Below are positions 1-37,686 of a stretch of DNA of 37,686 nt, piece after piece. Under the pieces are notes generated by a model. It ran no database searches. It had not been told where the DNA came from and worked only from the letters and a program-made list of their open reading frames with translations. The stretch is from Bacteroidales bacterium (GTDB lineage Bacteria; Bacteroidota; Bacteroidia; Bacteroidales; Marinilabiliaceae). The translations under genes were made by a program, and so were the position numbers. Numbering within the stretch: position 1 is the first letter of the stretch; each line of letters opens with the position of its first letter. Where the stretch lies: NCBI GenBank assembly GCA_024401365.1, contig JAKSLE010000023.1:1-37686 (forward strand), read 5' to 3'.

Positions 1-163
1 GGCAGAAAGGTACACCGCAGTCCATGCAACGTGATGCCTGAAGTTTACGATCGTGAGAGTTGAGAGTCTGTTCAACCTCAGCGAAGTCGTGGATTCTATC
101 TAGTATGGGTCTGTGACCAGCCTCAACGCGAGGTACGGTCAAAAATGCTTTAGGATTTCCCAT
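1..163 (-). CDS. gltD: Glutamate synthase small subunit, N-terminus only (partial)
   Basis: Reading the minus strand from an ATG at 163 gives 54 residues beginning MGNPKAFLTVPR and running into ASRCMDCGVPFC at the window edge. The CxxCGxPxC cysteine motif is the start of the N-terminal iron-sulfur cluster region of the small (beta) subunit of NADPH-dependent glutamate synthase, the subunit that passes electrons from NAD(P)H to the large subunit. Only the first ninth or so of a protein usually near 450-490 residues is present. It starts 8 nt after the gltB stop codon on the same strand, so the two are co-transcribed in the order gltB-gltD. The remainder lies outside the window. Confidence 0.9.
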   Translation of the reverse strand, partial: MGNPKAFLTVPRVEAGHRPILDRIHDFAEVEQTLNSHDRKLQASRCMDCGVPFC

Positions 164-171
164 GGTAATGA

Positions 172-3100
172 TCAGTTGTTAATGATTTGCATATCGGCAA
201 TTTTCTGTTGGAGTTCGCGGATCTTCTCCTCTTGGAGAACGCGCTTGTACTCGATAGGAGTAACTTGGATGAAGTCCTCGATGTAACGGTTCCAGTCGTC
301 GAGCATTGTTCGAGCGAGAGAAGAACCTGTGTAGAGGTAGTGTTGACGGATAAGCTCGTGGAGCTCTTTGCGAGCTGAAGCCTCCTCAACGAGAGTAATC
401 TCCACCTGATCCATGTTACAGAAGTAGTCGAAGTTGTGCTTCTTGTCCCAAACATAAGCGACACCGCCCGACATACCTGCTGCGAAGTTACGTCCTGTCT
501 CACCGAGGATAACTACGCGACCGCCTGTCATGTATTCGCAGCAGTGGTCACCTGCACCCTCGATAACTGCTATGGCACCTGAGTTACGAACAGCGAAACG
601 TTCGCCTACGCGACCATTGACGTAGAGTTCGCCGCTTGTTGCACCATACAAACCTGTATTACCTGCTATGATATTGTCCTCTGCCTTGAATGTAGCATCG
701 CTACGTACTGGAGGGAGGATTGAAATACGTCCGCCTGAGAGACCCTTACCGAAGTAGTCGTTTGTCTCACCCTCGAGTCTGAGGTTGACACCGTTGACTG
801 CGAAAGCTCCGAAAGACTGACCAGCGCTACCCTTGAACTTGATATTGATTGTCTGATCAGGAAGACCAGCTTCGCCGTACTTCTTAGCAATCACACCTGA
901 AAGCATTGTACCTACGGCGCGGTCGGTGTTCTTGATAGCGTAGTCGAGGTTAACCTCTTCCTTGTACTCTATTGCAGCCTGGCAAGAGCGGATGATCTCC
1001 TCGTCCTTAACACCTGTGATCTTTGTGTATTCGCCACGATCCCAGTAGAGTGACTTATCGCTCTCTGGCTTATGGAGGAGACGAGAGAAGTCGATTGTAC
1101 CCTGCTTAGTATCGGCAGAAGGCTGATGAACCTCGATGAGGTCTGTGCGACCGATAATCTCCTTGAGAGAGTGAACACCGATCTCTGAAAGGTACTCACG
1201 AGTCTGCTCAGCGAGGAACTTGAAGAAGTTCACTACATACTCAGCGCGACCACGGAACTTAGCTCTCAACTTCTCGTCCTGAGTAGCTACACCAACTGGA
1301 CAGGTGTTGGTGTTACACTTACGCATCATTACGCAACCCAAAACGATCAATGGGAGAGTACCGAATGAGAACTCGTCGGCTCCGAGCATAGCCATCAAGA
1401 CTACATCCTTGGCTGTCTTAAGCTGACCATCGGTCTGGATTCTTACTTGGCTACGGAGACCGTTGAGAACGAGAGTCTGCTGTGTTTCAGCAAGACCGAT
1501 CTCAGGTGATATGCCAGCGAATCGCATACTGCTAGCAGGACTAGCACCCGTACCGCCCTCGGCACCTGAGATTACTATAAGGTCTGCTTTAGCCTTTGCA
1601 ACACCTGCAGCGATTGTACCTACGCCGCTCTCTGCTACGAGCTTAACGCTTACTGCTGCTGTAGGGTTGATATTCTTGAGGTCGAAGATAAGCTGAGCCA
1701 AATCCTCGATAGAATAGATATCGTGGTGTGGTGGAGGTGAAATAAGTGTGATGCCTGGAATAGCGTTACGTGTCTTGGCAATGATCTTATTTACCTTGAA
1801 GCCTGGGAGCTGACCGCCCTCACCTGGCTTAGCACCCTGTGCGACCTTGATCTGGAGCTCTTCGGCATTTACCAAGTATTCAGCTGTTACACCGAAACGA
1901 CCAGAAGCGATCTGCTTTGTCTTAGAGCTTAGGCTTACACCGTCAACCTCTGTATGGTAGCGAGCGTTGTCCTCACCACCCTCACCAGTGTTGCTTCGGG
2001 TGCCGAGCTTGTTCATTGCGATTGCAAGAGCCTCGTGAGCCTCAATTGAAAGAGCTCCGAAAGACATGGCACCTGTTACGAAGTGGCGAACGATGCTCTC
2101 TACTGACTCTACCTCGTCGAGTGGGGTAGGAGTAGCTGCCTTCTTGAATGAGAAGAAGTCGCGGATAAATATTGGGTTCTCTTTCTCATCTACCTGTGCT
2201 GACCACTCCTTGAACTTCTTGTATGAGCCAAGGCGAGTTGCTATCTGGAGGTTTGCTATAGTCTCAGGGTTCCAAGCATGGTCGATACCATCCTTGCGGT
2301 ATGAGAAGAGACCGTTGTTCTTGAGGATTGTTGTATTATCAATCTCTGAAGCGTATCCCTCATCGTGGAGTGAGATATACTCCTTAGCTATATCGCGGAG
2401 GTCGATACCACCTATTGTGCTGATATCTGTACCAAAGTACTTGCGGAGAACATTCTCTGAGATACCTACCGACTCAAAGATCTTAGCACCACGGTAAGAA
2501 CGGATAGTTGATATACCCATCTTAGACATGATCTTCTTCAAGCCCTTATCTACAGCCTTGATGTAGTTGTGCTCGGCAGTAGCGTACTCCTCCTGGATCT
2601 TGTGGTCTTTAACCAACTTATCGAGGATAGCGAAAGTCATGTAAGGGTTGATAGCGCTAGCACCGTAACCGAGAAGGAGAGCTGCATGCATTACCTCGCG
2701 AATCTCACCCGACTCAACGATAAGAGCTGTTTGAACACGCTTGCCTACGCTTATGAGGTAGTGGTGTACTGCGCTCACTGCGAGGAGTGAAGGGATAGCT
2801 GCGTGAGTACCATCGATGTCGCGGTCGGTAAGGATGATGTAGTTTACGCCCTCATCTACGCTCTCTTCAGCCTTCTTGCAGAGGTTGTCGAGTGCTGCGC
2901 GGAGACCGCTTTCGCCCTTAGAAATCTCGAAGAGGATAGGAAGCTTGATTGTCTTGAAGCCCTTGTAACGGATGTTACAGAGAATGTCGAGCTCTGTGTT
3001 TGTAAGTACTGGCTGTGGAAGACGGACCATCTTACAGTTCGACTCATCTGGAGTAAGGATGCCTGAACCTACGCGACCAATATACTCTGTGAGTGACATT

Positions 3101-4671
3101 ACAAGCTCCTCACGGATTGGGTCGATAGCAGGGTTGGTAACCTGTGCGAACTGCTGACGGAAGTAGTTGAACAATGTCTGTGGACGATCAGAGATAACAG
3201 CAAGTGGAGTATCGTTACCCATTGCGGCTACAGGCTCCTGACCTGTTGTACACATTGGAACAACTGTCTTGTCGATATCCTCCTGACCGAAGCCGAATGC
3301 ACGAAGTTTGCGATCGTAGTCGGCTATTGCATTGTCGACCTTACGGCCCGACTTAAGTTTCTCGAGCTGTATACGGTTTGTTGAGAGCCACTGCATATAA
3401 GGATGCTCCTTAGCAAGCTTCTCCTTGATTTCGCCATCGTAATAGATTTTACCCTCCTGAGTATCTACGAGGAGGATCTTACCTGGCTGGAGGCGACCCT
3501 TGCTGACAACGTCGCTTGGCTCGAAGTCGATAACACCAACCTCGCTGGCAACCACCATGATGCCCTGCTTTGTGATAGTGTAACGGCTAGGACGGAGACC
3601 ATTTCTATCGAGAAGACCGCCAGCGTAACGTCCATCAGAGAACATCAATGCTGCAGGGCCATCCCATGGCTCCATAAGGATTGAATAATATTCATAGAAT
3701 GCCTTGAGGTCGTCCGAGATAGGGTTCTTGTCGTTGAACGACTCAGGCACGAGAATTGCCATCGCATGAGGCAGTGAGAGGCCCGACATAGTCAGGAACT
3801 CGAACACATTGTCAAGGCTTGCCGAATCAGACATGTTTTCCTCTACGATAGGGAGTATATCCTTTATATCGCCCAAAGCCTTGCTTGAGAGTACGCTCTC
3901 ACGTGCCTTCATCCATCCGCGGTTACCACGTACGGTATTGATCTCACCATTGTGGCAGAGATAGCGGAATGGCTGTGCGAGTTTCCATTTTGGGAAGGTA
4001 TTGGTGCTGAAACGCGAGTGCACCAATGCCAATCCCGAAGTGAAATAGCTATTGCTCAAATCAGGGAAGAAGCGGCGAAGCTGTCCCGATGTGAGCATGC
4101 CTTTGTATATGATATCCTTGCTTGACAATGAACAGATGTAGAAATCTTCATCGTCGATGCGGTTTTCAATTTTCTTTCGTACACGATAGAGGATACGGTC
4201 GAAATGCTCAGCATCCTCATCAGATACTCCTGTGATAAACACCTGCTTGATATCAGGCATTACGTCGCGTGCTGCTACGCCAGGAACGTCTGGATTTGTA
4301 GGTACTGCACGAAGGTGCATCAATGAGAGGCCTACTCGCTCAATCTCCTCGATCATTACAGAGAGGATCTCTGCCTGACGTTTCTCGTCTCGAGGAAGGA
4401 ATACGAGACCTGTACCATACTTACCCTTTTCAGGAACAGGAATACCCTGAAGAAGGATGAACTCATGAGGGATCTGCACTAAGATACCAGCGCCATCACC
4501 TGTCTTGTCGCGTGTCTCAGCTCCACGGTGCTCCATGTTCTCCAGCACTCTAAGAGCGTTGTCCACCAATTCATGACTTTTGTTGCCATGTATGTTTACT
4601 ACCATACCCACACCGCAAGCATCGTGCTCGTTTTGTGGATTGTAAAGCCCTTTAAATTGTGTAGTATTCAT
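172..4671 (-). CDS. gltB: Glutamate synthase (GOGAT) large subunit
   Basis: This is the alpha subunit, which transfers the glutamine amide nitrogen to 2-oxoglutarate in central nitrogen assimilation. The 1499-residue length is normal for the family. The class II glutaminase domain opens with NEHDACGVG; Cys19 should become the catalytic N-terminal residue after removal of a short propeptide. The central and FMN-binding synthase domains follow (for example PGEGGQLPGFKV and GAEGGTGASP). Three cysteines of the 3Fe-4S cluster are visible at about residues 1113, 1119 and 1124 in CVMMRKCNTNTCPVG. A GXGXG-type beta-helix domain with repeated glycines closes the protein. An in-frame TTG lies 12 nt upstream, but the ATG at 4671 places the propeptide sensibly. 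It is transcribed from a promoter at 4754-4784 and leads gltD. Confidence 0.96.
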   Translation of the reverse strand: MNTTQFKGLYNPQNEHDACGVGMVVNIHGNKSHELVDNALRVLENMEHRGAETRDKTGDGAGILVQIPHEFILLQGIPVPEKGKYGTGLVFLPRDEKRQAEILSVMIEEIERVGLSLMHLRAVPTNPDVPGVAARDVMPDIKQVFITGVSDEDAEHFDRILYRVRKKIENRIDDEDFYICSLSSKDIIYKGMLTSGQLRRFFPDLSNSYFTSGLALVHSRFSTNTFPKWKLAQPFRYLCHNGEINTVRGNRGWMKARESVLSSKALGDIKDILPIVEENMSDSASLDNVFEFLTMSGLSLPHAMAILVPESFNDKNPISDDLKAFYEYYSILMEPWDGPAALMFSDGRYAGGLLDRNGLRPSRYTITKQGIMVVASEVGVIDFEPSDVVSKGRLQPGKILLVDTQEGKIYYDGEIKEKLAKEHPYMQWLSTNRIQLEKLKSGRKVDNAIADYDRKLRAFGFGQEDIDKTVVPMCTTGQEPVAAMGNDTPLAVISDRPQTLFNYFRQQFAQVTNPAIDPIREELVMSLTEYIGRVGSGILTPDESNCKMVRLPQPVLTNTELDILCNIRYKGFKTIKLPILFEISKGESGLRAALDNLCKKAEESVDEGVNYIILTDRDIDGTHAAIPSLLAVSAVHHYLISVGKRVQTALIVESGEIREVMHAALLLGYGASAINPYMTFAILDKLVKDHKIQEEYATAEHNYIKAVDKGLKKIMSKMGISTIRSYRGAKIFESVGISENVLRKYFGTDISTIGGIDLRDIAKEYISLHDEGYASEIDNTTILKNNGLFSYRKDGIDHAWNPETIANLQIATRLGSYKKFKEWSAQVDEKENPIFIRDFFSFKKAATPTPLDEVESVESIVRHFVTGAMSFGALSIEAHEALAIAMNKLGTRSNTGEGGEDNARYHTEVDGVSLSSKTKQIASGRFGVTAEYLVNAEELQIKVAQGAKPGEGGQLPGFKVNKIIAKTRNAIPGITLISPPPHHDIYSIEDLAQLIFDLKNINPTAAVSVKLVAESGVGTIAAGVAKAKADLIVISGAEGGTGASPASSMRFAGISPEIGLAETQQTLVLNGLRSQVRIQTDGQLKTAKDVVLMAMLGADEFSFGTLPLIVLGCVMMRKCNTNTCPVGVATQDEKLRAKFRGRAEYVVNFFKFLAEQTREYLSEIGVHSLKEIIGRTDLIEVHQPSADTKQGTIDFSRLLHKPESDKSLYWDRGEYTKITGVKDEEIIRSCQAAIEYKEEVNLDYAIKNTDRAVGTMLSGVIAKKYGEAGLPDQTINIKFKGSAGQSFGAFAVNGVNLRLEGETNDYFGKGLSGGRISILPPVRSDATFKAEDNIIAGNTGLYGATSGELYVNGRVGERFAVRNSGAIAVIEGAGDHCCEYMTGGRVVILGETGRNFAAGMSGGVAYVWDKKHNFDYFCNMDQVEITLVEEASARKELHELIRQHYLYTGSSLARTMLDDWNRYIEDFIQVTPIEYKRVLQEEKIRELQQKIADMQIINN

Positions 4672-4753
4672 AACTTTAGTCAAATTACTTACATATTGCC
4701 TCGGAAGTGTGCGTTTAATTTACAGTTCGTCAGCAATTCGCTTGATTTGCTTA

Positions 4754-4784
4754 CAAAGTTATATATTGATATGATATAATCAAA
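4754..4784 (-). promoter_or_regulatory. Bacteroidota-type promoter for gltB
   Basis: On the minus strand there is TTTG (4784-4781), 19 bp, then TAACTTTG (4761-4754). This matches the -33/-7 consensus of the primary sigma factor of Bacteroidota (TTTG, about 19-21 bp, TAnnTTTG). The start point would be near 4748, leaving a leader of about 75 nt before the gltB ATG. Confidence 0.75.
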
Positions 4785-4953
4785 CTGTTTGTAAGATTTA
4801 TTGACCGATTTAACATCAATTAAGGGTAATTTTACGTGTTCTACTTACAAAGTGTAATTGAATGACTATAATATTTGACAGATTATAACGAAATATAGAA
4901 GATGGCACTTCATGCCACGCCTCTACGCCTCTAATTGCTTGAACTTAGCAATG

Positions 4954-4961
4954 CAAAGTTA
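4954..4961 (-). promoter_or_regulatory. Possible second minus-strand -7 box beside the tandem repeats
   Basis: TAACTTTG is present on the minus strand, but the expected -33 TTTG is replaced by the end of the 10-bp tandem array at 4981-5030. It could be a distal gltB promoter dependent on a protein bound to the array, or the leftover promoter of a gene that has been lost. No reading frame of its own is seen downstream before gltB. Confidence 0.35.
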
Positions 4962-4980
4962 AAATGCCCATTTTCCTCAC

Positions 4981-5030
4981 TGTCCGCATTTGTCCGTTTC
5001 TGTCCGTTTTTGACCGCATTTGTCCGCTTT
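4981..5030. repeat. Five 10-bp tandem direct repeats (TGTCCGYWTT)
   Basis: Five head-to-tail units of exactly 10 bp occur: TGTCCGCATT, TGTCCGTTTC, TGTCCGTTTT, TGACCGCATT and TGTCCGCTTT. The core TGnCCG is kept in every unit. A period of one helical turn would put every unit on the same face of the DNA. The period is not a multiple of three, so coding repetition is unlikely. The array ends 19 bp from a minus-strand TAACTTTG box. Confidence 0.85.
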
Positions 5031-5066
5031 GAGTCAATTTTTTCAATGAATCACACCATTCTTCCA

Positions 5067-5121
5067 TTCTATATGTGTTCTATATGTCTAGTATATGGTT
5101 AGTATATGTCTAGCGTATAAC
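5067..5121. repeat. Five 11-bp degenerate tandem repeats around TATATG
   Basis: Five successive 11-bp units read TTCTATATGTG, TTCTATATGTC, TAGTATATGGT, TAGTATATGTC and TAGCGTATAAC. The last unit is the most degenerate. The array lies 36 bp from the 10-bp array and again has a period close to one helical turn. It resembles an iteron or multi-site operator. No initiator or recombinase gene is nearby. Between 5122 and 5279 I see no gene or structure. Confidence 0.75.
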
Positions 5122-5279
5122 ATCACGTAACTACTCCTTCGACATTGACAAGTCAGTTCACAAGCTCTGAAGTGGGTGAAATGTTTTGTCGTTCTTTATT
5201 GCGTCTAGAAAAAAATATTGAAATTCTGAGTTAAGTAGGTGTTGCACAATGTGTTACGTACTTTGGATTGGTATTAAAC

Positions 5280-5302
5280 ATTTCAAACATTTCAATATTT
5301 CA
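5280..5302 (+). repeat. Left arm of the 23-bp inverted repeat flanking the RM cassette
   Basis: The 23 bases beginning ATTTCAAACATTTCAATATT are the exact reverse complement of 13066-13088. Inside each arm the similarity continues imperfectly for about 30 bp. Both sides carry a G- or C-run, then GTA, a CTC-containing stretch and a GC-alternating tract (ACGCGTGCGCG on the left; a CGCGCG tract on the right). The -33 element of the cassette promoter starts 36 bp inside this arm. Confidence 0.85.
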
Positions 5303-5338
5303 GTGGGGTGTAGTTCTCATACGCGTGCGCGAGGGTGT

Positions 5339-5368
5339 TTTGATAATCCCTTTTTTTACATATCTTTG
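5339..5368 (+). promoter_or_regulatory. Promoter for the structured leader and hsdM
   Basis: TTTG (5339-5342), 18 bp, then TATCTTTG (5361-5368) gives a good fit to the Bacteroidota consensus. The predicted start is about 5374, which leaves nearly 400 nt of untranslated sequence before hsdM. Confidence 0.7.
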
Positions 5369-5373
5369 CCCTA

Positions 5374-5698
5374 TACAGCTAATTGTTAATACTAATTCGA
5401 TAGATTACTAAGACAATAAAGAAATAAAGTACATATAACATAGCAGCATCGGCTATCATTGTGGTCGTCAAGAAATGAAGCGTAGGAAACTTATATTATC
5501 TCTGATATACCCACAGCAATGATGGTTGGCGTTTTCGTATAGGTTAAAGCCGACGGAATATTGCCAATCCGTAAATAATGAAAGTTAGATGTCTTGCACT
5601 CGCTTGAGTGTGAGCATTTCATTTATTTACGGAGAGGTCAGAGATATTTCCTACGCTTCAGCCTCAGGCGACCGTAAGAGAGTGTTCACGCTCTTTTT
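5374..5698 (+). ncRNA. Highly structured leader RNA or free-standing ncRNA upstream of hsdM
   Basis: The sequence is rich in complementary segments. Outer stem P1 pairs 5459-5469 with 5667-5677 (11 bp, several G-U pairs). A 6x6 internal loop follows. P2 is perfect over 14 bp (5476-5489 with 5647-5660, TGAAGCGTAGGAAA). P3 pairs 5498-5506 with 5637-5645 (9 bp). The enclosed junction carries P4 (GTTGGC 5525-5530 with GCCGAC 5549-5554), P5 (5569-5583 with 5617-5632, 15 bp with one bulged base) and P6 within P5 (CACTC-GCTT-GAGTG, 5597-5610). A terminator-like hairpin closes the unit. I do not recognise an Rfam family. It could be an attenuating leader for the RM operon or an independent small RNA of about 320 nt. 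The pairing is seen directly; transcription and function are inferred. Confidence 0.6.
5676..5698 (+). terminator. Terminator-like hairpin with U-run at the end of the structured RNA
   Basis: AAGAG (5676-5680) pairs with CTCTT (5691-5695). GT/AC pairs lie inside, separated by an A-G mismatch around a tight loop, and TTT follows. The stem is short, so it may be only a partial terminator, as expected for an attenuator. Its first two bases overlap the foot of stem P1 (5667-5677). Confidence 0.5.
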
Positions 5699-5731
5699 AT
5701 GTGTCCGTACGTTTGCCGATAATATCATGTA

Positions 5732-5760
5732 TTAGATAGTCAGCTGAGCTAATTATCTAA
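5732..5760. promoter_or_regulatory. 29-bp dyad, putative operator or translational block before hsdM
   Basis: TTAGATA (5732-5738) and TATCTAA (5754-5760) are exact complements. Between them AGCT-G-AGCT is symmetric about the same centre at 5746, with only a 3-nt mismatch on each side. The dyad ends 7 nt before the hsdM ATG. It could bind a dimeric regulator or occlude ribosome access as RNA. The octamer AGCTAATT at its centre also occurs at 5377-5384, next to the predicted transcription start. Confidence 0.6.
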
Positions 5761-5767
5761 TTCTATT

Positions 5768-7327
5768 ATGAGCAAAGATCAGGAGCGTGCGGAACTGCAT
5801 CGTACTATTTGGGCTATAGCCAATGACCTTCGCGGTAGCGTGGACGGCTGGGATTTCAAGAACTATATTCTTGGTTTCCTTTTCTATCGTTTTATAAGTG
5901 AGGATTTGACCGCCCACCTCAATGCGACTGAGGAGGAGGCTGGCAACTCAGGTTTTAATTATGCGACAGATGTAACTGACGATGAGATTGACGAAGAGAT
6001 TCGTAGGTCGACCATTGATGAAAAGGGTTACTTTATATATCCTTCTGAATTGTTCCAGAATGTTGCGGCTAATGCCGAGACAAACGCAGATTTAAATATT
6101 TCACTTGCCGAGATTTTCAAGAATATAGAAGCTTCTGCTATAGGTACAGCAAGTGAGCAGGATATGAAGGGATTGTTTAGCGATATAGATGTGAACAGTC
6201 CAAAGCTTGGTGGTACACCTGCAAAGCGCAATGAGTTGCTAGCCAAGATTATGAAGAATATCGGTCAGATGGATCTGGGAGGCAATCTCCGTGATGCTCA
6301 GATTGATGCCTTCGGTGATGCTTATGAGTTCCTGATGACTATGTATGCCAGCAATGCTGGCAAGAGCGGTGGCGAGTTCTTTACTCCTCAGGAGGTAGCG
6401 GAACTTCTTGCTCGTATCGCTTGCGATGGCAAGAATCGTATTACTAAGGTATACGACCCAGCTTGCGGTTCTGGCTCGTTGCTTCTTAAGTTTTCCAAAA
6501 TCCTCGGCCCTGAGAAGGCAAAGGGTGTCTCTTTCTATGGTCAGGAGATAAATATCACGACATACAACCTTTGTCGTATCAATATGTTCCTGCACCATGT
6601 ACCATTCAATCAGTTCGACATCCAGCTTGGCGATACTCTTATTGAGCCAAAGCACTTAGGCGAGATTCCTTTCGACGCCATAGTAAGTAATCCGCCATAC
6701 TCAACACGCTGGGCTGGTGATGATAATCCGTTGCTTATCAACGACGACCGTTTCTCTCCGGCAGGTGTTCTCGCCCCTAAGACAAAGGCCGACCTAGCCT
6801 TTACGATGCATATCCTCTATAATCTCTCTACAACTGGTACTGCTGCCATAGTAGAGTTCCCTGGTGTACTGTATCGTCCGAACGCGGAGCGGAAGATTCG
6901 CCAGTATCTTATAGAGAACAACTATGTTGATACGGTTATACAACTTCCAGAAAATCTCTTCTTTGGTGTAAGTATTGGTACTTGCATTATTGTACTGAAA
7001 AAGAGTAAGGCCGACAACTCTGTGCTGTTCGTCGATGCAAGATGTGAATATGTAAAGAACGGCAATAAAAATCTTCTTACCGAAAATAATCTTGATACCA
7101 TATACAATGAATATCACAACCGAGAGGATGTCCAATACAAGGCAAAACTTGTAAGTAATACAGATATTCTTGCCAACGAATGTAATCTCTCAGTCTCTTC
7201 CTATGTAGAACAGGAGGACAAGAGGGAGAGGATAGATATTCTTTCTCTCAATCAAGAAATAAACAACTTGGTAACAGAAGGAATTTCACTTCGTGAGCGT
7301 ATCAATAATATAATTACAACACTTTAA
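5768..7327 (+). CDS. hsdM: Type I restriction-modification system, DNA adenine methyltransferase subunit
   Basis: HsdM methylates adenine within the bipartite site chosen by HsdS; M2S methylates and R2M2S also restricts. Residues 1-160 form the helical HsdM N-terminal domain (WAIANDLRGSVDGWDFKNYILG, of which the core is WDFKNYILG). The N6-adenine methyltransferase domain follows, with SAM-binding motif I DPACGSG at 230-236 and catalytic motif IV NPPY at 308-311. FFTPQEV at 204-210 is the usual lead-in. The length of 519 residues is normal. The ATG at 5768 is the only sensible start and lies 7 nt after the dyad. The hsdS gene follows after 7 nt, which indicates an operon. Confidence 0.97.
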   Translation: MSKDQERAELHRTIWAIANDLRGSVDGWDFKNYILGFLFYRFISEDLTAHLNATEEEAGNSGFNYATDVTDDEIDEEIRRSTIDEKGYFIYPSELFQNVAANAETNADLNISLAEIFKNIEASAIGTASEQDMKGLFSDIDVNSPKLGGTPAKRNELLAKIMKNIGQMDLGGNLRDAQIDAFGDAYEFLMTMYASNAGKSGGEFFTPQEVAELLARIACDGKNRITKVYDPACGSGSLLLKFSKILGPEKAKGVSFYGQEINITTYNLCRINMFLHHVPFNQFDIQLGDTLIEPKHLGEIPFDAIVSNPPYSTRWAGDDNPLLINDDRFSPAGVLAPKTKADLAFTMHILYNLSTTGTAAIVEFPGVLYRPNAERKIRQYLIENNYVDTVIQLPENLFFGVSIGTCIIVLKKSKADNSVLFVDARCEYVKNGNKNLLTENNLDTIYNEYHNREDVQYKAKLVSNTDILANECNLSVSSYVEQEDKRERIDILSLNQEINNLVTEGISLRERINNIITTL

Positions 7328-7334
7328 GCAAGTT

Positions 7335-8357
7335 ATGAAGACATTAGGTGATGTAATTAAAATAGAAACAGGGGAGCAGCTTAATAAAAGTGATATGCTC
7401 CCTGACGCAGAGCATCCTGTTGTTAATGGCGGTATCGACTTCTCTGGTTATACTGATAAATACAATAGTGAAGCAAATACTATAACCATTTCTCAAGGTG
7501 GCGCTTCCGCAGGATATGTAAATTGGCTAAATCAGAAATTTTGGGCTGGAGCTCATTGTTATGTGGTAACACCACTACCCAATAATGATGAAAGATTTCT
7601 ATATCATTTCATTAAGTCTCGCGAATACAACTTCATGAAGAACCAACAAGGTGCAGGCATACCAAGTTTAAATCGTTCAGAAGTATATAAAATAGAATTC
7701 CCAGATTATGACTACAGCAAGCAAAAGGAAATCGCTGAAATCCTAGACTCCTTCACCTCATTAATCACAAATCTTGAAACCGAATTGGCTTCAAGACAAA
7801 AGCAGTATGAGTATTATCGTAATAAACTGCTCTCCTTCAACGAGAATGACGAAACTGTGGAGTGGAAGACACTGGGGGATTTGTGCACAAGTATATCTTC
7901 AGGAAGGTCAACTTCGAGAGAGACAGAAGGGAAATATCCAGTATATGGTTCAACGGGTATCATAGCATACTCTGAAAATTATAGTTATACAAATACAAAT
8001 ATTCTAGTAGCGAGAGTAGGAGCAAATGCAGGTTATGTTCATAAGGCTGAAGGAGAATATGATGTAACTGATAATACATTGGTTCTTAGACTAAAAGGTC
8101 AATATATGTTAGAATATACATATTACTATCTAATAGAACATAATATCAGCCAATATGCTAAAGGAGGAGGACAACCATTGGTAACCGGAAAAGATTTGAA
8201 AGTAATACTAATTCCTATTCCATCCCTCCACCGTCAGCAAGAAATCGTCTCCTCCCTCGATACCTTCGAGTCCCTCATCTCCAACATCAAGCAGGAACTC
8301 GATGCCCGCAAGAAGCAATACGAATACTACAGAGAAAAACTTCTAACATTTGAATAA
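7335..8357 (+). CDS. hsdS: Type I restriction-modification system, specificity subunit
   Basis: HsdS contains two target recognition domains (TRDs) separated by helical conserved regions that set the spacing of the recognised half-sites. TRD1 covers residues 1-125 (GASAGYVNW). Conserved region 1 covers 129-170 (KEIAEILDSF ... QKQYEYYRNKLLSF). TRD2 begins at 177 with WKTLGDL and contains ARVGANAGYV. Conserved region 2 covers 299-340 (QQEIVSSLDTF ... KKQYEYYREKLLTF) and ends the protein. The total of 340 residues is on the short side for the family. The two conserved regions are alike as protein but have diverged as DNA, so there are no long internal repeats for recombination, and no second hsdS or recombinase gene lies here. 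It follows hsdM by 7 nt. Confidence 0.95.
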   Translation: MKTLGDVIKIETGEQLNKSDMLPDAEHPVVNGGIDFSGYTDKYNSEANTITISQGGASAGYVNWLNQKFWAGAHCYVVTPLPNNDERFLYHFIKSREYNFMKNQQGAGIPSLNRSEVYKIEFPDYDYSKQKEIAEILDSFTSLITNLETELASRQKQYEYYRNKLLSFNENDETVEWKTLGDLCTSISSGRSTSRETEGKYPVYGSTGIIAYSENYSYTNTNILVARVGANAGYVHKAEGEYDVTDNTLVLRLKGQYMLEYTYYYLIEHNISQYAKGGGQPLVTGKDLKVILIPIPSLHRQQEIVSSLDTFESLISNIKQELDARKKQYEYYREKLLTFE

Positions 8358-8412
8358 AAAGCAAATAACAAAAACGCTCTTTGACATATAGGAAATTAAA
8401 ACAGGTAAAAAC

Positions 8413-8443
8413 TTGAAAGTGTAAGTGCTTTATCGTACATTTG
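8413..8443 (+). promoter_or_regulatory. Internal promoter for the toxin-antitoxin pair
   Basis: TTG (8413-8415), 20 bp, then TACATTTG (8436-8443) fits the Bacteroidota consensus. The antitoxin ATG is 17 nt further on, giving a very short leader. The pair can therefore be expressed apart from hsdM and hsdS. Confidence 0.65.
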
Positions 8444-8459
8444 CAGAAATACGAGTAAA

Positions 8460-8810
8460 ATGGACAACAAAGGAAAATACGAGATACACGAAGATGACGC
8501 TCTGATGGCAAAAGAGACAGAAGCTGCCTATGCCATGACCGAGCCAATGCACGGTATGTCGGTTTTATTTCGTGATACGACTCCTACAAAAAACGCCAAC
8601 GAATCGGTAGCTCGTATTCTTGCTCGTACTCCTGAAGAGTTTGAGGACATGAAAAAGCATAGTTTTTATGCAAAAGGCACCCCTTTCCCCGACCAACCTC
8701 AGACTTGGGATGAAGTATGGAAAGAGGTGGATAACCTCGATGAGGAAACCTATTTGGACGAATCCGAGACCAATACAGCGTTGGAAAGGCTATGGAGAGT
8801 CTTAGCGTAA
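8460..8810 (+). CDS. Putative antitoxin partner of the RelE/ParE-like toxin
   Basis: This is a 116-residue, clearly acidic protein (many Asp and Glu, for example EIHEDDALMAKETEAAY and DNLDEETYLDESET). I do not recognise a named DNA-binding fold. The antitoxin role rests on context: a small acidic protein directly upstream, with its end overlapping the toxin gene by 19 nt, behind its own promoter. The C-terminal half (PDQPQTWDEVWKEVDNL) looks like an extended segment that could wrap a toxin. The overlap implies translational coupling. It could alternatively be an unrelated accessory protein of the RM system. Confidence 0.6.
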   Translation: MDNKGKYEIHEDDALMAKETEAAYAMTEPMHGMSVLFRDTTPTKNANESVARILARTPEEFEDMKKHSFYAKGTPFPDQPQTWDEVWKEVDNLDEETYLDESETNTALERLWRVLA

Positions 8811-9091
8811 AGACAGAGGCGAGAGTCATCCGAAAACTCAATAATGCAACCTTGTGGTATCTGGAGAATCGAGACCGTAGTTTCGTGGAGACGATGCTGA
8901 AGAACTATCAGGAAGCGGTTGTGTCCCTTTCTCATACCCCAACCATGGGAAATGTAGTAAGAAAAAACCAGACAAGGGAGTATCGTACTTACGTCGTCCA
9001 TAAGAAATGCATCCTTGTTTATTGGTACAATAGCAAAAACCTGTATATTACAGACTTGATTTTTACGAATACTTTCAAGGATAGGTACTGA
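8792..9091 (+). CDS. RelE/ParE-family toxin-like protein
   Basis: The protein has 99 residues, is basic and resembles the RelE/ParE fold: an N-terminal helical hairpin (KTEARVIRKLNNATLWYLEN), then strands ending in YRTYVVHKKCILVYWYNSKNLYITDLIFT. Family members cleave ribosome-bound mRNA (RelE) or poison gyrase (ParE); which applies here cannot be told from sequence. Length is typical. The gene begins inside the end of the upstream acidic gene and stops 60 nt before hsdR. It sits between hsdS and hsdR in the same orientation, so loss of the cassette would also lose the antitoxin. Confidence 0.75.
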   Translation: MESLSVKTEARVIRKLNNATLWYLENRDRSFVETMLKNYQEAVVSLSHTPTMGNVVRKNQTREYRTYVVHKKCILVYWYNSKNLYITDLIFTNTFKDRY

Positions 9092-9107
9092 TTTTTATTT
9101 TCTATAT

Positions 9108-9151
9108 GTCTCTTGGACGTAAATATTTTACGCAGATAATACCTAAGAGAC
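9108..9151 (+). promoter_or_regulatory. Hairpin or nested palindrome directly abutting the hsdR start codon
   Basis: GTCTCTT (9108-9114) pairs with AAGAGAC (9145-9151), the base just before the ATG, and GG/CC adds two pairs around a bulged T. Inside, CGTAAA (9118-9123) and TTTACG (9127-9132) form a second palindrome. As RNA it would bury the hsdR translation start; as DNA it could be an operator. Confidence 0.55.
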
Positions 9152-12100
9152 ATGGCAACATACGACCTTATATCCGAGAACGACGAAAGTACAGTAGTCG
9201 CTCAATTCGACAGACCTCCGTTCGCTAGCGAAGGAAATTATATTTCAGAGAAAAAACTCGAAGATAAGTTCATAACCCTACTGGAGCAGCAGCGTTACGA
9301 GTTTGTCCTCATTACCTCCGAGGCAGAGCTTGTCGCCAATCTCCGTAAGCAGATAGAGAAACTCAATAGTGTCTCTTTCAATGATGGCGAGTGGAAACGT
9401 TTTTTCAACACTAATATAGCAAAGCCTAATGCTGGCATTGTAGAGAAGACTCGCATTATTCAGGAGGACCCTCGTTTTACCTTTACCTTCGATGATGGCA
9501 AGATGGTAAACATCATGCTGCTCGACAAGAAAAATATTCACGAGAATATCCTTCAGGTTACACGCCAGTATAAGACTGATGGCGGTAATGCCTCTAACCG
9601 CTACGATGTGACTATCCTTGTCAATGGCTTGCCTTTGGTCCATGTGGAGCTGAAAAAGCCTGGTGTAGATATTCGTGAGGCCTTCAACCAGATAAAGAGA
9701 TACAACAGAGATTCGTTCTGGGCAGATAACGGATTATTTGAATATGTTCAGATATATGTTATCAGCAACGGCACATATACGAAATACTATAGTAACACTA
9801 CCCGCAACCTACATCTGCACGAGGAAGATGAAAGGCAGAAGAAAGGGCAGGTAGTAAGTAAGTCTTTCGAATTTACCTCTTGGTGGACCGACGCGAAGAA
9901 CAAGAAGATAATGATGCTGGAGGACTTTACCAGCACATTCTTTGCTAAGCATACCATTCTGAGTATACTGACACGATTCTGCGTATTCACTGTAGACAAG
10001 AATCTGCTAGTCATGCGTCCATACCAGATTGCGGCTACTGAGAAGATTCTGAACCGTATCAAGATTGCCAATAATGAGAAGAGATATGGTACAGTAGGTG
10101 CTGGCGGCTATATATGGCATACTACAGGTTCGGGAAAGACACTGACCTCTTTCAAAACATCAATGCTGGCTAGTCAGTTGCCTTTCGTGGATAAGGTGCT
10201 TTTTGTTGTCGACCGTAAGGATCTCGACTACCAGACTATGCGCGAGTACGACAACTTCCAGAAGGATGCAGCCAATAGCAATACAAGTGTGGCTGTATTG
10301 GAGAGGCAGTTGAAAGACCCATCGTGCAAGATTATCATTACCACTATCCAGAAACTCTCTATCCTCGTGAACCGCAAGCAGGATATGGAGGTGTTTAATC
10401 AGCAGGTGGTTATGATTTTCGATGAGTGCCACCGTAGCCAGTTCGGCGATATGCACACCTCCATAACCAAGAAGTTCAAGAAGTACTATATCTTTGGCTT
10501 CACAGGCACACCTATCTTTCTTGAAAATATAACCTCAAACAAGCCTGGACTGTTGACTACCCGTGATGCTTTCGGCGACTGTCTGCACACATACACTATC
10601 ATCAATGCTATTCAGGATAAGAACGTATTGCCATTCCACGTAGAGTATATACGTACCATGAGGGAAAAGGAGGGTGTTCTGGACGAGATGGTGGATGATA
10701 TTGACCGCGAGCGCATTATGCACGACCCTAAGTACATAAGCAATATCGTTACCTATATACTTAAGAATTTCGGCAAGAAGACTAAGCGCAACAGCACCTA
10801 TCAGGTAAAAGACCAACGTCTGAATGGCTTCAACTCAATCTTTGCCACTGCATCTATTGATATGGCGAAGCTGTACTACAATGAGTTTAAGCGACAGATG
10901 CAGTATATACCAGAGGAAAGTCGTCTGAAAGTGGCCATGATATATAGTTACGGAGCCAATGATGAAGACCCTCTAGATGGTGAGCTGTTTGACGAGAATC
11001 CAGAGAACACAACTACACTCAGCGCCACTGACCAAGCAGCACTACAGCAGTGCATAGAGGACTACAACGATATGTTTGGCTGTAATTTCAGTACCGGAGC
11101 TAAGGAATTTCAGGCTTTCTATAAGGATGTCTCTAAGCGCATGAAAAACCGTGAACTTGATTTGCTTATAGTAGTAAATATGTTCCTGACGGGCTTTGAT
11201 GCTCCAACGCTTAATACACTCTGGGTAGACAAGAACCTGAAGATGCACGGTCTGTTGCAGGCATACAGCCGTACAAACCGAATACTTAACTCAGTAAAGA
11301 CTTTCGGCAACATTATCTGTTTCCGTAACCTTGAAGATGCTACCAATGCAGCTATTGGCAGGTTCGGTAACAATGATACTTCGGGTATTGTCTTGCTTCG
11401 CACATTCGAAGAGTACTATAATGGTTATTCCGACGAAGAAGAGTATCATAAGGGATATAAGGAGGCGGTAGAGGAACTATTGGCCAAATATCCTATAGGA
11501 GAGGATATCATTGGCGATGAAGCCAAGAAGGATTTTGTGAAGGAATACTCCTACATAATGAAGTTGTTCAATATTCTTTCGGCCTTCGATGCCTTTGAAG
11601 GACAAGAGATATTGAGCGAGGATGAACGCCAGCATTATGCAAGCGCCTATATTGAAATCTATCATGAGTTCAAGAAAACTAAGGAGGGCAAGGCAGAAGA
11701 TGTGAATGATGATATCGTCTTTGAGATGGAACTCATCAAGCAAGACGAAATAAGTATCGACCGCATCTTGTGGTTGGTCAACGAGTATGCGAAGAGCCGC
11801 AAAGGGGATCAGGAGCTTGTTGCAAAGATTAAAAAATCCATCGATGCCAGCCCCGACCTACGCAACAAGAAGGAACTCATTGAGAGGTTCATTGAAAATA
11901 TGACCGTAGGCAGTGAGGTAGATGAAGCATGGGTAGAGTATATAGAAGAGCAGAAGGCACAGGAGCTCCAGAAGATAATAGATGAGGAAAATTTGAAGCC
12001 TCTGGAAACAAGAAACTTCATGGATATAGCCTTCCGCAGCGGTTTCATCAGTATGTCTGGTACAGCATTCTCACAGATACTCCCTGCCATGTCGCGTTTT

Positions 12101-12739
12101 GCCAAAGATGGTGTACGCGAGAAGAAACGTCAGGTGGTCTATGAGAAACTGAGCGCTTATCTAGCCAAGTTCAAGGATTTAGGTACAGACAACCTTGATA
12201 ATGATGAAGATACAATGTGGAATATCCCCGACCCTGAGCCAATAGAAAAGATGGAGACTGTAAAAGAGGCTCCAAAACCAATGGTAGGTGATAATGGTGG
12301 AGTAAAAGCCATCTCTATCTATCAGCCGTGGGCTCAGATGCTTGCGTGTGGTATCACACAGGTAGAGAACAGAAACTGGACAGTAGACGACAGAGGTACA
12401 TTCTTGATTGCTGCCAGCAGTGTAAAACTGGATTGGGAGAAACTCGACCCAGCAGCAAGAGGGGAATACAAGAAGTACCAGAAGTTGGGCATCTTGCCTG
12501 ACTATGATGACCTCCCTACAAATGCCATTGTCGGTCAGGCAGATTTGGTAGGTATCGTCAATAAGTGCCGCCTTGTAGGTTTCAATCCTGCCTTCAAGCA
12601 TCATTTCGTAGTAAAGAATGCCAAGGTTCTAGATGAACCGATACTCAATCATCAGACAGGAAGTAAATTCTACGAGACAGAGATACATCCTGAGACGATG
12701 CCTGCAGCGCATAAAGCAGAACCAACCGTTGAACTATAA
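9152..12739 (+). CDS. hsdR: Type I restriction subunit R with C-terminal ASCH domain
   Basis: HsdR is the motor-nuclease of type I systems: it translocates DNA using ATP and cuts at a distance from unmethylated sites. The N-terminal nuclease shows the PD-(D/E)xK pattern with Asp152 and Glu166-Leu-Lys168. The helicase has Walker A HTTGSGKT (323-330), DECH box (424-427), FTGTP (450-454) and FLTGFDAPTLNTL plus QAYSRTNR in the second RecA-like domain. A helical region follows. Residues 1051-1195 form a separate domain, VKAISIYQPWAQMLACGI ... QVENRNW ... GTFLIAASS ... AIVGQADLVGIV, which matches the ASCH (PUA-like) pattern. The 1195 residues exceed ordinary HsdR length by about the size of this domain. 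A linker rich in Glu, Pro and Asp (about 1015-1050) joins it. The gene directly follows the toxin gene. Confidence 0.93.
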   Translation: MATYDLISENDESTVVAQFDRPPFASEGNYISEKKLEDKFITLLEQQRYEFVLITSEAELVANLRKQIEKLNSVSFNDGEWKRFFNTNIAKPNAGIVEKTRIIQEDPRFTFTFDDGKMVNIMLLDKKNIHENILQVTRQYKTDGGNASNRYDVTILVNGLPLVHVELKKPGVDIREAFNQIKRYNRDSFWADNGLFEYVQIYVISNGTYTKYYSNTTRNLHLHEEDERQKKGQVVSKSFEFTSWWTDAKNKKIMMLEDFTSTFFAKHTILSILTRFCVFTVDKNLLVMRPYQIAATEKILNRIKIANNEKRYGTVGAGGYIWHTTGSGKTLTSFKTSMLASQLPFVDKVLFVVDRKDLDYQTMREYDNFQKDAANSNTSVAVLERQLKDPSCKIIITTIQKLSILVNRKQDMEVFNQQVVMIFDECHRSQFGDMHTSITKKFKKYYIFGFTGTPIFLENITSNKPGLLTTRDAFGDCLHTYTIINAIQDKNVLPFHVEYIRTMREKEGVLDEMVDDIDRERIMHDPKYISNIVTYILKNFGKKTKRNSTYQVKDQRLNGFNSIFATASIDMAKLYYNEFKRQMQYIPEESRLKVAMIYSYGANDEDPLDGELFDENPENTTTLSATDQAALQQCIEDYNDMFGCNFSTGAKEFQAFYKDVSKRMKNRELDLLIVVNMFLTGFDAPTLNTLWVDKNLKMHGLLQAYSRTNRILNSVKTFGNIICFRNLEDATNAAIGRFGNNDTSGIVLLRTFEEYYNGYSDEEEYHKGYKEAVEELLAKYPIGEDIIGDEAKKDFVKEYSYIMKLFNILSAFDAFEGQEILSEDERQHYASAYIEIYHEFKKTKEGKAEDVNDDIVFEMELIKQDEISIDRILWLVNEYAKSRKGDQELVAKIKKSIDASPDLRNKKELIERFIENMTVGSEVDEAWVEYIEEQKAQELQKIIDEENLKPLETRNFMDIAFRSGFISMSGTAFSQILPAMSRFAKDGVREKKRQVVYEKLSAYLAKFKDLGTDNLDNDEDTMWNIPDPEPIEKMETVKEAPKPMVGDNGGVKAISIYQPWAQMLACGITQVENRNWTVDDRGTFLIAASSVKLDWEKLDPAARGEYKKYQKLGILPDYDDLPTNAIVGQADLVGIVNKCRLVGFNPAFKHHFVVKNAKVLDEPILNHQTGSKFYETEIHPETMPAAHKAEPTVEL

Positions 12740-12753
12740 TAAATTTACAACCT

Positions 12754-13068
12754 ATGAGAGAACTAAATCCAAGTATTGAATTACAAGAACTACTAGCGCG
12801 TCAGATTTTCAACGTGCTGCAAGGCCCAGTAACAGAGATTGTCCGTCAGCAGTGCGAAGGCATTGGGTTGGACGTGAACTTTCGCAGTGTGATGGAAGGC
12901 AACAGCCTGAAGGTGAGTGAGACATTACTCCCTCAGTTTAGGGTGGATTGTGCCATCCGCAAAACCGGTGACAAGTGCTCTATCAAAGTAGAAAAGAAAG
13001 AAGATTTTCTTTGGAAGTTCCAATATTTTTTCTATTCGCGCGCAGGCGTGAGAGTGGTACTGGGGTGA
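12754..13068 (+). CDS. Hypothetical 104-residue protein, end formed by the flanking repeat
   Basis: I do not recognise a family. It starts 14 nt after hsdR and so belongs to the same transcript. Residues 1-80 look like a real folded protein (helix IELQELLARQIFNVLQG, then RQQCEGIGLDVNF). The last 15-20 residues (FFYSRAGVRVVLG) are encoded by the imperfect inner part of the right repeat, and the stop lies 3 bases into the perfect 23-bp arm. The original C-terminus may have been replaced when the cassette inserted or recombined. It could also be an accessory protein of the RM system. Confidence 0.6.
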   Translation: MRELNPSIELQELLARQIFNVLQGPVTEIVRQQCEGIGLDVNFRSVMEGNSLKVSETLLPQFRVDCAIRKTGDKCSIKVEKKEDFLWKFQYFFYSRAGVRVVLG

Positions 13069-13088
13069 AATATTGAAATGTTTGAAAT
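13066..13088 (-). repeat. Right arm of the 23-bp inverted repeat flanking the RM cassette
   Basis: This is the exact reverse complement of 5280-5302, with further imperfect match on its inner side. The arms are 7.8 kb apart and enclose the leader RNA, hsdM, hsdS, toxin-antitoxin, hsdR and the 104-residue gene. Just outside, TAGGC-TGA-GCCTA (13109-13121) is a small separate palindrome. Confidence 0.85.
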
Positions 13089-13157
13089 ATTGCTACTGCG
13101 TGTTGGATTAGGCTGAGCCTACGCCGACGGGGCAATTAGATAGAAATAAAAGAATCA

Positions 13158-13189
13158 TTGAATGGTGCTTAGAAAAAATACTATATTTG
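13158..13189 (+). promoter_or_regulatory. Promoter for the GH115-GH31 genes
   Basis: TTG (13158-13160), 21 bp, then TATATTTG (13182-13189) fits the Bacteroidota consensus. The start codon of the GH115 gene is 37 bp further on. No SusC/SusD pair or dedicated regulator lies next to it. Confidence 0.65.
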
Positions 13190-13226
13190 CATTGTTTTGA
13201 ATATTTACCATTTAATTGATTTACAG

Positions 13227-15806
13227 ATGAGGTCGATTGTCACAACTATTTTTATTGCGTTGGTAGCAGCCGTTGCTATTTCGGCTAAAGACAATAAAGG
13301 TATTACGCATTTTTCCCTTTCGGGCGACAGATTTACATTGGTTGAGTCGGGTAAGGCTTTGCCAATCTTGATGGATGAAAATGATAATGTAGGCATCAAG
13401 ATTGCAGTGGAGGCTCTTTCTAAGGATTTTGGGCGAGTTACGGGCAAGGATGCTGCTATTGTCAACAGTTCGGCTGGCGGAAAGGTTATTCTCGTCGGTT
13501 CTATGGATTCGAAGTTCATCAAGTCGTTGATCAAGTCAAAGAAGCTCGATAAGGCGCAACTTCAGGGGAAGGTTGAAAAGTATATAATGACTACAATTGC
13601 CAATCCTGTAGACGGCGTTGATGAGGCGCTTGTGATTGCAGGTTCTGACAGACGAGGTACTATATATGGTATATATGAGCTCTCGGAGCAGATAGGTGTA
13701 TCACCTTGGTACGATTGGATGGATGTTCCGGTAGCCAAGCATACCGAAGTGTCTATAGAGAAGGGAACATATACTGCTGGTGAGCCAGCCGTGAAATATA
13801 GAGGTATATTCCTAAATGACGAAGCTCCTTGCCTCACTACATGGGTGAAGAATACTTATGGTACTGATTACGGAGATCACCGTTTTTATGCTCGTGTATT
13901 TGAGTTGATACTTCGTTTGAGGGGCAACTTCATGTGGCCTGCTATGTGGGGATGGGCATTTTACGCAGATGACCCAGAGAACTCCAAGACAGCTGATGAT
14001 ATGGGCATTATCATGGGTACATCGCACCATGAGCCTATGGCAAGAAATCATCAAGAGTGGGCTCGTCACAGAAATGAGTATGGCGCTTGGGATTTTGAGA
14101 CAAATAAAGATGTAATTACCAAGTTTTTCCGTGAAGGTATAGAGCGTTCGAAGAACAATGAAGACCTTATTACTATAGGTATGCGTGGCGATGGCGATAC
14201 TGCTCTCGGCGGTAAGGAAGGCCACGATGATGAGTATGTGTCGGATGACCAGAAGATTATTGCATTGCTCGAGAAGATATGTAAGGAGCAACGAGATATT
14301 ATCAAGCAAGTTACAGGTAAAAAGCCAGAGGCTCGTCCACAAGTTTGGGCACTCTATAAAGAGGTGCAAAAGTATTACGACTTAGGTTTGAAGGTGCCAG
14401 ATGATGTTATTATCCTTTTGTCGGACGACAACTGGGGACATGTACGTCGCGTTCCTACAGCTAAGGAGTTGCAACACAAGGGTGGTTACGGAATGTACTA
14501 CCATGTTGACTATGTGGGAGCTCCACGTAATTCTAAGTGGCTCAATGTGACTCCTATTCAGAATATGTGGGAGCAGCTTCAATTGACTTACGACCACCAG
14601 ATTGACAAGATATGGGTTTTGAATGTAGGAGACCTAAAGCCTATGGAGTATCCGATTACTATGTTCCTCGAGATGGCATGGAATCCAAAGTCATATACCA
14701 TTGACAACCTCATGGAGCATGTAGAAGAGTTCTGTGCGCAGCAATTTGGCTTACAGCAAGCAAAGGAAGCTGCCCGCATACTCAATCTTCTCTGTAAGTA
14801 CAATGGTCGCTCTACAGCCGAGATGCTTGACAGAGGTACATACAACCTCCAGAACGGAGAGTGGGAAAAGGTAGTCAATCAATATGCTAAACTCGAGGCA
14901 GAGGCGCTCCGTCAGTATATGACATTGGCAGATAACCAGAAAGATGCCTACAAGCAACTTATCCTCTTCCCACTTCAGGCAATGGGCAATGTGTATGAGA
15001 TGTATTATGCTCAGGCAATGAACCATTACTATGCATCGGTAGGTCTCCCAGATGCCAATGCATGGGCGGATAAGGTAGAGGAGTGTTTCCATAGAGATTC
15101 GGTTCTTTGTGCAGATTATAACAAGAATATTGCAGGTGGCAAATGGGACGGTATGATGATTCAGAAGCACATTGGTTATTTCATGTGGAATGATAACTTC
15201 CCTAAAGACACATGCCCTAAGGTCGTACGTGTGGCTACGTCGAACAAAGATTCTGAAGTTGTTTTCAAGCCAAAGAATGGTGTTGTAGCTATTGAAGCTC
15301 AGCATTTTACATCTGCTACAGATGCAGCTTCGGGTGCTAAGTGGACAACAATACCAGATATGGGACGTACTCTTAGTGGTGTGTCATTAATGCCATATAC
15401 CAAGGAGACAGCAGGTGCTAGACTTGACTATAAGATGGAGTTGCCAGAAGTTAACGGAGAGGTTAAAGTTCATTTCCTTCTCAATTCTACGTTGCCATTC
15501 AAGAGAGCACAAGGTCACAGATTCCTTGTCAGCTTCAACGGAGGAGAGAAGACCGAGGTGAATTTCAATGAGAAACTCAACGAGAATCCCGAGAATGTAT
15601 ATTCTATTTACTATCCTACAGTAGCGCGTCGTGTAGTTGCAGCAGAAGCTACTGTAAAGGTGCCAACCAGTGGTAAGGGGGATGTGATATTGACCATTGA
15701 ACCAATAGAGCCTGGTATGGTAATGGAAAAGATAGTAATTGATCTAGGTGGATTTGAGGATAGCATGCTCTACGGAGAGGAGTCGCCTATGAGAGTGCTC
15801 AAATAA
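13227..15806 (+). CDS. Secreted glycoside hydrolase family 115 (xylan alpha-1,2-glucuronidase)
   Basis: GH115 enzymes remove glucuronic acid or its 4-O-methyl ether from internal and terminal residues of glucuronoxylan. The family signature is clear around residues 195-270: YRGIFLNDEAPCLTTWV, GDHRFYARVFELILRLRGN, FMWPAMWGWAF and MGTSHHEPMARNHQEW. The C-terminal part (about 650-859) holds the beta-sandwich region typical of family members. MRSIVTTIFIALVAAVAISA is a signal peptide, so the enzyme is exported, probably to the periplasm as no lipobox cysteine is seen. An in-frame TTG 30 nt upstream was rejected because the ATG at 13227 begins the signal peptide cleanly. Length is 859 residues. The GH31 gene follows after 38 nt. 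Confidence 0.93.
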   Translation: MRSIVTTIFIALVAAVAISAKDNKGITHFSLSGDRFTLVESGKALPILMDENDNVGIKIAVEALSKDFGRVTGKDAAIVNSSAGGKVILVGSMDSKFIKSLIKSKKLDKAQLQGKVEKYIMTTIANPVDGVDEALVIAGSDRRGTIYGIYELSEQIGVSPWYDWMDVPVAKHTEVSIEKGTYTAGEPAVKYRGIFLNDEAPCLTTWVKNTYGTDYGDHRFYARVFELILRLRGNFMWPAMWGWAFYADDPENSKTADDMGIIMGTSHHEPMARNHQEWARHRNEYGAWDFETNKDVITKFFREGIERSKNNEDLITIGMRGDGDTALGGKEGHDDEYVSDDQKIIALLEKICKEQRDIIKQVTGKKPEARPQVWALYKEVQKYYDLGLKVPDDVIILLSDDNWGHVRRVPTAKELQHKGGYGMYYHVDYVGAPRNSKWLNVTPIQNMWEQLQLTYDHQIDKIWVLNVGDLKPMEYPITMFLEMAWNPKSYTIDNLMEHVEEFCAQQFGLQQAKEAARILNLLCKYNGRSTAEMLDRGTYNLQNGEWEKVVNQYAKLEAEALRQYMTLADNQKDAYKQLILFPLQAMGNVYEMYYAQAMNHYYASVGLPDANAWADKVEECFHRDSVLCADYNKNIAGGKWDGMMIQKHIGYFMWNDNFPKDTCPKVVRVATSNKDSEVVFKPKNGVVAIEAQHFTSATDAASGAKWTTIPDMGRTLSGVSLMPYTKETAGARLDYKMELPEVNGEVKVHFLLNSTLPFKRAQGHRFLVSFNGGEKTEVNFNEKLNENPENVYSIYYPTVARRVVAAEATVKVPTSGKGDVILTIEPIEPGMVMEKIVIDLGGFEDSMLYGEESPMRVLK

Positions 15807-15844
15807 CAAAATAGCAGTAATACAACAATAATTTAACACAAATA

Positions 15845-18310
15845 ATGAAAAAGACATTGATGATTGTGGCAAGCCTGATGATGGGGCTTGCCACGGTATC
15901 TGCAGCAGGTAGTCCAACGGATTACTCTGTGACGGCCAGCGGACAGAAGATACAAGTGAAATGGTATACTCCTTCATCGGTAAACATAGTGAAGAGTGTA
16001 CCAGAGTATACCTATGCTCCTCTCGACTTGGTGATCATAGCACCTCAGATGGAGCAGAAGATAAACGTTAGGGAGGATGGCAATTTTCTTATTACCGCTA
16101 CCAAAGAATTGGTGGTAAGGGTGGATAAAAAGAGCGGTGAAGTAACATTCTCTAAGCCCAATGGACAGATTATTCTTCGAGAGAGTGGCAAGGCATCTCT
16201 GAAGGAGATGGATGATGCCGGCGTGGCAGCCTATAATGTAGCTCAGTCGTTTATTCTAGAACCCGAAGAGGCTATATATGGGCTCGGCATACTACAGAAT
16301 GGCAAGATGTCGCAGAGAGGAACAGACAAGGTTCTTTGCCCGAACAACACCGAGGACGGCATCCCATTTGTGCAATCATCCAAGGGTTATGGTATCTATT
16401 GGGACAACTATTCTGCTACTCATTTTACAGACAAGGATAATGTGATGACATTCGACTCTGAGACGGGAGGGGCAGTGGATTACTATTTCATGTACGGCAA
16501 AAATGCCGATGGGGTAGTAGCTCAGATGCGCATTCTTTCGGGAGATGTGCCGATGTTCCCATTGTGGGTATACGGTTTCCACCAGTCGAAGGAAAGATAT
16601 AAGTCACAGGACGAGACATGTGGTGTAGTTCATAAGTACAGAGAGAATAATATTCCTCTCGACGGTATCATTCAAGATTGGCAGTATTGGGGCAACAACT
16701 ATCTCTGGAATGCTATGGAGTTCATGAATGAAGAATTTCCAGACCCAAAGGCAATGATGAAGGATATACACGATAATAACGCCCATTGTTCTATCTCTAT
16801 ATGGTCGTCTTTCGGTCCAATGACCAAGGCATTCAAGGAACTTAACGAGAAGGGTTTGCTCTTTGATATAGCTACATGGCCGCAGTCGGGTATCAGCCAT
16901 ATCTGGCCTCCACGTATGGATTACCCATCAGGTGTAAAGGTCTACGATTGTTATAGTAAAGAGGCGCGAGATATCTATTGGAACAACCTTAAGAGATTAT
17001 TCGACTTAGATCTTGACGCATGGTGGATGGACTCAACCGAGCCAGATCATTTTGACCATAAGCCTCAAGATTTCGACCGAAAGACAGCTATGGGCTCGTT
17101 CCGTAGCGTACGTTGTGCTTATCCGTTGATGACTGTTGGTGGTGTGTATGACCATCAGCGTGCTGTGTCGTCGGGAAAGCGACTCTTCATACTTACCCGT
17201 AGCGGTTTTGCTGGCCAGCAGCGATATGGCTGTAACGTATGGTCGGGCGATGTTAATTCTACATGGGAGATGCTCCGTTCGCAAGTACCTGCGGGTTTGA
17301 ACTTCTCTTTGACTGGTAATCCTAATTTCAATTCAGATCTAGGCGGGTTCTTTGCAGGAGCGTACAATAGATCTTGGAAGGGATTGCCTGGGTACAAGAA
17401 TCCGGCATATCACGAACTTTATGTTCGCTGGATGCAGTATGGAGTATTTACTCCTATGATGAGAAGTCACGGTGCCGATGTGCCTCGTGAGGTATATCTC
17501 TACGGTAAGGAAGGTGTGGCACTCGAGGCATCACCTATCACAGCCGCTATGATCAAGGCCATTAAATTGCGATACAAACTTCTGCCATATATCTACTCTA
17601 CGTCATGGCAGGTAAGTAAAAACAGAAGTACATTCATGAGAGCTTTGGTTATGGATTTTGCAGACGATAAGAAATGTCTTGATATCAATAACGAGTTCAT
17701 GATGGGGAAGTCGATTCTCGCTACACCAATCCTCAATGCCCAATATACACCTGAGGTCATAAAGAGAGATACCGATGCCAATGCGGGATGGAACAGAGAT
17801 CAGATAAAACAAGAGCTCTCCATGTCGGACGACATAGACTTTATGGCTATGAAAGATTATTCGTTCTATCTGCCCAAAGGGACAATATGGTACGATTTCG
17901 AAGATGGAAGGAGATATGATGGCGGTCAAGAAGTGACACTCAAGACCAATATCATGAGCAATCCATTCTTTGTGAGGGGAGGTTCAATCCTTCCTATTGG
18001 TCCAGACGTTCAATACTCTACCGAAAAGAGTTGGGACGAGATGGAAGTCAGAGTATATGCTGGAGCCAATGGTACTTTTACACTCTACGAAGATGAGTTT
18101 GACAATTACAATTACGAGCAAGGTAAATACACCGAGATAGAGTTCAATTGGAATGACAAGAGCAATGTGCTTACAATTATGTCTCGAAAAGGCGGGTATG
18201 ATGGAGCCATTGAGAAACGTAGGTTCAATATTGTTTTGGTCGACGGCAATAAGACTAGTCTACCCAAGGTAGTTACATACACAGGAAAGAAAGTTTCAGT
18301 TAAGTTATGA
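15845..18310 (+). CDS. Secreted glycoside hydrolase family 31 (alpha-xylosidase/alpha-glucosidase type)
   Basis: GH31 enzymes release alpha-linked sugars, commonly alpha-xylose or alpha-glucose, with retention. The (beta/alpha)8 core is evident: IPLDGIIQDWQYWG, then WWMDSTEPD with the likely nucleophile Asp396, then WSGDVNSTW with the likely acid/base Asp469. The N-terminal beta-sandwich contains ILEPEEAIYGLG. A C-terminal beta domain ends with a carbohydrate-binding-like strand region. MKKTLMIVASLMMGLATVSAAG is a signal peptide. At 821 residues it is of normal length. Adjacent GH115 suggests action on decorated hemicellulose, but alpha-xylosidase and alpha-glucosidase cannot be separated by inspection. 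Confidence 0.93.
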   Translation: MKKTLMIVASLMMGLATVSAAGSPTDYSVTASGQKIQVKWYTPSSVNIVKSVPEYTYAPLDLVIIAPQMEQKINVREDGNFLITATKELVVRVDKKSGEVTFSKPNGQIILRESGKASLKEMDDAGVAAYNVAQSFILEPEEAIYGLGILQNGKMSQRGTDKVLCPNNTEDGIPFVQSSKGYGIYWDNYSATHFTDKDNVMTFDSETGGAVDYYFMYGKNADGVVAQMRILSGDVPMFPLWVYGFHQSKERYKSQDETCGVVHKYRENNIPLDGIIQDWQYWGNNYLWNAMEFMNEEFPDPKAMMKDIHDNNAHCSISIWSSFGPMTKAFKELNEKGLLFDIATWPQSGISHIWPPRMDYPSGVKVYDCYSKEARDIYWNNLKRLFDLDLDAWWMDSTEPDHFDHKPQDFDRKTAMGSFRSVRCAYPLMTVGGVYDHQRAVSSGKRLFILTRSGFAGQQRYGCNVWSGDVNSTWEMLRSQVPAGLNFSLTGNPNFNSDLGGFFAGAYNRSWKGLPGYKNPAYHELYVRWMQYGVFTPMMRSHGADVPREVYLYGKEGVALEASPITAAMIKAIKLRYKLLPYIYSTSWQVSKNRSTFMRALVMDFADDKKCLDINNEFMMGKSILATPILNAQYTPEVIKRDTDANAGWNRDQIKQELSMSDDIDFMAMKDYSFYLPKGTIWYDFEDGRRYDGGQEVTLKTNIMSNPFFVRGGSILPIGPDVQYSTEKSWDEMEVRVYAGANGTFTLYEDEFDNYNYEQGKYTEIEFNWNDKSNVLTIMSRKGGYDGAIEKRRFNIVLVDGNKTSLPKVVTYTGKKVSVKL

Positions 18311-18660
18311 ATATAGAAGAAGCTCGAGAGATATGCCTGTCCATGAGGAAGGCTACTGAGGATATGCCATTTGGCGATGACTATGTAGCTTTTCGGGTCA
18401 TGGATAAGATATTTGCTGGGCTGCCACTAGAGCAGGGCAATATGCTAGTACTTAAATGGTCGCCTGATGAGTTTGACGATCTATGTGAGCGTTATTCGTC
18501 CATCACGCAGGCATGGCACTGGCACAAGAAACACTGGATACAGATACAGATAGACGCCGATGAACCCAGCGATGAAGAGATACGCAACATGGTATCACGA
18601 GCCTATGAGCTAGTAGTGAATAAACTTACCAAGGCGCAGAAAGCACAGTTGGCTGAATAA
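18307..18660 (+). CDS. MmcQ/YjbR family protein
   Basis: The 117-residue protein matches the YjbR/MmcQ pattern: an N-terminal helix with EEAREICLSMRKATEDMPFGDD, central strands with VFR/KIFAG and LVLKWSP, then AWHWHKKHWIQIQID and a C-terminal helix AYELVVNKLTKAQKAQL. The fold is a CyaY-like domain with a proposed but poorly tested DNA-binding role. Its ATG overlaps the GH31 stop codon (ATGA), so it is translationally coupled to a secreted hydrolase, an odd pairing for a cytoplasmic protein. It ends 8 nt before a strong terminator. Confidence 0.88.
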   Translation: MNIEEAREICLSMRKATEDMPFGDDYVAFRVMDKIFAGLPLEQGNMLVLKWSPDEFDDLCERYSSITQAWHWHKKHWIQIQIDADEPSDEEIRNMVSRAYELVVNKLTKAQKAQLAE

Positions 18661-18667
18661 AAATAAA

Positions 18668-18700
18668 CATCCCTTGCTGGAGATAATCCAGCAAGGGATG
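18668..18700. terminator. Bidirectional intrinsic terminator
   Basis: A perfect 13-bp stem, CATCCCTTGCTGG with CCAGCAAGGGATG, surrounds a 7-nt loop. A-rich sequence precedes it and T-rich sequence follows, so a U-tract is available in both directions. It separates the yjbR-like gene from the convergent M16 protease gene. Confidence 0.9.
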
Positions 18701-18727
18701 ATTTATTATTGATATTGTTGTTCTTCT

Positions 18728-21631
18728 CTAGAAACCAAAGATATCTTCAAGCGAGAGACGGTGAATGGTGCCCAGAGAATTGATGATTTTGGCATCAAGT
18801 TGTGATTCATCACCTAGGATGAGGGTACGGTATGTACGACCCTTGATATTGGCGCTATGGAATGCCTTGAGGTCATCGAGCGTCATGGTCTTTACTGCCT
18901 TGTAAGTGTCCTCATTTATATCGTGGTCGAGTCCTAGCTTTTGGGCTTTGAGGTAAGCATTGAAGATGTTTCTGCCCAAAGTGCGCTTGGAAGCAAGACG
19001 TTTGCAAACAGCGGACTTAGCTATTTCGAGGGCATTCTCATTAAACGGAGTATTCTCAACAATATCGTTGAAAGTTGTCATGCACTCGTACAGTTTGTCG
19101 TTCTGCGAAATGATATATGTAAGGAAACTATATGGCGAGTTAAGTCTCATCTCGTCGGAAGAGTAATCGGCATAAGCGCTATAAGCCAAACCTCTAGCCT
19201 CGCGTAGTTCCTGGAATACCACACCATTCATGCCGTTGCCGAAGTACTCGTTGAAGAGACTAGATACAGGTACTTGGTTGAGATCCAATGTTCTGCCGTC
19301 CACAGACAGCTGAGACAAGTAAATATTAGCTGCCTTGTAAGGTGCGATGAAAAGTTCTGGCTTATCAGAAGCATAAGGGCTGAAGTTGTTATTCTCTGGC
19401 TCTGGTTCGGGATTGTCGGTTATCGTATGAGTCTTTTCGATAAGAGCCTGTATCTCCTCGGCTGGGGTAGGGGTGTATACGCGGATTATCTGCTTAGCCT
19501 GAGGAAGAGAATGGAGAGCATTGCAGAGAGCCTCTGGAGTGATATCCATAATCTCCTTGTTGTTGTATACGTGAGTATAAGAGTTGTCGGGATTGTTCAC
19601 GTATTTGAGCAATGCATTATAGCAAGCGCGTTGATTGCCCTTGATATTAACGCGGTCGCGTAGTATCTGACCACGAATGGCATCGAAAGACTCCTCGTCG
19701 ATCTTGCCCTGCTTAATGATCTTCTCTACCAGTTCGAGAGCCTTCTGCTGATTCTCGGCAAGACCAGATACTGAGATGTATGAGTAGCGGTCGGAAATTG
19801 AGAAGCTCACGTTGCACGCTAGTCTGTATAGTTCAGCCTGAATCTCCTCTGCAGAGAGTTCGTCTGTCGAAAGATAATCGAAGTAGCTATCCAAGAGATG
19901 CAGCATCTTGTCGGCCTTCTGACCGCGTGTGAACTGATAAGTGATATCGAAGATGCCATTATTCTTATTCTGGACGTAGAGGAAGTCGTTGCCGTTGCGT
20001 ATATCTGCCGTAGTCAGTTCCTTCTTGAAATCGACGAAATTAGGCTCAATATCCTTAACTGACATGTTTGAAATGTTCTGCACAAACTCAGAAGTCTTGT
20101 CACGATTCATTTCAATAGGAGAGATAGCAGGCTTTTCTATTTTAGCTACTGAATTATCCTCGCCCTGTTGTTTGTATGCTACAGCGTATCCATTGTGGAA
20201 GTTACACTTAGCGAAGTCGACAATCTGCAACTTAGTAATTTTAGACAACTCATCTATTTGGCTTACGACATCCTTCCAATCGACGTGATTGATGAAAGCA
20301 TCTACCATAGTAGAGACGCGAGTACGGTTCTGTTCCATGCCTTGCATCTGCTCCAACTTGCTATTGTTGATGATAGCCTCCAGAAGCGATTCATCAAATT
20401 CTCCTGCTGCCACCTTTTGTACATTCTCCAGCAAGATATCCTTTACCTCCTCTAGAGACTGGCCCTCATTAGGTCGACCAATTACGAAGAATGTTGTATA
20501 ATCAGCCTGGTCGTACACGAAAGCGCTTGCTTGGAGAAGACGCTGCTGAAGCTTTATATTAGTATCGAAGATACCCGATTTGCCATTGTCGAGAAGATTG
20601 CTGATGACAGAAAGCATGTTGCTTGAAGCCACATCCTTTGCTCCAGGGAATCTCCAAGCCACATATACACATGGTTGCTCTTGGCCTACAATATTTACAA
20701 CGATAGGCTCAGATATAGGCTCCTCTGGCTGGTAAGAGAACGCGGGAATCTCTTTACTTGGAGTCCAATCGCCAAAATACTTATTTATGATAGCCAAAGT
20801 CTCCTCAGGGTCGAAATCGCCAGAGAGGCAGATGGCCACATTATTAGGTACGTACCAAGTATTGAAGAACTCCTTGATGTTCTTGATAGAAGGGTTCTTG
20901 AGGTGCTCCTGTGTGCCTATAGTTGACTGTGTGCCGTAAGGGTGATTGTGGTATAACGCTTTAAAGATACCCTCTACGCACTTGCGGCTATCTTGAGTAA
21001 GAGAGATGTTGAACTCCTCGTACACAGTTTCCAATTCGGTATGGAAGCCTCGGATAACCATATTTTTGAAACGGTCAGACTGGACCATAGCCCAGCGCTC
21101 CACCTCGTTGGATGGGATATCCTCGGTATAGCAAGTCACATCGTCGCTAGTATAGGCGTTGGTACCCACAGCACCTATGGCAGCCATGAGTTTGTCGTAC
21201 TCGTTAGCGATGAAGAACTTAGAAGCCTCGTAAGAGACAGAATCTATCTGATGATAGATAGCTGTACGCTCATCCTTATCGGTTGTACAACGATAAGTTT
21301 CATACAGTTGTTCTATTTCATCCAAAAGAGGTTTTTCGGCCTCGTAATTGAGGGTGCCGAAATTTGTTGTGCCCTTAAACATGATATGCTCCAGGTAGTG
21401 AGCCAGACCGGTAGTCTCGTGAGGATCGTTTTTACTGCCAGCGCGGACGGCGATATGTGCCTGTATGCGGGGCTCCTCGGGATTGACGCTCATATAGACT
21501 TTCAGACCATTGTCCAAAGTGTAGATACGTGCGTTCATAGGGTCATTGCTGACGCTTTCGTAGTTTTTCTTGCAACCATTCAGACAAAGGAACAGAATGG
21601 CTGAGAGGCAATAAGTTAAAATGCTTTTCAT
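18728..21631 (-). CDS. M16 family zinc metallopeptidase (insulinase-like lipoprotein)
   Basis: M16 peptidases cleave small unfolded peptides inside a clam-like chamber formed by two homologous halves. The inverted zinc motif HxxEH is seen as HYLEH at 78-82, and the downstream acidic ligand region as ELETVYEEFN at about 199-208. The second, non-catalytic half follows, with the usual LREARGLAYSAYA near residue 845. MKSILTYCLSAILFLCLNGC has a lipobox ending in Cys20, so the protein is probably a membrane-anchored lipoprotein. The 967-residue length suits a full two-halved enzyme. It stands alone between a terminator and a divergent regulator operon. Confidence 0.93.
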   Translation of the reverse strand: MKSILTYCLSAILFLCLNGCKKNYESVSNDPMNARIYTLDNGLKVYMSVNPEEPRIQAHIAVRAGSKNDPHETTGLAHYLEHIMFKGTTNFGTLNYEAEKPLLDEIEQLYETYRCTTDKDERTAIYHQIDSVSYEASKFFIANEYDKLMAAIGAVGTNAYTSDDVTCYTEDIPSNEVERWAMVQSDRFKNMVIRGFHTELETVYEEFNISLTQDSRKCVEGIFKALYHNHPYGTQSTIGTQEHLKNPSIKNIKEFFNTWYVPNNVAICLSGDFDPEETLAIINKYFGDWTPSKEIPAFSYQPEEPISEPIVVNIVGQEQPCVYVAWRFPGAKDVASSNMLSVISNLLDNGKSGIFDTNIKLQQRLLQASAFVYDQADYTTFFVIGRPNEGQSLEEVKDILLENVQKVAAGEFDESLLEAIINNSKLEQMQGMEQNRTRVSTMVDAFINHVDWKDVVSQIDELSKITKLQIVDFAKCNFHNGYAVAYKQQGEDNSVAKIEKPAISPIEMNRDKTSEFVQNISNMSVKDIEPNFVDFKKELTTADIRNGNDFLYVQNKNNGIFDITYQFTRGQKADKMLHLLDSYFDYLSTDELSAEEIQAELYRLACNVSFSISDRYSYISVSGLAENQQKALELVEKIIKQGKIDEESFDAIRGQILRDRVNIKGNQRACYNALLKYVNNPDNSYTHVYNNKEIMDITPEALCNALHSLPQAKQIIRVYTPTPAEEIQALIEKTHTITDNPEPEPENNNFSPYASDKPELFIAPYKAANIYLSQLSVDGRTLDLNQVPVSSLFNEYFGNGMNGVVFQELREARGLAYSAYADYSSDEMRLNSPYSFLTYIISQNDKLYECMTTFNDIVENTPFNENALEIAKSAVCKRLASKRTLGRNIFNAYLKAQKLGLDHDINEDTYKAVKTMTLDDLKAFHSANIKGRTYRTLILGDESQLDAKIINSLGTIHRLSLEDIFGF

Positions 21632-21655
21632 GCTATGTTATGAGTATTAGTCCGA

Positions 21656-21663
21656 CAAAATTA
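21656..21663 (-). promoter_or_regulatory. Weak -7 box for the M16 protease gene
   Basis: TAATTTTG on the minus strand lies 25 bp upstream of the ATG. No convincing TTTG is found at the expected -33 position, so this is a tentative call. Confidence 0.3.
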
Positions 21664-21755
21664 CGTAATATGTACTAATCTTATTCGCCAGAGCGTGATT
21701 TTTATATGAAGATGAGACAGTTGTGGTATGAGCCTGTGTATAGAGAGTGTACTTG

Positions 21756-21788
21756 TTGCTCGCAGTTTTTTTGTTTTTTGTATATTTG
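21756..21788 (+). promoter_or_regulatory. Promoter for the two-component/glycosyltransferase operon
   Basis: TTG (21756-21758), 22 bp including a long T-run, then TATATTTG (21781-21788). The upstream part, TTGCTCGCAGTTTTTTT (21756-21772), recurs exactly at 32942-32958 upstream of der. Confidence 0.6.
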
Positions 21789-21836
21789 CAAGAGAAGAAA
21801 AACGGTGCCACTATAGGTTGACTTGCAGTACGAGAT

Positions 21837-23216
21837 ATGAAGCAGAAAGGATGTCTACTAGTAGTAGATGACAATAAGAATGTGCTAATGGCAGTGAGGA
21901 TGCTGATGCAGAACCATTTCAGTGAGGTGGTCACATTGGCGTCTCCACAACAGATACCCTCAATATTAAGAGAAAAGATGCCAGATGTGGTGTTGTTGGA
22001 TATGAATTTCACTACAAGTATCAACAGTGGCAATGAGGGTCTCTATTGGTTGAGAGCGATAAAGAAACTCAAACCAGATACCAATGTTGTTCTGTTTACT
22101 GCGTATGCTGACGTCAATCTTGCTGTCAACGGTATGAAAGATGGGGCAGTAGACTTTGTGGTTAAGCCATTCGACAATGACAATTTGGTAGAAGTGCTCA
22201 CCCAAGCCAGGGATGGTAAAGATCGAAATACTGGAAAGGAGAAGAAAGAGACGACGAGCGACAAGAATAGTTCTCAGATGTTTTGGGGAGAATCGCCTGC
22301 CATGGTGAAGTTGCGACACGTAGTAGAGCGCATAGCCAAGACAGATGCTAATGTGCTTATTACCGGTGAGAACGGTACAGGAAAAGAGTTGCTGGCCCGA
22401 GAGATACACAGATTGTCACTGAGGCACAATGGTCCCATGGTAGCAGTAGATATGGGTGCTTTGACAGAGACTCTGTTTGAGAGCGAACTCTTTGGTCATG
22501 TCAAGGGGGCATTTACGGATGCGAAGAGCGATCATGCCGGTAAATTTGAAGAGGCAGAAAACGGCACGCTCTTTATGGACGAGATAGGCAACCTATCGTA
22601 TCAGCTACAGGCTAAGTTGCTGAGAGCATTACAGCAACGATATATTACCAGGGTAGGTGGCAATAAGCAGATAGACGTGAATATCAGGCTTGTCTGTGCT
22701 ACGAATAAGAATCTGCAAGCCATGGTAGGGTTGGGAGAATTTCGAGAAGACCTATTGTACAGAATCAATACTATACATCTTGAGATACCTTCATTGCGAG
22801 AAAGGAAAGAAGATATACCAGCATTGGTAGAGTTGTTCCTCGATAAGTACGGTAAGATGTACAATGCAGAGGGGTTGCAATTGAGTCAGGATGCCAAAGA
22901 AAAACTGATGAATACCCCTTGGATGGGCAATATTCGCGAATTGGAGCATGTGGTAGAGAAGGCAGTTATCATGTCCGACCATCAGATATTGACTGCCAAT
23001 GACTTTGATACGCCGAATGTGGCAGGTAATGCTGAAAGAGATACCAGAGCTGGCGATAAAGAGCTATCCGTATCAGGACAGACACTTGAGGATATGGAGA
23101 AAAACATGATAAAGCAAGCAATGGTACAGTGTGACGGCAACTTATCGTTGGTAGCGCAGCAGTTGGGTATTTCTCGTCAGACATTATACAATAAACTTAA
23201 GAGGTATGGTCTCTGA
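21837..23216 (+). CDS. NtrC-family sigma-54-dependent response regulator
   Basis: Three domains are in the usual order. The receiver domain has acidic pair Asp11/Asp12, phosphorylation site Asp55 (VVLLDMNF) and Lys110. The AAA+ activator domain has Walker A GENGTGKE (177-184), the sigma-54 contact loop GAFTDA (224-229) and Walker B TLFMDE (244-249). A Fis-type helix-turn-helix closes the protein (NLSLVAQQLGISRQTLYNKLKRYGL region). The classical loop is GAFTGA; Asp replaces the second Gly, a variant I believe is common in Bacteroidota. The protein has 459 residues. It overlaps the kinase gene by 11 nt. No sigma-54 (-24/-12) site was recognised in the window, so its targets are unknown. Confidence 0.95.
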   Translation: MKQKGCLLVVDDNKNVLMAVRMLMQNHFSEVVTLASPQQIPSILREKMPDVVLLDMNFTTSINSGNEGLYWLRAIKKLKPDTNVVLFTAYADVNLAVNGMKDGAVDFVVKPFDNDNLVEVLTQARDGKDRNTGKEKKETTSDKNSSQMFWGESPAMVKLRHVVERIAKTDANVLITGENGTGKELLAREIHRLSLRHNGPMVAVDMGALTETLFESELFGHVKGAFTDAKSDHAGKFEEAENGTLFMDEIGNLSYQLQAKLLRALQQRYITRVGGNKQIDVNIRLVCATNKNLQAMVGLGEFREDLLYRINTIHLEIPSLRERKEDIPALVELFLDKYGKMYNAEGLQLSQDAKEKLMNTPWMGNIRELEHVVEKAVIMSDHQILTANDFDTPNVAGNAERDTRAGDKELSVSGQTLEDMEKNMIKQAMVQCDGNLSLVAQQLGISRQTLYNKLKRYGL

Positions 23217-24444
23217 GTGGGTCATCATAGGTCTGTTGGCGATAATAATTATCGCTGGAATTGTGTATCATTTCTGGAGCAGGAAAAAGATGCGCAATAA
23301 GATAGACTTTATGGTTGAGGCAATAGAGAACAGAGACTTTACGTTCAGGTATCCCACTAATTCGAATAAGAATCAATCTGCAAAGATGCTCAATCAGACA
23401 CTAAATAAGATAGTGCAGATAGTAGAAGGTATCAATGATGAGATCAGGAACAGGGAGCAGTATTTTGAGAAGGTAATCAACGTAGTAAATACAGGTATAC
23501 TAGTCATAGATCAGCGAGATTATATCTTGCAAAGCAATCAAGCTATAGTTGATCTGCTGAATATGAAAGTATTGACTCATTTAGAGCAACTTGCGAGGGT
23601 AGATTCTGAGTTGCCATCCAAGATACGCAATCTTTCGACAGGTGAGCACATTATAGTTGCTATACAAAAAGGCAACAGCAAGAGGAGTATTTCATTGCAG
23701 TGTACCAATACGGTTTTGGAGGGGCAGCAAGTAAGAGTATTGGTATTCAATGATATTCAGAGAGAGTTGGACAATAAAGAGCTGGAATCATGGGAGAAGT
23801 TGAGCCGTGTCTTGACCCATGAGATTATGAACTCGGTAACACCTCTGACATCGTTGGCAGATACTCTAGTACAGAAGAGCGAAGATACAACACCCGAGAT
23901 AGCACAGGGCTTGACCACTATTAGTAAGACAGGCAAGAGCCTGATAGAATTTGTGGAGAATTACAGGCAGATAGCACATGTGCCCAAACCTCAGCCAAGT
24001 CTATTCTATGTGAAGCCATTTATTGAGCAGATGAAGGGACTGGCAGAACATCAAGTAGAAGGTGTCAAAGCAGCTATAAGTGTATCTGTTGAACCATCAG
24101 ACCTATTGGTATATGCTGATGAAGGACTTGTTAGTAGGGTAGTAATCAACATTTTCAAGAATGCTCTGCAAGCTGTAGCGGAGAAAGAGGGAGAAGGTAG
24201 AGTAGAAGTCACAGCAGAGGTCAGCAAGACCGAACAAGTGATGATACGTATAAGCAATAATGGACCAGTAATACCCGAGGAAGAAGAAGAACAGATATTT
24301 GTTCCATTCTATACTACGAAGAGAGATGGTAACGGTATAGGGCTATCGCTATCACGCAGGATTATGAAAGAGAGTGGAGGCGAATTGCTGTTGCAAGTCG
24401 ACAGGAAGAGAGGTATTACAAGTTTTGTGTTGTTATTCTCGTAA
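23206..24444 (+). CDS. Membrane sensor histidine kinase (NtrB-like)
   Basis: A single N-terminal membrane helix (residues 5-24, WVIIGLLAIIIIAGIVYHFW) is followed by a HAMP-like/coiled segment, a PAS-like domain (about 85-185, VINVVNTGILVIDQRD), a phosphoacceptor helix with His205 in LTHEIMNS, and an ATP-binding domain with N-box NIFKNA (315-320) and GNGIGLSLSRRIM. There is almost no extracytoplasmic part, so the signal is probably sensed in the membrane or cytoplasm. It is the cognate kinase of the preceding regulator: the genes overlap by 11 nt. Length is 412 residues. Confidence 0.94.
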   Translation: MVSEWVIIGLLAIIIIAGIVYHFWSRKKMRNKIDFMVEAIENRDFTFRYPTNSNKNQSAKMLNQTLNKIVQIVEGINDEIRNREQYFEKVINVVNTGILVIDQRDYILQSNQAIVDLLNMKVLTHLEQLARVDSELPSKIRNLSTGEHIIVAIQKGNSKRSISLQCTNTVLEGQQVRVLVFNDIQRELDNKELESWEKLSRVLTHEIMNSVTPLTSLADTLVQKSEDTTPEIAQGLTTISKTGKSLIEFVENYRQIAHVPKPQPSLFYVKPFIEQMKGLAEHQVEGVKAAISVSVEPSDLLVYADEGLVSRVVINIFKNALQAVAEKEGEGRVEVTAEVSKTEQVMIRISNNGPVIPEEEEEQIFVPFYTTKRDGNGIGLSLSRRIMKESGGELLLQVDRKRGITSFVLLFS

Positions 24445-24455
24445 GACTATTGGAA

Positions 24456-25649
24456 ATGGATATATTGATAATAGCTGATCATTTTCCCCCCTCATTTGCT
24501 CCGCGTATGGGATACCTAGCCAGAAATCTCAAGGCGATGGGGCATAAGGTGTATGTGGTAGCTATTACTAAACACAGAGATTTCAACTCTTTTGATTTTT
24601 TGACAGGATATGCAGATGAGGTGTATGAGGTAGCTTCTCGCAATTCGTCCCATAAGGAAGTTCTGCTATCCACTGTCAAGGGATTCTTCTCATCATTTCG
24701 TCCGATGTGGACAGAGACAGATACTGTCTACTATGAAAAATGCAAAGAGGTATTGAAAAGTAGACATATAGATTGTGTGGTTTGCTCCACATCATCATTC
24801 TACCCGTTGCTTGTTGCCGAAAAGCTAATGGAAAGACATATCCCGGTAGTAATAGATTTCAGAGATATCTATGAGCAAGATGAGACGTTTTATCCTCGCA
24901 AAGGAGTAGCAGGTATAATGCGTCATTTTCAGAAAAAGATAAGGAATAGGGTTATTGGAAAGGCAGATGCGGTAGTTAGTGTTTCTAAATGGCATTGTGA
25001 GTATCTTTCGCAATGGAATAAGAGGTGCAAGATGATAATGAATGGTTTTGATGAGCAGAAATTTGTCTCAAAAACAGCATGGCATGGTAACAAAGTAAGG
25101 ATAGTCTATACAGGTACAATGGCTACCCCTCAAGGCGATATATCTGCCCACTCTCCGTGTATGCTATTTGAGGCTATAGGAGAGATAGAAAAAAGCAAGA
25201 GAGATAATCTAGATGTGGTATTCTACACAGATTCGAACAGCAAGAATATTTTAGAGAGAGTAATAGCTCAGTTCGGTATAGAGAAAACAGTGAGGTGTGA
25301 GGACTGGGTATCCTCAGATATGGTCCCCGATATTCTCGCAGAGAGTTCGTCTCTGCTTATATTATCCAATCATGGGAATAAGGGCGTCATGCTTACGAAG
25401 ACATTTGAGTATATGGCTATGAACCGACCGATACTATGTCTGCCTGACCCTGATGAGCAACTGGAACGTGTGCTGAACGAGACAGGTACAGGGTTTACTA
25501 TGCGTGACAAGGAGAGTGTGAAGAGGTGTTTAGAGAAGTTGATAGAAGGTACTCTTGAGATTCATCCTAATATGGATGAGGTTATGAAGTACTCAAGGGG
25601 TGCTCAGGCCAAGCAGTTTGAAGCGTTGATGCAAGAAGTGTTGTCGTAA
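24456..25649 (+). CDS. Glycosyltransferase, family 4-like (GT-B fold)
   Basis: The N-terminal part begins DILIIADHFPPSFAPRMGYLARNLKAMGHKV, the opening of GT4-type enzymes: a first strand followed by a loop beside the donor site. The C-terminal Rossmann half has IVYTGTM at the interdomain strand and ILSNHGNKGVMLTKTFEYMAMNRPIL, the helix that normally contacts the sugar nucleotide. No membrane segment is seen. The start at 24456 is preferred over an in-frame TTG six bases earlier. It follows the kinase by 11 nt, suggesting that the two-component system controls surface or exopolysaccharide synthesis. Donor and acceptor cannot be told. Confidence 0.85.
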   Translation: MDILIIADHFPPSFAPRMGYLARNLKAMGHKVYVVAITKHRDFNSFDFLTGYADEVYEVASRNSSHKEVLLSTVKGFFSSFRPMWTETDTVYYEKCKEVLKSRHIDCVVCSTSSFYPLLVAEKLMERHIPVVIDFRDIYEQDETFYPRKGVAGIMRHFQKKIRNRVIGKADAVVSVSKWHCEYLSQWNKRCKMIMNGFDEQKFVSKTAWHGNKVRIVYTGTMATPQGDISAHSPCMLFEAIGEIEKSKRDNLDVVFYTDSNSKNILERVIAQFGIEKTVRCEDWVSSDMVPDILAESSSLLILSNHGNKGVMLTKTFEYMAMNRPILCLPDPDEQLERVLNETGTGFTMRDKESVKRCLEKLIEGTLEIHPNMDEVMKYSRGAQAKQFEALMQEVLS

Positions 25650-25677
25650 AACAGTGGTGAGTATGGGAAGCGGGAAG

Positions 25678-26895
25678 ATGTTGGTCAGGATTAATGAGCT
25701 AGATCACAAGAGGCGTTATGCTTTAACGCAGATGCTGGAGATGATATTGGGGCTGGATGTCGAGTTCGCATTCACAGACAGCGCAGAACAAGGGTATACA
25801 CTTCAGTACGCAGACAAGAGTATACAAATAGAGTCGGTAGATACTCTTTCTCCTCAATGGGTAAAGAATATATGGGGACCCGAGGAAGATATTATCATAC
25901 TATATGGCGAAGGCACAGAGGCAGAGACTCAAGATCAATCTTCAATAAGAGGATTGAAATGTGATGTAGCCATGTCGGCATTCTATATGCTCTCTAGAGT
26001 AGAAGAGATAGGAGCAGAAGAACGACATCAGGTAGATGAACATGGTCGGTTCAAGTCTACATTCTCTATAGCCCATCAATATGGCTTTCTTGACAGACCC
26101 ATAGTGAATGAATATGCGGAGATGATAGTGAATATCTTTGTTACTTTGGGAGTAGAATTGCCATGTAAGCGACAAGGAGCAAAGCTACTTTATACTCACG
26201 ATGTAGATATATTGACATTTGAGCCTATAGTCAAGGCTATGGCAGGAGATATACTAAAGAGACACAATCCTCTATCGGCCATAAAGAGGCTGAAGAATCT
26301 CTTTTATGACGAGCATGATACCTTTGATGCCCTGATGACGCTTAGTGAAGAGAGGGGGCAGAAAGGAGTGTTCAATATCATGGGGACACACTACGACTAC
26401 AAAAAGCCAAGGGAAGATAACTATCTGCGTAAGACGGCGTTTCAGCGAATGGTGGATAAGATAGTGTCGCGTGGTCATGAGTTCGGGTTCCATCCAGGGT
26501 ATCACACCATGGTCGATGATGAACAATGGAAGAAAGAGAAAGAAAAGGTAGAGAAGAGATTAGGTAGACCATTGATGGAAGGGAGACAGCATTTTCTGAG
26601 AGTGTCGATACCTAAGACGCTTGAGATATGGGAAGACAACGGGATGAAGAAAGACTCCTCGTTGGGCTATGCCGACAAGACAGGCTTTAGGTGCGGTACA
26701 GGTTGCCTGTATCATCCGTACGACTTCAGGAAAGAGTGTGCTATGCAGCTCATAGAGCAACCACTGATAGTTATGGATGCTACGATGGACAGTTATGAGC
26801 GACTAAGTGAAGCAGAAAAAAAAGAGAGAATCATAATGTATGACTCTCTCTCTAAGAGATATGATATGCCTGTTACGTTGCTATATCACAACTGA
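25678..26895 (+). CDS. Polysaccharide deacetylase-like protein
   Basis: The protein has about 405 residues with an N-terminal domain (MLVRINELDHKRRYALTQML ... SAFYMLSRVEE) of the type found before polysaccharide deacetylase domains in Bacteroidota, I think DUF7033. A NodB-like half follows with a metal-site Asp pair in LLYTHDVDIL and a His-containing GHEFGFHPGYHT. The start is uncertain: in-frame GTG at 25654 and ATG at 25663 also exist, but the ATG at 25678 begins directly at the first conserved strand. It sits in the same operon as the glycosyltransferase, which suggests trimming of acetyl groups on a secreted polysaccharide. No signal peptide is visible. Its stop codon is 7 nt from that of the convergent DUF2807 gene. 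Confidence 0.78.
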   Translation: MLVRINELDHKRRYALTQMLEMILGLDVEFAFTDSAEQGYTLQYADKSIQIESVDTLSPQWVKNIWGPEEDIIILYGEGTEAETQDQSSIRGLKCDVAMSAFYMLSRVEEIGAEERHQVDEHGRFKSTFSIAHQYGFLDRPIVNEYAEMIVNIFVTLGVELPCKRQGAKLLYTHDVDILTFEPIVKAMAGDILKRHNPLSAIKRLKNLFYDEHDTFDALMTLSEERGQKGVFNIMGTHYDYKKPREDNYLRKTAFQRMVDKIVSRGHEFGFHPGYHTMVDDEQWKKEKEKVEKRLGRPLMEGRQHFLRVSIPKTLEIWEDNGMKKDSSLGYADKTGFRCGTGCLYHPYDFRKECAMQLIEQPLIVMDATMDSYERLSEAEKKERIIMYDSLSKRYDMPVTLLYHN

Positions 26896-26902
26896 AGGAT
26901 TA

Positions 26903-27883
26903 TTACTCCTTTGTAACAGAAGCACCAGAATCGTTCTTGATGTTTGAAACCTTTGGTGTGCCGCCATAGGTGATGCGTGCGCCGGATGAAGCCTTAGCGC
27001 TCTTGATCTCTTTCTCCACTACACCCATGTGGATTCCGGCACCTGACGAAGCCTCGCACTTGAGTTTGTCTGAAGTAAGACCCTTAGCACCAACCTTAGC
27101 AGAACTTTTAGCCTCAACCTCTACGTTTGATACTCGGCCCGACAAGTCGCAAGTAGCAGCTGATGATACCTCGACATCAAGTTTCTCTCCAGAAATGTTG
27201 TTTATAACAGCAGAAGAAGAAGTTGTTCCCTCCACTTTCATAGCAGGAGTATCGGCGCGAGAGACGTTAAGCTTTGAACCTGCATGAAGTTCGAAGTCCA
27301 TAGCCTTTGAAGCGTGACCAGCAATGATACACTCTGAAGCCGACTTGAGCTCAACATCTAGGCTTGTAGCATCAATGGTATTGATGTTTGCTGTAGAATG
27401 AGCATTAAGCTCGATTTTGATTTCAGGAGCTGTTACACCAAGCGAGATGAAAGAAGAAGCGGCATTAGCTTCGATATCCAAAGTCGACTTTATGATAAGT
27501 TTGTCGGCATTGATCTTTGCACCAGCATTTGCCTCAATATTCAAGTTGCTGAATGTGTTATCGTTTGGATAGGTAATCTCGAGAACTGGCTTAACAGCAC
27601 ACTTTGTACGGTATGGCTTGATAATAGCCTTCACCTCATTGTCCTTCTGTGTAATGAGCATGAAGTCGAGGAAGTTGGCGTCGCAAGTAATCTTGTAGCT
27701 GAAATGAGAGCCTGCCACTAGACGTACATCATAAGCTCCATTGACTATGAGCTTGTCGAACTGGGCCAACATGCCCTCGCGAGTTGCGTCAACGCCAGCG
27801 CACTCTGTTTTCTTTGCATTAGCGCCTATAGTGCATGTGAGCACCATCAAGATAAGCGCGAAGAGAGATTGTAACTTTTTCAT
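26903..27883 (-). CDS. Secreted head-GIN-domain (DUF2807) protein
   Basis: MKKLQSLFALILMVLTCTIGANA is a signal peptide. The mature part is a long run of short beta strands rich in Ala, Ser and Asn with repeating patterns such as LDVELKSASECIIAGHASK and VEVEAKSSAKVGAKGL. This is the right-handed beta-helix typical of the putative auto-transporter adhesin head GIN domain. The function of the family is not established; an envelope or surface role is usual. It lies 27 nt downstream of lpxB and is probably the last gene of the kdsA operon. Length is 326 residues. Confidence 0.88.
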   Translation of the reverse strand: MKKLQSLFALILMVLTCTIGANAKKTECAGVDATREGMLAQFDKLIVNGAYDVRLVAGSHFSYKITCDANFLDFMLITQKDNEVKAIIKPYRTKCAVKPVLEITYPNDNTFSNLNIEANAGAKINADKLIIKSTLDIEANAASSFISLGVTAPEIKIELNAHSTANINTIDATSLDVELKSASECIIAGHASKAMDFELHAGSKLNVSRADTPAMKVEGTTSSSAVINNISGEKLDVEVSSAATCDLSGRVSNVEVEAKSSAKVGAKGLTSDKLKCEASSGAGIHMGVVEKEIKSAKASSGARITYGGTPKVSNIKNDSGASVTKE

Positions 27884-27910
27884 TGTTATAATAGTGTTAT
27901 TGTTTAATTC

Positions 27911-29050
27911 TTACTTGTCAGATAAAAGGGAATTGACCATATCCTCAGCTGCACGAGAAGAACAACCAGGGAGGCCGATTATAGATTGCAGTTCGGCGTA
28001 ATCCTCCAACATTTTGGCACGATAAGGAGTGTCACTCAAGAGGTCGTTGAGCAAGTCATGCATACGGGTAGGAGTATAAGCCTTTTGGAACAGCTCCTCT
28101 ACAGCGGTACGGTGCAGGTTTAAGTTGACCAAGCTTATATACGGTACCTTTATGAACACCTTTTTAGCCATGAAATCCGAAAAACCGCCACCCCACATAA
28201 GGTACAGCACTATTTGAGGGCAATTCAGCAAGGCTGTTTCCAAGGTAGCTGTTCCCGAAGTTACGATAGCGCACTTAGCCTGTCGCAGCAACTGATATGT
28301 CTCGTTGAATACCAATTTCACGTTGTGCCCAGCTATGTAATGCTCGTAATCGGCGGCAGTGAAAGATGGTGCTCCTGCGATGACGAATTGGCACTCTGGA
28401 TGAGAATCAGCCTCACGAAGCATAGCAGGAAGATTGTATTTCAACTCTCCCTGACGGCTACCTGCGAGTAGCGCCACTATAGGGAGATTAGGATTCAATG
28501 ATGTACGAGAACAGAAGTCGGACAACGACTCCTCGGCATCATGTCGTTCAGCTATGGCATCCATAGTAGGGTTGCCACAATAGTGAACATCTATGCCGAA
28601 GCGTTTGAAATACTCTGTTTCGAAGGGGAAGATGGTATATAATCTATCGACAACCTTGCGGATCTTTTTTACGCGATACTCCTTTGATGCCCATGTTTTA
28701 GGGGCAATATAGTAGAATACGCGTATACCGTTTTTATGGGCAAATTCAGCCATTGGGAGGTTGAATCCCGGGTAGTCGATAAGTATCAGTACATCAGGCC
28801 TGTTGTCCAGTATATCCTTACGACACAGCGCAAAGTTGCGTCGTATCTTTGGCAGGTGAGTAAGTACGTCCCACACACCCATTACGGCAGTATCGCGGTA
28901 ATGGCATACAAGAGTACCTCCGACAGCCGCCATGAGGTCGCCTCCCCAGAAGCGAATCTGAGCCTCAGGGTCCTTGGCCATTATACCCTTCATGAGGTTA
29001 GAACCGTGAAGGTCGCCCGATGGCTCGCCTGCTATGATATAATACTTCAT
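27911..29050 (-). CDS. lpxB: Lipid-A-disaccharide synthase
   Basis: LpxB (family GT19) joins UDP-2,3-diacylglucosamine and lipid X to form the lipid A disaccharide on the inner face of the inner membrane. The N-terminus IIAGEPSGDLHGSNLM is the family signature. Others are FWGGDLMAAVGG, LIDYPGFNLPMAEFAHKNG, YYIAPKTWAS, HYCGNPTMD and LLAGSRQGE. Length of 379 residues is normal. The ATG overlaps the stop codon of the upstream small membrane protein by one base (TAATG), so the two are translationally coupled. Confidence 0.97.
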   Translation of the reverse strand: MKYYIIAGEPSGDLHGSNLMKGIMAKDPEAQIRFWGGDLMAAVGGTLVCHYRDTAVMGVWDVLTHLPKIRRNFALCRKDILDNRPDVLILIDYPGFNLPMAEFAHKNGIRVFYYIAPKTWASKEYRVKKIRKVVDRLYTIFPFETEYFKRFGIDVHYCGNPTMDAIAERHDAEESLSDFCSRTSLNPNLPIVALLAGSRQGELKYNLPAMLREADSHPECQFVIAGAPSFTAADYEHYIAGHNVKLVFNETYQLLRQAKCAIVTSGTATLETALLNCPQIVLYLMWGGGFSDFMAKKVFIKVPYISLVNLNLHRTAVEELFQKAYTPTRMHDLLNDLLSDTPYRAKMLEDYAELQSIIGLPGCSSRAAEDMVNSLLSDK

Positions 29051-29337
29051 TATTGGATGATGAATTTAAATACCACAATGACGATAGCCCAGAGGACTGT
29101 TGAAATAATCAACCCTCGTGCGATATTCAACTTATCGGTGTAAGCAAAAATAGTGAAGACCGCCAAGTTGGACAGGCAAGCCACAGCCAGCATAGTAGAC
29201 ATACTGTTAAGCATGATCATGGCATTCACGAAGTCGTTCCATGAATACTGTCCTCCATAAGAGTACTTATAGAGAAACCATGTGGTAATGGCAGGCAGGA
29301 TTATTCCGAGAATTATGCCTATATACTTTTTGTCCAT
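29050..29337 (-). CDS. Small membrane protein of unknown function
   Basis: This 95-residue protein has three predicted membrane segments: IIGIILPAITTWFLY-like at the start, MLNSMSTMLAVACLSNLAVFTIF in the middle and IISTVLWAIVIVVFKFII at the end. No catalytic motif is evident and I cannot name a family. It lies between surE (9 nt) and lpxB (1-nt overlap). This tight packing argues that it is a real gene and perhaps acts in lipid A or envelope assembly. Confidence 0.8.
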   Translation of the reverse strand: MDKKYIGIILGIILPAITTWFLYKYSYGGQYSWNDFVNAMIMLNSMSTMLAVACLSNLAVFTIFAYTDKLNIARGLIISTVLWAIVIVVFKFIIQ

Positions 29338-29346
29338 TATTATCAG

Positions 29347-30105
29347 TTAAATATCCACGTTGCGCAATAGGGAGATGACCTCGTAGTCGGTCACATCCAA
29401 TTTGCAAGGAGAAATTGTAGTGTAGCCCTGTTTGAGCCAGTAATAATCTGTATCAGCGCCAGTAGGCAAGTCATCTATATATTCGCCATCCAGCCAGGTG
29501 TATGTCTGACCGAAAGGGTCGGTATAGCGGTTAGGCTTTTCTAGCCAGTGACCCAGGCTTACAGGGCATACGCGGAGGCCCTTAGAGCGACCGGCAGGCA
29601 TATTGACGTTCAGGTATGTCGACGTTGGCCATTTGAAAGTCAGCAATCTAGGTAGCAGTCGAGACACTACATCACGAGCAGGAGCCATATCGGCATCGGG
29701 GTTATAGTCGTAATACGAGAAGCCTATACCAGGTATGCCCAGCAAGGCAGCCTCGCGTACAGCAGCCAGAGTGCCGGAATAGTGGACAGACGACGAGTAG
29801 TTGCCCCCATGGTTTATACCTGAGAGGATAACATCGGGACGGCGGCCCTCGAGCATATCATGTATACCCAATTTTATGCAATCTACGGGGGTGCCATGTA
29901 CGCTCCATACCTCTACATTGGGTAATACATAATCATGATGGCGTGAATACTTCAGAGGTTCGCATACGGTAATAGCGTGGCTCTTGCCAGACTGGCCGGT
30001 AGCTGGAGCCACTATTATCACTTCACCGAAATTCGAAGCCTCCTCGGCTAAGACGCGAATACCATTGCTTAGGTATCCGTCGTCGTTAGTTATCATTATT
30101 CTCAT
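29347..30105 (-). CDS. surE: 5'/3'-nucleotidase SurE
   Basis: SurE is a metal-dependent phosphatase that dephosphorylates nucleoside 5'- and 3'-monophosphates and is linked to stationary-phase survival. The metal-binding acidic pair is Asp8-Asp9 in MITNDDGYLSNGI. APATGQSGKSHAIT contributes the conserved Ser, and ILSGINHGGN the conserved Asn. VHYSGTLAAVREAALLGIPGIGFS is also typical. Length is 252 residues. It is 19 nt downstream of kdsA. Confidence 0.97.
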   Translation of the reverse strand: MRIMITNDDGYLSNGIRVLAEEASNFGEVIIVAPATGQSGKSHAITVCEPLKYSRHHDYVLPNVEVWSVHGTPVDCIKLGIHDMLEGRRPDVILSGINHGGNYSSSVHYSGTLAAVREAALLGIPGIGFSYYDYNPDADMAPARDVVSRLLPRLLTFKWPTSTYLNVNMPAGRSKGLRVCPVSLGHWLEKPNRYTDPFGQTYTWLDGEYIDDLPTGADTDYYWLKQGYTTISPCKLDVTDYEVISLLRNVDI

Positions 30106-30124
30106 AAAGTACTGAAGTCATGCA

Positions 30125-30943
30125 TTATAGTATAGCCTTCTTGATGCGTATCAGGCGCTCCATCAAGCCCTCGAACAGGTCGAGTTGCAGCATATTAGCG
30201 CCATCCGACTTAGCATTGCGAGGGTCGAAATGGGTCTCCAGGAAGAGGCCATCTACGCCTACTGCTACGCCAGCACGGGCAACAGTCTCTATGAGTGCAG
30301 GTTTGCCACCTGTGACGCCCGAAGACTGGTTAGGCTGCTGAAGCGAGTGAGTAATATCAAGGACTACTGGAGCCTGCTCCTGCATTACAGGTATGCCACG
30401 GTAGTCGACTACAAGGTCGTAGTATCCAAACATCGTGCCACGGTCGGTAAGAAGTACCTTATTGTTGCCCGAATCCTTGATTTTCTGTACGGCGTGGCAC
30501 ATAGATTCAGGGGCGAGGAACTGACCCTTTTTGATGTTTACGACCTTCCCTGTCTTGGCTGCGGCTACCAGAATATCGGTCTGGCGGCAGAGGAAAGCAG
30601 GTACTTGGAGTACATCTACATACTCAGCAGCCATAGCAGCTTCCTCGGCGCTATGGAAATCTGTTACTGTAGGTATATCGAAAGTTTCGGATACTTTGCG
30701 AAGGATTTTCAATGCCTTTTCGTCGCCTATGCCCGAAAAAGAGTCGATGCGAGAGCGGTTTGCCTTACGATACGAGCCCTTGAAGATAAGAGGCAGTTCG
30801 AGGCGGTCGCACACCTTTACGAGATGTTCGGCTATACGAAGAGCCATATCTTCGCCCTCGATTACGCAAGGGCCAGCCATTACGAAGAAAAGGTTGGAAT
30901 CTGCGTTATGCAGACGTGGTATTGATTTTATTATATTGTTCAT
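30125..30943 (-). CDS. kdsA: 3-deoxy-8-phosphooctulonate synthase (KDO-8-P synthase)
   Basis: KdsA condenses phosphoenolpyruvate and arabinose 5-phosphate to KDO 8-phosphate for the inner core of LPS. Family motifs are FVMAGPCVIEGED, FKGSYRKANRSR, PTVTDFHSAEE, LQVPAFLCRQTDIL, NIKKGQF and LETHFDPRNAKSDGANML. The ATG at 30943 gives 272 residues; a TTG 27 bases upstream was rejected because it lies in the -7 element of the promoter. It is the first gene of the kdsA-surE-orf95-lpxB-DUF2807 run. Confidence 0.97.
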   Translation of the reverse strand: MNNIIKSIPRLHNADSNLFFVMAGPCVIEGEDMALRIAEHLVKVCDRLELPLIFKGSYRKANRSRIDSFSGIGDEKALKILRKVSETFDIPTVTDFHSAEEAAMAAEYVDVLQVPAFLCRQTDILVAAAKTGKVVNIKKGQFLAPESMCHAVQKIKDSGNNKVLLTDRGTMFGYYDLVVDYRGIPVMQEQAPVVLDITHSLQQPNQSSGVTGGKPALIETVARAGVAVGVDGLFLETHFDPRNAKSDGANMLQLDLFEGLMERLIRIKKAIL

Positions 30944-30967
30944 TACTTTACTCTGTTTGTAAATAGA

Positions 30968-30998
30968 CAAATATAGTTACAAATTCGCAGAAATCAAA
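30968..30998 (-). promoter_or_regulatory. Promoter for the kdsA-lpxB operon
   Basis: On the minus strand TTTG (30998-30995), 19 bp, then TATATTTG (30975-30968) is a near-ideal Bacteroidota promoter. The leader to the kdsA ATG would be about 20 nt. Confidence 0.8.
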
Positions 30999-31046
30999 TT
31001 TTTACTGCCAAATGGGGGACGATATACAGACATATACAATGTTGTC

Positions 31047-32834
31047 CTAGCTCTTTCTGTTTGCGCGCAAGCGTTGGCGTTCTTTTTCTGCCTTTTCTCG
31101 TGCGTTTTTCTCCTTTTCTTGTGCACGTCTTTCCTTTTCGCGAGCGCGCTCGGCAATTTTTTCGTTGCGGCGCTGGTTACGCATGAGCTTCTTCTCCTCG
31201 CGGGTAACCTTCTTCTCCTTTTTGGCCAGTTTCGCCTGCTCTTTGGCGCGTTGAGCATCTATCTCCTTCTGCTTGCTTTCGATAAATTCGTCCAAGTCCA
31301 CCAGCTCCTCTATGGTATATCTGTTCCATCCTGACGCCTTTTTATAGAGGTCACCACGATGAGGCATCACAACCACAGTGATATGGCGAGAAGTACGTGC
31401 ATTGGACAATTTGAAAATTGTAGGAGGGTTGAGAGCCCTGATATGTATTTCGTAGAGCGACTTACAATTGTAGAAAGCATCGTCAGCCATGCTCTTTATG
31501 GTACTTGGCAATTTCACCACCTGCAATTTGGGACATTCGGCGAAGGTAAGTGAGAGGATACTCTCTATGAACAGACCATCGTATAATCCTACCTGTTCTC
31601 CGTAGGTCTGGAAATAGGGATTCTTAGAGTCGGAAGCCGGATCTTCGAAAGCCACCTGCTCCAGACTAGTACATTGGAAGAATGCCTTCTCGCCCAGATA
31701 CTTCAGTCCTGCAGGCAGAGCCATACCCTTGAGAGAAGAACAACCAGCGAAAGCACGTTCACCTATAGTTTCAACCTTGGGAGACATGCCTATGCCCTGC
31801 AATTGAGAGCAACCTTCGAATGCCTTGGCCGATATTTCGCGAACAGAGCCAGGGACGACGGTACTTATCTGCTTACCCTCGGGGCATCGTACCAGTTTCT
31901 CTCCATTGTGGGCGAGGAGCATACCAGAACCGCTGCTATATACGCTATTCCCATGTTCGACCGATATACTATCCATAGAAGAGCATTCGTCTATGAATTT
32001 ATCGCCTATACTAGTCACGTTAGCCGGTATTCGCAAGAATATTATGGAGCTACACCTCAGGAATGCACTACGTTCTATTCGCTGTAAGCTTTCAGGCAAT
32101 GTCAAGTTGCGTATGGCAGAGCAATCCTGGAAGCAATTCTCTGGGATAACAGTCAACCTGTTTGACAGTCGCACATTCTCAAGAGACATACAATTGCTGA
32201 AGCACTGGGAGCCTATGGTAGTCAGATTACTTCCCATACGGATATCCTCCAGCAAGACGCAGTTGGCAAAAGCCAGAGCACCCAATTTAGTAATGCTGCC
32301 AGGCAGAGATACGTTTTTGATGGCACATCCGTAGAAAGCCTTATCCTCTATGCGCTCCAGAGATTCGGGGAGAGGAACGGAGCCTAAGCTCTTGCAGTTG
32401 AGGAAAGTTGAATTGTCTATCACAGTTATTCTACCCAAAGTATTTATGGTAGACAGGGAAGGACAATCGGCGAAGGCGTTACGTCCCAACGATTCCAGGT
32501 GCGCTGGCAATTGTACCGACGTCAGGTTCTTGCAATTGGCAAAAGCCTTATTGCCTATGGAAACTACAGACTCAGGCAGAACTACATTGCGGAGAGCCTT
32601 GTTTTCGAAGAATGCGTTGTTTTTGATGGCCTTTACTGTGTATGCCTTGTCCTCGTAGTAGACAATGTCGGGGATGACTATATCGCTGGTAGAAGGGGCG
32701 CTTATGACTTGTACTACCATTTCACGACCAATAGTTTCGTAGCCTATTTTATTGTCCTCGAAACGTATGGCGTATGATATGGTGGCAGTGTACAGAAGTA
32801 CACACAATATTGTCAGCCTAAAGAATAGATTCAC
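31047..32834 (-). CDS. Secreted BspA-like leucine-rich-repeat protein with basic coiled-coil tail
   Basis: A GTG start at 32834 begins the signal peptide MNLFFRLTILCVLLYTATISYA. Residues of about 60-440 hold many LRR_5 (BspA-type) repeats of roughly 23 residues, each with a pattern such as IGNKAFANCKNLTSVQLP. Such repeats form curved solenoids that bind host or bacterial surface proteins. From about residue 510 the protein changes to a strongly charged, Lys/Arg/Glu-rich helix (AKLAKKEKKVTREEKKLMRN) with no hydrophobic face obvious, ending in RQRLRANRKS. There is no C-terminal type IX secretion signal or sorting domain that I can see. The tail could bind nucleic acid, membrane or peptidoglycan. 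Total length is 595 residues. Confidence 0.9.
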   Translation of the reverse strand: MNLFFRLTILCVLLYTATISYAIRFEDNKIGYETIGREMVVQVISAPSTSDIVIPDIVYYEDKAYTVKAIKNNAFFENKALRNVVLPESVVSIGNKAFANCKNLTSVQLPAHLESLGRNAFADCPSLSTINTLGRITVIDNSTFLNCKSLGSVPLPESLERIEDKAFYGCAIKNVSLPGSITKLGALAFANCVLLEDIRMGSNLTTIGSQCFSNCMSLENVRLSNRLTVIPENCFQDCSAIRNLTLPESLQRIERSAFLRCSSIIFLRIPANVTSIGDKFIDECSSMDSISVEHGNSVYSSGSGMLLAHNGEKLVRCPEGKQISTVVPGSVREISAKAFEGCSQLQGIGMSPKVETIGERAFAGCSSLKGMALPAGLKYLGEKAFFQCTSLEQVAFEDPASDSKNPYFQTYGEQVGLYDGLFIESILSLTFAECPKLQVVKLPSTIKSMADDAFYNCKSLYEIHIRALNPPTIFKLSNARTSRHITVVVMPHRGDLYKKASGWNRYTIEELVDLDEFIESKQKEIDAQRAKEQAKLAKKEKKVTREEKKLMRNQRRNEKIAERAREKERRAQEKEKNAREKAEKERQRLRANRKS

Positions 32835-32926
32835 GACCAGCGTTGAAAATGTTGAAGTTGTCTGTATGTCGCTCCGTGATACGTACAGAGGTATTCAAAA
32901 GTTTCTATGAGGGTATATGCTGAGTA

Positions 32927-32992
32927 GTGTGAGAGTAGTCTTTGCTCGCAGTTTTTTTATTTTGAGGGTAGTGTGAGAGTAGTGTGAGAGTA
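32927..32992. repeat. Phased 11-bp repeats upstream of der
   Basis: GTGTGAGAGTA occurs at 32927-32937, 32971-32981 and 32982-32992. The last two are directly adjacent, and the first is 44 bp (four periods of 11) away. The intervening sequence contains the 17-mer TTGCTCGCAGTTTTTTT (32942-32958), also found at 21756-21772. A looser version of the latter follows at about 32998-33010. I see no gene between 32835 and 33100. Confidence 0.7.
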
Positions 32993-33052
32993 GTCGTTCA
33001 TCGCAATTTTTTATTATTGCAGATGTAAAGAAAATATAAACACGTCACTTAC

Positions 33053-33084
33053 TTTGATATAGTCAAACTCTTTAACTAACTTTG
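33053..33084 (+). promoter_or_regulatory. Promoter for der
   Basis: TTTG (33053-33056), 20 bp, then TAACTTTG (33077-33084) fits the Bacteroidota consensus. The ATG of der is 16 bp further on, so the leader is very short. Confidence 0.75.
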
Positions 33085-33100
33085 CGTCAAATAATTTGTT

Positions 33101-34408
33101 ATGGGAAATATTGTAGCTATAGTAGGACGTCCAAATGTAGGCAAGTCTACGCTTTTCAACAGACTTACACAATCTCGTCAAGCCATTGTTGACGAGGAGG
33201 CAGGCGTCACACGTGACCGCCAATATGGAAAAGTGTTTTGGAACGGCAGGGATTTTTCGATTATTGATACAGGCGGATATACATTCAACTCGGACGATGA
33301 GTTCGAGACAGAGATCAGAAGACAGGTACAGTTGGCTGTTGATGAAGCAGCTGTCATACTATTCCTTGTAGATGTTAGAGTTGGCATTACCGATTACGAT
33401 ATGGAGATTGCCGATTTGCTTCGTCGTTCGAGGAAGAATGTGATATTGGTAGTCAATAAGGTCGACTTTACGGAGCACGTTCAGGATTCGTACGAGTTCC
33501 ACAGACTTGGATTCAAGGACTTCTTCACTATATCGGGTGTTAACGGTAGCGGTACGGGCGATTTGCTTGACCGAGTATTGGAGTTGTTGCCAGCCGATGT
33601 AAAGAGCGATATTGACGATTCGTTGCCAAAGTACACCATTGTAGGTAGACCAAATGCAGGTAAGTCGTCGATTCTCAATGCCTTTATGGGTGAGGAGCGA
33701 AACATTGTGACTTCGATAGCAGGTACTACGCGCGACTCCATTTATACCAGGTACAATAAGTTCGGTCACGACTTCTATCTAGTCGATACAGCAGGTTTAA
33801 GAAAGCGCAACAAGGAGAAGGACGATATAGAGTTTTACTCTACTATGCGTTCGGTGAGGGCTATTGAGGACTCCGACGTATGTATCCTGATGCTTGATGC
33901 AACTCGTGGTTTTGAGGCGCAGGACAAGAAGATATTCTCGTTGATCGAGAAAAACAACAAGGGTGTTGTGGTTTTGGTCAACAAGTGGGACTTGGTGCAG
34001 AAAGACTCTAAGACGACCAAGAAGTGGGAAGAGATTATCAGGGCTGAGATGGCTCCTTATACCGATTTCCCTATTGTTTTCACCTCGGTACCAAACAAGC
34101 AGAGAATATACGAGGCTATAGAGCAGGCCGACAAGGTATATGAGAACAGACAGAGAAAGATATCGACATCTGAGCTCAATGATGCTTTATTGCCAATAAT
34201 AGGAGAGTATCCACCACCTGCAACTAAGGGTAAGTACATCAAGATCAAGTACATTACACAGTTGCCTAGTGCTACGCCTACCTTTGCATTCTTCTGTAAT
34301 CTGCCACAGTATATCAAGGAGCCATACAAGCGATTCCTTGAGAATAAGATGCGTGAGATGTGGGACTTCACTGGAGTACCTATCAACTTGGTAATGCGTA
34401 AGAAATAA
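33101..34408 (+). CDS. der: Ribosome biogenesis GTPase Der (EngA)
   Basis: Der carries two GTPase domains in tandem and a C-terminal KH-like domain, and acts in assembly of the 50S subunit. The first P-loop is GRPNVGKS (9-16) with DTGGY as G3; the second is GRPNAGKS (182-189) with DTAGL as G3. NKVD and NKWD are the G4 motifs. The KH-like end includes [18 protein letters not shown]. Length is 435 residues, as usual. Confidence 0.98.
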
Positions 34409-34436
34409 TAAACTTGACAAGATAAAGGCTAGGCTT

Positions 34437-34850
34437 ATGGCTAAAGATGATTTTGTACCTTATTTGCTGCAATTGGTGAGTAATGCACTTTCGTCGCCTA
34501 TTATTGAGCGCGAGATAGCCTTTGTCGTTGATCTGTTTGTGGTAGCTGCGTTGACCTTTATTCCTATCATTGGTCTGCCATTGGCTATTGTATATTTTCT
34601 TGTAAAGGATATACTCCCATTCAGTGGCAATACATCCTTTGGCAAGTCGGTATATCACATACGAATAGTAAATGCACAAGATAACACACCACTGTCTAAA
34701 CAATTTCTGTTTAAGGCAGTGGTGCGTAATGTTATTATACTTATACCTGTACTGAATATTGTAGATGGATTCTATCTTATATCTACAGGTAAGAGACTAG
34801 CTGATATATGGGTTGAGACAGATGTTGTCTCATACGAGGAATCCCTGTAA
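34437..34850 (+). CDS. RDD-family membrane protein
   Basis: This 137-residue protein shows the RDD layout. There is a first membrane segment with an acidic residue (AFVVDLFVVAALTFIPIIGLPLAIVYFL), then FGKSVYHIRIVNAQDNTPLS, which is the conserved loop, and a second hydrophobic segment (NVIILIPVLNIVDGFYLI) ending in GKRLADIWVETDVV. Function of the family is not well defined; transport has been suggested for some. It follows der by 28 nt on the same strand. Its 3' end overlaps that of the convergent nitroreductase gene by 21 bp. Confidence 0.85.
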   Translation: MAKDDFVPYLLQLVSNALSSPIIEREIAFVVDLFVVAALTFIPIIGLPLAIVYFLVKDILPFSGNTSFGKSVYHIRIVNAQDNTPLSKQFLFKAVVRNVIILIPVLNIVDGFYLISTGKRLADIWVETDVVSYEESL

Positions 34851-35570
34851 TTTTAGGGTATCCATCAGCTCCTTGGAGAAGAATTCGTTGTTTTCTTTTG
34901 TATAGCGTACCTCGGCAAACACCTGTGCGAGGTTCTCCTTATTGTTGTCTCTGCAGAATTGCTTATTGCTTTCCAACTGTTCTCTCTCGGCATATAGAGA
35001 GTCTATTGTTTCATCGCAGTAATCTTTATATTGCTCCATGTGGAGGATAGCGTCGACTGGTAGGCGTTCTGTAAGTTCTGGCATATCGGCTGGGTATCCT
35101 ACAGTGATAGTTGTCACAGGCATTACCCCCTTAGGCAGTTTGAGCGTCTCTATTATCTGTCGTGCGTTGTATGTTGTAGTTCCCAGATAGCAAATGCCAA
35201 GGCCCAGATGCTCGGCCTCCAGTGCAGCGTTCTGAGCTGCTATAGTAGCGTCGATGGTAGCGGTATAGAGAGTCTGCATATTCATGAAACCATGCTTGGC
35301 ATTGCGCATATCGCACCATTTATTCATACGGTTCACGTCGGCACAGAATGTCAGGACCAGAGGAGCCTCAGTAATCATCTTTTGGTTGAAGTGAGCTGGC
35401 GACAGGGCCTTTTTGATATCGCTGTTGGTAGTAGCTACTACGCTTACCAATTGCATGTTGCCGGTATTGCTGGCGCGGTTGGCGGCCTCTATTATTCGCA
35501 TGAGGACATCGGAAGGGACCTCTTTAGTCTGGTACTTGCGTATGCTTCTATGGTTGAATATAGTTTGCAT
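34830..35570 (-). CDS. NADPH-dependent nitroreductase-family oxidoreductase
   Basis: The flavin-dependent nitroreductase fold is shown by FNHRSIRKYQTKEVP at the start (FMN-binding Arg-Ser-x-Arg), AANRASNTGNMQLVSVV, and AALEAEHLGLGICYLGTTTYN with ITVGYPAD toward the end. These enzymes reduce nitroaromatics, quinones or flavins with NAD(P)H; the true substrate is unknown. The ATG at 35570 gives 246 residues; a more upstream alternative start lies within the promoter/terminator hairpin and was rejected. Confidence 0.9.
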   Translation of the reverse strand: MQTIFNHRSIRKYQTKEVPSDVLMRIIEAANRASNTGNMQLVSVVATTNSDIKKALSPAHFNQKMITEAPLVLTFCADVNRMNKWCDMRNAKHGFMNMQTLYTATIDATIAAQNAALEAEHLGLGICYLGTTTYNARQIIETLKLPKGVMPVTTITVGYPADMPELTERLPVDAILHMEQYKDYCDETIDSLYAEREQLESNKQFCRDNNKENLAQVFAEVRYTKENNEFFSKELMDTLKLQGFLV

Positions 35571-35597
35571 TGTCTTTGTTGATAGATAAATTAAAAA

Positions 35598-35633
35598 CTC
35601 CTGATGCAAAGTTAGTAACTTTTGCGTCAGGAG
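35598..35633 (-). terminator. Intrinsic terminator of the GH94 gene
   Basis: On the minus strand CTCCTGACGCAAAAGTT pairs with AACTTTGCATCAGGAG (one mismatch and one bulge), and TTTTTAATTT follows. It lies 34 nt past the GH94 stop codon. The -7 box of the nitroreductase gene is inside the hairpin. Confidence 0.75.
35607..35614 (-). promoter_or_regulatory. -7 box for the nitroreductase gene, inside the terminator hairpin
   Basis: TAACTTTG on the minus strand lies 36 bp upstream of the ATG. The expected -33 TTTG is not clear, so strength is uncertain. Confidence 0.5.
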
Positions 35634-35667
35634 CAGATTAAATGTATGTTGATATTCGCGTGTTCTG

Positions 35668-37686
35668 TTACATAGTCACCTTAACATTATGCTTGCCTGC
35701 AAGGAAAGGAACAATGTTGTCTGTGAGCTTCTTGCCATCTATCTCTACGCTCTTAACGCCCTTCTGAGCGCCCGAAGCATTTACTACCTCTATATTGTAC
35801 TCTGCACCGCGGAAGTTACGCTTTACCGTAAAGCCCTTCCAAGAAGCAGGGATACAAGGATCTATTTCGAGACCATTGTAGGTAGGCTTGATACCCAAGA
35901 TAAACTGGCTGATAGTGTACCACATCCAAGCTGCTGTACCTGTGAGCCATGAGTTCTTACCCTCGCCAGGCTTAGCGGCATCCTTACCTGCTACCATCTG
36001 GCAGTTGACATAAGGCTCAACCTTATGGAGAGCTGAATGCTCCTCTGTATATGAAGGGCATATCTTGCGATAGAGGTCCCAAGCGCGATCGCCACGACCG
36101 AGAACTGTCTCGCCTATGATTACCCAAGGGTTATTGTGGCAGAAGATACCGGCGTTCTCCTTGTAGCCCGCAGGATAAGACGATATCTCGCCCATCTCAA
36201 CGTAGTACTTGGTGAATGCAGGGTTGTTGAGAACTATACCATGCTCGCACTCGAGGCGCTCCTTTACAGAGTTGAGAGCCTTCTCTACCATGCCCTCCTC
36301 GAGACCGATGCCTGCCATTGTACACCAACCTTGAGATTCGATGAATATCTTGCCCTCCTCGTTTTCGTTAGAGCCAATCTTGTTACCGTAGTAGTCGTAT
36401 GCGCGGAGGTACCACTCGCCATCCCAGCCATGCTTCTTTACTGCCTCTACCATGTCGTCGATGAACTTCTGAGCTCGTGCAGCCTCATCCTTCTTGTTGA
36501 TCTGCTTACAAAGCTCCACATAGTCGCGGCCGGTTACAACGAACAGACCAGCAATCATCAACGACTCTGCCTTTGTGCCTACATTGTTGTTCTCTGTTGT
36601 CTGGAAGCTCTCGTTAGGATCCCAAGAGAAGCAGTTGAGGTTCAAGCAGTCGTTCCAGTCGGCACGACCGATAAGAGGTAACATATGAGGACCAAGGTTC
36701 TCTACCACGTGATTGAAAGATACACGGAGGTGCTCGAAGAGCGAAACCTCTGAACCCTCAACATTATCGAATGGTACAGGCTCATCGAGGATTGAGAAAT
36801 CACCTGTCTCCTTGATATATGCTACAGTGCCGAAGATAAGCCAGCATGGGTCGTCATTGAAGCCACCGCCAATATCGTTGTTGCCACGCTTAGTGAGAGG
36901 CTGATACTGGTGATAGCAGCCGCCGTCAGGGAACTGAGTAGATGCTATATCTATGATACGCTGACGGGCGCGGGTAGGAATCTGGTGAACGAAGCCTACA
37001 AGGTCTTGGTTTGAATCGCGGAAACCCATACCACGACCGATACCGCTCTCGAAGAACGAAGCCGAGCGAGACATGTTGAAGGTAACCATACACTGGTACT
37101 GGTTCCATATATTCACCATACGGTCGAGCTTCTCCTCCTGAGTCTTGACAGAGAAGATGTTGAGGAGGTTGTCCCAATATTTCTTGAGCTCATCGAAAGC
37201 TGCATCCACCTTAGCGGTAGTGTCGAACTTAGCGAGTGTCTCCTTAGCCTTAACCTTATTGATGATAGGACTAGCGTTGGTAGAGACTACCAATCCAGCC
37301 TCTGCCTTAGCAGCAAACTTCTCATCCTGAGGCATCTCTACGTAACCGAGGACAAAGATATAATCCTTGCTTTCGCCTGGGTTGAGAGTTACCTCGATAT
37401 AGTGGCTAGCGATAGGCGACCAACCGTGAGCAACAGAGTTGGAAGGCTTGCCTGCCATCACACACTGTGGGTCGGCAAACTCATTATAGAGGCCTATGAA
37501 ACTCTCGCGGTCGGTATCGAAGCCGTTGATAGGAGCGTTAACGCTATAGTAAGCGTAGTGATTACGGCGCTCCTTATATTCTGTCTTGTGATATATTGTG
37601 CTGCCATCAACCTCTATTTCGCCTGTAGAGAAGTTACGCTGGAAGTTCTCCATATCGGTAGCAGCATTCCAGAGACACCACTCAGC
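35668..37686 (-). CDS. GH94 family glycoside phosphorylase (cellobiose phosphorylase type), 5' end off the window
   Basis: GH94 enzymes split beta-glucosides such as cellobiose with phosphate, giving alpha-glucose 1-phosphate inside the cell. The reading frame is open to the window edge: [11 protein letters not shown] precedes MENFQRN, matching the family's N-terminal region, so the Met at 37653 is internal. The catalytic region is evident at [36 protein letters not shown] and [10 protein letters not shown], whose WND Asp (codon at 36649-36651) is the likely general acid. The C-terminus has [31 protein letters not shown]. The visible part is 672 residues of a usual 800 or so. It fits glucan uptake with intracellular phosphorolysis. 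Confidence 0.92.

Follow-up and report, generated by a model that had tools for sequence, protein, structure and literature searches.

We describe a structured RNA at positions 5374–5698 of the plus strand (the window RNA) in a 37,686-nt stretch of DNA that was analysed as a whole (the window; contig JAKSLE010000023.1 of assembly GCA_024401365.1, forward strand). The window RNA is apparently one copy of a widespread, undescribed family of structured leader RNAs which, judging from sequence comparison, probably switch downstream genes on and off by making or breaking a transcription terminator. We consider it reasonably probable that in the window it is a cis-acting structured leader of the hsdM operon and acts by transcription attenuation. 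Its parts and its surroundings are listed in Table 1.

Table 1. Features of the window RNA and of the operon behind it (window coordinates; both-side changes refer to the alignment of 54 sequences)
Feature	Position	Strand	Remarks
Bacteroidetes-type promoter	5339–5368	+	TTTG (5339–5342) and TATCTTTG (5361–5368)
A-rich 5′ leader, mostly unpaired	5374–5437	+	AAAGAAATAAA...TAACAT kept in the four closest relatives
Structured leader RNA domain	5438–5680	+	span of models R1 and R2
PK1, 5′ strand CTATCATTG	5453–5461	+	partner 5517–5525
P1	5463–5469 with 5667–5673	+	7/7 modelled pairs changed on both sides
P2	5476–5489 with 5647–5660	+	14 bp; both-side changes at 11/12 modelled pairs
P3	5497–5505 with 5638–5646	+	both-side changes at 6/6 modelled pairs
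PK1, 3′ strand CAATGATGG	5517–5525	+	final two bases common to P4
Hairpin P4	5524–5569 (5524–5530/5563–5569)	+	missing from the short sister clade
P5 arm	5570–5631 (5570–5578/5623–5631)	+	bears P6; both-side changes at 6/6 modelled pairs
Hairpin P6	5588–5617 (5588–5601/5606–5617)	+	3′ strand GAGTGTGAGC complementary to 5684–5693, with two G-U
PK2	GAGG 5634–5637 with CCTC 5662–5665	+	both-side changes at 2/4 pairs
Terminator-like hairpin and U-run	5676–5698	+	fold; T-run in relatives
Switch strand T, GTTCACGCTC	5684–5693	+	pairs with the P6 3′ strand or joins the local terminator hairpin, never both
Inverted repeat with GATAG just 5′ of the start codon	5731–5761	+	GATAG common in relatives' spacers
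hsdM, first gene of the R-M operon	5768–7327	+	PF02384, PF12161; PADLOC MTase_I
hsdS	7335–8357	+	PF01420
hsdR	9152–12739	+	PF04313, PF18766, PF12008

A first-pass annotation of the sequence had proposed a strongly folded RNA of about 320 nt at this place, and this was borne out: the folding energy of the plus strand was −105.4 kcal/mol, compared with −69.9±4.9 for shuffled sequences (z −7.3), and 0 of 100 shuffles equalled it. For the minus strand z was −4.7. The perfect 14-bp stem that the annotation had named (P2) is exact in its letters; in our structure the helix inside it (P3) comprises 9 bp and the outer extension (P1) 7 bp and not 11. The RNA has a promoter of its own and is closed by a terminator-like hairpin, both as claimed; TATCTTTG was assigned as −7 box by the Bacteroidetes promoter consensus quoted from the accessible part of PMC7366714. 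The annotation saw no protein frame that explains the pairing, and the longest plus-strand frame within the RNA has 36 codons. On account of this length, and since one candidate frame is broken by a one-base difference between relatives (by eye), a short conserved peptide in the leader was rejected. In the gap 5′ of the RNA (4975–5035) there is a short run of GTCCGTTT/GTCCGCATTT-like repeats.

The RNA had been called unrecognised, and an Rfam scan of the window returned no match at gathering threshold. A sub-threshold search of 4690–5780 gave only two eukaryotic snoRNA models, both outside 5374–5698, and the SCARNA7 match (E 0.00035) was far below its own threshold. With Rfam 15, 20 loci with relatives yielded no match at gathering threshold, and a search below threshold, covering 14 loci, brought up nothing further but a microRNA model that lies outside the RNA. 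We therefore rejected a housekeeping RNA known to Rfam, as neither the window nor the relatives' loci gave a match to the RNA itself. Identity as tRNA or tmRNA was searched for and likewise rejected, as was a retron or other reverse transcriptase-associated RNA, no reverse transcriptase domain being present among the 15 scanned window proteins or the scanned downstream genes of relatives.

Using blastn, the window RNA matched 4 of 15 genomes of the genus and 5 of 71 genomes of the family, the own genome counted in each case and the fifth by a 24-base match only. A covariance model built from the four closest relatives (R1) was run across 393 genomes of the order; 12 matched at E≤0.1 and six held up (the own genome, G088, G124, G269, G360 and G431), and the weak matches G393, G407, G174, G265, G351, G310, G482 and L051 were not counted as relatives. 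An exact-pattern scan of genome contigs produced 40 stretches, 31 of which, as well as the window, match R1 at E<1e-20; the remaining nine were truncated copies, the divergent copy L054, the weak match L051 or stretches without a match (L043, L073). L054 (E 1e-11) was set aside as possible contamination, and L125 looked like coding sequence. No match to the RNA was found in the phage, plasmid and viral-contig collections.

A second model (R2) was built from 32 sequences (alignment A8) of the members known at that point, leaving out L034, L045 and L066 (long insertions), L048, L054 and the truncated or contig-end copies L039, L042, L052, L053 and L071. At E≤0.01 it had matches in 25 of the 393 genomes of the order and in 5 of 395 genomes of the class, the weakest matches being counted unconfirmed. 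The own genome proved to hold a second, divergent copy (G000:C45; R2, E 5.9e-14), situated 5′ of an EcoRI-type methylase. The collection of this long clade came to 52 full-length members, of which 31 are main and 21 divergent ones, mostly from Bacteroidales. Tests on 52 members use 52 of the 54 rows of alignment A9, from which L048 (a near copy of L046) and the truncated L042:3483-3666 were dropped. Two arrangements stood out. Tandem copies (L030, 12019–12215 and 12484–12667, on a contig shared with L042) lie 5′ of one DEAD-HNH helicase operon, the outer copy being truncated. In L072 a copy from 5274 is trailed only by a short remnant resembling the start of a PLD helicase (19 codons), suggesting that the RNA may outlive its operon.

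The covariance check on these relatives, carried out with our own models, found the helices kept by compensatory change. Across the 54 aligned sequences, both pseudoknots included, 95.0% of cells were paired and 45 of 55 pairs had changed on both sides, in an alignment that was fitted to the nested helices and is therefore biased towards them, the pseudoknots being absent from the model. In the controls, 0 of 500 shuffles were as high, and sliding the partners by 1–3 columns lowered pairing to 36–43%. The two pseudoknots, PK1 and PK2, go beyond the helices described earlier. For PK2 (GAGG/CCTC, GGGG/CCCC and others), none of 5000 permutations was as good in any subset. PK1 has an invariant 5′ side in the 31 main members, which therefore carry no information on it (4766 of 5000 permutations equal or better); its sole support comes from the 21 divergent members, where 0 of 5000 permutations were as good.

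The annotation had tied the RNA to type I R-M operons, and this proved too narrow. A first gene was found for 46 of the 52 members, and in 39 of them its product is a methyltransferase of an R-M system or a restriction helicase, the systems being of type I, II or III or DISARM-like; 36 of these assignments are by profile match (L045, L059 and L064 below the Pfam cut-off) and three by eye (L038, L057, L066). Among them are 13 EcoRI-type methylases, type III mod or res genes, MmeI-like enzymes, a DrmD-like helicase (L069) and PLD/SNF2 helicases, with a methyltransferase gene behind the helicase in L008 and L027. Only three are hsdM (the window and L056 by profile, L038 by eye), and in most relatives the RNA is followed by a type II, type III or helicase-based system. 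The other seven first genes encode an SPFH protein (L047), an acyltransferase (L031), a sulfatase-fold protein (L116), a GDSL esterase (L120), an ion channel followed by an HSDR_N protein (L041), a UvrD-type helicase near GajB models (L055) and a 138-aa ORF (L062).

We also sampled loci regardless of the RNA. EcoRI-methylase loci of the order (30 of 39 matches) contained it in 11 of 30 cases at E<0.001, in 10 of 30 directly upstream; in L136 a small gene stands between RNA and methylase. Among HsdM loci of the family (30 of 121 HsdM_N matches, so that the scopes of the two samples differ) 0 of 30 had the RNA; the RNA-bearing HsdM of the window and of L056 are among the 121 but outside the 30. 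Within the window operon, two small overlapping genes in the gap between hsdS and hsdR (8460–9091) have by eye the look of an antitoxin-toxin pair (RelE-like), with no Pfam match. The end of HsdR beyond the Pfam EcoR124_C match (about 12400–12739) resembles an ASCH-type domain by eye. A 104-aa ORF behind it (12754–13068) resembles by eye the N-terminus of a 406-aa M48/TerB protein in L030, like a truncated remnant.

The first gene begins 25–128 nt past the modelled RNA (median 74). The gene search was made on the RNA's strand and accepted ATG frames of at least 80 codons, or at least 40 if cut by a contig end. Listings of both strands placed the nearest long frame on the RNA's strand in nearly all cases, and the exceptions (L045, L059 and L110) have a same-strand methylase frame too. 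A structured 5′ element is conserved upstream of same-strand genes, as in attenuators. The promoter motif TAnnTTTG occurred at most 170 nt upstream of the RNA in 32 of 52 members (3.8 expected by shuffling), and in the spacer between RNA and gene in 5 of 46, the window included (1.8 expected). An uninterrupted T run of at least four was present in 40 of the 46 relatives with a gene. GATAG was found in 37 of 46 spacers (2.4 expected), and the final 55 nt 5′ of the ATG tend to fold (mean z −2.0). Pairing of CTATC in the RNA with the GATAG before the start codon was tried as a second switch and rejected, since GATAG is unchanged where CTATC has become CTATT.

The annotation had offered a regulatory leader, which might sense a signal gating restriction, or a small RNA component of the defence cassette, and these data favour a leader. 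The RNA could instead be an independent, structured small RNA, made from a promoter of its own up to its own terminator and acting in trans or partnering the R-M proteins, the operon being served by a promoter in the spacer. The promoter and terminator that bracket the RNA fit this; the window spacer contains one TAnnTTTG, TACGTTTG at 5708–5715, which could be a separate promoter, and the conserved GATAG hairpin 5′ of the ATG might serve as a control site in its own right. However, the −7 box is present in only 5 of 46 spacers, GATAG does not track the change from CTATC to CTATT, and the downstream proteins are unrelated, which makes a common protein partner unlikely. Genomes moreover carry separate copies, each before its own operon, and we therefore do not favour a component of the cassette and regard an independent small RNA as rather unlikely. 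The position before the first gene, the promoter before but rarely after the RNA, and the exclusive pairings over the terminator described below speak for the regulatory leader.

These pairings concern T, which resembles a copy of the P6 5′ strand and to which the P6 3′ strand is complementary. Duplexes of the P6 3′ strand with T averaged −17.4 kcal/mol for own pairs and −13.9 kcal/mol for foreign pairs, and 0 of 5000 permutations were as good (52 members). With the P6 5′ strand and T as control, 601 of 5000 permutations were as good, which is not significant. In 48 of 52 members no other sampled window of the same transcript region equals the energy of the P6 3′/T duplex. An ungapped helix of at least 10 bp (the longest tested, G-U allowed) can form in 39 of 52, and the 52 members have 46 distinct helices of 6–10 bp. 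Six further copies stood outside R1, R2 and the permutation tests; five show the complementarity by eye, and L131 and L146 keep it with quite different letters. A clean alternative helix is weak or absent in about nine members: L108, L109, L110 and L154 (one of the six further copies) have only about 5 good base pairs, and the helices of L041, L046, L062, L067 and L072 are short or bulged.

The helix with T excludes both P6 and the terminator hairpin, and the terminator is thus one of a set of mutually exclusive helices, as in attenuators. Mean energies in the long clade were −15.0 for the whole P6 hairpin, −12.1 for the duplex of its two strands, −7.7 for the local terminator hairpin and −17.4 for the exchange helix. 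For the window, P6 (−13.0) and the terminator hairpin (−9.7) together outweigh the exchange helix (−18.6, pseudoknot cost not included), suggesting that the terminated, off state would be favoured by default. The exchange helix abuts the U-run and could itself promote termination, in which case the sign of the switch would be reversed.

The put and EAR RNAs are structured RNAs located before terminators that bring about processive antitermination in unrelated or long operons. An element of this sort would, once folded, load on RNA polymerase and carry it through the adjacent terminator and later ones of long operons. This would agree with a large pseudoknotted RNA before a terminator and a long operon, and the service of one RNA to unrelated genes is compatible with an effect on RNA polymerase. 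The specific complementarity between terminator and P6 would be superfluous for such an element, however, and several short-clade genes look by eye like short units. Here the terminator pairs with the RNA itself, and length and fold differ from those of put and EAR RNAs; we give this explanation only a small chance. Less probable still is a static tertiary clamp or long-range terminator that would lower expression constitutively without any switch: the T duplex is stronger than either the local hairpin or the P6 strand duplex and has the U-run directly 3′ of it, but such a clamp would give up P6, which covaries as a hairpin (both-side changes at 6/6 modelled pairs), so that selection seems to act on both partners of the P6 3′ strand.

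Taken together, the position before a gene, the separate copies for each operon, the promoter pattern and the exchangeable terminator pairing argue for a cis-acting attenuator. Comparison of sequences establishes that the RNAs form a family with these helices and a three-way alternative pairing, that they lie before genes, and that a promoter stands before but seldom after them; termination by the hairpin, the direction of the switch and the existence of a signal are what we infer. Transcription would start near 5372, as the promoter predicts, and the domain P1–P6 with PK1 and PK2 would be made before RNA polymerase reaches the terminator. By default, going by the energies, P6 would be closed and the terminator hairpin would form, so that transcription would stop and R-M would be off or low. 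A signal (a ligand, a protein or a state of RNA polymerase) would then open P6, and the freed P6 3′ strand would pair with T, break the terminator hairpin and allow the operon to be transcribed. Since R-M and helicase-based systems that are unrelated to one another share the module, the signal probably concerns the cell at large and is not made by any one system; feedback by a single R-M product is unlikely, because the downstream proteins are unrelated.

The family extends beyond the long clade. From seven shorter relatives without P4 we built a third model (R3), which at E≤0.01 had matches in 65 of 178 genomes sampled from the order and in 19 of 178 from the phylum, two genomes having at least 17 matches each. 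In 35 matches from loci other than those of the seven founders, 36 of 39 pairs had changed on both sides and 88.9% of cells were paired (0 of 500 shuffles). The complementarity between P6 and T was found in these 35 sequences as well (−16.0 compared with −12.8; 0 of 5000; at least 8 bp in 29 of 35). R3 did not match the window RNA at E 0.001. Although R3 misses the window RNA, R2 finds the seven founders, if weakly (E 1e-7 to 0.005), and a shared origin of the long and short clades is likely, though not proven, from these sequence matches.

First genes of the short clade include those for lipoprotein-like and secreted repeat proteins, a TonB-receptor plug protein and a sigma factor (ten proteins scanned), and also a small HTH-like protein (by eye) and one PLD/SNF2 helicase. 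Restriction of the RNA to R-M operons is thus refuted by this clade, which stands mostly before other genes. In L114, L121 and L255, very small HTH-like proteins that look alike are encoded behind RNA copies of both clades; two of these proteins match Pfam HTH_35 below cut-off and that of L255 has no match. Rfam 15 returned a single match in 20 short-clade loci, a cis-regulatory DUF805 RNA (RF03081, 79 bits) in L197 (1371–1439, minus strand) that is distinct from the leader RNA and lies between it and the gene; none of the other short-clade loci that were searched showed it. In a 1.9-Mb genome (G148) with at least 14 short-clade matches, the 13 that were examined (L237–L249) share upstream sequence and several are at contig starts, as if the leader spread there as a repeat. 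Speculatively, the different company of the two clades may be a clue to the signal, the long one being found with R-M and other possible anti-phage genes and the short one with surface and secreted proteins.

Riboswitch and attenuator leaders are structured 5′ RNAs before a gene in which terminator and antiterminator are exchanged. The window RNA resembles them in its 5′ structured domain, its terminator, its mutually exclusive helix and its position. It differs in that an internal hairpin supplies the switch strand with its 3′ half and that P1, P2, P3 and P5 are crossed by the exchange, in serving R-M operons of unrelated types, and in having no Rfam 15 match. Attenuator leaders are thus a known kind of regulation, and this RNA family and its use by R-M systems appear to be new.

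Regulation of R-M genes has been described by C proteins, methyltransferase autorepression and antisense RNAs, and where RNA is concerned the accessible parts of PMC12707154 and PMC3874152 name antisense RNA and start-site hairpins. The former, a review on R-M biology from 2025, contains none of the words riboswitch, attenuation and leader in its accessible text; in that of the latter riboswitch does not occur, and leader, terminator and attenuat- occur once each. Type III toxin-antitoxin RNAs such as ToxI, upstream of ToxN, are named in the accessible part of PMC8040213. ToxI is likewise a structured RNA directly upstream of a defence gene. In contrast to ToxI, we noticed no short repeat units here, and the downstream proteins are unrelated to each other. 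A literature search that included the accessible parts of PMC8040213, PMC12707154, PMC3874152 and PMC7366714 found no description of the RNA; an unnamed candidate in the supplements of PMC8040213 is possible.

We tentatively suggest, giving it less weight than attenuation in the window itself, that the RNAs form an ancient, Bacteroidota-wide class of switchable leaders, riboswitch-like and with a common signal. The pseudoknotted clade would then be a plug-in control module of R-M operons of every type and of helicase-based defence operons, and unrelated systems moved horizontally would obey one host signal in the new cell. It has long been asked how R-M systems come to be activated safely in a new host; the answers so far, in the accessible parts of PMC12707154 and PMC3874152, are C proteins, methyltransferase autorepression and antisense RNA. 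The leader RNAs are apparently an undescribed class whose short clade alone matches over a third of the sampled order genomes (65 of 178), and if our proposal is true, Bacteroidales would have a general solution to this problem in an RNA module common to R-M systems of types I, II and III and to helicase-based ones.
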